The notes beneath the pieces are model-generated. The model searched no databases. It saw nothing but the letters and a program-made list of their open reading frames with translations, and was not told where the DNA came from. A stretch of 64,000 bases of DNA. It comes from Astrocystis sublimbata (lineage: Eukaryota; Ascomycota; Sordariomycetes; Xylariales; Xylariaceae). The position numbers and the translations under genes were made by a program. This document shows positions 1 to 64,000 of this stretch, one piece after another. The stretch lies in contig JAJNNY010000020.1 of NCBI GenBank assembly GCA_022453515.1, positions 310,001 through 374,000 on the forward strand, in the 5' to 3' direction. The stretch's first letter is position 1; each line of letters opens with the position of its first letter.

Positions 1-2702
1 TTAGACGTATCTATGTCTGTTATCAAGAAGTGATAGAAGCAAGAAGCTAACCTCTCCAAATCAACGGATTACACCAATATGTCCAGACCGAAAGTCTGTG
101 GGTTCCTTGGAACTGGTGATTGCAAGTGATGTGTATCCTGCGCCGGCCTTGTATGTAGAGAACATCTTGCCGAAACTGCAGCTGCAGTTTGAAGGTCATC
201 GATGACTAAGTTTTGGCTCCCGCTGTGCCATCACCGCTCGTTGTGTTAGCACGTACACTTTTGATGATGAGGGTCTCAAATAATGTATCGACTTCGTAAT
301 CGGCTCACTTAGCTAAGTGAACATATTGCAAATATTTACTTCCTATTAGACAGTTTCGTTTGAGGTTGAGAACAGACATTACGTTTGTGTAGCAGAATCT
401 GCGGAACTCAGATATCTTGTTACACCATTTTAAGAAAACTTAAGAAAATATGATACGGCATAATCGTAAAAGTCCATGTAATTAAAACTTTTAAACAAGC
501 CTAGGCACACTTATTGGGCTGATTACGGGGGAATCAAGGATGATGTCTACTTTGACTAGGAATTGTTGTTTTTATAAACATATGAGATAGTTGTTTTTAC
601 TAAAATATTTCTTATTCGCCCCTAGCACTTACGCCTTTTCGAGGTCGAAGTGTAATTATTGCTATAGTGACGTACGGAATTTATCATTTGTATAGTTCTT
701 CCTTGAGTTGTTTTATAATTACAATCAATGCTCCAGGCATAAGCGTTATTAGAGCCTGAATTTAATCCATTCTTCTTATTCTCTCCAACAGTTCTTTACA
801 TTTAGAGATAATAAATGCTTCTACATTTTAATAAGTTAATATCCCTTACGCAGCAATAGATTTATTAATTACGACTGATATAGTCTAGCCTTTCTAGTTG
901 TTGAAAAATGGGAAAAATTCGAGTCTTAATAAAACCCTTCAATAACTTTATTCACGTCAGAGGTTTTAAAGACTTGGTGTTTAAATGTGCATGGGGCTTC
1001 AATCTTTCGCAGCTCATCTTCATCGACGATTCATTTCTGACACGAATATTACGACCCGGCTCAGAAGGTGACGGGAATAATTATTCGTCGAAGATTTTGA
1101 ATTTATCTGGCCCTATTATCTCATGTTGGTCATCTTGTGAACCGCAATAAGGAAAACCAACACCCTCCCAGAGGCCAGCCCCAAAAAATTACTTCTTATT
1201 GAAGTTCATATGGAAACTATGATGAATCCGTAAAGTCTTTACTCAGTACCAATGATATGATTATACCCTGGCGGCTAAGATACACGTATTGGGATTGTTC
1301 ATGAGTCCTAATTAGATATCACTTCGTACATTAATGATTGAATTTCACAACAGCCTATCAGAAGAGAGCGTATATTGTCAATTGACTGGACTATACAATA
1401 TCGACCTTATGGCGCGTGAGTGATGACTACTGTGATAACTGATTGGCGTCGCCATACTACAACTGCTACTTCTAGAGAGGCCACAATGAAGGGAATCGAA
1501 TTTGAAACGAAAGAGGGGCATCGAAACCTTGACTGAGGGTCACGACTCGGCTTTTCGTTCGTCAAACAACGAACCCGTATCATCTCATCTATCCCATGGT
1601 AAAACGCCATCCGACCCGATGAATCCTACATGGCCTCACTCATCCAGGCTGCACCCATCACTCTCATGCTCAACTGCTATATGTCCAGTCATGCTTATGA
1701 GATGTCTTGAGGCTCCAGCCTAGTATTCCTTCTACCATGCATGATATCCTAGCGTATCGTCAATGCTTGCTAGCTCGACTAGTAGCGACGACATGGATAC
1801 CACAAGTGCTTAGCCACAAAACGCTAAATAAGCCTCGACAAGTTCGACCCGAAGCCCGGGACTATGGTTTGCATCTAAGCCAAATTAGGTTGACGCATCA
1901 GTTCATTTTATATTTTCTGGCTTATGGAGGGTATAAAATACGTTTCATGTGATATTTTCCTCTGAGCTCAGTTCACGCACAATTGTATGGGATTTATCTC
2001 GACGATGATGAACTTTCAATTGCTGAAGATTGCAGTATATAACTATTGGAAGGCCGATCCAGACCATCACCTCTGGGCTAATTAGGTCTAGGCGCGCTCG
2101 TCATGGACTTGACTGTTGGGCTAAAATCCTTCAAATTTCGTTCCCAATAGTCAACTGGGCTAATGCGCACCGGGCGATGGCCTCTCAGGAAAGGCGACGT
2201 TTTGATTGGTATGTTCGCAGCAGGCAGGCAGCAGAAGGCAACGGAAGGCAGGAGATGGCGAAGAAGACACTGAAAAGTTGGCGATAGAGCGCTCCCGCGC
2301 GGTTCTGGACCTTTCTTTGTGATTGGTGTGGGATTCACTCGCGGCTGTGACAGGGGCGTGTCTCGCCCCAAGTCCAAGCCACTTGCCATGTGTCGAATGA
2401 GACGGGGTTTACAAGCGCAGCAGGAGCCGGAGAGGGTGACACAGCAACGCCACCATATCTTGAGGTAGCTTTGGTTTGGGCCGCCGGCGTGCCCTCGTAA
2501 CCAATAGTTCTTCTTTCGACTGGGGGCCAAATCTTGCGTTCGTGATGGGTGTAGTCGAAGAGTCGTCGCTCATTGCCTTCTGTAGATGCTGTGATTCTTC
2601 CTCTTCGTCCAGCTGTTCTTGTATCCTCGTCAAAGCGTGAATTGAATTGATCGCCCAAATCCAGTCGACCGCCAGCTTCGAGTGTCGCGTACCAAAGCCG
2701 CA
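1..2702. other. AT-rich stretch without a supported gene
   Basis: The first 1.4 kb is AT-rich and full of stops. The open frames present are short and without recognisable motifs. Between 2.0 and 2.7 kb the composition becomes GC-richer and several overlapping minus-strand frames occur, none with domain-like sequence. This is probably promoter or 5' sequence of the gene starting near 2703. Mild RIP of the AT-rich part is possible but no recognisable element was seen. Confidence 0.5.
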
Positions 2703-3497
2703 ATGTCAGTCTCAATGACATCGAACTCCTTCGTATCCGAATGGGCACCTGGTTCGAACAAAGACTACTCAAGCAACATAGCCTATAGCGTTGGAGAGAC
2801 AGTCAGGATACCATGGGAGTCCTCGATAACCAACGGGACCTTATATCTGTGGCAAGATAATTTTCCGACATCGGCGCAAGGAGGTCCTGATGTCTTGATT
2901 GCTAGTAAGTTCGTTCCTGTTGACGACTTCGAACCGTGATGCTGAGTCTTTCTCATAGCCAATATCAGCGGGTCCGTGTACACTTGGACCGTTTCTTGGT
3001 CGGGCCTTGATCCAAGTTATCACAACGTCTGTTACCTGTCGATGGAACAAGACAACCAAAGCGGTTTCAACACGCACTACTTCAACATTAGTGCTAAAGC
3101 GACGTCCAGTACGACGAGTAGCTCCTCGACTACATCGTCAACCTCGTTGGCTTTGAGTACTGAATCCAAGACACCGGCAACATCCGCAACGACTACCACC
3201 AGTGCGCCTCAAGCAACGGTAACGAAGGTTGTCGGTGGGAGCAGCATCGGCGGCGGTGCGATAGCAGGCATTGTCGTTGGTGCTATCGTTGGCGTAGCCG
3301 CAGTCGCCATCTTTCTCTTTTGGTTCTTCTTCAACAAGTTGCGGCAAAAGAATCGTGCTCCCGTGTCAACCCATCAACCCATGACGTCGGCATCAAAGCC
3401 CAACCCTGTCGAGATATACTCGAACCCAGTCCATGAGTTGCACGCGGACGGGCTGCATGAAGCGTATGGTACGCACGCCTACCAGCATGCAAGATGA
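2703..3497 (+). CDS. Mid2/WSC-like single-pass membrane protein
   Basis: The model has two exons, 2703-2904 and 2959-3497, with a 54-bp intron (GTAAGT...CATAG), giving 246 residues. An N-terminal extracellular part (start 'SEWAPG', with 'YSVGETVRIPWES') is followed by a Ser/Thr-rich mucin-like linker at about residues 105-145. A glycine-rich transmembrane segment (GGGAIAGIVVGAIVGVAAVAIFLFWFFF) follows, then a basic stop-transfer stretch and a short Pro-rich cytoplasmic tail. This is the layout of fungal Mid2-like or WSC-like cell-wall sensors. The same layout, with similar wording around the N-terminal domain, recurs at 61044-62106. No signal peptide follows the chosen ATG, although the relative has one, so an upstream 5' exon may be missing. 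Function as a sensor is inferred from architecture only. Confidence 0.7.
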
Positions 3498-4720
3498 TGG
3501 CGATGTCGAAGACAGCTACTGTCGCCCCTTTGAAAGAATCAAATAGGGTGACCGAAGCTATGAGATTGCTGTTAGCTCTCACCTCTGCCACCAACCTGCT
3601 GTCCATGACTTGGTAGTATACCAGGCGGAACGAAGATCGGATGCTAGTCTGATGACAACTTGAACCGCATGTGTGCGCAACCCGCATTCAGCATCAGTGT
3701 ATATGCGTGATCAGATCATCGAGTTTGCGATGGATGCGATCCTCCGTGTTCCAGTCCCATTCAGTGCAAGTCGTCGATATCCATCAGCGCACTCGTCGTC
3801 TTTCCGTTTGGATTGGCGTCTCTTGGGCGATAAGACGGCGTCATCGTCGGCGTGGGTGCAGTTGAAGGCCCTTTGATGCAGACACCCAAAGGCGGGTAGG
3901 GCAAGACAGCATGGTTGAAGCTGACGGCGGCAGCATCGGTGATGTTTAAGCATCTGTCTAAGCATCTGTCGGATGATGTACGAGGTCGTTTCGTTCGGCG
4001 TCCAATTGTCTCCCAAGTTCCGCCCGGTCGAACATCGTCAGGATGATACCCATGCCATGCATTCCCATCATGCCTCCTCTTATCCCAGATACATCCTTCT
4101 CTTATGTTGATGACGATCACATCATCTCATTTGTGTGTGAAGTTACCAGGTCGGGCTTCGGTCAATTGACGATGGAGGGCAGAATCTGACAAATATCGGA
4201 TCAATCAAGCAACGGGTGTCAATTCGCAGCACAACATTGGCCAAAAGTCCAAACAGAGCAAAAACAGTCATCAGAAGAATGGGGAACCCGATAACTTTTA
4301 AGTCGATGTTGCAATTGTTGGGAAGAGCAAGAAACGTCGCTCAGGAGGTGGTTGCGGTCCAATGAGAAGCGGCCCTCGGGCTTCGGGTTTCGTTACAGTG
4401 GGGCTGAGTGACGACGACCTCTGCCTGCGCAAGTGACCACTTCCAGCCTCAACGCGGGTTGATGTAAGAGTCCGCGTTCGACGAGCGGTATACGGAAAAG
4501 CGAGGACCGATATCTCTGTGTTGTCGTCATATGGGTTGAAAGCTGAAGAGTCCCGAGTGTATGGAAATAGAATTCAGGACGTGCTCGGACATGTAAATAA
4601 AGGAGATCCCCTTATAGCACTTCTCGAACCTTCATACCGAGTTAATTAATACAGTGTTCGTCAACGATCTCTTTCATCCTCGCATAGAGAGCATAATTAT
4701 CTTGTTCATTCTCCTCGATT
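3498..4720. other. Intergenic region between Mid2-like gene and MFS gene
   Basis: Several 60-120 codon frames on both strands lack motifs and overlap each other, so none is called. The last few hundred bases before 4721 should hold the promoter of the transporter; a TAAATAAAGG-like AT-rich patch lies near 4595. Confidence 0.4.
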
Positions 4721-7016
4721 ATGCAGAAGTTCATGCAAGAGAAGTTTCAGAAGCCTGATACAACCCAAAGGCCTTCCGTTTCATCCCAACCAAACACCAT
4801 GGCGGCGCCTCCTAGCCCTCCTAGCCCTCCTGGCCCTCCTGGGCCCCCAGGACCCCCTGGAGCTCCTGGTCAACCGCCCTTGCCCACGGGTACTCGATTA
4901 TACTTAATTCTTTTCTTCTCATGCATTGTTCTTCTTCTCCAAGCTCTTGTACGTCACACAGACCCAACCCCTACCTCTGCTATAGCATCACTAACACGCC
5001 CTTGCCACACAGGACACAACCATCGTCTCCACAGCCATACCTGCCATATCGAAAGAGTTCCACACAAGCAAAGATGTCGGTTGGTACGGCTCAGCATACT
5101 TCCTCGGCATGTGCGCCTTCCAGATCTTCTGGGGTCGCCTATTCACCTTCTACGACCTCAAGACCATGTATATCGCGGCCATCGTCATCTTCGAGATAGG
5201 CAGTGCAGTGTGTGGTGCTGCTCCTAGTTCGGCTGCCTTCATCATCGGACGAGCCATCGCTGGGGTTGGTGCCGGAGGTATCTTCTCTGGCAGCTTCTTG
5301 AGTGTTGCCTTCAGCGTTCCCCTGGTCAAGCGTCCCATGTATGCCAGTTATCTCGGGACTGTGTACGGAGTCGCTAGTGTTCTTGGGTAAGCATTGCCTT
5401 CCATGTCTGATCTCCTTTTATATATCACCTGCTAATAATTGATGTATACTAGACCCCTCATCGGCGGTGCCTTCACTACCAATGTTACATGGCGATGGAG
5501 TTTCTACATCAACCTACCCCTCGGTGCGCTGGCGATCGGCGGTCTGATCCCTTTCTTCAAATCACCCAAGGCCGCAGCCCGGTTGGCAGACCTCCCACAG
5601 CAAGAGAAGCTCAAGCGCATGGATCCCATTGGGACAATCCTTTTGATCGGATCTATCACCTCGTTACTCTTGGCTCTTCAGCTAGGCGGAACCACATACC
5701 CGTGGTCAAATGCTCGGGTCATCGCATTGTTGGTGCTTTTCGGTGTTATCCTGATTGCCTGGGCAGGCTGGCAATGGTATCTCGGGCCAGTCGCCACCAT
5801 CCCCAAGTCCGTCATCGGCCAGCGAAGCATGGCCTTCGCATCCTGGTACTCGTTCGCCCAAGGTGGTGTCAACTTCGCAGTTCTTTACTATGCCCCTGAA
5901 TGGTTCCAAGCCGTCAGGGGTGACAGTCCTCTGACAAGTGGTCTCGACATCGTCACTTTCGTCGCAGGCCAGACGGTTGTGTTGCTGGCTCTCGGCTTCT
6001 ATCTCACCAGGGGCGGCTACTCGGCGCCGTTCATGATCGCATGTGTTGTCGTCGTTGGTGTCGCGACGGGACTCCTGACCACATGGACCCCCCACGCGAC
6101 CGATGCTCAAGTCTTCGGCTACTTGGCTCTATATGGTGTCGGTCAAGGTCTAGGCTGGCAACAGCCTACCCTCATCGCACAGACCATGCTCCCCGCAGCT
6201 GACATTCCCACTGGAACCGCGCTGGCCAACGTGTGCAAGCTTCTCGGTGGTACAATCTCCGTGTCTATCGGCCAGACTTTGTTCAACAGCAGGTTCAAGG
6301 AGCTCGTCATGGAACGCATCCCATCAGTGGACGCGAGTGCTCTGGCCAGCATTGGCGCTGCAGAGCTGCGAGAACAGCTGGACAAAAGCCTCATCCCCAC
6401 CGTAGCAGGCTGTTACAACGATGCTTTGAAGCACGTTTGGTACTTACTCTTGGCATTGACCGCAGTCAGCGCCATTGGCGCACTTGGTGTCGAGTGGAGG
6501 AAAGTGACGGACAAGGTCGCCAACCAAGGCCCACCACCTGGACCTCCCCCAAAGAACACTTCGACGGAGAACCTGTTGGAACCAAAGCCGTACATGGCGG
6601 AAACCAAGTCGCCCTTGACGTCATCGGCACCATCTGACGCCAATTCCGAGCGGATATCACAGGTATCGTGCAGATCGCCCAGATCTCACCGCTCGAAGAT
6701 ATCGAATGTGTCGCAAATGTCGCAGCTCTCACGGATATCACGAGAATCGCAGGAATCGCGGGATAAACCAATGCCAATCCCACTGTGCGCGAATTGCGCA
6801 AACTGCTCGGCGCCACTATCCGACTCGCGACGCTTTGCGCCACTGCCGCCCATACGGCCTCAGTCGACTTTCCAACCGTGGAGGGAGCATTGGGGTAGGC
6901 CGTATTTCACGACGGATCGGGCGAGTTACAACGAGTTCAACGCTCGGGCAGCCGCAAACTTTGCGGGGCGTGATCCTCGGGCCAGCTATGCTGGGTTCGA
7001 GTTCGAGTTTGTATAA
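4721..7016 (+). CDS. MFS multidrug transporter, DHA2 (14-TM) type
   Basis: Three exons, 4721-4948, 5013-5386 and 5453-7016, give 721 residues; the introns are 64 and 66 bp, the second with a CTAAT branch point. The DHA2 signature LDTTIVSTAIPAI spans the first junction, which confirms that splice. Motif A-like and motif C-like stretches follow (IIGRAIAGVGAGG; YGVASVLGPLIGGAFT, which spans the second junction). Many hydrophobic segments follow up to about residue 560. This plasma-membrane drug:proton antiporter family exports toxic compounds and secondary metabolites; the substrate is unknown. Oddities are an N-terminal proline/glycine collagen-like tract (PPGPPGPPG) before TM1 and a long hydrophilic C-tail rich in short Ser/Arg repeats. 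No biosynthetic genes flank it, so a general exporter role is as likely as a cluster-specific one. The start at 4721 could be replaced by the in-frame ATG at 4799. Confidence 0.93.
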
Positions 7017-9245
7017 GCAGCTGCGAGCAGCTACTTACTACATACACTTCCTTCATTGCACATAAGTAGGGTACGGTTTCTGCATTTAATACATAACAAG
7101 GCGGCATAGAATGGTTTGGGTATTGGACCAGGACATAGATAGAGCTTCATGAAACCAGGGTAATGCGGAGTTAGGGGATATAGATCTGCTTTAATGGCTA
7201 TTGTATATAGTTTCTAATCGAAGCATTCACTAAACCTTGAAGATACTGGTCGTCTGATTACGATATGTGATTCGATAAGAATGTTTTTGTTAGTCTAGCG
7301 TGCATTGCGGCACCATGGTGGTTCTTATCCAACCCTCCATGCCGCAACTAGTGCCCAGACTACAGCTGCCATGCTTTGTCAATTGTAATTCTTGAGATTT
7401 TGGACAAGTATAACAATAATGCTAAGTTGGGATTCATGCAGGGTCACATATAGGGCATTACCCCAATGAATTAAACAGAAGAAAGAGAGAGAGAGAGAGA
7501 GGGATGTGTGCCCAGATTCCAGAAAGTGAATAAGGCTGCATTCACTCTCAACAGAGCAGTCACCACAAAAAAATATAAAAAAGAAACCTCATCAGTATCT
7601 AAAGCCGGGAATCGAACCCGGGTCTCCCGCCCCCTTAAGTAAGGGTACCTAACGATCTGAAAGATCGCCACGGGACATGCTCCCACTACACCACTTTAGC
7701 CTTCTTGGGGTCGTATGTAAGGTTGCCGATGTGCAAAGATGCACTGAACTGGTATATCACTAACACCTGGTGTAGCATTAATGTCAAGACATGATGTTCT
7801 GGGCCTTGCCTTAAGGTAGATTTTCTTGTGGTATGCTGTTCGGAGCTTTCAAATACTGGTTTCTATAGTTGTGAGGTGGTGCATATCTATAGACCTGCCT
7901 GCACAGCTTAATCCTTGACCATTTCGCTTTCGAGAAGCATTCCTTTGTTGGTCGCATATGATTGCATGTACCCAGGTACTTATGTGCGAATATCATCGAT
8001 CATTATGCTTGTCAGTGGTCATACCCTCTGAGGACCGCGACAACACGAAGATCAGTGTGATCTTGCTAACATTGCAGCAACACGACGTATCAACATGAGC
8101 ATCTCAAAATATTTCTGCATTCCAACACGAGGTACTTGTACTCCTAAGACCTAGAATCAGCGCTTCACTACGCTCCGTCTTACCATACATGTCAACAAGC
8201 TGATAGTCTGAACACATGATGACTAACCCATGATATTCTTACTCATCACCTTAGCCTCAAGACCCTAATATTGCTGGGATATCTCTGCATCGATTCTGCA
8301 TTATTTTTAGAACATCCCAACCTATCAACCACGTGGAGTTCAGGACATGGTCGAAATCCGACTGCGCATGTGAATTAGGTAAGGCATCATAACCATACCC
8401 CAGATAGACAGACCAAAGCGGCGTTACCCGTCGGGTTTCAAAAACAGACTACAATCTCACATCGCGCTAACAAGCGTCGAGGCTACGTCCCAAATCCAGG
8501 CCATCCAGAAAGCAATCAATCAAACATCAATCAAGCCATGTCAACAACCAAATTGATTATTTTGGTAATACAGTAAGTTTACAATCGCAATAGAAGAAGA
8601 ATTCTTCAAATCATCTGTCAACAATAGCAATGCCATTGGTAGATCTAAGTAGAGAATCACACGCCGATGTAAGTGGGTGGGCCCTGCTGCCGCCGCCGTG
8701 TCGTCGGGTTTCGAATCTCGGGGCTGGGAATAGTGGCTTGGCAGACGCTCTCGAGACCCGGCCTGCACTGAGCAACAACCGTGCCCTGAACGCCCATCTT
8801 GACGACAGGGCTACCCCGGGCCGAATCAGGGCCTTGAATCTATTTCGAGAACGAACGGTGGGCAACAGCATGCAAGGCTACGCGAGGTTATAGGTTGTAG
8901 GTCCTAGGTAGTCAGCCGCAGCCAGCAACAATATGTACGCCGAAGGCAGACCCGGCCGGACTTGCTCTTTTTCCAGATCGATGGCGGCGAACACTAGGTA
9001 AGGAAATGTAGACCGGGAGCCGAGCCGGCTTTCGATATTGCGGTTCATGTATTAGTTCGATGATCACCATGCGTGTTTGATAGAAACTTGCTCACTACTT
9101 AAGAATGCGATACAAGGCGCATCTATCAGCATTCCTATTATCTCCAGAAACCAGCTCAAACTCCCTCACTCCCACACACACACACACTAGTCCGGCAGCT
9201 TTGATTGATTGATATCCCAATCCAGTCGAGCCAAGCCAAGCCACA
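7017..9245. other. Intergenic region with a tRNA-like gene and simple repeats
   Basis: Apart from the minus-strand tRNA-like gene at 7597-7700, this stretch holds an (AG)9 tract at about 7484-7501 and a (CA)n tract at about 9173-9187 just before the multicopper oxidase start. The 75-87 codon frames at 8.5-8.9 kb on both strands overlap in a GC-rich patch and show no motif. Confidence 0.5.
7597..7700 (-). tRNA. tRNA-like gene, interrupted, isotype uncertain
   Basis: Read on the minus strand, the 5' part GCTAAAG-TG-GTGTAGTGG resembles acceptor and D-arm sequence of eukaryotic Gly/Val/Asp tRNAs. The 3' part contains a perfect T-arm (CCGGG-TTCGATT-CCCGG) followed by CTTTAGA. The acceptor pairs for six of seven positions; the first pair would be G-A. 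An anticodon stem TCCCG/CGGGA encloses about 41 nt containing two small hairpins, as expected if an intron is present. With this stem position 33 is not U, so no anticodon can be placed with confidence. It may be a true intron-bearing tRNA with a misread loop, or a decayed copy. Confidence 0.5.
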
Positions 9246-11286
9246 ATGTTATCAAAACTCACCTCCTGCCTAGCCATGGCCTTAGCCATCGGCCTCCCAT
9301 CCTTCACAACAGCTTTCCCGCAACCACACTTCCCCCAACCGCACTGGCGGTCCCAGCACCGCGGCCACGGCCCGCGCAAGTTCGACCTGACCGTGACGTG
9401 GGAGAACAGGGCGCCGAATGGCGTGAGCCGCGACATGATTCTGGTCAACGGCCAGAGTCCAGGGCCGATGATCGAAGTGAATGAGGGCGACGATGTGTGG
9501 GTGGCTGTGCATAACCAGATGCCGTTTAACACAACGATGCATTATCATGGTATGTCTGCTTCCAAGAGCCAAGTTCCAACTAGAACTCAACAGATCTGAT
9601 TTGCTAACACGCTTTACCAGGTATCGAGATGGCCGGCACCCCCTGGTCAGACGGTGTCCCCGGCGTGACACAGCGGGAGATTCCTCCAGGAGGCTCCTTC
9701 GTGTACAAGTGGACGGCGACGCAATACGGCGAGTACTGGTACCACGCGCACCACAAGGGGCAGCTCGACGACGGGCAGTTCGGCCCTCTCGTGATCCACC
9801 CGCGCAAGGACAGGGCCAAGCCTTTCAGCCTTATCTCGCAGGACAAGGAGACTATCCGCTTGATAGAAAAAGCCGCAGCTAATATCCAGCCGCTGATGCT
9901 GAGCGACTGGCGCAACATCAACTCGCGGGAGGCGTTCGACATCGAGCTGGCGGCGAGCACGGAGCTGCCGTGCTTCGACTCGCTGCTGATCAACGGAAAG
10001 GGCAAGGTCGACTGCTGGCCGGCGGAGAAGCTGGCTAAGCTCATCAAGCCGGCGCAGAAGAAGTTGTTGTCGATTGGAAACCTCACGGAGCTGACGCCTA
10101 AGGGGTAAGTGATTTATTGCCCTGCCCACCTATTCCAATCTTGTGGAAAAGAATTCAGACACTAATACTCGAGCCTAGATGTCTTCCTAAGCAGATCGCC
10201 GCCATAGCAGTCGCCGGAGGATTCCCCACCAACGTCTCCAACATCCCGGACGAGCTCTTCAACGTGTGCACACCCACCGAGGGCTCCGAAGCAACCTTCG
10301 AAGTGCGCCAAGCGGCATGCGACAAGGACGGGACCTGGGCGGCCTTTGAGATCGTCGGCGCCTACACGACGATGAAGTCGGTGTTCTCGATCGACGGGCT
10401 GCCGATGTGGATCTACGCCGTCGACGGCGAGTACATCGAGCCGCAGAAAGTCAACGCCATCGGAGTCTACAACGGCGACCGCTTTGCCGTCCTCGTCAAG
10501 ATCTCCGAGGCCGGGACCTACACGATCCGCCACGCGGGCAACCTGCCTATCCAGTTGATTACCGGGCAGGCGACTCTCACGTACAAGACGAACCGCAGCT
10601 TCAGCCACGGGAAGCCGAAGCAGGAGGTCGACCACAGCGCCCTGCGGTACATCGATGATGCCGGCACACCTGTGAGCCCGTCCGTCGTATTCTACAACCA
10701 GACGGCCCAGAAGCCGTACCCGGCGTCTCCGGTGGCGCAGAAGGCGGACGCGACGTACGTGCTGACGCTCGGCAACACGGCAGGCAGGGGGTACGTGTGG
10801 GCGATGAACGGCAGCGCGTCACCGATGACGCTGGACGCCTCTGAGCCGGTGCTTTTCGCGCCCCAGCCAGGCTTGACGAACAACCTGACCATCACGACGC
10901 AGAACAACACATGGGTCGACTTAATCTTCAAAGTCGAGCAGTTCCCGCAGCCGGCGCACCCGATCCACAAGCACGGCAACAAGATGTGGATGATCGGATC
11001 TGGAGAAGGCAGTTTCAACTACTCGAGCGTCGAGGAGGCCATGCGGGTGATTCCGCAGAACTTCAACCTTGTCGACCCCCCGAGGAGAGACGGGTTCACG
11101 ACGCCGGATGCGCCGAGGGGCCCGACGTGGGTTGCTGTGAGGTACCATGTGACGAACCCCGGCGCGTGGTTTTTGCATTGTCATATCTCGACGCATCTCG
11201 AGGGCGGCATGGCGCTCGTCATCCAGGACGCGCCGGAGCTGTTCCCTAAGGTGCCGAAGGAGTATCTGTCTTATGGGGCTAAGTAA
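9246..11286 (+). CDS. Secreted laccase-like multicopper oxidase (Abr2-type)
   Basis: Three exons, 9246-9549, 9621-10104 and 10179-11286, give 631 residues; the introns are 71 and 74 bp. A signal peptide is clear at residues 1-23. All four copper motifs are present: HYHG at 99-102, HAHH at 143-146, HPIHKHGN from 523, and HCHISTHLEGGM at 596-607. They supply the type 1, 2 and 3 copper ligands with Met at the axial position. The order cupredoxin 1-2-3 and the wording around HYHGIEMAGTPW resemble ascomycete laccases of the conidial-pigment (Abr2/brown2) group, but no polyketide synthase is near. It should oxidise phenolic substrates with reduction of O2 to water outside the cell or in the wall. 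The pigment role is an inference from family resemblance only. Confidence 0.93.
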
Positions 11287-13333
11287 TGTAAGAAGCACTG
11301 AAGCTGAAAAGCATCGAGTGCGAGCGCGTCCCAAGGATGGTTGGTGTGTAGGATGCATTCTCATGTTGTATATTTCATCCCAAAAGCCGATTTTTCATGT
11401 ATATAATTCTCTTTTCCGGCATACTTACTCTTACTCTCTTACTCACGCATAGATACCATAGACTGATAGAAATGAACCAAAATTCGATATACTTGCGATC
11501 TTTTCTTCATGAATGTGAGCTCACCTCGCCATGTGTTGAAGTCCATGATTCCGTTCGATTTGGCGATCTACCTACACAAATGCCGCTCACCGTCAGCCTG
11601 TCATATGTATGCAGTGTACTTCGATCGAGGGCCGGCCCCCTGCAGCAGCAATTGTATCTGCGTGGAAAGTTTCCCGATCGGGCAAGGGCGCATCTGAGCA
11701 TCGAATAGCAAGGGATCTCAGCGCCCGTGGCTGACGCTTATGGGAGCTGATAATAAGCAGGGATGGATGAGGGGAGTGAGCAGGCGTGGGAGGATAGAAA
11801 AGCCTTAGAGTCGGGCTTGGGGGCTAAATGCATGCACCCACGCAGACCTGACCAGACCGACCAACAGAGCGGCACAGATGACGGCACGGATGGGGGGCGG
11901 ATCAAGGCGGCTGATGTAAGAACTTAAGACGGCGACGTTGGGAAGCTCAGACAGAGCTCAGACGGAGCTCGGATAGGCTAAGTTCGTGGTTTGATGTTGA
12001 TGGAAATGCAACCCTGGAGATGTCTAATTTTATCTTAACACACGAACGGGCATTGTGAGATTGGACGGCACAGGACAGGCGATGAAGATCGGCGGCCAGG
12101 CCGATTACCTAATGGCTTATAGTACAGCAGAAACAGTCACCGCTATTATCTGGCACTCTGACTGCTCTCTGCTCTCCCTGGGGTCCCCTACTCCCTTGGG
12201 CAAGGGCAGCGGCGGGAGGTACCGCCCAATAGCGCGTGGCTAGGGGGAATGAACTGAGCCCTAGCCTCAGCTGTAGGGTGTAAGGGTGCAAGCCACGAGC
12301 GTTGAGAGGCGCTAAAAAGGTGACACCACACCGGTCTTTTCGCGCTGCCTTGCACGCTTCTGGAGGGAGACGCCTAGAGCGAGGATGGATGGAGGGGCTT
12401 TTTGGTGGAGGGCGGCTGAGGGGTCACAAGAACGAGGTCCCTGATTTGGCGCTGGCTGGTGCAACCCTGTCAGGCTGCCGAGCTGCTGCCCTTGTCATTG
12501 TCACCTTTTTTTTTTGACGGTTTAGCGCCCCTTGTCACACGCCCGTGAACCCTGCAGGCTGCACCCTCCATCCTACCACCGCCTCGTGCTGCCTGCTGGT
12601 GCTGAAGGGAATACATCCTGCCCCGACCACAGCGCAACCAACATCACCATCCAAATCTTGAAACGTGAACGGGCGCAACCAGTACATTACAATTCGTCAC
12701 CATGGCCAAGTCTGATTTCTGACCATCTCCCACCTCACTATTCACTCACCAATAGTCGCTGCTATTTCCTGTATCTATCCGCTTCCAACCATCGACCTCG
12801 ACCTAATAGTCAACTACCGGCATTGGGGGACAGCCGATCCATTGACGCGCTCTCCACCTGTTGCGGGTCCCTCGAGGTATCAGGTATTCGCCAGAAAAGG
12901 GGTGTAGCGCATCTTCTATTGTTCTGGTGCTCTTGCGCCGCATGCAACGCAGCTCAACTCAACTCACTGTCTCTCCATCTCGAGATACCCGACGCCCGAC
13001 TGCCGATTCGTAACGCCACATATCGTGTCTCAGTGCCTAATTTTTGCAATTTGCCTCCGATCGGGCCAAGCCATGCCAATTGCACTGGTTGTTGCCCAAT
13101 AGCTGCACCGCATCAGACACCGCATCGGATGACCGTGGTAGTGAGGTAGCCGTATAGCGAGCAAGGTGCATGTTCATGTGCATGTGCATGTGCCTGTGCC
13201 CTCGATCGAAGCGAAGCCTAGAGACCACGCCGGCTTCGGGAGACAACCGTCGGGCCTTCATCTGAGACAGCCGAGCCGTGCTGTACTCCTCGAGTGACGT
13301 CGACTGTCTAAGCGAGAGCTGAGGTCGACCGCC
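11287..13333. other. Long intergenic / 5' leader region upstream of the Afi1 gene
   Basis: No gene is supported. A 205-codon frame at 12532-13149 starts with TTG and has pyrimidine-rich, low-information content; it probably lies in the promoter or long 5' leader of the gene at 13334. A CATGTG-type hexamer repeat lies at about 13166-13200, 130 bp before that start. Confidence 0.45.
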
Positions 13334-16174
13334 ATGGCTTCAACACAGACATACCCGATACGCTCGAGCGCCAACCAGTCCTTCACCAACGGCTCTTCTG
13401 GCTCGGGTCCCGGCGCTGCACCACACGGTCACAAGCATCGCACATCCCTCTCCTCCATTCCCTCGTCGCGATCCAATTCCGGCTCCGGTATCTCGCCGCC
13501 CCCGCGGCCTCTGCGCTCTCCCCACGCCGCCAATACAGACCTCAACCGCACCTCCAACCCGAGCTCCAAGTCCAAGTCCAACACCTCGTCCCTCGTCAGC
13601 CAGACCCTGGTCTCGGACGACTCGTCCGTCTCCATCACTGCCAGGACCCATCCCATGTCCCAATCACCCAGAAAGCTCCGATCCCAGTACCCGCGAGAGT
13701 CCTCCGAGAACCATGTCGAGTACATCCTCGTCGCCTCCTTCGACATCGACCGCGGTCCCGTCATGGAGCACCAGTTCCCCGTCGCTATCACCGGTGATGA
13801 GCACATGCTGGCCGAGCTGATGTTGCCCGATCAGGCCCATGCCCGGAACCAAGACTGGACCATTTTCTTTTTGCATAAAGATCAAAATCAAGAGGAAGAG
13901 GAACAGGAGGAGAGACAGAAAGATGCCAGGCGGCGGCGTAGGAAAAGAAGGCGAGACAGGGAGGCTGGGATTCTAAGCGACGGCGAGAATGCGACCGACG
14001 ACGAGAATGATGGCCAAGGAGACGACGACTTTGACAATGAAGATGAAGATGATGATGACGACTGGGACGATAATGACTCCACAGACTCTGAGCCAGATGG
14101 AGGGGAAGGCCCGCCTTTAATCTACGTTTTGAATCTGGTGTATACAAAATACGACAAGACGGTAAAGCGAGGGGCCGTGGTCAAGGCCATGGCCATATGC
14201 ACCCGCCACCCCTTCCTGCATATCTACAAGGTCTGTCCTTACCCGCCGCTCCTGCACGATACCGTCTGTATTAGCCAATGCTAACCAAATCACCAGCCCC
14301 TCCTTCTACTCGCCCTCGAGGAATACTTCAAGTCGCCCGTGCTCGAAACATTATCCATGCTCTACAATGCCGTCAACGAGATGGATCTCTCCCTCATGCC
14401 CAAGCTCAGCCTGCTGGAGAAACACCTCCTGCAAGCCAGCGACAACAAGGACTTGTTTGTCGAGAAGTTCGAGCGCATGGTGCAGAAGCGCATCGCCGAA
14501 GACGGCGCCGCCCACGTCGGCGAACCTTTCGACGCGAGCAAGAGCCCGCCCAAGCGCATGGGCATCTCCCGCGCCGGCACCAAGGCCTACCTCGAGAACC
14601 AGACCGGCTACTCCGTCCCGCGCGACACCCACGAGTTCGAGAGCAAGATCATGTACAAGGGCATCCCCATTCCTGTCAAGGTCCCCACCGCCACCATGCC
14701 CGAGAACGTGGGCGATTTCTCGCTCGTGAAACTCATCCAGAACTTCTCCGAGCCCCACGCCAAGTCGATGCAGCCGTTTACCCTGCATCCGCATCTCACG
14801 ACCAATGGCCCCGGCACCCATCCCATCATGGTGCTCACCAACGCCCTTCTCACGCAGAAGCGGATTATTTTTCTAGGACATAATATGCCCTCGGGAGAGG
14901 TGGCCGAGGCTGTGCTAGCGGCGTGTGCGCTCGCATCAGGGGGTCTGTTGCGCGGCTTCACGCGCTTCGCATTCCCCTACACCGATCTCAGCAAGATCGA
15001 CGATCTGCTCAAAGTGCCCGGTTTCATCGCCGGCGTAACGAATCCAACGTTCGAGATGCACCCGGAATGGTGGGACTTGTTGTGCGATCTGCCCAGCGGC
15101 CGGATGAAGATTTCAAGCAGCATCGAGCAGGCGCCGATAACGGAGGGCTTGGTATATTTCCAGCAACAGCATCCGTCCTATGCCAACATGGTCGGCGGGT
15201 CCAGCACGGCCACGGACTTGACAGGAGATGTGCTCTTCATGAATGACATTCTCAAGAGCATAGCCGCGCGCCACGGCGAAAGAGTCATAAGAGCCAAGTG
15301 GCGCGACTGGGTCCTCCGGTTCACGCGCATATCCGCCGCTTTCGAAGAGAGCGTGTATGGCGCTAGCGCGCTGTATGTCAAAGGCGGGGAAGGCGATGCG
15401 CAGAACGAAAAGGAGAAGATTGAGAAGATTGTGGGGGGCCATGGTTTTGTTTGGGCCGATGACGCTGCGAAGCAGAAGGAGTTGGCGGGGAATGTGTATA
15501 GGATCGAGGGCTGGAGGAATACGCGGAGTTATTACAGTTTCATCCAGGTAAGGGGGTGCTCTCCCATTGTCGGCGTTTCCCTCCCCTCACTTTATATCGC
15601 ACTGCACTGCACTGATCCTTCATTTCCTGTATTCTTCGATTCATTGTCCATTCTGAAACTGGTCGACTGGTTATGGTTACTAATTGTTTCACAGGACCTC
15701 GCCCAGATATACACCCTCCGCCCCCTCAAATGCCTCGACCTGCACCACATGCACGACCGCCTGCGCACGCAGCGGCTGTCGGCGGCGCAGTCGCGCGAGG
15801 TCTATCTGTCTTTCACCAAGCACGTGTGGTCGTACGACGAGATATGTCTCCTGCTCACAGTCGCCCCCGAATCGCATGCGGGATTATTCTATCTAGCCCT
15901 AGGTCTTTTTCATAAAGATAAAGATGTGAGAACCAATACTGCGGAATTGTTGGAGAGAATCGCGGAACATGAGGCGGGTCAGCATTGGTGGAAGGGCATG
16001 AGTCGCTATCAGAATCTTGCGTGGCATCGTATTAGGCGGGAGGGATTGGATGCTGCGGAGGGCAGGGTTGGGGGGAGTGGGTTGAATTATGGGGGGAGGG
16101 ATAGTGGTGGTGGTGGTAGGGATGGGAGGGAGGGGAGTGGAGAGGGGGGGGAGGGGTTGAAGAGGAGGAGTTGA
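13334..16174 (+). CDS. AFI1: Afi1/MesA-like DENN protein (Arf3 docking + SPA domain)
   Basis: Three exons, 13334-14230, 14297-15547 and 15695-16174, encode 875 residues. The N-terminus is Ser/Pro-rich. From about residue 125 the phrase [22 protein letters not shown] opens the Afi1 Arf3-docking/uDENN region, interrupted by a very basic then very acidic insert (about 190-255). The SPA/cDENN part follows ([14 protein letters not shown]; later [18 protein letters not shown]). In yeast Afi1 links the Arf3 GTPase to cell polarity, and MesA of Aspergillus stabilises the hyphal polarity axis; the same cytoplasmic/cortical role is expected here. The start ATG has a good context (accgccATGg). The second intron (147 bp) is a multiple of three without stops, so its retention would not break the frame; the GTAAGG donor and TACTAAT branch point argue that it is spliced. 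The C-tail is a glycine-rich low-complexity run. Confidence 0.88.
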
Positions 16175-17444
16175 GGAGTTGAGAGGTGAGGATGGAATTG
16201 AGGTGGAGAGGAAGAGTTGAGGGATGAGGGATCTTGAAGCGGCATTGCGTTTTGTTGTTGTTGTTGCATATGAGGCATGAGATGGATGATGGATGATGGG
16301 TTTTATGATTTGTTATACTGGACTTGACTTGACTGGACTTGTTTTAGTTACTTACTGATATCCCCCTTTGAACGTTTTGGTCAAATTTGGGCATGGGATT
16401 GGGAGATTTGGTGTTTGGTCAGGAAGTTAGGACTTTTTTTCATGCAGTTGTTTGATTCTTGTTATTGTTGTTATAGTGGTTGTTGTTGGTACTGTTGTTG
16501 GTACAAGGTTGCGATGTTGTTGGGATGTTGACGGGATGTTGTTGGGATGTTGACGGGATGTTGTTGGGATTGTTGTTGGGATTGTTGAATATATTGCATT
16601 ATTTGCATCACTGCGTCTGCGTCGTGATAAGTGTATCGCCACAAGTGCATCGTTATAGATCATTGATGCTATGCTGGTCTAAAAGTAAGCGGGCAGGCAA
16701 CTGTGCTTATTATCTCTGGTTTTAAACAAGCTTTACCTCGAACAGACTTAGTATTGCTGTTGGTTTTGGGGGGAGGTTGAAGTCGAGGTCGCCGGTTTAG
16801 GATATGGGGTTTATGATGAAGAGTCCGCTTCTGGGTTTGATTGCGATTGGACATCCACTATTGAGCATTGCACAAAGACGTCGTGGCTTTAAAGCACCTG
16901 CAATCTCATACTAAGCATGCATGATGCTAGGCTATTATCTGACAGTCATGCCTAATGGTCATGATCATAGTCATGGCAGTTAAACCGATTGCATCGTCCT
17001 ATGCTGATACTTTTACATACGGGTTGTAACTTTCTCATGGGCAAATCAACTACCTAGGTAGACTAAGATATTCACTTGAGATGATCTTGGTAGAGTTCAG
17101 GTTTGAGATGTCGTATGTTTTTTGTGTTATCATTGCGCTGAATAGCTCTCAATCTACCTACGCAGGGCTATCTAGGGTACGCAAATTGGTAATACACCTG
17201 ATCAGACAAGTTATTGTTAGATCACGCTCGCTTTTGAATCGATTGCTTCATACGCATCGAGTCTTATCCCACTGATTGAAACAAATTCCAATGTGTGACG
17301 GCAAGGGGTGTGATAAAACGTGGAAGGGCGACAAGTCGAGGTCAATCTGATTGGCCGATTACGAAAAGGTGTCTTTCTTACCTAGCGACCGACTGCGAGT
17401 TGATTTGAGACCTATCTTCATAGCAACGACCGTGCCATTGGTTG
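16175..17444. other. Intergenic region with a GTT-rich minisatellite
   Basis: Downstream of the Afi1 gene lie GTT/GGGAT-rich simple repeats (16250-16590). A perfect palindrome CTACCTAGGTAG lies at 17050-17061. No coding region is supported. Confidence 0.5.
16516..16570. repeat. 22-bp minisatellite, about 2.5 copies
   Basis: The unit gttgttgggatgttgacggg+at is present twice without change (16516-16537, 16538-16559) and once partially (16560-16570). It sits in a wider GTT-rich tract. Confidence 0.85.
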
Positions 17445-18505
17445 CTACAAGAGGTACTTGGCCGCGTGCTCGACGTGGTCTTCGGCGAATGACGAGATGA
17501 AGAAGTACGAGTGGTCGTATTTCTGACAAACAATTACCTCATATTAGTAAAATTTCCACGGAGAGAGTGAGTGGGTGCGAAAACAGAGGTCGGGAGAAAC
17601 GAGAGAGATCCAAAGCCAAGCAAAAAAAAAAACGAGAAGAAGGAAAGAAACAAGGTAGGAAGGAAAGAAAGAAAGCTCACCTCCTGATACCGCACCGTCA
17701 CGCCACTAACGCCCGCCTCCTTAACCGCAGCCTCGAAGTTCTCCGGCAGCAGCTGACCCTGCTTATAGAAATTATCCCCAGTGCCCACATCAATCAGAGC
17801 CTTCAGATCCTTCCCCTTCCACTCCCCACCCTTGACCAGCTCCGTCGCATCATGCTTCTTCCACCCCTCCTTATCCTCTCCCAGATACCCCTTAAAAGCC
17901 TTCTCGCCCCAAGGACATTTCGTCGGGTTGCAGATCGGCGCAAACGCCGACACGGACTTGAACAGGCCTGGGTTCTTCATGTACAGCGTCAGCGCGCCGT
18001 GGCCGCCCATGCTGTGGCCCGTGATGCTGACGCGCGACTTGTCCAGCTTCTCAGCTAAGTTAAAACCGAGATCTGCGGGAGATTTCTTCGCGTCGAATAG
18101 AGAGGACAGGAGTTCTGTGGTGATGTAGCGCTCCATGTTGTAGTGCCCCTTCCACGCTTCCGTGGTTGCGTCGATGTAGAAGCCTGCGCCGCTCCCGAAG
18201 TCGTACGCCTCGTCTTCGCCTGCGATGCCGGCGCCGCGGGGGGACGTGTCGGGGTATACGATGGCCATCCCTTTCTTGGAGGCGGTTGCGTGCAAGAACC
18301 CTTTTTCGGAACAGTTGTCGGGTGTGCAGGTTAGGCCGGAGAGGTACAGGAGGACGGGCGCCGGGGACGAGGAGGAGGAGGCCGGCGGCAGGTAGATGGA
18401 TACGGCCATCGGGGTTGAGGTGCTGGTTGATGCGTGCGAGAGCTTGAGGAGCTCGCCGCCGAAGGTGGCGATTCGCGATTTTAGTTCGAAGGCCATTTTG
18501 AGCAT
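17445..18505 (-). CDS. S-formylglutathione hydrolase (esterase D family)
   Basis: Two exons on the minus strand, 18505-17681 and 17522-17445, with a 158-bp intron, give 300 residues, the usual family length or slightly longer. The nucleophile motif GHSMGG (Ser165), Asp244 in GTGDNF and His279 in YDHSYFF form the catalytic triad. The phrase SGLTCTPDNCSEKGF is diagnostic for the family. The enzyme hydrolyses S-formylglutathione to formate and glutathione in cytosolic formaldehyde detoxification. The C-terminal His lies in the short second exon, so an unspliced reading would lose the active site. A second in-frame ATG, three codons downstream, is an equally good start. The neighbours are unrelated. 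Confidence 0.95.
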
Positions 18506-20220
18506 GTAGGTGTGGGGGGTGGGTGTGAGGTTCTCTTCTTCTTCTCGCGGTTGGCTGTGTTTATTGCGTCCTTTGTTATCGTGGGTTGAAGGTGATTTGG
18601 ATTAAGAGGGGATTCGGTGTTGACGTGGGATGTATAAGCGTAGGTGTAAGTGAAAGTGGAGGGTGTAAATAGATGGCGGGGTGCAGGAGCTTTAATCGTC
18701 ACGCTGCGATGACTTATAAGAGGGGTTCTAGTAGCTGGAACGGTTGCACAGACCCGGCCTCGCTTTCGATACTACTATGACAAGTCGGTATCATGTACCG
18801 GTCCACCGGTTGATCTATCTATTATACATATCTATATCCATATCCAACCAGCTCCATTTGACGATCGTGGGCTGGCTTGCTGCGGCCGGAGGTGCATCGG
18901 GATGCGGGACGCTTGCGCTCAGCTCCTGGGCTAGACTATCGCGACTAATTATTACTCTCTTATTCTTCACAATTCATTTCCCTCTGCGATTCGGCCATTT
19001 GAGGGCTTGACACTGTATTATAGGAAGTTATCAGCTAAAACTAATTCTTATTTGTTCTCAGATCACAATGCATACTACCTACAAAAGGACGAAGATAATA
19101 CCAATTGTTCTGGAGAAAGCTGCCCGCATCTACCCCTCCGGCAATCTACGCTGAGCAGCTAGGTGGTGGATTGATTCCCCACACGGCCAAGGGCCCGGGC
19201 GCGTCATAAGGCGAACGAACCCCAAAACATCTCCGAATCCCGAGCTTGAGCTCTAGCCTGTGGCTTCGTTGTGGCTTTAGCTCTGTGGCTGTGAGAGGGG
19301 AGGTTAGTATTCAGCCAGTTTCCCTTATGAAGTTCTTGATCCGAAATCTACCTATCTTTGTAACAACATCAAGAAAAACCGCGAGACCCCCTCGTTGGTT
19401 TGACCTGACAAGGATCTATAAGAGAAATTTGATAAATCCCAATATGGGCCAGAATCAAGCTGCCGATTGGGGTCCCGGTCTTCAAAGTTGAGAGCCCAGG
19501 ATGATTCCACGCCAATCGGTAATCACGCTACGCTTTGGTCTCCTAGTGCTCGCATCGTCAATAATATTGCCATAACTGCCTGTCTGCCATGCGTGCTATG
19601 CTTTCAATTCCGAGCACTTTCTACTGCAAATCATATAAAAAGGTTACAGTATCAATCTGCATGCGCCTCTTTACTCCGCATTCATCTTTATGTTCTTCAA
19701 TGCGCACTTTGTATCGGCCGAATGAGGTTATTGATTCCAAGCGACTCACATCACTCGTTCACGATGCGCGTGTTCTACTGGTAAGACCTGACAGCTGAGC
19801 ATTTTAGGTGTATAGCACTTCCCCTTTTTAAGATATGAGAGGGTCTCTTGTCGTTGCATCACAATTCTACCAGATACATCTGACATTATTTTCCATCTTT
19901 GCCCTTCTTTTTTTTTTTTTTTTTGCGTGGGCTGGGGCCTACAGCGCTTGTAGTTCAACCCGGCGACACATAATGTTGCAGTTCCCCAACTGTGGGATGC
20001 TTGGCACGATACTCGATACTTTCCTCTGGTACAAAATCATACGACCTCGATTGTTGGTTCGCAAGGCTTGGCCCCGTCTGCAGTGTTATAACAACCATTT
20101 CCTACGAACGGGTTTTCTACTACAGTGTCCTGCGCCGCGTTTTATTAGAATTGTTACTTCTTTTACTCGCAGAAGAAACTTATCAGGTTTAGCTATCTGC
20201 TACGCGATATATCTGGTGCT
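18506..20220. other. Intergenic region, no supported gene
   Basis: AT-rich to mixed sequence with a poly-T tract at about 19908-19924. Open frames up to 150 codons overlap in different frames and contain no recognisable motif. Confidence 0.45.
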
Positions 20221-21414
20221 ATGGCGGGCCATACCAAGCGCTGCTCGCTCAATGAGCTACCGGTTGAGCTTGTTGTTCATGTCATGAAAGAATTGCCTAG
20301 CCTTTCGGCGCTCTGGGGCTTCATCAATGCCAACGCCCGCTTCGCCGCAATCTTCCGCGATCATGCAATCCAAATCACCGAGGCTGTTTTGCAACACACT
20401 GTTCCCGGTCAGACGAGAACCTTTCTACGCGGCGTAATCCATCTCCATTCGTCGTTATACCCGCCGAATCTGGACGCCGCCAGACCTTTCAGAGGTGGGC
20501 TTTCGGACGACTTCGGCTCCGCGCTCGTCACTTCGCCGGAAATTTGCAGGCGCTTCGTTCTGCTGGCACACAGAATCCACAATCTCGCCCATGAGTGTAT
20601 CGACCACTATATTCAACGCAGCCTAGGGATGAATCCTCGTGAACTCGACGACCCTACATTCATAAGCTTTGAGTGTACCTTCCCCCCAGAGCGTCGTCGA
20701 ACACCACCCAAGGGAAGGCTCTATCAGCCGAAGGATTCCGGGCCTCCCTCATGGGCAGAAGAGCAGCTTGTGATCTTGAATCTATGGAAGCTGCAATATT
20801 ACGACGGAATCAGACTAGCTCATACTGATGGCCGCCTGGGCTGGTCCGCAGCAGACCAGCAAGATTTTCTATCGATGACCGTTCTCGAATTCTTTCACCT
20901 TGGAAGTTGCGCCCGAGAGCAGCTCCTCACAGTTCTCGCTTACGTTCAGAAAGTCGAATATCCCGAGCGGGAAACATCGAGTCGACTCTGTCTAGCACAC
21001 CCACCTGCGCACAACCGCTTTGATCTGGGGTGTTCACCCGAGCCCTCTGAGCCCATGAGGGATCTGAAGGGGCGGGAAATACGTGGCCTCGAGTTCAAGC
21101 CAGATACTTGGTGGTTTGCCAACCTCATGTTCACGAATCTGAAGTATTCACCCTTGTTTCGTCTCAGTTTCTCGCACTTTCGAAAATTCGGCTTCGCTAT
21201 TTGGGAGAATAGGCGCATGATTGATCTGGGCCTGCTCCCAACTAAAAGAGAATTCCCCTACACCCCGTGGTATTTCAAGTGGCGAAGTATCCTATGCGAT
21301 GAGGAGTGCGTCCCTACTCCTGAGAAAAGGCTTTGGCTTGCTCAGCACTATCCATCAATTCGAGATCTGGAGTTGAGGGAACTACACTTATCGAACGAAG
21401 ATGTTCAATTGTAA
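20221..21414 (+). CDS. F-box-like hypothetical protein
   Basis: A single exon encodes 397 residues. The N-terminus (CSLNELPVELVVHVMKELPSLSALWGF, here shortened to LNELPVELVVHVMKELPS) matches the Leu-Pro-x-Glu-Leu pattern of fungal F-box domains, which bind Skp1 in SCF ubiquitin ligases. The remainder is an alpha-helical, Trp/His-rich region typical of lineage-specific fungal F-box proteins, with no LRR or WD repeats seen. The target is unknown. The stop codon is followed after one base by overlapping TACCTAGGTA palindromes. The gene is convergent with the next one, with 65 bp between the stops. Confidence 0.75.
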   Translation: MAGHTKRCSLNELPVELVVHVMKELPSLSALWGFINANARFAAIFRDHAIQITEAVLQHTVPGQTRTFLRGVIHLHSSLYPPNLDAARPFRGGLSDDFGSALVTSPEICRRFVLLAHRIHNLAHECIDHYIQRSLGMNPRELDDPTFISFECTFPPERRRTPPKGRLYQPKDSGPPSWAEEQLVILNLWKLQYYDGIRLAHTDGRLGWSAADQQDFLSMTVLEFFHLGSCAREQLLTVLAYVQKVEYPERETSSRLCLAHPPAHNRFDLGCSPEPSEPMRDLKGREIRGLEFKPDTWWFANLMFTNLKYSPLFRLSFSHFRKFGFAIWENRRMIDLGLLPTKREFPYTPWYFKWRSILCDEECVPTPEKRLWLAQHYPSIRDLELRELHLSNEDVQL

Positions 21415-21429
21415 CTAGGTACCTAGGTA
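21415..21429. repeat. Overlapping palindromes CTAGGTACCTAG / TACCTAGGTA
   Basis: CTAGGTACCTAG (21415-21426) and TACCTAGGTA (21420-21429) are perfect palindromes just after the stop of the F-box-like gene. Related palindromes occur at 17050, 27958 and 30598. Confidence 0.8.
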
Positions 21430-21479
21430 ATTACACAACTAATATGTCCGTCTATGCGCCGCCTTAACTAAATATATAT

Positions 21480-22273
21480 CTAACTAGCTACATCATCGAT
21501 ATAAAGCAAAATATTTGGTGACATTCCATACAAATCGTGAATCGTGCTTGAAATTGGCCACGGCTTCTCTGAGTCCCAAATCCGAATTTTAGCGACAGTC
21601 TTGTGCCCGAAGATGTTCCTATGCTGGGCCAGCATGTAAGCGGGAGCGGCGCCATGATAAGTGCCGAGAAGGCCCCAAAAGACATGCGCAAGGGCATTGG
21701 TGCCATCTTCATTGATAGTAACGTCAAAGCCAGGCCAAGTCGGCAAGGCGACCTGTCCCGCATCCCGCAAAGCATTGTAAATGCACATCCGCGTGTTCCA
21801 GTTGGCAATATGGGCTCGGACGACATAGTTTAGCCTCTGGCCATCAGCATCGTTTTGCCATTGCAGTGCCACCACATCTGACCACTTTTGCAGTGGTGGA
21901 AGGACCGCCACTGGCACCGTTGACTCCGCAGGCGACAGATTGATAAATGCGATAATGTATCCCTTGAGAACATTGTTTGTGTTTTGATAGACGCCAACGG
22001 TCCCCTGGTAGTAAATTAGTTTATGATACATCCGTACTTCGAGGAGCGGCTTCTCACCTCGTTTGGGTTGCCATCCGCGTCCTGGCCCCAATCATCATGT
22101 ATGTGTCCCCAATTCAGCTCGCTCTCGGTATCAAATCCGAATTCCTCGTACAGTGGCGCAATCTTGCTTCGTTCTGCCTCCAATGCCGATGGAGTGTTGG
22201 GGACGGTTATCCACCCGTATCGTTCTAGGTCTTCAAAGTTAAACTCGCTCTGCCGTACTTCCTCGTTGTTCAT
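21480..22273 (-). CDS. Hypothetical protein, function unknown
   Basis: Two exons, 22273-22058 and 22004-21480, joined by a 53-bp intron (GTGAGA donor, CTAAT branch, CAG acceptor), give 246 residues. I do not recognise the family. The protein is soluble, without signal peptide or membrane segment, and rich in Trp and Asn (NWGHIHDDWG; PTWPGFDVTINEDGTNALAHVFWGLL shortened). An upstream non-coding exon is possible, since CTAAC...CAG signals precede the start. It faces the F-box-like gene tail to tail. Confidence 0.6.
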
Positions 22274-23828
22274 AAGGCACCAAAGCACTGATACACGAAC
22301 ATTGGTTAGTTTGAGCTTCTTGATTAACAAGTAGTGCTATTCTTCGCACTGTGGGCTCTTACTATATGACCTAGTCAACACACGAACCCTCAAATGGTCA
22401 GGATATGGCCTGAAAACGGGATCAGCATGAATTCCGAGGAAATAAATACATAATATTCCGTGAAATTCGCAACAAGGGGTTTCCGACAATAGGAACAATA
22501 ACAACAATAACAACACGAAGTTCCAGAAATATCAGAACACCGGGCCGGCATGCCGAAGGGATAGAAAGGTCTAGCCCATCGCTTAAAAATTTTTGATCCT
22601 GCCTCTCTCGCGAAATGCATGCTCGTTGATCTGATGATTAGAGATATGGGTATGTCATCAATAACAGTAATAAATAACTCATAAATTTTACGAGGTGTTG
22701 AAGCGACAAAGGCCAAGATAACAGTTACCAGATACTGACTGAGCATGGTTCTTACAGTCCTCGATGTGATTACCAACATGCAAATTTCTTCACGAGCAAG
22801 CGAGGCTAACAATAGGATATGCATTTGTACCATGCTCAGTGCGGCTCAGCGACAGTCTAACCATTGGGAAAATGGTAAAGTCTCGGTCAGAAAACCAAGA
22901 AATATTTTATATCTATGATGATCCTGCGTTTGCGCGTAGTCTGTGCATCATGCTCCTCAGTGGCATTATTTACCGTGTATGGAAAATATCAGAAAGAGCA
23001 ACATACTGCGGCTTACTCCGCGTCAGGCATACACATGATCCAAGTACGGGAGCGCAGGTATCCAACACCAAGACTAATGGCCTTGATCCAAAGAAGAGTT
23101 TATCTCGACGAGGGTGATGGCGAAGGAGATTTACGTAATACAGTTGGCAAGCTATAGCTATCTAAGCAAGCAGCTGTGTTAAAGAGACAACGAAGGAATA
23201 CTAACAGTTACCATTGTTGTTGCTATCCACTTTCCTAGGTACACCTGACCAACAACACCAACAGCCAAGCTATGGAATGCAAGTTGGTCTTACGTTAAAG
23301 AAGGCATCCTAGTGATTCAAGTATAGGCCTAGCCAATCGCAGGATACAGCCCTAGCTTATACCATATTTTTATGTTAAATAGGATTCGAATGGCGGTGAG
23401 ATCATGAAGTTCTCGTTTAGAGCCCCTGGCTTTCGCTCGGATACGGCAACATGATCAATTTTACTGCTTTAATTTTAATGCAATGCAGTTGGTTGTCACT
23501 GAGCAAAGGTCATCTCTTATGTGAGGCTCAGTGCCAGGGGCAGCGTACTGCAACAAGATTTATCAATCCTAAGCTTATTGTAGCAAACAAGGTAAGTCTA
23601 GGCGGAACTTACCAAGGTGAGGAAGAGTCTTGACGCCAAGCCTAACTGCATTGTGTACCACATTCATCTATGTACTGCCTATCATAGAAACTCAGCATAC
23701 TGTCGTCTATGATATAAAACACGACGTCTATCGCCATAAATGCCCAGAAATGCCATGCAGTTGTGAACTTAGATCGCCATAGCAGACTGCGTCATTCATC
23801 ACTAATCAGTGTGCTGTACCGTGTTGAT
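22274..23828. other. AT-rich intergenic region
   Basis: Contains a GTT/ATT microsatellite near 22490-22515 and short frames only. A 147-codon minus-strand frame (22390-22833) is built partly on that microsatellite and is not called. The 3' part should contain the chitinase promoter. Confidence 0.45.
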
Positions 23829-26800
23829 ATGATGGCGTTAAGACTTCAACGTTATCTATATCTCATCATTGCCTGTCTGAGCACATGTTCTGTCAATGCT
23901 AACGAAGGGACCGGCATCACACACCAAAGTCCGGAACGCGCATTGCCTGAACTCGGAGCTCCCTATAGTGGCTGGCAGATTGCACAGGATGCTGCCTCGC
24001 ATGCTCTAGGTCAATCAGTCACAAGTCATCAGGGGGCAAGCTCCCTAAGCAAGAGGCAGAGGGAAGAAGATCCAGCAACGGGCGCGCTGTATTGTAAGGA
24101 GGGGCCTTGCGTCGATGGCAGGTGAGTCTTACCCTTGTCTCGTCTTGTGTTAAGGGGATCAAGATTCATTTCACATCACTAACAAATCGTTGCATCAAGT
24201 TGTTGTGGTCCCGGTAACGTATGCGGATATGGCCCCGACTTCTGCGGAGACGGTTGCACTAGCGACTGTGATGCGACAGCTATGTGCGGGATTTATTCTG
24301 TCAACGGGTCCTCGTCCTGCGGTATGAATTTGTGCTGCAGTTGGGGTAAGAACACCAGGCATGACTCTTCGTGAAAGACTAATGCTGACAATTGCCATTT
24401 AGGTGGGTGGTGTGGTACAACAGAAGCCCATTGTATCGAAGTCAACGAGTTCACAAAATGCCAGGAGGGCTACGGACTCTGTGAGATTATTCGCCCTCTT
24501 CTCTGCGGGGAGGACTCAGGCACCGCGAACGGTCGCTCAGTTGGCTACTATCTAGCATCCAACTCGCGCAACCGGATCTGCAATCGCATCACACCAGATC
24601 ACATCCAGACCAATGGTTATACACACCTCTTCTTTTCGTTCGCCTCAATAGACTCAGTGTCATTTTTGGTCAAGCCTTGGGAGAAAGAAGACATATCTTT
24701 GATGACGGCATTCACCCAACTGAAGACTTCAACGTTACAAACATGGATCGCCGTGGGGGGCTACGACTTCAGCGACAAGGGATCGCCAACACATACGACA
24801 TGGAGCGATCTCTGTGCCCATTCCGAACGTCGGGCTGCTTTCATCAGCTCCGCCATGGCGTTCATGGACCAATATGGCTTCCAAGGCATGGATCTAGACT
24901 GGGAATACCCCGTAGCTCCTGAAAGAGGAGGGCATCCAGATGATACGCAAAATTTTGTGAAGCTGGTACGGGAGATGAGGGCTGCGTTCGGCTCCAAGTA
25001 TGGCCTCAGTTTGACCTTAGCTCCCGACTACTGGTACCTTCGCAACTTCGACGCAAAGACCATGGAACCTTATGTGGACTTCTTTGGCTTCATGGCCTAC
25101 GACTTGCACGGATCGTGGGACACTGATGTGCTGGCTCTTGGCGCTCTTGTTCGCGGCCAAGCAGACATTCGAGAAATCTACAACGACACTCTGCCACTGT
25201 GGTATGATGATCTTGATCCTGCTAAGATCAACTTTGGTCTCGCTTGGTACGGCCGCGGCTACACACTTGCTGATCCAAGTTGCAATCAGCTTCTGTGCCC
25301 CTTCAAGGCACCCAGTAAGCCAGGGAAGTGCACAGGGAGTCCTGGAGTCCTTTCACTTCGCGAGATACAGCAACTTATAGCAGAAAAAGGACTTCAGCCG
25401 CGACTCAACACCGAGTCTATGATGAAGGAGCTGTTTTGGGCGGATCAGTGGATCGGCTACGACGACGAAGAAACACATGCTCTGAAAAGGAAGTTTGCAA
25501 ACAATCTCTGCTTTGGTGGCACGATGGCCTGGAGCGTCGACTTCAACTCGGGAGTTGGCGATGGCGACCAGCCGCCCCCGTCAACAGACGGTCGCTGTGG
25601 ATCCGGTACTGGCGGGAAGGTTTGCGAGGGTAGCGGATTTGGCGATTGCTGCTCGTCCAAAGGATACTGCGGGAGCAGTACAGACCACTGTGGGAACGGA
25701 TGCCAGAGCGGTCTTTGTTCTATCAACAGTGAGACTACCGACGGGACATGTGGTGCCGCATACAACGACATTGTCTGTGGTCCGTGGCCTAAGGGGAGTT
25801 GTTGTTCCCCTGCAGGTTATTGTGGCAGCTCAGAAGACCACTGCGGCCCTGGATGTCAAAGCGGACCTTGTTTACAGGACCCTAATGGTAGTGGCTCTGG
25901 GGACATATACATTGACAACACGGTATACGTTCAGCCTGCCCCTACCGTCCAGTGTTTCCCCCCCTGTAACTTTGTCTTCCCCCCTTCAACCATTCCCACC
26001 GCCACTACTGTTTCATTTGCGCCCGTCAGAACAGCTTTGACGATCGGCGATTCAGTGATCACAACAACCATCACACCTTCACCAGGTAAGAGTTCACAAG
26101 CGGCAAATAGAGACAGTTCATTACTAAAACGACAACAGTCACGACGAGCGTCATCTGGTTCTCAAATCTGCATGTATCTTCGGGCCAGAGCACCAGCGCC
26201 TTTGCGCTTACATCCAGTTTCAAGCCAGACCCGATTGTGGTAACTTTGAACGGCGTAACGAGTACACTAGCTCTCCCAGCAACATCAATTCTTCCAGACA
26301 GCTCTACCAACTTGCCACCTATCATATACTATAGCCTCCCAACTACGGTTTATTCAACAAGTGGCACCACGCAGACCTTTTCACAGGACCAGATCACCTG
26401 GCTAAGTCGATTACAGGAACTTCCACTAGTACAACCTCATGGTTTGTTGACGAGACTTCTTCGACACCTCCACTACGTCTACTACTGCAGTACCGATTAT
26501 TATCGGACCTGGTGGTTTCTATTGGTCTCCTATTCCGGCACCATCGGGGCCCCAGTTCCCCATTCCAAATCTTCCCAAGGTTCCCCCTCCCCCTGATCCG
26601 CCTTGCTTCACGCTTTTTGGTATCTTTTCTATCAATTGCCCCCCTAATCACAACGTTCCAACGTCTCACTACACACGAGGGGCACCGAAGCCAACTTGCA
26701 CAGCGAACTGTGGAAAAAGGGATGACCCATCAGAAGGCAACGAGTCTAAGAGCACATGTGCAACTGAGACGCATACCAAGTGCCTGACTCGCGCTGGATC

Positions 26801-27888
26801 TATAGATTGCAATACATACGTGGGCTGCGACTGTCCAACCTCGACCGTCACTGACGTTTGGGTTTCTTGTCAGTCAGAGTCGTGTACCAGTGAGTTAAAT
26901 ATCTACCGCGCTTCACCTATTTACCTGATAGCTTTTATTAATAATTACATGTTGCTTGACAGCTACAAGCTCACGTGTCATTACGGGCTGCTACGTCACC
27001 CCCACGTCTACCACTACGGGCGAATACTGTCCCCTGTAAGTTGAATGACTCCGGCCCCTCCCATACGCACCGCGATCCGGGCATATTTTGCTGGAATATT
27101 GTGACTAACAAGACGCTCAAAGATTTTCGGACTATCCTGCTCTCCAGGATGTCGGCGATCTGTTGCCAGAGGGCGTCACGATCACTTACGCAGAAGCCAC
27201 CTACCCACCATCAGTAATAGTCGGCACGTCCAGAAACACCGGGATGGGGGGCACAGCGGTCGTGGGCGGATCAACCGTCTCTTTAGTCACGATCACTATG
27301 AGAACTATAATCACGGTTGACGGTACCACGGCAACGCTGTTCCCCCGGACTACGCGTCAAAAGCCCGACTTCAACGATTGGAACGCACTAGGCCTAGTAT
27401 CTCCCAGCAGCAAGCAAGAGACGACATCACACACATCCAAGCCCACAACTACCGGCGGCGGTAGCACCCCACCACCTCCCCCGGAAACAAACGCACCCCC
27501 CGGTGCCCGGCCGGTGTGGATGTTAGCCGGGCAGATCATCTCCGGGTCCGGGCCTTTCCCTGTGCAGAGATTTACCTTCAACTGCGCGAACCTGGACGAC
27601 TTCGACCCGGAAAGCAGAATGCTCGACCCATGCGACCTCAACAGCAAGTGGCAGATCGAAGCCCCTGGCGGACTCGATGATCTAGATACGAAGGGCCTGG
27701 AGGATCTCACTGACGTCTTTGGCGACACCTGCTCCTTTGTCAGTGTTGTGGACGGGCGCGATTGGGTGAATGTCGAGTACGGCGAAACACTGGGTTCCTT
27801 ACAGAATTGTAAGAAATGGAGCGATGCCACTTGCGTCAAGTATGCGCTGAGAACGGGCAACACGAAGAATTGCGGCGGGGGCGTGTGA
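23829..27888 (+). CDS. Large secreted GH18 chitinase, subgroup C, with CBM18 modules
   Basis: Best model: exons 23829-24121, 24200-24345, 24403-26085, 26139-26441, 26491-26889, 26963-27035 and 27123-27888, giving 1220 residues. A signal peptide (MALRLQRYLYLIIACLSTCSVNA) is followed by N-terminal Cys-rich CBM18/hevein-like sequence (about 99-160). The GH18 barrel starts at about 195, with catalytic MDLDWEYP (Asp310, Asp312, Glu314) in the context FQG rather than FDG. Two further CBM18 modules lie at about 542-585 and 592-640, then a Ser/Thr/Pro linker (FYWSPIPAPSGP) and a C-terminal domain I cannot name. Subgroup C chitinases, related to yeast killer-protein chitinases, hydrolyse chitin in own or foreign cell walls. 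The 49-bp intron at 26442-26490 (GTTTGT...CTGCAG) is needed to keep frame; weaker donors at 26361 or 26406 would also keep frame, so this junction is the least certain. Confidence 0.85.
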
Positions 27889-28227
27889 CTGAGCTGGCTC
27901 TCTGTAGCTGGGACTGATCAAACAAGCATCAAGCTTCATACGCCATCTTAGACGAACACTACCTAGGGCCTAGGTAGTCACTCGGAAATGAGATAATACA
28001 CACTTAGACACACACTAGATTAGATAGTTGGACATACCATTACCTCAACATGACTAGTGGAAAATGAGCCGAAGCTATGAAATTCTTGTTCATTGAATTG
28101 AGCTTGTCTCCCGTCGGATGTAAGTTCAACATTCACAAAACCCTAGCAGCGGGCTCCTACTGGAATAACCAACCATTCGAGCTGCCAATCATCTATCACC
28201 GACCAAAGGATCGGCCAACCTATCTTT
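27889..28227. other. Short gap between chitinase and UstYa-like gene
   Basis: The 3' ends of the two genes face each other. The only notable structure is the inverted repeat ACTACCTAGG-G-CCTAGGTAGT at 27958-27978. Confidence 0.6.
27958..27978. repeat. Perfect 10-bp inverted repeat with 1-nt centre
   Basis: ACTACCTAGG (27958-27967) and CCTAGGTAGT (27969-27978) are exact reverse complements. It lies 70 bp past the chitinase stop and could form a short hairpin in the 3' transcript. Same core as the palindromes at 17050, 21420 and 30598. Confidence 0.8.
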
Positions 28228-29242
28228 TCACACCGGTTGCTCGCCCTTATACTCAGGATCCGTAGGCTTGATCATATCACTATAATTTGCAGCCCGACCC
28301 TTCATCCAGTCATGCAGAGCCTCCCAATCGACACACATGCGTGGCTGAGGAATGGTGACGGCCGGCTTAACCTTGTTTGCTGGCGTCCACTTGAGCGTGT
28401 AAACCTCCGAGCTGCCTGAGCAGAGTATCTCTTGGCGGATCGACTCGAGGCAATGATCCATGTGATACTCGAGCTCTTTCCAATCCTGTTCACCAGGATA
28501 GTACTACTCCGGGTGGATATACTGTTTGATGCGTTTCTGTAGCTATGATTAGTCTATGAAGATTTGTTGGCGCGATTGTTTTTCGCAAAGTTTTGAGTTT
28601 GGCAAACATGACCCTTCAACCATTTTGTGAGTGGAAGGGTCGAGAGACCCTAAGGGCTAGATCTTCAGGGCAGCTCGACGGGGGGAAATTCATCTAACAT
28701 ACCAGACAATGTAGGGAATGGGAAATAGCCAGTCCACCCACATAGCCACCATCTTTATGTGCGATTGACTTTGCATTACCTGCTTGTCGAAGTTCTTCGT
28801 CTGTGAACTTGATCAGGGTCCCGTCGAGAAGCTTGTGCCATGCGTCATCAAGCTCTGGCCTCGGCTTTCCGGTGAACTTGTGACTATCTGGATCGTCTTG
28901 GAGAACTTTGTTGACGTATGTCAACTTCAACGGCACTGTGGGGAGGAATCAGTCCTCTATCTTTTCATGATACGAGGGAGTCGGGCTATCACCATAAGGT
29001 GCCTCTACCCCTGGCGGAATCCGAGATGGACAGTGAAGCTGGTTGATATTGTAAATTGCTCCACTGATAGACAGTAGCCCTATCACCACTGTGGTGAATA
29101 AAATACGATAGAATCTCCGTTTCCATATACTGCCGAGGTGCATTGCCGGCGGTTCATTGTCAGAGTCTTCACTGTGTCGATCTGACATCTGCGCGTATTG
29201 AAACTTATCATCTAGAAGCGGCGCCATCGTGAATGAGGACAT
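28228..29242 (-). CDS. UstYa-like oxidase (DUF3328) with an in-frame TAG
   Basis: Exons 29242-28993, 28935-28703 and 28536-28228 join in frame over 264 codons. Residues 43-64 form a single membrane anchor. A UstYa-type core follows (KFTGKPRPELDDAWHKL), then both signature motifs, HSLHC (156-160) and HMDHC (186-190), followed by ESIRQEILC. UstYa family proteins catalyse oxidative macrocyclisation or other oxidations, chiefly of ribosomal peptides (ustiloxin, phomopsin, asperipin). Codon 172 is TAG (28504-28506) between the two motifs, where HPE is followed by YYPGE. Frame, spacing and sequence continue perfectly after it, so this is one base change from an intact gene: a nonsense allele or a sequence error. 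The gene is divergent from the Kex2-type repeat precursor 0.9 kb away, the expected partner of this family. The start could also be the ATG at 29227. Confidence 0.85.
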
Positions 29243-30152
29243 GGGCTTGTCTAGTGTTTTCTTCCCTCGCAGACAAAACCTCAGAGGAAAAGATAGATAT
29301 TGCTCAAAGCAGGGAAGCGAGGAACAGTTCATCTGTAGGTGATGCGCAAAACGTATATAAGGAGAAATACGAGTTCACGCTCGGCCAAATGATATTCAAT
29401 CCAGTATTGCCTTCTTTTACAAGACGCCCACAGACAACATGGGTATACATGTTGCATTGATGGAGGATTTGTTGCCTGAGCCGATCCAGCTGCTCAACGA
29501 AATCCTTCCTTCCTTCAGCACCGGAACCGATACACCCCGGGTGCTACCACAGCAATCACCTCGCAGGACGATTGAGAACGACCAGTCATTTTGCCTCCTT
29601 ATCATACCGTAAATGAGGGGTTTCCTTCACCGCTGCTTGAAGATGTGATTGCCTTGATTTGATACGTATCATATCTGCAGGCTTCGTTTGTCAAGGTATC
29701 CTTAAGCCTTGTAGTTATCATGTTTCCTATTGCATATGTGGTGACTCACGAGCCTTACTGGCCGGGTCGTGTATATGACTCAGACGCATCAAGAATCATG
29801 TGAACTGTGTCATGACGTTGCTTGAGTCGTTGGAACGTCGGAGATGCACAGAATCGATTTGTAAGTGGCGAGTTATCATGCGGGATGCCCTGCTCTCTCG
29901 CTAGGGCTGGTTCGGTAGTGAATATGCCGGCACTTCGTAATTTTGAGCTCGGCATGTTGAACCAAGCATTGCCGAGCGAGGGGGAGGCGAGATCGAGTAG
30001 AGATATGATGTTATATATATACCTATGCATCGCGCTGCCAAAGCTGCCAAGACGTCGAGTACCCTCATCTTCCCAAACTCCTGTTGCCGTAACTTCTAAC
30101 ACCATCTTGTTCACCAACCATATTCAAGACCCTCGACAACAAAAGCTCCAAA
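29243..30152. other. Divergent promoter region between UstYa-like gene and peptide precursor
   Basis: About 0.9 kb separates the two start codons, room for both promoters. Frames of 120-133 codons on opposite strands at 29.8-30.2 kb overlap the precursor start or lack motifs and are not called. Confidence 0.55.
30011..30021 (+). promoter_or_regulatory. Putative TATA box of the peptide precursor gene
   Basis: TTATATATATA lies about 132 bp before the ATG at 30153, a plausible distance for a highly expressed secreted-peptide gene. Inferred from sequence only. Confidence 0.4.
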
Positions 30153-30402
30153 ATGAAAGCACTCGGTCTAATCGTGTATCTTGGGTTCTGCATGTCGGCG
30201 TTAGCACTGCCCATGTCCAGTAAGATGTCTCCCGTATGTATTGAAGATGACCATGGAGCCAGCCTAACGCAGTAAAGAAACAGAACACGCCGATGGGCAA
30301 CTTGACAAGAGAGACGGTCATTCAGAATTCGATGCAGATCTGGCCATTTTGAAGAAGAGAGACGGCGCTTCCGAATTTGACGCGGACCTCGCGATTCTGT
30401 GA
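30153..30402 (+). CDS. Kex2-processed repeat peptide precursor, candidate RiPP/dikaritin precursor
   Basis: Two exons, 30153-30219 and 30284-30402, are joined by a 64-bp intron (GTAAGA donor, CCTAAC branch, CAG acceptor) and encode 61 residues. Residues 1-19 are a signal peptide (MKALGLIVYLGFCMSALA). A short pro-region ends with LDKR; the first repeat is DGHSEFDADLAIL (33-45), then KKR, and the second repeat DGASEFDADLAIL (49-61) ends at the stop codon. Kex2 cleavage after each KR and trimming of the basic residues would release two 13-mers. This is the layout of UstA/PhomA/AprA-type precursors and of other Kex2-processed repeat proteins, and a UstYa-like gene is the divergent neighbour. The repeats lack the Trp/Cys pattern of alpha-pheromones and lack Tyr; Phe, Ser and Ile are conceivable crosslink sites. 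Product and activity are unknown. A reading without splicing would stop after 40 codons. Confidence 0.85.
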
Positions 30403-31004
30403 TAGAGGGAATGAGGGAACGTGGAATGGCAAGTTATGATGACGAGTTACCCTGAGTGGCATCTGCAGTTATGATTAAGTCCTAAACTGATTGACTGGCT
30501 TCACCTCTACAGTTGGAGTTGTGTGGCAATGGTCACATTGCCCTGACAGTTGAAGCGCGGGGGTTGGGGGCCGCATAATCAACCTGGGGGTTTATACAAG
30601 TACCTAGGTACTTATCCACTGCATTGAAACATGGCCATAAGCAATGTCTATACAATCACTTTCCCCTGATTGAACATTTCGTCATGTATCATTGTATACG
30701 AGGATCATATTCGCACCGTGACGATTGATATGATGCATACCTCCTACATGCGTGCCAAGGTACACGTGCCGGTCGCACACCCTCTCGTAAAGACACTCAC
30801 CCATCATCATATATATGTACAAATAACAGACAGTGTCGCCTCATTTCAGGGCTTCGGGGTGATTTCGTCCCCCTTTTGAAGACGCTCTCATCGGGGTTGA
30901 TGTTTCAGGCTTTCTTACTTAAAGAGCACTAAAGCCTCAATATTCCCCTCTCATCAAGATGATTGCAAGTCTATGTGTCGTCCCCACGTATATAACACAT
31001 CTCA
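30403..31004. other. Intergenic region after the peptide precursor
   Basis: No gene seen. Contains the 16-bp palindrome at 30598-30613. Confidence 0.55.
30598..30613. repeat. 16-bp perfect palindrome AAGTACCTAGGTACTT
   Basis: It lies about 195 bp past the precursor stop. It shares the core TACCTAGGTA with palindromes at 17050-17061 and 21420-21429. Confidence 0.85.
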
Positions 31005-32038
31005 TCAAAGACTGGAGCCGGGCTTTCGAGCACCGAACCTCCTCTTAGTATCCACGGCAACCAGAAGCTGATGCCCGACGCAGAGCAACTCCATATTCTC
31101 GTCGCAGAGCACAATATCGAGATCCATCCTACCCCCATGCGCCATCCTCGTCCCCGAGCGCGTATACACCCAACGAAGACCCTCAGGAGACAGTCTGCGC
31201 TTAAACTCAACATCTAGAGTGATGGTCTGATGAACAATGGGCGACTTAAATGCCGTCTCGCGCTTGACGGTCAGCACGGCAGGCGGGCCACCTCCCGGAG
31301 GCGTTTGCTCCGTGGCCCACCGTTTGACAATCTTATGATTGCTATGCGCGTCGTAAAGCCCGCCGTTTCTGAGTCCGGTATCAGAGTGCGAGGGAATGAG
31401 GTCGCACATAGCGCCCAGGAAGGTGGCGTCGATACGGTCTTCGTCGGATGCGACGCGGATCCAGCCGTCTGCGAGGCCCTGGTGCGGGAAGCCTGCTGCT
31501 GGATACATATTCAGAAGATGGCGAGTGAGCGGGAAGACCTCGTCGTCCATCCGGAACCGCAACCAGTTGGGATCGGACTTCTGTGCCTCGATAGCCTCGA
31601 AGTTGGGCGGGGGGCTCGACTGAGGCTGCAGGAACCAGTTTGACGGCGGCAGCGTTGGGCCGACTGGTTTGGCCAAGTCGGTCACTGTGGCAAGGGCGAC
31701 GACTCTAGTTTTATCCTTCTGCCGTAGCTCAAGCTGCAGGGTGCTCACCATGGCACCGAGCTTCAGTTGCGTTACCGTGACCAAGCTTTCAGCTGGGACA
31801 CAGCCGCGAAGGAATTCAATATGCAGCTTTTGCACATCGGGATGAGATGGTAGATTCGCGGCGACATATTGCGAGGCAGCATAGTGCAAGATGGCCGTGA
31901 CCGCCGCGCCCGCGAAGTCTGAAAAGGATTCCGTTAGCAAGCATGACTTCAACTCACCCCCTGATGAAGGTGGTCGCGATGGTGTAGTCATGGCATACTT
32001 AGGCCTATGACCCAGTCATTGTGCCATGAAGCAGAGTA
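31005..32038 (-). CDS. Hotdog thioesterase-like protein (4HBT_3 type), N-terminus broken or unplaced
   Basis: The main exon is 31918-31005. Upstream, 32038-31999 encodes YSASWHNDWVIG and joins through an 80-bp intron (GTATGC donor, GCTAAC branch, TTTTCAG acceptor). The junction restores the family pattern DW-x-IG...AAVTAILHYAA, followed by HPDVQKLHIEFLR, a two-hotdog acyl-CoA thioesterase-like fold of about 330 residues. The active site and substrate cannot be assigned. Further upstream the matching peptide PDEAVTDSAKH sits in a different frame from YSASW, offset as if one AC unit were lost from a CACA run near 32040-32046, and no start codon can be joined in one frame. The gene may be inactive. 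It lies 0.6 kb from the peptide precursor, tail to tail, so a role in that locus is possible but unproven. Confidence 0.65.
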
Positions 32039-33043
32039 TGTGTTTGGCGCTGTCTGTCACAGCTTCATCTGGTCCTTCAGGAGTTTGGACATGGTTGTAG
32101 AGCTTTTGCGCCCAGGCGGGAAGATCAAATGAAGGGTTTCGAAGATGGAAATAGATAGGGAGGCTCAAGAGGCTTGCCCAACCACATCAATAGAAATACA
32201 GAGTAGCCGTAGAATAGCTACCAAAGAAGTGGTTGTCTGCCCAGCTTGGCCAGCTGCAGCTCACCAACCAACAATAAAAGATGAACCGAGGCAAGGGATC
32301 AGAAAACAGTGTGTCATATCAATTGTGCACGGTACAGACCGTACTGTACGGTAAGCAGGTCTTATAAGAACTCCCGAAACATGTCTTTGAAGCTAAGGTC
32401 CATTTAAAGATGGCAATCCAAACCTCTAGCATATTGTATCTAGGCAAGATGCCCACCTCGGTCCTCAGCCATCCGAACACAGCAGGTGCTTTGGGTGGGC
32501 TTGCGTGCGTGCGCGGTGCGCCACGTCGAGCCCCTATGTGAAGGGGCAAGTGTCCTTAGTGGAGATGCCGGCGCCCATCCTCACCATGACGCTGACCTCG
32601 CTCACAACCGCCGCAGCGGCCGGGTCGACGTCCCATGCCTCGTTGAAGTGGACGCCAAACTCGGCCGTGGCGCCGTCACGTCGCCCAGAGCTTGGCCACC
32701 AGCGTAGAAGCTCGGCTCGTCCTGATCGTCGTTTTCGCCTTTGCGCTTGAGGTCTGAGTCGTCGTCACTGATGTATTGGGCCGCTATACGTCATTGTCGC
32801 CATCGAGCGCGATTTGACGTACCTCCCAGCTGGAGAACTCCAGGTATGTTTTTCCCTTCTCCGCCATGGCGAGAGAGGCGTCGATGCTCCCTTCGGCCGC
32901 CAAGTGCTGTCTGATCATGGCGATTCCTGGGGATAGTGAGGGGGCAACCTTTCGATAATTCTAAGGGTGATTGTCTGCCCTCCGATGAGGAGAGGGAGAA
33001 TCTGCCTCACCTGACTGCCCTGTCAATTCTGTCTGCAATTTCA
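32039..33043. other. Region with out-of-frame 5' coding remnant and a decayed fragment
   Basis: 32039-32150 on the minus strand contains the out-of-frame extension of the thioesterase (FDLPAWAQKLYNHVQTPEG). 32560-32925 has codon-like sequence in shifting minus-strand frames (listed separately). Nothing else is supported. Confidence 0.5.
32560..32925 (-). pseudogene. Decayed coding fragment, family unclear
   Basis: From an ATG at about 32919 on the minus strand a short frame (IRQHLAAEGSIDASLAMAEK) can be joined over a 40-bp GTACGT...TATAG interval to DDDSDLKRKGENDDQDEPSFYAGG. The sequence then continues only in another frame (AEFGVHFNEAWDVDPAAAAV). The FYAGG phrase resembles p47/Shp1 Cdc48 adaptors but is too short to assign. 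GC-rich codon use against an AT-rich surround suggests a former gene. Confidence 0.3.
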
Positions 33044-34653
33044 TCAGATGAAGATAGCGTGATCCTGCTCCCTCTCTTCCACATACTCAACCGCTTTCCA
33101 CTCCACCTGCTCTCTGTTCCCTCCCACAAGATCTTCAAACGCTTTTATGACTTCGTCCCTCGGTCTCCAGTCCTCACTGACCTGCCACGTCACTTTGCCC
33201 TTCCCATCTCCCTGAGGCGCATCATACCTCACACCCCACCGGAACATAATAGTCGCATACTCATCACAAGGAGGCGCATCATCACACCCTTCATACTCGT
33301 GCGCCCTTACCTTCGAGGGCCGCCAATTAAGCCATGTGAACAGCTCAGCGTCTTTCAGGGCAGGCATCTTCTGTTGCTGGAGGGACTCAGCAAACGCCAA
33401 CAGCAGTGGGTTGATGCGCTCCGCAATGGGGCGAGTGCGAAACACGTCAGGCTGGCAGTCGGAGAATATGTCATCTTCATCCTCGTTATACCCATACTCA
33501 TCCTCTTCGCGGGACCATAGATTGTGCGTCTCCTCGGCTGTTTCAACACCGGGCGGATAGTGCTCTTCTTCTGTGATGGCGAAGCCTCTGGGATGGGGAT
33601 CCTCGCCGCGCGGACCGGAGAAGTACCAGCTTCCGTCGGGCGCACAGGGGTGGAATTCTACGCTGAGGTGCTGCATGCGCGGCCACGGTAGGGAATCATC
33701 TGAGCCGAAGAGATCGGGGGTGATCATCGCGCGGACATCGAGTTCCTCCAGCCGACTCCCAAGGTCCCGCAGCCCGAGAGACACAGGGTCCATCCCGCCA
33801 AATCCATCGTTCGACGACGCTGCGCCGACAAGGTCAGGCATTTGCCCCGCTTGATCCGTCTCGTTTCTGTAGGAATTGGGGTGCCAGAAGTAGACGCAGG
33901 CCTTCTTCAGAGTAGATGGCAGCAAGGGCATGACATCGCGCACGCACCGCCCGAACTCGACGCGTGCATCGCGCCACGGCCCTTCCCAGACACGGGCAAA
34001 CTTGCGCAGAGTCTGGGACGAGTAAGCGATGGGAAAGCGCTCCCAAAGCCAGGGGCAGTCAAGCTCGCGAAGATGGGGCAGGCGAGTAGCGAGTTCGAGG
34101 GGCACCCGCGGGGACACGGGCCGGACGTGCGCAAAGTCCATATCTGGCGATGACCCGTAATCTCGCTCGGGGTAGACGCGCAATTTAGTCACCCGGTGGA
34201 GAATAGGTAACTGATCCGGATTATGAACGGAGAGGCGGCGACTGTGAAAGACGCGATGGAAGCAGTCTCTGTCGGGATAAATGTCAAAGTGCTGATTGAC
34301 GACGCGGATGGCAGGCCAAAGGCCTTCATCTGGGCGAATGAGGGCTAGCTCATCGGACGACTGCTTGGCTGCCATGTCCTCGACCTCGCGCAGTGCGTTG
34401 AAAAAGGCGTGGACTTGGGCCGAAAAGTGAGAGTTGATAGCCTCGAACTCCGCCGCCGGCTCCCAACATGCGAGGCGCGCGCCTGGCGACCGGAGTTGAG
34501 AAGCAGCGGTAGATCCGCGTCGAGGTTACAGTCGCGTATGCCGACATGGAGACGCGGGTCGCGTGCGTTGTATGCACTGGCCATCTCGAGGAGGGAATTG
34601 AGGATGACATCCTTAGAGGGCGGCGTGAGGACCAGGATGTGTTGGGATGCCAT
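33044..34653 (-). CDS. F-box-like/LRR-type hypothetical protein with apparent frameshift
   Basis: The long frame 34375-33044 (443 codons from the internal Met) extends upstream in frame through FEAINSHFSAQVHAFFNALREVEDMAAKQ. The N-terminal part, from MASQHILVLTPPSKDVILNSLLEMA at 34653, runs in another frame up to LPLLLNSGRQAR. The two frames meet at the GCGCGCGC run (about 34474-34482); removal of one GC unit would make them continuous, giving about 535 residues. The body (LPHLRELDCPWLWERFP; LRDLGSRLEELDVRAM) resembles fungal F-box proteins with leucine-rich helices. An alternative is a 47-bp intron (GTAACC...GCCAG, about 34528-34482) that would remove LPLLL. Either the gene is a frameshifted allele, or the intron is real. 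Function unknown. Confidence 0.6.
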
Positions 34654-35002
34654 CGTGAAGATGATCGAGTTGTTGCTGTCGCGATAGCTGACAGGCTTGT
34701 GTGATAGACAAAATAGGTAAGTAATTAGTTCAATTACCTAATGGGCATTCTAGCTGACCAGGATCTTTCTACTACATAGTGCAGCAACCAGGACAAGATG
34801 TTCTTAAAAGAGAACACTGACCTCTTGCGAAAGTTCCCTAAAGTAGGTGTTCTTGCGTACTAAATACCAACTTAGTATTTCGTAAGAACGAAAGACTATA
34901 GCAAGTAACCATGCAGCCAGAGTTCAGACGAGAACTTCCCCAATTACGCGTAGCAGACAGAACAGAAGACAACCAATTACGTTCATCTACCCTTCTAGGG
35001 CG
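34654..35002. other. Intergenic region
   Basis: AT-rich sequence between the start of the F-box-like gene and the stop of the next minus-strand gene. Nothing recognisable. Confidence 0.6.
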
Positions 35003-37758
35003 CTATGTACAACAAAAAAGTACCGTTATTAGCCACGACTCAATAGCGATTTTGGCAGTTGAACAGATAGTTATTTCACCATTGTGTCCTCCATTGAGAT
35101 TAACGGCTGATAGTGGTCCTTCCTCCTTCTTATTCCTCTGAATTTTGCATAGGGAGTAATCATTTCTTGACCAGTGTGGAGTTCGCATCTTCAAGATCAA
35201 TGTTCTGGACTGTGACATTGTCAGTACTCCTACTCCATAAGATTGGTCGGATGAGTTACTTTGAATCTCTTCCACCTGCCCTTCGGACAAGTGTGTGTCA
35301 CAAGGCAAGGAACTGTTGTCTTGTGAGTCGGCTGTTGTATGAGACCACTCTGATCCAATTGTTGCCTCGTGCGCTTGGGGCAACTGGATGTCGTCCTCGA
35401 GTGAAGCGTTTGACCGGACACTCTGTAGTGATCTGCGACTAGATGCAAGAGATGCTTCCTGATTCTGCGCAGCACCATGTACTGCATTAGACGCAGAAAA
35501 GGAGCTCCATGTGTTGTTGAGGCTTCGCTGTTCTCGGCACAATGGCTTGAGGGTAGGATGGCTCGGATTCGAGATGTCCAATTCTCCCAGCAATTCACCC
35601 TCCTTCGCTCTTGGTACCAAATCAGTGCAATTGGACCAGGTACCGAATCCAGCTTTCTCCTGTGCTAAACGTTGTAACTGTAGAGTTGAATTGCTAGTCC
35701 ATTCGAGATGTTCGTATTTCTTGTATCCTTTCTTCCGATATAGGTATGTAGATACTGGCTCTAGCAAGTAAGACGTTATTACGAAAGAGCAGCCAATTAA
35801 AAAAACAAACACCAAGCCAAAAAGAGAAAATGACCCATACGCGGTGGTACGCGTTTTCTACTCGCAGTTAGCATCCATTATCGTGAATCAGTTGTAGAGG
35901 CTCAATCTCAGAGATCCAAGAAATTCTGCACTTACTTGACTTTCACATAGCTCCCTCAATTCAGGCATTGTATAATTGATTCGCTGACTCAATGTGGCTT
36001 GATCGGTCGGGCCATAAGCGTGACCTATAAATGCTGCTTGGCGGGCTGCCATTGATATATTCCACCAATGCGCCACATCAAGTTGCCATTGGTCCTTGGC
36101 CAGGACGTATTGAATTGAATTAGCTAAGTATGTTTGCGACTGGAGACTTGATGACCCAAGCTGGCCTATCAAGTCTATAATCGACAAATCAGATACGGCT
36201 CGAGCAACATAAAGGAAGAGGGCCGCTTTCCTATTCGTTGCGTTGCTGGCTGCGAATTCGTTATAAGTAATGTCAAAGAGGTCCACAGCACCAGCGACAG
36301 CATCGCGTAAACTAGCCAATGGACCACATTGTCGCTTTCCGGATATAGACTTGCAGAATTGGTGCTGGTCAGTGCAACCTAGTGGAGATGATGGTTCTGA
36401 CGGAAGATAGAAGGGGAAATGGGCGGATGAATTTGCAGAAATGAAACTTTGGTTCACTGGCGCAGCTGCTACTTGATACCAAGCGTCACTCGATGGCTCC
36501 ACGAAGGCAACTCCGTTCCCAGAAAGAAAATGAATTGTGACATCCGCATCTTCTCGAAAAATTGAGTCGATTAGGAAGAGAGTAGATCCGTTTCTAATCT
36601 TTCCACCTTGGACATCCGCAGGAAGTGGCCTAATTATTGATTCTCGTCAGCATAGAAGGGATGAAGATGTAATGTTTCGGCTATGTTGAACTCACTGAAT
36701 GTCTAAAATGGAGTAATCTACAATTGAGGCGTCAGAAAAGGCGAAAGCATATTGATCTTTGATAGATTTAGCTGCAAAAATATAGTCTTGAGCCCCAAGA
36801 GGACCAGTGGTATTGCCGTAGTGGTATAGAGTAGCCTCTCCAAAAGACGTGTTCTTTTTGCTGGTATATCCTGTTGTAACCAGTGGGGCACAATGATAGA
36901 CATTTCTCCAAAATACTCGGTGACCAGGTGGAGAATTGAGGCCAAAGGTATCGTGACTGCTCAAGTAGCCTGAATCAATGCGGATATTCGAAGAGCGGCT
37001 CCGACATATGTCATTTTGGAAAGGACACTCCGCGTATCTGTCCACATGGCCAACAATTTGCTTCTCAACGAATCGATCGCAATCAAGTAGGCCTCCGTCG
37101 CTTGAATAGCATTGCTGGGCATAGTTTGCTGCGCTGTTGATCTGCCTGGCACGGTAAGCGCCAGAAAAGAAATTTCGAACATAGAAGTCCCTCTCTCCTA
37201 CAACCGATTGCCCACAGTTCGCACTTTGAATCAAGACTTCGTCTCCAATCGCTGTTGAGACGGAGGAAGAATAGCCACTAGCGATAGTGAAAGCAATTAT
37301 ACAGATAGTTGCTACGGCCGTGGTAGAAAGTGGGCGGAAGCGTCCTTTTGAGCCTTTGCCACCACGTATGATATTGGCGAGCAACAAGATACCGTCTTCA
37401 GGTGTCGACGCATTACGTATGACAGCCTGCAAAGTTGGTCAATAACATAAACTTCGAAAGATCCAAAGAGAGCATCGAAAAATGAAGAATAGCAAAGAGC
37501 CTGAAGGCTTACCTGATGCTGGTGGTAAACAGCATTTTGTGGTGTTTCTTTTGAAACAAGTCGGTGGATCGAGAAACATACGATTCTCCAAATACGTGTT
37601 GCCACGAAAGCGATGAAGAAGGCCGTGAATGCAATAAGAAGATCGGCCTCCCGCCGGCGCAATGTTAAAGTGCCTCCAAAAATCTGCCCACGGGACCAAT
37701 TCGTCCAGGTTCCGACATATACAGGGTAGGGGATTGTTGTTTGTAAGGCAGGACTCAT
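35003..37758 (-). CDS. Large membrane protein with extracellular Cys-rich domain (paralog A)
   Basis: Four exons, 37758-37513, 37426-36696, 36629-35936 and 35857-35003, give 841 residues. I recognise no named domain. After YPVYVGTWTNWSRG, membrane segments lie at about 40-60 (ADLLIAFTAFFIAFVATRIW) and 113-135 (TTAVATICIIAFTIASGY). A long, presumably extracellular region with many Cys and N-glycosylation sites follows (CAPLVTTGYT; GPLASLRDAVAGA). A membrane segment near 570-590 (FGLVFVFLIGCSFVITSYLLEP) precedes a hydrophilic, Ser-rich cytoplasmic tail starting LEWTSNSTLQLQRLAQE. It is clearly homologous to the gene at 57854-60219, with identical coding length (977 nt) before the phase-2 junction and identical last-intron length (78 bp). 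The 86-bp first intron is absent from the paralog. Confidence 0.85.
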
Positions 37759-39460
37759 CTTAATAATTGGTTGAAGACTTATAAATGATGTGAGATAGTT
37801 GTTCAGAATAATGATGTAAATAGTAACATAATATTTTCAGGACTCGTGAGTCATAAATATTGTCTGGAATATTGTGATTGAGCGGGAAAAATAAGATGGC
37901 GACCGCCCTATTTACGTACAGTAAGCGATCAATCTCAATATAACTGAGTAGGAAAAGTAGGACGGCAACTATCTATCATTCACCTTGTGTGCTAGGTACG
38001 TAAGATGGTTAGAGCGGTAGATAGTCCGGAGGGCTGAGTAAACCGGATCTCGCTTTTTCCCACCCTGCATGGGCTGAGGGCCTGGGCGATTGATATTCGC
38101 CAACGAGACTTCACATATTGTGGCAGTTGGTTGCTAATCAGCATATGAAGCATGATTGCACATCTCTCCTGATAGGGTGTAGTTACTACTCCTGCTATTG
38201 TTCTTAGTTAATAATAGTGCATCGGACGCTTAGGCAAGCATCTATATATAGGGTGGGCTGATAGGAGGTGTGGTAGGTAAATAGCTCGCGCGTTATAGAC
38301 AAAGTTAGTTTTGGAAATATTTATCTGCAAATTCAGCTCATTAAGTTACTCGCCAAACTAGCATGACTAGTAGTTTGATGCTGCCCAAGGTTGATAAGCT
38401 CTTAGCAAGTTAGGAGTACTACTAAATAGGCAATGATATATACTGGGGAAAACGCCACAAGTTCTTGTGCATACTTAAACCTACCTAGTTCGGTAGGTAG
38501 CAACAGGCATAGCCTACCTAAGCCATTGCCCCATAATCTATGCATTGCCCTACGAACATCAAAAACTCAGACTCGGTACTTATATTATACTGCTTAATTA
38601 TTCAAAATGAACATATTTGACCAATCCTTATAAGAGTTGTATTTATAATGCTAGGAATGCTAATTCAAAGCTGTATATTTCTTTCGAGCTCCATGTGCCC
38701 AGGTTAACTGGCCTATATATTATACCTAATATGGAATTCATAGCTACAGAGTTAATAGCTGCAGACTTAAATTTTCTGTCCCTCCCTTGTTCCAGCTTCG
38801 AACCCACCGGCTTCCCAGCCCACCTACTTGCGCTAGCAGTTGATAGGAGACCATTGGCGCGCTCCTCTCTTGCCGAAAAGTGTCTCGATGCATTTGTCTA
38901 TTGCCAGACCAATGCGGGCTATAATGGCATCGACTTGTTGGATTTACCACTGTGCCAAAAAAAATTTCATTGCAGATCAAATATCGATTGCATTTATATA
39001 CTGAATCCAACACAAATAGCTATCTTACGTGTTTGACAGACTTCTGGCTATTAAAGTTGAAATAGATATGCCAATTATAGTACGCCACCGATCTCATTTG
39101 CATCTAGAAAGCACGGCCGGGAGTACCCGCATTAGCGGTGCAACACCCAAAAACGCCACACTCCTTCACCCCACCCAGCTTGCATATCACATCTTTCATT
39201 GACTCATCAACTCCCACACCCACCCACTAACTATGCTTACACAAGCGACTTGGTTTCCTAACAAACATCCAACTGTTTTGATAGTGCCCTTCTTACGGCC
39301 GAGGAGTTGGATGGCATGTGATTTGAGAAAGCAGCCATGAAAGTCCAGGCTCCCGTCGTCCGTGACAGTAAGATGGCAGGCACGGAAAGCTTGCAGTGAG
39401 GTAAAACCTTGGACTGTTCTAGGGCCCAGCTGACGACGAACAAGACCCCCCTACATGCAC
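37759..39460. other. AT-rich intergenic region
   Basis: Contains the imperfect inverted repeat CTACCTAG...GGTAGGTAG at 38481-38500. A 139-codon plus frame at 38617-39036 lacks motifs and is not called. 39240-39460 should be 3' sequence of the HET gene. Confidence 0.5.
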
Positions 39461-41526
39461 CTAGATGATTTCAATGATACCTCCTTCAGCAGCCACCTCA
39501 AAGCAACTAGGATCCTTGCTCCACGAATCCGCATCTCCCCCATGGCCATCAATGCACCGCCCATCAGCCAAAAGCCCAATCCTCCGAAACAAATGGCCAC
39601 CGTCATCGACAGGCTGCAAGAGGAGACTGAACTCGATATGTATCGTATCAAGCGCCTCATCAAGAAGGAAGAAAGAACTTCTCTCCAAAATCTCGACCCG
39701 GCTTATTCTACAAGCATACAGATTGCCCTTGTAGTTAGAATGATGGAATGTGTCGGGGTGGTCTAAGAACACCTTTCTCGTTTTTTCCGCAAATGGAATT
39801 CGCCAGTTATTAAGCAGGACTGGCGTTTCCTTCTCGGTACAGGGGAAGAAAGTCGCTTCGCCATATCTGAGCTCCACAGGGACGCTTGCGTGTTCCCGGG
39901 AACTGTGTGTCGAGATCACGTACAGAGGACTTCTCACGATAAGCGACCCTCCGGCCACTTTTCCAGTTGGGTCGGCAGAGCTTGGAGTGCATGTTGCCTC
40001 GACCAGCTCAAAATACGTGGCGAGCGTCTTTACGTGGGGTTTATCCTCCGTCGGGCGCCATCTATTCGGGTATACGATTTTGCGCGCCACACTCGCCCAC
40101 GACCAGCTCGGAGCGATATATCGGTCGTTGCTCTTGAGAGCCTCGGGCCCATACGGGATCCAAAGGAGATCAAGGTCTAGGGAGTCCTTCCAGAGACCAG
40201 CGAGATAGTGTGCGCCGGGCTTGAGCTCCATCATCTGTCGTGCAAGACCCGAAAGCGCCGGTAGTTTATCTTTCGAAAACGTTAGGTTCAAAGTTGAATA
40301 GAATTCGACAATCTTGCGCCACTTGTGCGGCAGAAGTTCGCGGTTCTTGCTTGTCACCATGATCTTGTTGAAGAGGAGATCGAGAGGCCTCTGGGCGCAC
40401 TCGCAGAGTAGGGACTCCGCGCAGTCCCAAAGCAGCTCGTATTGGCCAAATTGCAAGAATCTAGGTGACAAGAGTCGTTCTTGTAATACCCAGCCCCGTG
40501 TCAAAAGGGGAAATAGCTGGAGTACTCCAGAAAAGTCGTTGTTCACACTACTACCCATTGGAAGGGGGTGTCGTATCCCATGTCCTGGGTGCTCATGTAA
40601 TGTTGCGTTGTTCCCGAGGGAGTATTGGACGTGGATATTGTATGCTGCACCAGAGCGTGCAGTGCCTTTCAAAGTCGTCCCTGATTGTCTAGGGCTGTGT
40701 AGGCCGAGCCCTCCTTCACCGTTTCTGGATGCCGCCGCGGCGATTGTGATATAACTGTTGCTGTAGATTTCAGCCATCCTTGATGACTCCCGTTCCCAAT
40801 CCTCCACACTGTCTTGGATAATACAGAGGGAGTCGATCCAGACATATCGTATGCCTAGCTTTCGACAGACGACAATGGTGTCCTTGTAAGTAGCCGGAAT
40901 ACAGTCCCAGTCGATCCCGTTCATATGGCTTTCGAGTGTCTGTGACGTGGTCGTGAGCTGCTGTGCTTGTCCCCAGCAATGACTCAGGCAAACGTATTGC
41001 TCCCTCCTCGCAGCCCTTGCTACGAGGCGGACTGGCCCCCCAAGCAAGGCCGTATCAATTACTCTAGTAGGCAGAGTTGGAAGTTTAGCCGCATTACTAC
41101 AGTTATGATTTCTTCTACAGTTCTCTATCCATTGCAGAGCAGTTTGGAAACTGCCTTCGCCGTCATACTCGACGGAAGTGATGTCTCTATGCGTGGGCAA
41201 CATGCCCCACGGGCATGTCGTACCTAACCACGTCTCAGTCGTCCCGGAATTGCGAATTTGTGATTACAGACTGCGGGAGACTTACCCCACGAACACTAAA
41301 ACGACACAATCGCACTTGCCGAGGCCACGCGCACTGAGAACCGCGATCCCGCCTCAACGATGTGAGGAATGATGGCTTCCGCCTCATTCGGTACCATGGG
41401 CGACAGCGCAGCGTGGATACCTTGACACACGATGGAGCAGAACTCACATGTTGTTTTCTTCAAGTCTTTGAGGATGCGGGGCCATTGAGGATCAGACCAG
41501 TGCTCACAGCGATTGGACGGTGACAT
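39461..41526 (-). CDS. HET-domain (heterokaryon incompatibility) protein with in-frame TAG in exon 1
   Basis: Exons 41526-41286 and 41223-39461, with a 62-bp intron (GTAAGT...GTTAG), join in frame over 668 codons. The N-terminus has the short Cys-rich module seen in many HET proteins (CEHWSDPQWPRILKDL, CEFCSIVCQGIHAA). HET core motifs follow: YVCLSHCWG, YKDTIVVCRKLGIRYVWIDSLCIIQD, WERESSRMAEIYSNSYITIAA, and later GWVLQERLLSPR and WSWAS. HET proteins trigger non-self recognition and cell death on fusion of unlike hyphae. Codon 77 is TAG (41296-41298), four codons before the splice donor. Frame and total length fit only if this codon is read, so it is a nonsense change, a sequence error or a sign of a different exon end. 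Without exon 1 translation could start at the ATG at 41203 and keep the whole HET core. Confidence 0.85.
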
Positions 41527-42589
41527 TTCGTGTTTATTGATGAGAAGGTGATAAGTTAGCCGAAGTGAGATCTACAGGGCAGATCTGTATGACCCGACCT
41601 GCAGTCGGGCTTGGCAGCCCATTTGAACGAATAAAGGTTAGTGTCCTGGTAACATGGATTAATCATTGTGGTGTCGTAAGTCGCGAATTTCATGATGTGC
41701 ACCTTCACTCCATCCTAACATAACCTCCATTAGAGCGCTTCTGGACACTTGTTATGGTTCCAACATCGCAGAGTTTAATCCTCCAAAGAACAAATACTAT
41801 GCTGTCACTCCGACTTACTCTCCTCTTCTCATATGCGCATACCCACCAATGTAGATAAATAGGCGAGAAACGCGACCCACCAACATCTCCGCGAAAGGTC
41901 TACCGAGCCTACTCCTACCGAAAGCGACTCCACGGGCCCCGCCAACACACCGGCTCAGTCCGTGGCGCTGTCTTCTCGGCCCGTCCCTCTCATTTCACTC
42001 GTTGTCATTCCATTCGGCGAAGATCGTACTGTAAAGAGAAAAATGGAGTGATTGATTGCTCGAGTGGATGATAACATTCAAGAAAAATCCCACGCATTCA
42101 TCCCCAAATCGCCAATCCCTAATCCAGAGTAGAATTTCTTAACTTTTGATTCAATTAAAGGCTGCTCGTGCTAAGGTATCTATTTGCACCCCGACCCACC
42201 CCAGCCCGTCCCAAAAACCGTACCCGAACCCCGAAAACGCCTTTTGCTTGTTCCGGTCCTTCTGCTGTGGCGCAGTATTCGTTCGTAAAGTCGTCCCGTC
42301 CCATTCCATTCCATGGCATCCCGTTCCAAAACAGGAAACAAATCATCAGCTCGTCACCGGCCAATAAGCCAGTATAGCAGCCAGAATGCCAATCAGTGAG
42401 CAAGTGGGTGAGTAGTGAGCGATCAGGTGAATGAGTGCCATGTGTTCCCTCACTTCACGATCATATCCTCACTCGCTCGCTCACTCATTCTCAGCCCTCC
42501 CTCTTCGTTCTCATTACAGCACCAGCTCCAATTCCCCCGTGCGTGCGTGCGTGCGAGACTAGTATTTCCGTCCGTCCGTCTTGATCCAT
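41527..42589. other. Intergenic region with short tandem repeats
   Basis: Holds small repeats: CATTC-type pentamers near 42300, GTGC tetramers at about 42538-42555 and GTCC tetramers at about 42567-42580. No gene seen. The right end borders the stop of the secreted-protein gene. Confidence 0.5.
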
Positions 42590-43258
42590 CTAGACGACCG
42601 TCTCGTTCTTGTGGCAATCAAAGGACGCAAGGCTCTTGTCCCACGAGATCTGCGAGATGTCGTACTTGTGCGGGTTCTGGAAGTAGAAGGCGCCGCCGAA
42701 GGTGCAGCCCGTCGGCGATTTGCAGATGTCTTTGCATGTGCCGCTGTTGCGTATCGATGTCAGTGTTTACAGACCAAGTTGGAGGGTAGAGGGAAAGAAG
42801 GTAGGAGAGAGAGAGAGGGGGGGGATTATGGCGACTTACACTCGCGGCCAGCAGTAGAAGTCATCGCCGTCCGGCGCAAAGGTCCGCGTGTTCTGGAAGA
42901 ACTCCTGCGACACGTCGTGGCATTCGTCGAGCGTGTACGTCTCGTAGTGGCAGATGCCGGTGGCGTTGGGACCTTGGCACATGAGGACCTGTCGCAAATG
43001 CGATTGTTAGCTGATTGTAGGGGACCCGGCAGGAAGGTAAAGTCGTAGTGGAAGTGAGGGGCGTGGGTGTGCATATTGAGGTAGGTAAGGCAGGTGCATA
43101 ATGCGATTGTGCTTTTCGCGAACGGAATGGGGTTGGGAGTTGGAACTTACACCTCCGACTGCGCGCTTGGCTAATGTTGACGATGCAGGCTTGGTGGGGA
43201 GGGCCGATGCGCAGGTTGCGCCTGCGACGAGGGCGGTGACTATTCCTGACAGTTGCAT
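42590..43258 (-). CDS. Small secreted cysteine-rich protein
   Basis: Three exons, 43258-43151, 42988-42840 and 42743-42590, give 136 residues. A signal peptide (MQLSGIVTALVAGATCASA) is followed by a short pro-segment ending LAKR, a likely Kex2 site. The mature part has regularly spaced Cys (VLMCQGPNATGICHYETY; FYCWPRVGTCKDICKSPTGCTFGG) and a Cys near the C-terminus, suggesting three or four disulphides. It resembles a family of conserved, uncharacterised secreted proteins of sordariomycetes; I know no activity for it. Size, Cys content and secretion make it an effector-like candidate, but that is inference. All introns have GTAAGT donors. Both flanks are long and gene-free. Confidence 0.85.
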
Positions 43259-45870
43259 CTTGATGGAGTGGTTGATTGATTTGTTGGGTTGGTAATTGTT
43301 CTTGGCGATCTTGTTGGGTGTGTGCAGGTACGATATATGATTGCAGAATACCACGATTGGGACAAATGATGCTTTTATAGACTGTAGTGTTGTATCAATC
43401 AACCAGAATGGTGCGGCGCCGTGTAGTTGATGGTGGTGTTGTTTGATGGGGTGATCCGAGGTGGGGTGATGATGAGGATGTTGTTGTCTGTAGGTTGAGT
43501 GGGCGCAATTTCTTTATTGTTTGCTTCCAACGTGACACACAATTCTAGGCCTTTCGGGTGAAGTTTGTTAGGTAGGGCTGTATAACGAGGAAGGCACGAG
43601 GTTGAAGTACGAGGGTGAAACGAGGATTATGTTTGTTTATATGTGTTTATGTGTAAATTGATCTTCTTAATTGCTGAGATGTGGATGAGTCGCGATATTT
43701 AATGTGGGTGTAATTTTACGTCTGATGCTAGCAGTTACCTCACCTCTGATATCACATTTTAGTCCTAGACAAGCAATGACGATGCGCAAACGCGGATGCA
43801 GACCGCTCCTCATTTGTGCCTCGTACCTGTGAATCACAGACGTTGGTGTGCATGCCGTGTCACCCGCACTCCTCTCCTCTCTGCCCTCCTAATGTAACTT
43901 GGGTCGTCCATCGGTAGCTAGGGGTCCAGGGAAAGGAAAAAGGAACATGGCATAGCTGATCATTTCTTGCACCCCCATTCTAACATGGCAATCTGCAGTG
44001 GAACGGGCAGTTGGGAAATCACCGCAACGATGATCAGGGCTATTTTCGGCCAGGCCTATCTGATTTTGGACAGCAACGGACCAAGGTTACCCCAGGCAGA
44101 ACCACAAGCAATTCGGACATGGCGGACCCAACGGCCAAGGGTGCGTGCGGAGTGGGAAACATTTGCCGTAAGATTGTCGAGGGTGTAAGTGTAAGTGGTA
44201 CAGATTAGGGCAGAATGAAGTCATCGCGTAGCTAGCGAGCCTAGCATGGGAAAGTTAGGCTCAGTTTACTTTCTTTCCTTCAATGCGACGTCGTATAGCT
44301 TATCTTAGCTTCTGTTGCGCGCACATCCTTCGACACAACGTCGCTTGCATCGTGGCGAGCGTGGTTCCTCCTCATACGACTTCGGCAAATGCAGGTTGCA
44401 GATAGGAACCGCAGCTCTCAGTCGATCGCCTAACCTTTTTACCGACTTTATCTAGCGTGATATGTTCAGAATGAAGATAAGGGTTGATTGAGGGGGGAAA
44501 ATGAAGGGTCCAGTCCGAATCGAACCCGCACTGACTGCGCTATTGAATCTGGACATTGAAAAACATGCCTTGACAAAATGCATTGAACCAACGAGAGGAA
44601 AGGGATCTTTTCAGCGCGGCATCTGGCAGACGACCAACAGCAGTGCACAGCATATGCAGCTCCCATCGTGCATTCTCGTATTGAGCAAACTTCAGCCCAG
44701 CTATCGTGGTCTCGACTCCTACCTAACGGCAATCTTTCGAGCCTCGTGGCGTCTCTCATTGGCCGCATGCCCCTGTCAGGACCCTGTGGCTTCCCTACGT
44801 CATAAGACCTAGGCCCCTGCTATTGTAATGTTACCCCAGAATGAGACGGTACAAAGAGTGATTGGCTATTCCAGTGGGTAGCTGGCTGGCCGTTCTAAGA
44901 CACACACACAGACCGCATACGAACATCCCACCTTTTATTGGGGTCAGAAAATGGAGAGGATGGCTTTAATGGGAAACGTTTAAAAAGCTGCGATAAGCAC
45001 GACGGCCGATCTCGTGACAAGTCATTGCAAATGGCATGTCGGCTAGGTGCCACGGAGGAGAAGGATTCGCCTGGGCTTCGACATATGGCCTTGGCGCACA
45101 TCACGAGTACCGAACATTCGGAGTATTGTTACTTGTTACACTACATGACTGACTCCATGAATAGATTGAGTGGTAGCAGGCACGTCTCGTACGTACGGGA
45201 CATTGGGCAGGGAGCTGAACAATGGCAGACGGATTCGGGTGCAGTTAGCATAACCACCGGAACCGGCGAAAACTGTGCTCGGTTGAATATTGGGACCCAG
45301 CAACCAATGTTGCAATCCTATTGGTCATGGCAGGGCTGTCTTTTTCGATTCACCTTGAAGCCTTATCGTCACCGAGTCCAATTCGTAATGATACGAACTC
45401 GTGTGTAGAGACCTCCGGTAACACATCTCTTCTTCTTTCCCTTGATGTGGAAAAGTTTCTACACACCGGCCGTCGATGGCGTTGCGTTCATCAAAGCCTT
45501 GCATAAATGCAGTCGGATATGGCGTGGGGCGAACGGGAGGTTCCGTCTCCTAGCTCGAGCGGCTGATTGCTCATGTTTGCAGTCGCAGTTCACGTGGACA
45601 GCACTGCGAGTCGGGCAAGCTTACCATGATACCTTTAGCATTGCAAGCTAACTGCTATCTTGGTAGGTGTTTTGAAAGCAAACCCCAACGCCTCGCTTGT
45701 AGCAGTTTTCCCCGTGTTTTCCTAGCTTCTTTGCGAAGGCGCCCCATTTCTTGGAACGTGTACGCGGGGTGGTTGGTCGTTTGTGTCCAGGGCGCATGGT
45801 TAGTTTCCTGTATTGCAGCCTCATGCCCAATACGCGCGATTATCTAGGCGTAATCCATCAAATTTTTATC
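43259..45870. other. Long gene-poor region
   Basis: No reliable coding sequence. Frames of about 70-156 codons occur on both strands at 44.5-45.4 kb without motifs. At 44507-44560 a minus-strand segment has D-arm-like (AATAGCGCAGT) and T-arm-like (GGGTTCGATTC) pieces in a compact stem-loop, perhaps a tRNA relic. Confidence 0.45.
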
Positions 45871-46573
45871 TTACTGGAGAAGCTCTTCGCAGGTCCAGTC
45901 CTCGTAGCTGTTTCAGAGTCAGAATGTGAGGGTTGACACTCCAGGCCGTGATAGGATGGGGCGGGGTGCACGTACTAGCCATCGGGCATGTATCGGCGGA
46001 CTATTAGAGGAATCTTCTTCTCGTTCATCTCTTTTATAGCAATCTGCAAGGGGTCCGACTCGCCCTCCAAATCGACAAGTACCGGTGCGTTCATGCTGTC
46101 GGTCATTCCAGTCAGCGAAGTTGCCCTTGTAAGAGGCCAACCAGGGCCAGCAGAAGCTTTCGTCCCCTCACCTGATCTGCAGGGCACGGGTGCCCAGAAT
46201 GCGCGCCTTCTCGTATTTGGTCATGTAGGGGGTGGTCGTCCGCTCTTCGTTGGGGATTCTCTTGTCTTTGATGGATTTGGGGGCAGAGGCACCCTTCCCG
46301 TTGGCGTTGGCGGATGGATCGCCCGAGATAACGACGTTGTCGTCGTCTTCGTTGCCGCGTCGGAACTCGTCGTCGCCGTGTTCAGGCACCTCGGGGTCTA
46401 GCTCGTCATCGAAGACATCGTCTTCCTCCTCTTCGTACATTGGCTCATCGCTGCAAGGCGATGCTGTTAGCAGCTTGCGATGATGGCAGCGGAAGCGTCA
46501 ATGAAAGGCGGGCAACTCACCGACCGCCGCCAATGTCGTCGCCGAGATCGTTGTCGTCCCCGAAGTCCGACAT
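45871..46573 (-). CDS. RPB6: RNA polymerase I/II/III shared subunit RPABC2 (Rpb6)
   Basis: Four exons, 46573-46521, 46450-46172, 46095-45976 and 45907-45871, give 162 residues, the usual size for fungal Rpb6. The N-terminal half is acidic ([36 protein letters not shown]). The conserved core follows: [21 protein letters not shown], then [35 protein letters not shown], and the C-terminus [11 protein letters not shown]. The last 12 codons lie in a tiny fourth exon; without it the reading ends in a false stop right after MPDG. Rpb6 stabilises the clamp of all three nuclear RNA polymerases. It is divergent from the TFIIIA gene across 589 bp. Confidence 0.96.
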
Positions 46574-47162
46574 GTTGTAAGTCGTGTAGTGTAAAGGAAA
46601 AGTTGATAATTAAGCGGTGTTTGGTGTGCAAGTTTGTTGTCGATCGTGACTCGTTTTGCGTAATTGTTGGTAAGTGGGTTGCGGTCGCGAGGCTTTGAAA
46701 TGACTGCAATGGAAAAAAATCCAGGGCAGAGAAAGGCTGAAAGAAATTAGAGGCCGATCTCTGCCTGCCTGCTCTCACTTGGTTCTTGATTGGCTGTAGC
46801 TGCCTGCAAGCATCTGCGTTTGGTGGGGCAGTCGCGACTCCACTCACAGCTAGACCCATAATACGACTTCTGCGTTAGTTGCATAGATCCGCATTGGTTG
46901 CATAGCTCTGCTTTAGTGACTATCGTGACTGTCTATCGCGCTGAGACCCACCACACACCTCTCAAACAGAGGCTAGACTAGTCCGCTTGCGCCGCGGTCC
47001 ACTAAAACTTTTCTAAGCCCGAGTGAATCTCGATCAACAACCTTGAACTTCGAAACATGAAAACGAAAACAATACAATTGTGCGCACGACGCTTCTAATT
47101 GTGTGCTCCTCACTGCGCAGCTGCCATGTGAAGAAAAGCAATTACAATAGAGGCTGCCTAAT
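46574..47162. promoter_or_regulatory. Shared bidirectional promoter region of RPB6 and TFIIIA
   Basis: The two genes are head to head with 589 bp between their start codons, so both promoters must lie here. No specific site is claimed. Confidence 0.6.
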
Positions 47163-48837
47163 ATGAAGCGGACGGCTGTTGACGCACCGGAAGGCCCTGC
47201 CCTGGCCAAGAGGAGCCGCACCGATGCTCCTCCCATCGTCGCCGGTACATCTCAGCCAACCCATATGTACTTTCACTCTAACACGGCCGCTGACCCTGCT
47301 ATTTACAGAGGACTCTAGGTTGAACATTGAGCTGGATGGCGACAATTCCGATACCGAGTCTCGTAGCACTGAGGCTACGTCCGCATTCAAATCAGACACT
47401 CCTCTTACACCTCTCAGCCCTGCCCGAAAATGGCCATCCGATATGAAGACGATCAAGTGTACCTATCCCGACTGCGAGAAGACCTTCAACCGCCCTGCCC
47501 GCTTGGCCGCCCATCTGCGATCGCATAACAACGAGCGCCTCTTCAAGTGTCCCTATTCCGATTGCGACAAGGATTACATCGAGGAAAAGCATCTCAAGCA
47601 ACACATTAAGGGATCGCATACGGCCGAGAGAGAACATATCTGCACTTTCGAGGGTTGTGGGAAACCGTTCATGACGGCGACGCGACTGCGACGACACCAG
47701 CTGGTTCACGAAGGCCAGGAGCGTTTCCGATGTCGTGAGTTTCCACCTTGTAATCAGAGTTTTCGCAAGCACCAGACCCTCCAGCGTCACATCCGTACGG
47801 AACATCAGAACAGGCCAGCATTTCAGTGCAACTACCAAGCGGATGAGGCGAGCCCCGTCTGCGGCCAGGGGTTCGATACGGCTGGCGGCCTGAGACGACA
47901 CCTAGAACGAGATCATGGCGAGAACCGTTTCTGGTGCGACGAGTGCGCGACTGCAGAGGACGAGGAAGGCAATCCCGTGAAAGTCGGATTTCCTACACTC
48001 TCCTTACTACAGGCCCATATGAAAGCGTCGCATGTCAATTGCATGTTTTGCGGCGAATCATGTAGTGGGAGGGGGGACCTGGAACAGCATATCGAGTCTG
48101 AGCACGCCAACCGCAAACCGGTCGAAGAGCGTAAAAGGGTCGCGTGCACCTGGTCAGGATGTACCAAGACGTTCACACGGACATCAAATCTGAACGTCCA
48201 CATCCGCACTGCTCACGAAAAAAACGTTCGTTTTGTGTGTGGCGAATTCGATCTGAGCAAGACCGCAGACCTGGCGACATGGTCCAACGCCCAGGGCTGT
48301 GGACAAGCTTTCGGTCTTAAGTTGTCACTTGAGAACCACGTGCGCTACGTCCATCTGATGCACGACAGGCCGATCGCAAGCCATAGCGCCGGCCAATCGG
48401 CCGCACAGCAGCAACAGGCCGACCCCACCATGTTGGAACAGTTGGTGGGCGTCAGCGACAGGCAGCGCAGGACACTGCCATGTACTATTTCCGGCTGCTA
48501 TATGAAATTCACTTACAGTGGCGAGCTGGAAACGCATATGCGAAACGAACACCCCATCGAGCATGCTCTGCTCGAAGGCATGGGCGATCCCGAGGCTGCT
48601 CTCGAGTCCTCCGCCGCGCTCCCGGATGTCGCGTGGGATGTGGATTTCAGCGGAGAGAACTTTTGGGTGGGGGCCGATACCGATTTGCAAGCTTTTGGTG
48701 GCGCGGCTGATGCAGCACCCGCGGGCGTGGACGGCGAGTGGCTGAGGGACGAGGCGGAGATGAGGTTGCTCATAGGGGCTGGGAACGAGGAGCTGAATGG
48801 CTTGATTGACCCTTCGCTCGGCCAGCCGGCGCAATGA
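47163..48837 (+). CDS. Transcription factor IIIA-like C2H2 zinc-finger protein
   Basis: Exons 47163-47244 and 47309-48837 (intron 64 bp, GTACAT...TTACAG) encode 536 residues. A basic N-terminus (MKRTAVDAPEGPALAKRSR) is followed by an acidic Ser-rich stretch. From about residue 78 there are nine or ten C2H2 fingers, beginning CTYPDCEKTFNRPARLAAHLRSH. Their wording (CPYSDCDKDY, CTFEGCGKPF, CTWSGCTKTFTRTSNLNVHIRTAH) and the irregular fingers 5, 6 and 9 with long Cys-Cys or Cys-His spacing match TFIIIA, which binds the 5S rRNA gene internal control region and 5S RNA for polymerase III. A spacer of about 40 residues precedes the last finger (CTISGCYMKFTYSGELETHM). The divergent pairing with a polymerase subunit gene fits a housekeeping role. 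Confidence 0.88.
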
Positions 48838-50710
48838 ACTGTAATGATGAAAAAGTTTGAGATACCCCCTTTGCTTGATATTGGAATGAAAATTTTGATC
48901 GTCAAAACTTGTCTAGTCGTGTTTATACAGGCATAGGGGATGGAAAGAAAATGGCCCTTCGACCCACCCAAATTATGTGTAGGAGAGGGGCATTTTCTAT
49001 TCTTCCCATGGGCCAGGTTTGACTGGGCGTGTGACGCTGGCTACATCGTGCTCACCTTGCTGTGTCTGATTGGGCGTGAAGAGTAGTGTAAGTTGAAGAA
49101 GGCGCCAGGTGAAGTAAGCGAACATGCAGGTACAGCTCGTCAAGCAATGTGGCAGGCCGGAAGGAAGGAACGGTTCAGCTGTGTGTGTGTGTGTGTGTGC
49201 CCTGCATGGGTTTTACCTCAATTCATTGTATTTTGTTTCATCCCACGGCACTGGAAACCGACCAACTTCAGCCCCAGACGTTCGAATCTGAATTGCATGC
49301 CGAGATGCTAGCTTAACTCAACCTTGGCGCTAGCTAGGTTCCTTGCGCCAAGTTACCTTGCAAACACTTGTTGCAAGAAGTGAGAAGGATCACTACTACC
49401 CTAACCTTCATCATCTATTACAGAACAGACAGTATAGGAATTCCGCACAACTTGTGCCTCGAAGAAATCATCCATCGCATCATGGATTCTATAATGGGAA
49501 GGTGGCAGGCACTAGGAAACAACATTCACAAATGTTTCCAAACGCGACCTCAAGCTTGGCCATAAGGTTGGCGAGGTGCTCGGTTGGGTCGTCCCAAATC
49601 CATGCTTCGTGCTAGCTCTGGGCCTCTGGATCGTTTCCCTTTCCAAGATTACCGATTAGCCGCAGGATTCCGGGTCCATCGTTTCCTTAGGCGCCCATGC
49701 TCTTTCGCAACAGACCCCACTATCCCACGGAGATGCCCTCACGTTTCTGACCAAAAATGACAACTCGAAAATCTAAAGTCCTTCGCCACGAGAATGGGGG
49801 GGGGGGTTGGGCGCCGACCAGACTCTTAGCCGGGAAAGGGGTGAGCGGCCTTATCGTATTACGGATAAGCAGCACCAGCCTACATCCTGTTGATTTAGGC
49901 GATTGAGACGAGGCAAACCCTCTGACGCACATGGTACCTAGGCGACTGTGTGGGGCGAGGAGTGTGGCTAGGTATTTACCTTGTTAGGTATCATGGTGCT
50001 ACTTATTTGCATCCTAAGGGTGCTAGGACCTGCTTCAACAACTTACAACTGCAATATACAAAATCATCCAATGAATACATACCTCTTTGATCTGTGCATA
50101 TCGTTTAGCTAAGCACCTTTATCATCCAATCAATACAGCAGATGCATAGGACCCCGGCCAGCAACAATCGAATGCAACTCACTATGTGATGTGATATGTC
50201 CTGCAATATCGTTTCATCCATCGCAAGACGGGCGAGACGGTGTTGAAACCTCCAAGAAGGACTTCGCTAGCATGCGAATCCTTCGCCATGTCGTCCCCAA
50301 CATCGGTCCCGAACTGGTCTTGGTTGCTTTCCCGGACGCCACAAGCGCAAGGGGATGTGACAGCAGTCCCAACTGGGCAACTCGCGTCAAAGTATAGTCG
50401 CAAGTAGTCTTTCGTGTCACCTCCTGTGTTGACCATAGTCCTTTGCGTTTTTGACGTGAGTTCAAGCGCCTCACTTCTCGCCTTGCCTGTATGTCTGAGG
50501 TCCTTCGTGCTAAACTGGCGTCAGGTCAAGGGGTCACTGCACTGTCACGGACTCATCATGTGTATATAACAAGGCCCTCCCCACCTCTCCCACTAACGCG
50601 CATCAGATATCTAGTCAATCAACTGAATAGTACGCTCATGTACCTCATACTTCACCACCCCGTCGAACTAGTCTCAAGATCAATCACTTTATCATATCAT
50701 ATTGAGTCCT
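48838..50710. other. Intergenic region
   Basis: Contains a (GT)9 tract at 49181-49199 and a G-run at 49796-49806. Only short motif-less frames occur. GGTACCTAGG at 49934-49943 resembles the palindromic motif found elsewhere. Confidence 0.5.
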
Positions 50711-53254
50711 ATGGAATCACACCAATCGCCGCCAACACTCCTGCGGAGCGGCAGTTCGTCCAGCCGCCTGACATATGCTCCTTCTCACGAACATGATGAT
50801 GACCGGAAGAATCTCATTCCTTCGGAAGAACCCATAGAGCCGCATGACTCCCTAGAACAGCCCAAGATCCCTCTGCGGAAGCGATTTAGTTGGCTCCATC
50901 CTCTTGTTCACATCTTGCCGGTCGCGGCAACATTGGGTATCTTGCAATTGAGTTGGCGCGGGGTGTATTGGGAAGACGACAATCGTTTCGATGGCCGATG
51001 GATCAATGTGCTGCAGTTCCCGGCGAAACTGCACGAGATCCTCATTGTCGGTTCAATCTCTGCTATAGTACTCCAGTAAGATTTCATCTTATACGCCAGT
51101 TCGTCTCAAAGTGTTGAGAGACGCTTTTGATGTGTCTCGCAACTTTTCGGGCAATCGGCGGGGTGTTTCGGAACATGTACTGATACCCCTTGCTACAGCA
51201 TATTTCGTCGAATGCTTCTCAGTACAAATGGCATACCCTTGGGCTTGATGATGGGAGCATTTCAAATAGGGTCTTTCGAATACCTTATTAGCAAAGAATA
51301 TGTGAGGCCACTGAAGCATACTCTGACGCACAAGCACTACAAGCCGTTCTTTGTCGCTCTGGCCCTCGGCTCGAGTGTTTTCTACAGCGCTCTCGTAGGA
51401 CCTGCTTCCGCCGGCGCATTGATTCCAATCCTTGCCTGGTGGGACGTGCGTACGCCCTTCGGTGGGCTTCCCTTGACGAGCTATATGAACCGCACTCAGG
51501 CTGAGCTATACCCCATGTCTTTGCGGAAAGACATTATCAATGGAGACTGTCATGGTAGGAACTACAGCTCCCAAGGCTGCCCCGCAGAAGGCTGGGATAC
51601 ATTCAGCCAGTGGGCTTGGAATCGATATAAGGAGGGATACCGCTACAATACCACTCGAAATTCGCATTATGATCCGATCATGATCAGCTCGTTCTCAGGA
51701 CAGGCGCAGAGGAAGATCGTCACGAGACTGGCTAGCTCAGAAAGCCCGTCGGCGACAGCAGCTGCGGTCAGTGCGACGTTACACTCGAGTGTTTTAGCGC
51801 TGACTGATGCCTTTTGGCATTACGTTAGCAGTAATCTTGTAGGCAACGTCAACAAAGCTCAACATCCAAGGTTCACGATCGCCAAGGAAACTTCAGTGTC
51901 AATTCCATTGGTACAGGTTCAGTGCAACCCTTACGTCTTCGGAAAGTTGTATGACGATTCAAATCTCACTTTCGAGACAAATGCCATGAATGACTTTTCA
52001 TCGTCGAGGCCAAACGTTTATACGACTGCGGAATGGATTGTCCCAAAGTCTTCATGGGCGTACCGTCGGCCATTAAATGCGACCAACATCACGTGGGTCG
52101 ATGTTTCCGAAGTCAGGGGCGCTGGCACCGAACCTCTGAACGCATCACTCATGGCAACCGTGACTGTGCCGTTGAGATATTACACCACCAGGTCAAACCG
52201 CTCGAAAATCTACCGGCAAGACAGTTACATCGTACCTTGTGTCATCGACGCGCGGTGGGCCACGACGGACGTGACATTCGACACTGCCGACAATGTATTG
52301 CAGACCAGTTTGACCGACTGGCTAGATACAGCTGACTTCGCATCGGGCTACCTCGACCTCAAGAAGTCCCTATCCAAATGGAAGATCAGCGAGCCAATCT
52401 CCCTCGCCGCTGAATGGGCGTACGAGCTCAACTCGTACATTGTTGAACAGGACCCAAGATATGTTCCCTATTACGGCTTGCAATTGATCGAGAATCTCCT
52501 CGCAAACTTCGTGCATGGGGGGGTCTTTGACTCTAGGGGGCACGAAGCATGGACCTTCTCCCCCAGCAGCAGCCAGACTCTCCCAACGGACAGCCGAGCC
52601 GCTATGGCCGTGTCTCAGAAGACCCCCAGTGAGGAAAACAGCGACTTGGACATTGACACGGCGAACGACATCGCCATCATGCTCAGTACGGTGATCGCTG
52701 ACTGGGTGTCGCGATCGACGTTCCGCGACACCTGGATGACGATGGTAAAGTCGGCGCCCAACGACACCGGCAGGGTGGACACCGTCGATCTCCTGATACA
52801 GAGGACGCAGAGGGCGTACAACGAGGCGCCCATGGACGACTTCATTAACCAGACCGCCGTGCGCTTCAACGTGGAGCGCTACGGGTACGGCTACGGGCTG
52901 ATCGCGGACAACTACGGCACGCTGGCCTTCTCGATTGTCATCCTGCTCATGCACATCGCCGTCGTGCTGATCTATTTCGTCTATTCCTTCATCTTCTGGT
53001 GTCGCGCGCGGGGCTGGACGAGTAATTCGTGGGGCACGGTCGGAGACTTCGTGGCGCTGGCCATTGTCTCGCCGCCGGCCGAGGAGCTGCGGAACTCGGG
53101 CGCGGGCATCAGTCATTCGAAGACGTGGATGACGAGGCTAAGGATCAGGGAGGGGAGTGAGGATCACGAGAGGCTGGAGCTAGTTGTGGGCATTAGGGGC
53201 GGCGCGGTCGTGCCGGGGGATCATAAGGTGAAGATTGGGAAGAAGTATTCTTGA
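50711..53254 (+). CDS. Large polytopic membrane protein, uncharacterised fungal family
   Basis: Exons 50711-51075 and 51199-53254 (intron 123 bp, GTAAGA...CTACAG) give 806 residues. After a hydrophilic Ser-rich head, four hydrophobic segments lie in the first 260 residues (LVHILPVAATLGILQL; LHEILIVGSISAIVLQ; IPLGLMMGAFQIG; FFVALALGSSVFYSALV). A loop of some 450 residues, presumably extracellular, has many N-glycosylation sites and few Cys. A C-terminal membrane segment (LAFSIVILLMHIAVVLIYFVYSFIFW) precedes a cytoplasmic tail with EELRNSGAG and KTWMTRLRI. This layout occurs in a large group of uncharacterised fungal membrane proteins; I assign no function. Its general plan is like that of the paralog pair at 35.0-37.8 and 57.9-60.2 kb, but no clear sequence identity was seen. 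Confidence 0.85.
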
Positions 53255-54185
53255 GGGGGGAATGTTGGACGCTGTTTTAGTATTGTCTGGGAGGGAAAGG
53301 AACTGCATAGTATATAGTAGCCTGGAGTCGGAGTAATTATACCCAAAATTTCGTTCCATGATCAGTTATCGTTGTCAGAATCCATCGCTCCAACCTGGGT
53401 CTATGACGACTATAACGACCGGGCCTGAGTCAAAGTGTTTAGAGAATTGGCGTTGTCAATAACAGTAAGAATTAATTTGGAGTCGAATGGACTTTCCATC
53501 CTGCGTAGATGCTCGTGCAGCTTGCGAGTAATGAGGAGAGTCTCGTTATTAGCTCATGGACCGCGTGGGGGGTGGGAGATGGTGTGCCTCAAGAAGCCCA
53601 GCAAGAGCCCACCCTTTTTGCCTTCCGCTATCAATGTTGATCGAAGCTGATTTTTTCTTACGTTGGGCATTTTTCAGACGAGCTGCGAAGCTTCAGGCCA
53701 AAGTCGCATATGTATGTGCCCTCACTTGCAATTCTTCTCATAAAATTGACACTAAGCCTGTCAACAAAGTTCCCATGATGGAGGTCCAAGACTCTGTCAG
53801 CCCATGAGCGGTTGCGAATCCGGTATTTAGACGACTTCTTCAATAATTATCCTGGGGCTCGAACGTTATCGACCTGCGATTTCGAGTAAGTGTTGCTTAA
53901 ATTAAATGAAAATGATGCTCGATTGCTTGTAACGAAGCAAGAAAACATGATCTTATCAACGAACTTGAACTCGGGAACAACAATATTGATTTTATCCGTA
54001 TTACTTATCTCACGCTATCGGTGCGAATTCGGTTCCTCGGCCTCTGTCCATTCTGCCACACGGTAAAATTTAGGTTGCAAGATGCAGCATAATATTACGG
54101 CGATATGTAGCAGCGTTGTTCTTCCACTCTTTCCCCGCCCTCGTCCTGCTTGTTCCTCTGTTTTTCCCATTCTCAACTCTCTCCA
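53255..54185. other. Intergenic region
   Basis: No gene supported. The segment 54100-54185 is pyrimidine-rich and is probably the leader of the next gene, or could hold a further 5' exon. Confidence 0.5.
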
Positions 54186-54944
54186 ATGTGTCACAACAAT
54201 CAAGCCTCTTGCCTTTATATCATTCAACAGCTACTCGACAAAATTGTGTACGACAGAAAGAAGCTTGTCGCCGACGCTCTAAGCTCTCTCATCTACGACG
54301 GCTCTGTTATCCCAGAACCCGAGCCGGGGGTTCCTCCATTCAATGTGAAGCTACTCTATGGTCCACAGTCTCCGCAAGCGGCAGCGAACCAAATTTTCGA
54401 CGCCAGTAACAGCTACACTGCCAGACTCGCTCGCCCGCCCGTCACGCACCTTCCCAACAATATCCTTGACCCACAATACGATTTCGACTTCACATCTACG
54501 AACGACAGCGGCAAGTCCTTCAGCCGCGGTGGAGAGGAGTACACTCGTCCCTGCGGATTTCGTCGCTTTGCGCTAAATGTACTCGATGAATACGGTTCGA
54601 ACGACTGGCTGGGCAGCTCGAACGGCCCCGGCGAATGGCCCATCTCGTACCACGGCACAGGCAAGGAGACTGCGAATATGATCGCCAGGACTGGATCTGG
54701 ATTTAAGCCATCCAAGCGAAGACGGTTCCATGGCAGAGGAATCTATTCCTCCTCAGATCCCGCCATCACCGAGCTATATGCTGTGAAGTTTTGGAGCCAC
54801 GGGAAAACTTGGAAGGCCATTGTCCAGAGCCGGGTGAACCCAGACACTCTACGGAAGATTGACGATATGAACTATTGGGTCTCACCAAACAATGAAGATA
54901 TTCGTCCCTACGCAATATGTGTCAAGGAGGTCCCATGGCAATAG
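54186..54944 (+). CDS. PARP-fold-like (ADP-ribosyltransferase-like) protein
   Basis: A single exon encodes 252 residues from the first ATG; an upstream exon cannot be excluded. The C-terminal 100 residues carry the order YHGT (His156), GRGIYSSSDPAITELYA (Tyr187), VQSRVNP, YW, and NEDIRPYAICVKE (Glu237). The HGT, GRGIY and (S)E-x-RPY pattern is that of PARP-type ADP-ribosyltransferases with an H-Y-E triad. A very similar domain of unknown role is abundant in some fungi (for example Rhizophagus), often in expanded families. NAD binding and transferase activity are inferred from these motifs only. The N-terminal 130 residues are not recognised. It sits between the large membrane protein and a RIP-damaged retroelement. 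Confidence 0.7.
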   Translation: MCHNNQASCLYIIQQLLDKIVYDRKKLVADALSSLIYDGSVIPEPEPGVPPFNVKLLYGPQSPQAAANQIFDASNSYTARLARPPVTHLPNNILDPQYDFDFTSTNDSGKSFSRGGEEYTRPCGFRRFALNVLDEYGSNDWLGSSNGPGEWPISYHGTGKETANMIARTGSGFKPSKRRRFHGRGIYSSSDPAITELYAVKFWSHGKTWKAIVQSRVNPDTLRKIDDMNYWVSPNNEDIRPYAICVKEVPWQ

Positions 54945-57853
54945 GCAGCCTGATGAAACTCCTCTTAGTCGGACAGTGCGCCAATTCCAGGGTTGGACCC
55001 GATGATGGAATTAGATGTATTACAGGGAGCATAACTGGTGGGAAATAGGGGATAGCTATTGCATTAACTTCATACCTAAGGCTAGGTGTTCGAGTGCTAG
55101 TTGTAGCGAAGCAAATGGCCTACCCTTTTATGTTTTTAACCTTTTCGTGACCATGTTATTATTATTATTCTATTTAACGCCCGGGAAAGGCCTATGAAAT
55201 AGGGTAGTAATTAGTCGAGGTTCCTTTCCGAAGCCTCCCATAGGGCATAGGGGCGTGTCTAGCTGTAAGAGCAGCTCCCACATTAAACAAATCTAGCCAA
55301 CAAGCGCCGTAGTATTCTCGTAGGGGGTCCCTTCCTCCGGTTAAAAGGCGCGCCTATGTACTAATATATATTAAAATTAAGCAAAGAAAGCTAGCCGTAG
55401 GCCTTAATCGCTACCCCGAGGGTGTAGAATAGTGTTTGTTGTACTGTACCCGGAGATACTATAGGTAAATAAAGGGAATAAAAAAAAAAAAAAAAACAAA
55501 ACAAATAAGCCAAACTCTACGCCAACTCCAAAAACTCCCAGGCGTATATATTGCGTACCCAATCCGTTATCCTACCGCCTATCCCGCGATAGTATAAAGG
55601 TTACACAGATCCCCATACACCCCCGTTAGGCAGACAAATGCTTTAAACGCCTCTAAGCACGTCATTAATTTCTCGAAGTACTCCCGCCAGCTTGTTAGTA
55701 AGGCGGGCCGCTTCCAAGGCCTCTCCGGCTATCTCTAGAAATACCGCCGTACCCGGCAGCAGTACACAAAGTACTCCGGTACAGCAGTATAACCGTAGGG
55801 GCATTCAAGTTTTGCGTTTACGTAATAAAAGTAGCGATAGTACTATATAAAGTTTCTATACCCAGTCCGTATAACTAGCCATCGGTATAGTTCCTACTAA
55901 GTAAACACCCGGAACTTTAGTAGATATAAAATCTTATACTCAAGTTTCTAGTAGCGGTAGCATACCGAGAAATACTTAGCCTATTGTTCCTATAGAGCCT
56001 CTCAAACTTTATTCAAGGTTTTAAGCGCTTTTATACGTAATCTATATACTATAAGCTATAAATCCTAGTTAAAAGCTATATTAGTTCTACTTTTAGCGAG
56101 CTTATCTGCTTTCTCGTTCTTTTTAACGCTATAGTGCCCTAGGCACTATTTAATATATACGTTTTAGTATATCTTTATAATCTTTTAGAAGCGGAGATAT
56201 ATATTCTGTACCGAAACAGGGGCATCTTTACGCAGGTACTAGATTACCCCTATATTATCGAGGCACACCCAGATCCTGCTTTTAGAAACCTCGTACCGCA
56301 TCCAGAAAACGCGCCGGAGGCCCTTAAGTGCTCCAACAGCTTCGCCATCAAAGTTGATGGAGGGAGACGGTAGCCCTCCAGCGCCGCTAGCGATCTCCCT
56401 GTCCCGTTGGTAGATAGTATAGCCGTAGCCCACGCGCCGTTCCTTCTCCGAGCCGTCCGTATAGATTACTACATCGGTGTCGGGCAAAGTTTTGAGCCAT
56501 TCCCGGAAGCGCTTCGCCGCCGCTTCTTTCGTAAGGCCGCCAGTGGGATCTTCACGAGACCCCGCTTGATAACGGGGGGACTTCGTGACCATGTTGGCCC
56601 TGATATGCTTATAGAAGTACCCTCCCGGGGCGCTAAGATAGATTCTGCGAAGATAGTCCTGTAAATCATTTGCTCCCTATTGAGCCTGCCTATCATCATG
56701 ACTAGCACCACTCAGTCGTTCTAGATGGGCCATTGAATAGACACCACAGAGCCTCGTATTGTTCAGCTTTATTGGCCCCCACTAGCCAAGATTGACAGGG
56801 AAAAGTGCACATTCTGCGCTGTCGTCCCATACCCGATACAACGAGCCCTAAGATACAGAGACTGTTCGAGGCCGGGAAAGAGGGTGTACTATCTGTGAAG
56901 TTCATTCGACAAACTTATAAGCAGTCAGACGATAGCAGTAGGCTCAGCCAGATAAAGATCTGCACGTGCTGACTTAAGATCCATTTATAGAACGAGTACA
57001 AACGCCCCATGCTTTTCATTGGGGAATGCGACCCGATAACCTTCAGCTGCTCCGCCCCCAACAGGTGCAATACCTGCGGTCGAGATTTCTATAGGGCAGG
57101 CCGGGCGATACACGGACTATTGAACGCGTCACTGTGGGGACAATTCAATGCCATCGTCTGCAGGACTGCGGTTCCTGATGGAACGTTATGAAACAAAGAC
57201 ATCTGTGTTAGATCTGAATATTTGAACATCAAATAAATATCAAATACTGAATTACCAGTTCTGATCAGGCGAATCTCAGACCATATATAAGTCGTAAATA
57301 AGTCATCTGGGGGCTTTGTTTACTATACCTACCAGAAACTCTTCTATCAATTGGAAGTAATTAATGATATGTGATCGACCCAGTTAGTTAGGTTGAGGTT
57401 GCACTTTGTTGTTAGGCGATAAAATTGGTAGTGGGGCAGCCTGCCATATCGTTGCTATCTCTAGATAGTATCTAGGTATGCAGTGTCACCTATACTAACG
57501 TACCTGTCAATTCTATACCAACCACGCCACATGAACGTCATTTGACTCTATTTCTGGTCTCTCTTGCATAATACGTAAAATCTGAGCCCAATCGCTGTTG
57601 AACTATTGGGGTCCATGTCATTTTTTAGATCGACCTTCATGGCCCACCGGTGATCAAGTTGGCGATCTGACGCCACAGCCGTTGGCATGCACTGATGAAG
57701 CCCTAGGTAGTGAAAGCGACTCCCAAGATATATCTAGCCGATGTTATGCGCCCTCCTAATTCCTGTGCTGTATATGTAGTTCATAGGCCTACCTGTTATT
57801 TACGTGTGGTGACCAATTGTTATCTATATGAGTTCCAATTCATTTCTAGTAAC
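54945..57853. other. AT-rich region containing a retroelement relic
   Basis: Sequence around 55.2-56.2 kb is AT-rich with many TAG/TAA in every frame. A poly-A tract lies at about 55480-55496. Apart from the LINE remnant no gene is supported. 56.9-57.85 kb is plain AT-rich sequence before the next gene. Confidence 0.5.
55510..56711 (-). mobile_element. RIP-damaged non-LTR retrotransposon (Tad/LINE-like) remnant with RNase H
   Basis: On the minus strand 56592-56239 encodes an RNase H domain: VIYTDGSEKE (first Asp), FDGEAVGALKGL (Glu) and IWVCLDNIGVI (Asp). The sequence continues past a stop into YIK-stop-CLGHYSVKKNEKADKLAK, where WCPGH and GNEKADKLAK are expected; TGG to TAG, CCN to CTN and GGN to AAN/AAR are the changes made by repeat-induced point mutation. 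Reverse transcriptase is not recognisable in what remains. Towards 55510 the sequence is too mutated to read. Element ends are not defined. Confidence 0.75.
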
Positions 57854-60219
57854 ATGAATGATTCCACGACCTCAAACCCAAGCACTGGTGACCAGTACCC
57901 CGTTTACGTAGGTACATGGGTGAACTGGTCGCGCGGAAAGGTGTTTGGTCCTACGCTTACGCTGAGCAGACGAGATGCCGACCTTTTGATTGCATTTACA
58001 GCTTCATTCATCGCGTTCGTTTCAAGTCGCACGTGGAGAATCATGTGCTTCGTTGCCCATAGGATTTACTCGACGTCCGCTGAGCAAGATGCCGTCTACC
58101 ATCAACGCCAAACCATTTTACGCAATTCATATTCCCCCGAAGATGCTATAAACTTGCTGACAAGACTCTCTTGTTCAAAACACTACACGGGGAAACGGTT
58201 TCGAACGATTTCTATTGTTGCCATTGCCGCTTTTTGTGTTGTAGCTTTTACGACTGCGGCTGGTTTCTCTTCGCGGATCTCAACTGCAGTTGGGAGCGAG
58301 GTGTTGCTCCAAGGAACCCGCTGTGGTTATATAGAATATCCAGACCCTCTCACAGATCCCCAGAGTTATTTCCAGTGCATATTTTTTCAAAGCGGAAAGA
58401 CTGACAATGCTGCGAACTATGCTCAACAATGTTATACAGGTGACAAGATGGGATCCTTCTCCTGCGACCGTTTTGTAACGAGAAAGATCGACAGTGTTCA
58501 AGATCTCGACGCCCAATGCCCTTTCAACACAACGATTTGCAGGAAAAATTCCGGCAACATCCGGTTAGACACAGGATTGTTGGACAGCAATGACCACTTC
58601 GGTTTAAATGCATCCCCTGATCAGAGAATCCAGTGGAGGCATGTACTTCATTGCGCACCGCTCGAAACCGTTGGCTACACTAGAGAGGTAGCTACGCCGA
58701 AGGAGAACTACACTTTGTATTACTACGGGGCGACAGGCTCGGAACTTCTTCCTCTGGAGCACACATACCAAGCCCCGTCAATAGACTCTGACTATAGAGG
58801 GAAGAATGGCACGACTTATTTCAGAACCCAGTTGCTAGAGTCGGTTTTTCCCCTGTTTCCTCTCTTTGCACGTAATGCCTGGAGTCACATAGGAAGAAAT
58901 TTCTAACCTCACCTATACTACCTAGATCGACAGCAAGTCAAGTCAAGAATGGGGTCACATTCTCAAGTGGCTCATCATTCGCACCAATTAGGGAATTGTT
59001 CCGCCATGATGCAGATATATTTTTGGCGTTCTTGAGAGGAAATGGTGTTCTCTATTTAGATCCGACGACCGACGCCTGGTATCGTTTGAGAAATGAAAGC
59101 GTTGATTTCCACTTCGCTTTCGACCCTCAGGAAAGGCCTTTGGAAGCTTATTTACCTTCAGAGCCTGCGTCACCAATAGGTTGTACACAGCAGTTCCAAT
59201 TCTGCAACACTGCTATCAAGGGAGACAGCAGATGCGGCCCCCTAGCTAGTTTGCGCGACGCAGTAGCTGGTGCATCGTCTCTTTTCAATACCAGTTACGC
59301 CGAATTCTCAAATTACAACGCGGAATCGAGGGCTGGAACCCTTCTTGGCTATTTCGGCAACACATTTTTCACGTTCGACACCACAGTGGACAACATGATA
59401 GATAAATTAGGATCCAAAGGACTATTATCCCAAAGAACCTTGTACAGCGGGGTGCAAGGACCAATAGCATCTAATCAATGGCAGTTAGACTTCATCAACT
59501 TATGGAATGTGGCACTTTCTGCGACTCAAGCGGCGTTCGTCGACACTGCGGTCGGCCCTCCCAGTCAAACTCTGTCTGGAATCTGGTCGAACTATTCATC
59601 ATCTCAAACAAACAAGTTATGCAACAGCCAGGTATGTAGTCCCACTATTCTGCCTGTTTTTGCTTGTGAGGTACGCATCTCATGGTAATAACTAATTATA
59701 CACTTACAGAAGATACGAAGTTCTGCATATGCATCCTTTAGCCTGTTTGGCCTTTACTTTACTTTCGTTGTTGGCTTCCTTCTCATTATCACTTCATACT
59801 TACTGGAGCCTGTGTCTGAGTTTCTCTGTAAGAGGAAGGGGCATAGAACGTATGCTCACCTTGAATGGACAACAGGCTCAGCATTGCAGCTCCAACGCCT
59901 AGCGCAAGAAGAGATTGGGATGGGCACCTGGCACAAGTGCATAGACACAATTCCGTCGACCGAGAAAGGAGAGCTTCTGGGCTCCCTGGACATCACCGAC
60001 CTCGAACATCCCGTTCTCCGTCCCGCTCTCGAGACCGTTGATGATGTGAAGGCTTCTCTGCTTGCCGACGAGGCCTCGAGGCAAGATAAGATAGACACTC
60101 GGTTGGTGTTGCCGGAATTAAACATGGGAGATGACATAAGCGCGAGTCTCGACATGGTGTCTTCTCTAGAAGCCCCAGCTAGTCTCCGTTCAAAAGGAAG
60201 TACAGGTCATATGGAATAA
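57854..60219 (+). CDS. Large membrane protein with extracellular Cys-rich domain (paralog B)
   Basis: Exons 57854-58830, 58926-59631 and 59710-60219 encode 730 residues. The start ATG opens MNDSTTSNPSTGDQYPVYVGTWV. Membrane segments and Cys-rich extracellular region match paralog A at 35003-37758 almost throughout: YPVYVGTW-NWSRG, DADLLIAFTASFIAF, ANYAQQCY, CDRFV, HCAPLETVGYT, CGPLASLRDAVAGA, AYASFSLFGLYF, ITSYLLEPVS, HLEWTTGSALQLQRLAQEE. The first splice donor is weak (GTTGCT), but the 977-nt coding length before it and the phase-2 Gln codon equal those of paralog A, so it is probably right. Read without that splice the frame stops at 58905. The tail is shorter than in A. Function is unknown; a surface protein with three membrane segments is inferred. 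Confidence 0.82.
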
Positions 60220-61043
60220 GTCGCAAGGCCCAGATACCGCGGCAGTTGGCAAGAATATCGAGTTGAGCGTCAATATGGCAGCATGTGTACTGGATCGTCA
60301 ATCGGCTATTGGGTAATTTCCCCATACATCTTTGTTATGAAACTGAGGAATAATGTGTCACACGGGTCACTTCCGGGCTACCCAAATAGGAAGCCTACGC
60401 GCCCTAAACCTCTGAATATATAGATGATTGGATCAGAGCTACGGATCTAGAAGGTCAGGAGGACCTCCGTATGCAGGCGACAGCCAACAGGCATAAGTGA
60501 GGCGTTGCCGCAGACCCGAGGAAGGTCCGAAGCCGGCCTCCAGGGCTGCCAGAAGGAGCATAAATAGAAGGGATTCCTCCAGCCTGGAGTAGAGGCCTTA
60601 GGAGGACATGGACCCTTTTGTGCCCTAGAGAATTATTAGCTAAATTGAGCCTATTCCAAGCCCTAGAAATCTAGCCCTTGTTACATAATGACACTCTCTT
60701 TTCCGCCAAAGTTACGGCTATGTTTGAAAACAGGCTGTGTGATGTGAAGCTGCAGTTTTTGTATATTCCCGCGCTGAAATAGTCAGTCTCTATTGGATCC
60801 TGGGAGCAACTATGCGTTGATATAAGTGAGTCTTTCAACGCCATCCTGCCATGAGTCGTGAAGAGTATTCGGGCCAGTTGACGCATCCTCAAGACCCAAA
60901 TGTCGCCGCACAGACACCCATTTATTACATATATTAACTTCGCATAGCACCTCAACTTCAGTGTTGCTACTTTCAAGCAACTGCAGGTGACCTGAACTTT
61001 GGCAATAATATCGCTAAGCTCCCTTATAGATGCATTCTTTGAA
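60220..61043. other. Intergenic region between convergent genes
   Basis: Around 60430-60620 purine-rich sequence (ggtccgaagccggcctcc) looks like a fragment of a repeated element but no ends or coding are seen. A 133-codon minus frame at 60671-61072 overlaps the next gene's stop and has no motif. Confidence 0.4.
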
Positions 61044-62106
61044 CTACGCCATCTCAGCAGCTGCTGGACCACGGGATCCTTCCACCTCGCTCACATGAGC
61101 CGACACAGGTGCATGCCCCTGACCGTGGGCTGGGTATCCATATGACTGATCTGCCCCGAAGGGAGGCGGCGAATATGTATGCGGTGCTGAGCCATGCACC
61201 TCGGAAGGTGTCTTCCCGTAGCCGTTATAGATATAAGGTTCTGGTCCCGGCCCTGGATCCTGTGTCATGGCCGCATCAGCAGCAGGAGCATCACCTCTGT
61301 CTTTGTTTTTGTTTCCTTGGCGACGTGCAATAAACCAACCGAGGCCGAATAAAAGAATAGCGCCCACAGCGACGCCGATGCCAATACCCGCTTTCGCGCC
61401 AGTTGTCAGCCCTGAACTAGAATGAGTTGGGCATTTATGATGCAGCGAAGGGCGACATGTTGTGTCTGAACTAGGAGGGTCGTCGGTCGTCGATGACCCA
61501 GCTCCGCCGGTGGCACTCGATGTCGTCGTGGGCTTGGTAGAGGCCGATGTGGCGCTACTGGTAGTGGTGCTGCTGGTGGTGGTAGGCGAAGATGCACGGG
61601 TAGTCGACGACGATGATGTATCTGGGTTATTGATGAGGAATATCGATGAGGATATTTCTTCTTTCGACGAGCTCGGGTCTTCTCCGCTCGGTATGAAGCG
61701 AAGGACCCATGACGCTGAGTGCTGTAGTTCGTTTGTGGGAACCCTAGCTGTCCAAGCAATTGAAGTTGAGGAAGTGACGTTTACACCAGCTGTGTGGGCT
61801 GTTAGTTTGCGAAGCCCTACATTTGGTGGTATTTTTGAGTAATTGGGACTCACATGCGAGTTTATGTTGGTCGCTTCCGGCGCCGGTGACCCAGAGATCC
61901 ACCGAATTGGGATCACAGTCCGGACAGTAGTTTGGGAACCAAGTTGAGAGTGCCGATGTCCATTGGATCGTATATTCTTTATCTAGCTGTACGGTAGTCG
62001 AATAGTCTGGCTTTTGCGGGAAAACCCAGTCGTCCTGCACAGTCTCTGCTATGCTCGCGGGTGTCCACAAGAGTAAAGCGAGCGACACAGAGACTAGTCG
62101 CAACAT
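61044..62106 (-). CDS. Mid2/WSC-like single-pass membrane protein with signal peptide
   Basis: Exons 62106-61854 and 61789-61044 (intron 64 bp, GTGAGT...CACAG) give 332 residues. A signal peptide (MLRLVSVSLALLLWTPASIA) leads into an extracellular domain (WVFPQKPDYSTTVQLDKEY; NYCPDCDPNSVDLWV; WTARVPTNE). A long Ser/Thr-rich stalk (about residues 125-190), one membrane segment (AGIGIGVAVGAILLFGLGWFIA) and a basic, then Pro/Gly/Tyr-rich cytoplasmic tail follow. The layout is that of fungal cell-wall sensors, and the N-terminal domain resembles the gene at 2703-3497. The upstream in-frame ATG at 62190 would add a second hydrophobic stretch and is less likely. Confidence 0.82.
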
Positions 62107-64000
62107 AGTGGAGATAGAGAAGCAGGAAAGTCGATCAACACGGGCATAAAAGAGGAGGAACGGTATTAAGATAATGGCCAACGCAAACAAATCCTCCTAC
62201 TCCATGCTGAACGGGCATAGCAACAAACGAAAAGCGAAGTACGAAATCCGGCTGCCACCTTCGGCGATGAAAACAACATGGGAGGCCTGATGCTAATAAT
62301 AGGAAGAGGAGTGAGGGGGGATTGGAAGGGCAACTCTTATTAGGCGCTCCTAAGCGATCAGCTAGTACTGCAACGTGGTTGCATCGTAAGGCAGGGTATG
62401 ATCAGCTATCAACTTGCAATCTCGAAGGTCAGCATTTAGGACCTCAGTTGGGTATCAAGTGCTTCTAGAAGTATTACACTACCGACTCTTCCCTTTTACC
62501 TTTTACCTTTCTTCTCACTGGATATTTAACTGCTTCACTGCAGCGCGAAAAAGTGTCGAGGCATCGAGACATTGAGGGGCCAGGGCTATTTGGCCTGTGA
62601 AAGTTTGGGAAGATCGGCCAGGTCCCGAATTTGGTAGTTCAGGCATCCTGGCTTGCGGATACGCCTCAAGCTAAGCTAATTCTACCTAGTGATGCTTTTT
62701 TCAGTATAGACCCCGCCCCCAGGAGAAGCTTCGATCAGATGATCTGGAACCAAACATCGACAACTCACCAGACCAAATTAAGATAGCGCGTCGGACTCCC
62801 ATGCACGTTAACTTCGAGATGAGCCTAACCCAAGTATCGCAATGGCCTCCGATGTGTCTTGTTCCGTTATTTATTGGTTCTTGATGAACATGTTCATTGA
62901 TGGCTCCCGGAGTCTGTACAGGATTATCGATCTTGTTTCCCATCTCATTGTACTTGTACAGCTACTTAAGATGAGAGCTGAGGAGATTTCAGGAGGCTGA
63001 CTGGAAAGTCTGTATAGTCGAAACCTGATGGCATGACAGGGGGGTTGAATGAGGGTAAATCCGGGTTCTGTCCGTGGCTTAGACACCCCTGCAAATGCCG
63101 GGTCTTTTGGCAATGGGTCTGAGGGCTGGGGTCGTGCGATCATAAAGCTTGAATCGATACTTAGCGGTGAGTAGGGCTGGCAACATACTTTTCGTAATCA
63201 ATCGACAATGAAGCTCTTGAACAATACTTGCTATCTTAATAGCCCCGAGCCTCATGTTCAATATCTCGCTTGCGCAGGCATGGTCGTTCATGGAGAAGTG
63301 ATAGCAGATACATTACCAATGGTCGCCAATGTACATGTGAGGTTAGGGCTAAGAGATCCACGATGTCACCCAATGCACGCTATAATAGCGCGACCTTGAA
63401 AACTGTAGAAAATCATCGTTACTTGCCCAATGGAATAGTCTCGATGCGGTTGCTGACATTGAGAATAACCTCCGTATCCTCATGCTTTTTGTTCGCTTTG
63501 GTTTGTGTCTGAATTTGATGATCAAGGCAATTGCAGCACCTAACATGCAACACGAAGGTGACAGTGGCGCTCCCAGGCACGAGCCGGGCTGTAACGGCTA
63601 CTCAAGCTTACAGAGTACATCTCGAGTAATATCGGTGAGCTGGTTACCCATGCTCGTCGGTGTACCATGCAGCCGGCGTCCTCTTTGGGCAGTAGGGCAG
63701 GGTATTCGAGGACGAAATTGGAAATTGGAGCTGAAGTGAGCCGTCGTACTATACTATGAGTGGCCTATCCGTAGTTTGCGTGATGCCTGTCGCATGGGTG
63801 TGGTCGCAGAGGCCGTGAAAGCCTATGAAATTTAGGTAAGACGAGTGAAAGTCCTAAACCTTGCACTAATCAGGTTGATGGCCAAGGTGGGAAGTATATC
63901 AAAAGTGGTACAACATGTCACTCTGAAGGCTCCTTCCCTTCACGTAGCTTGATAAGCCTCATCCAAATATCAAGTCAAAACGATTAATCTTGAAGGTTTA
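62107..64000. other. Terminal region without supported genes
   Basis: Frames of 60-90 codons on both strands lack motifs. No tRNA, repeat array or element end was recognised. Confidence 0.45.

What the first reader, a model, noticed from the sequence alone, without database searches (positions are those of the whole stretch)
30153..30402. Unannotated-size gene for a two-repeat Kex2-processed secreted peptide
Seen: a spliced 61-codon gene with signal peptide, LDKR and KKR sites and two 13-residue peptides DGHSEFDADLAIL and DGASEFDADLAIL, the second ending at the stop codon. Known: UstA, PhomA and AprA precursors share this plan and are cut by Kex2. Inference: this is a RiPP (dikaritin-like) or other secreted peptide precursor whose core I do not recognise.
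Basis: partly seen in the sequence, partly recalled or inferred. Interest (0 to 1): 0.92.

Follow-up and report, generated by a model that had tools for sequence, protein, structure and literature searches.

The report
Fungal secreted-peptide precursor with oxidase neighbour
A small fungal gene encodes a probably secreted protein likely to be cut into two near-identical 13-residue peptides; it belongs to a widespread peptide family and sits beside a cyclising-enzyme gene that looks interrupted in this strain.

Summary
A spliced frame at 30153-30402 (61 residues plus stop) encodes a leader-like N-terminus and two 13-mers behind LDKR and KKR. Silent sites between the repeats are near saturation, yet one residue differs; 0 of 100 shuffled windows gave such a pair. 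The host is Astrocystis sublimbata; the protein is already a record, F4808DRAFT_459907, hypothetical. It is a divergent member of a family with core DGTTEFDPD, seen in 26 other named taxa over two searches. The genome holds two canonical paralogues, each with a 64-nt phase-1 intron at the same place and beside two UstYa (DUF3328) genes and an FAD monooxygenase. This supports a dikaritin-like RiPP precursor. Caveats: that UstYa carries an in-frame TAG between its two copper-site motifs, so modification in this strain is doubtful; the window core has no Tyr and no tyrosinase lies near, so it is not ustiloxin/phomopsin-type; with two repeats it is outside the published three-repeat census. A new member of a known kind; product and chemistry unknown.

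The parts
30153..30219 (+). Precursor exon 1: leader-like N-terminus MKALGLIVYLGFCMSALALPMS
   Evidence: identical public protein P0006
30220..30283 (+). 64-nt GT..AG intron, phase 1
   Evidence: same length, phase and place in both paralogues
30284..30402 (+). Precursor exon 2: pro-segment, LDKR, core 1, KKR, core 2, stop
30313..30351 (+). Core 1 DGHSEFDADLAIL
30361..30399 (+). Core 2 DGASEFDADLAIL, ending at the stop codon
28993..29227 (-). UstYa neighbour, proposed exon 1 (N-terminal tail and putative transmembrane helix); an upstream in-frame ATG lies at 29332
   Evidence: splice model; relatives. No Pfam hit on this piece alone
28703..28935 (-). UstYa neighbour, proposed exon 2, first HxxHC motif (HSLHC)
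   Evidence: PF11807 E 1.2e-13 for 28694-28936
28228..28536 (-). UstYa neighbour, proposed exon 3, second HxxHC motif (HMDHC)
   Evidence: PF11807 E 4.8e-15 for 28228-28503; profile 138-220 with one TAG inside
28504..28506 (-). In-frame TAG between the two HxxHC motifs, in a column that is one and the same residue in 21 of 21 aligned relatives (8 of 29 relatives left out of that alignment)

Best explanation
30153-30402 is a precursor gene of the dikaritin (ustiloxin-like, Kex2-processed) kind. Shown: the spliced frame (by homology, not by RNA), its two conserved repeats, the family, and the UstYa neighbour. Inferred: the leader sends the 61-mer into the ER; kexin cuts after LDKR and KKR; a carboxypeptidase trims basic residues, releasing two 13-mers; a membrane-anchored binuclear-copper UstYa enzyme then oxidises the DG-x-[TS]-E-F-D-[PA]-D core, perhaps at or next to the nearly invariant Phe; the product is exported. 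In this strain the neighbour UstYa is interrupted by TAG, so the last steps run only if splicing bypasses the stop or a paralogous UstYa acts in trans; otherwise linear 13-mers result. The confidence is for the precursor kind; oxidative modification of this gene's peptides in this strain I put near 0.35.
For: Frame and splice, intron conserved in both paralogues. Repeats under purifying selection, absent from 100 shuffles. UstYa neighbour by Pfam. All 3 of 3 family precursors found in the 42.6-Mb genome lie within 2 kb of UstYa hits, although 2-kb surroundings of the 29 hit groups I merged from 34 hits cover 0.24% of the genome. The UstYas of the three loci fall in one branch of 17 of 26 rows, support 93/80, short of the tool's mark for firm support. 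Family in other fungi. One proprotein-convertase P-domain hit in the genome is a candidate kexin. DUF3328 as binuclear copper oxidases: PMC12435403, abstract and passages.
Against: In-frame TAG in the neighbouring UstYa and a weak GTGATA donor in my intron 1. No FAD_binding_3 hit among the 22 window pieces given to Pfam (10, 2, 10; not all window ORFs), unlike both paralogous loci. No Tyr in the window core. No other named taxon gave a DGxSEFDADLAIL-like precursor; the nearest by eye is metagenomic P0029. In 4 of 4 other taxa where both turned up, the relative of the window UstYa and the canonical precursor are listed with contigs of different length. No transcript or mass data. The AlphaFold model of a relative is poor, pLDDT 56.
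Confidence: 0.8

Rival explanations
1. The gene yields unmodified linear secreted peptides, a signal or antimicrobial, processed like alpha-type pheromone precursors, and no oxidation occurs.
For: Interrupted neighbour UstYa; a core kept over three classes of fungi could be a signal; 1758 of 7878 published KEPs have a DUF3328 neighbour, so most have none (PMC7329392 section 7).
Against: UstYa beside 3 of 3 family loci in this genome, two of them also with an FAD monooxygenase.
Confidence: 0.3
2. The window locus is a decaying copy: its UstYa is a pseudogene and the precursor is a leftover, while the two canonical loci do the work.
For: In-frame TAG at a column that is one residue in 21 of 21 aligned relatives; weak donor; no tailoring gene other than UstYa seen among the pieces scanned; a divergent core: S at position 4 in its 2 of 2 units, against T in 92 of the 94 other units of the first 38 proteins.
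Against: Precursor frame intact, silent sites near saturation with residues kept; no other stop or frameshift in my UstYa exon models; the window UstYa segments are 82% identical to the Xylaria acuta relative over 97 columns.
Confidence: 0.4
3. Chance open frame.
For: Short, two exons.
Against: 0 of 100 shuffles, family in other fungi, silent-site pattern.
Confidence: 0.01

Closest known systems
Dikaritins / ust-RiPS (ustiloxin UstA, phomopsin PhomA, asperipin-2a AprA)
   Same: Leader, Kex2-bounded repeats, DUF3328/UstYa gene next door (PMC7329392 passages and section 7; PMC6514808 passages). UstA is thought to be cut to 13- and 14-residue peptides.
   Different: Window core has no Tyr and no YxI; two repeats only; nearest tyrosinase hit on this contig about 98 kb away, though the asperipin cluster as described lists no tyrosinase either; UstYa neighbour interrupted; product unknown.
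Kex2-processed repeat proteins (KEPs, Umemura 2020)
   Same: Same processing plan.
   Different: That census asks for at least 3 repeats of at least 8 aa (PMC7329392 section 13); this one has 2. Both paralogues have 3, and 22 of the 48 family proteins found have three or four units, some records being fragments.
Dikaritin precursors as called in Venturia inaequalis (PMC9632046)
   Same: Their rule, seen in passages: signal peptide, one or more repeats of at least 10 residues between kexin sites, DUF3328 gene close by. The window gene fits it, signal peptide by eye.
   Different: Different fungus; their sequences were not seen.
Conserved fungal KEP motifs of Le Marquer 2019
   Same: Secreted repeat peptides shared among fungi.
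   Different: The motifs printed in the section read (EDYXI, DADAATXYV[A/V]D, YVW[G/A][G/S], SPPHKT, QKLKVD, XSDW) do not include DGTTEFDPD (PMC6339444 section 10); the figure and supplement were not seen.

Membership tests
Dikaritin / ust-RiPS precursor | N-terminal signal peptide | tested here: inconclusive
   Hydrophobic N-terminus read by eye; no predictor run
Dikaritin / ust-RiPS precursor | Near-identical tandem repeats between dibasic sites | tested here: met
Dikaritin / ust-RiPS precursor | DUF3328/UstYa gene close by | tested here: met
   PF11807 hits on 28694-28936 and 28228-28503
Dikaritin / ust-RiPS precursor | That UstYa gene intact | tested here: inconclusive
   In-frame TAG; acceptors at 28504 or 28486 would skip it
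Dikaritin / ust-RiPS precursor | Oxidatively cross-linked product | not testable with these tools
   needs mass spectrometry
Ustiloxin/phomopsin type (YxI core with tyrosinase) | Tyr-x-Ile core | tested here: not met
   No Tyr in either 13-mer
Ustiloxin/phomopsin type (YxI core with tyrosinase) | Tyrosinase gene in the cluster | tested here: not met
   Nearest PF00264 hit C103:438560, about 98 kb from the precursor at C103:340153
KEP as defined by Umemura 2020 | At least 3 repeats of at least 8 aa | tested here: not met
   Two repeats (rule)
DGTTEFDPD precursor family (named here) | Units like DGTTEFDPD behind a basic site | tested here: met
   118 units of at least 5 of 9 identity in 48 proteins; window variants H or A at 3, S at 4, A at 8
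UstYa PF11807 | HxxHC(x)nHxxHC | tested here: met
   HSLHC and HMDHC both present in the DNA, with TAG between them

The most novel reading that the evidence does not exclude
DGTTEFDPD is a deeply conserved, phenylalanine-centred cyclic peptide shared by three classes of filamentous ascomycetes, made by a dedicated UstYa branch (with an FAD monooxygenase at the canonical loci) through a cross-link not of the Tyr-ether type, and acting as a signal rather than a lineage-specific toxin; the window locus is a diverged second version of it.
Probability: 0.2. Interest if true: 0.7.

Novelty: new member of a known kind. Interest (0 to 1): 0.45.

Why it matters
The three compounds compared in PMC7329392 (ustiloxin, asperipin-2a, phomopsin) are cyclised through Tyr. 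A conserved family whose 9-residue unit holds no Tyr in 48 of 48 proteins, beside UstYa genes in the one genome that could be read, is a defined substrate set for asking what else binuclear-copper DUF3328 enzymes do. Two-repeat members also show that a three-repeat rule can miss proteins of this kind.

Tried and rejected
Chance frame: rejected. Printed matches to the core: none for 12 core strings in the open-access library, none for 6 record names. Further precursors near FAD-monooxygenase copies on C1 and C165: no repeat found in 9 and 7.5 kb. Repeats near the other UstYa hits: none in the 3-4 kb loci held for 30 of 34 hits; wider flanks were not obtained. Solved-structure relatives of the UstYa: none at E up to 1. 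AlphaFold model of P0040 with 21 sequences: mean pLDDT 56, not used, no fold search made. Viral contigs: no relative. One search counted repeat units with a pattern that fixed or limited six positions and missed some units; replaced (one search stopped on a script error after printing the counts for the first 38 proteins). Neighbour genes of the relatives in other fungi could not be read.

Full report
Observation. The two-exon frame at 30153-30402 gives 61 residues and a stop. The two 13-residue cores differ at 10 of 13 codons, but only one codon changes the residue (His/Ala). By Nei-Gojobori counting, 9 of 11 base differences are silent, pS 0.98 and pN 0.067. A six-frame scan for Kex2-bounded repeats of at least 60% identity finds this pair only and none in 100 dinucleotide shuffles, where the best identity was 0.44. 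The host is Astrocystis sublimbata, from the names of the identical public protein P0006 and its neighbour P0039; taxonomy.

Family. A profile search with the window protein and its two paralogues gave 38 proteins at E up to 1, of which 26 carry organism names: 3 from Astrocystis and 23 from other taxa. A second search with 13 of the 38 gave 48 (only the 7993 candidates sharing most words were scored), ten of them new, three of these with organism names: Cercospora kikuchii, C. zeina and Cladorrhinum sp. PSN332. The taxa include Xylaria, Hypoxylon, Podospora, Triangularia, Cytospora, Aspergillus ellipticus, Paecilomyces, Septoria, Pseudocercospora and Cercospora; placing these in Sordariomycetes, Eurotiomycetes and Dothideomycetes is recalled. 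Taking every 9-residue stretch with at least 5 of 9 identities to DGTTEFDPD, 48 proteins hold 118 units: D1 117, G2 117, T4 114, E5 110, F6 113, D7 113, P8 90 with A 16, D9 112. The choice of units by identity raises these figures somewhat. No unit holds Tyr within its nine residues, but 15 of 48 proteins have Tyr in the four residues that follow. Phe is not strictly invariant. The window protein is an outlier: H or A at 3, A at 8, and S at 4, where the other 94 units of the first 38 proteins have T 92, A 1, V 1. Units per protein: one in 4, two in 22, three in 18, four in 4; some records are fragments. No other named taxon gave a precursor of the window type; the nearest by eye is the metagenomic P0029 (DGSTEFDADLAFF).

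Paralogues. Precursors at C19:21518-21673 and C132:243398-243520 have the same 64-nt phase-1 intron. Within the 10 kb read at each lie two UstYa genes and an FAD_binding_3 monooxygenase, the two monooxygenases being 66% identical. A search with a four-repeat relative finds the same three loci and no fourth.

The UstYa neighbour. On the minus strand, with a likely ATG at 29227, about 925 bp from the precursor's ATG, lies a PF11807 gene. Both HxxHC motifs are present, HSLHC and HMDHC. Between them the frame that continues the family profile without gap (138 follows 137) meets TAG at 28506-28504. In alignment A4 that column is one and the same residue in 21 of 21 rows. I had 29 relatives and left out eight: the host's own model P0039, P0044 and P0061, whose models lack or garble the stretch, and P0060 and P0064-P0067; of these P0065 and P0066 do show the stretch, P0067 ends before it, and P0060 and P0064 were not inspected. 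The public model P0039 skips the stretch and the putative transmembrane helix. P0044 from Xylariaceae sp. FL0255 skips the same stretch, which may mean that such splicing is real, that the predictor erred twice, or that both genes are broken. An acceptor at 28504 or 28486 would avoid the stop at the cost of residues conserved in the family; a CTAAT branch-point-like site at 28552 favours the acceptor at 28537 and hence the stop.

Phylogeny. The tree used 26 rows: 14 UstYa genes of this genome (of 29 hit groups) and 12 of the 28 relatives that are not the host's own; 98 columns were kept. The window UstYa groups with relatives from Xylaria intraflava and X. acuta (98/95). The UstYas of C19 and C132 join it in a branch of 17 rows at 93/80, below the tool's mark for firm support; ten inner branches are open and several rows are long. 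In Xylaria longipes, X. grammica, Xylariaceae sp. FL0255 and Cladorrhinum sp. PSN332, the relative of the window UstYa and the canonical precursor are listed with contigs of different length, so the window-type UstYa is probably not the partner of the canonical precursor there. Its partner in those fungi is unknown.

Mechanism. DUF3328 protein CctR is a membrane-associated binuclear-copper enzyme whose two HxxHC motifs hold the copper, and its authors extend this to the family (PMC12435403, abstract and passages). UstA is thought to be cut to 13- and 14-residue peptides; UstYa, UstYb and a tyrosinase are needed for the first intermediate (PMC6514808 passage). The genome has one P-domain hit as candidate kexin and no tyrosinase hit within about 98 kb on this contig. 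In 1758 published KEPs with DUF3328 neighbours, 65.6% of repeated sequences hold Tyr (PMC7329392 section 7), so Tyr-free cores are a known minority. Target residue and cross-link are my inference.

Place among known things. It works like a dikaritin precursor and fits the rule used for Venturia dikaritins (PMC9632046 passages), signal peptide by eye. It is not ustiloxin/phomopsin-type (no Tyr, no tyrosinase nearby) and falls outside the KEP definition by repeat count. Core strings and record names were not found in the open-access library, but supplements and most subscription papers were not readable, so the family may have been listed before. A survey of Hypoxylaceae and Xylaria hypoxylon found ustiloxin-like RiPP clusters by similarity to known precursors and said it could not judge the true RiPP diversity (PMC8403587 passages).

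Noticed in passing
35003-37836 (-) and 57707-60219 (+): Two similar multi-exon membrane-type genes in opposite orientation (both hold PVYVGTW.NWSRG and share long stretches, by eye); no Pfam hit on the three pieces scanned.
   Followed up: no
24375-26243 (+): GH18 chitinase reading frame with chitin-binding domain (PF00704, PF00187), probably with further exons towards 27888.
   Followed up: no
39461-41263 (-): HET-domain gene (PF06985).
   Followed up: no
L038 6717-6830 (+): Small frame with a signal-peptide-like start, divergent from a UstYa gene and near an FAD monooxygenase on C1; no repeats found. Could be the first exon of a single-core precursor.
   Followed up: partly
G000 C165:131802-132633: Third close copy (73% and 54% identical in two pieces) of the cluster FAD monooxygenase, with no precursor repeat found in the 7.5 kb around it and no UstYa hit listed on that contig.
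   Followed up: partly
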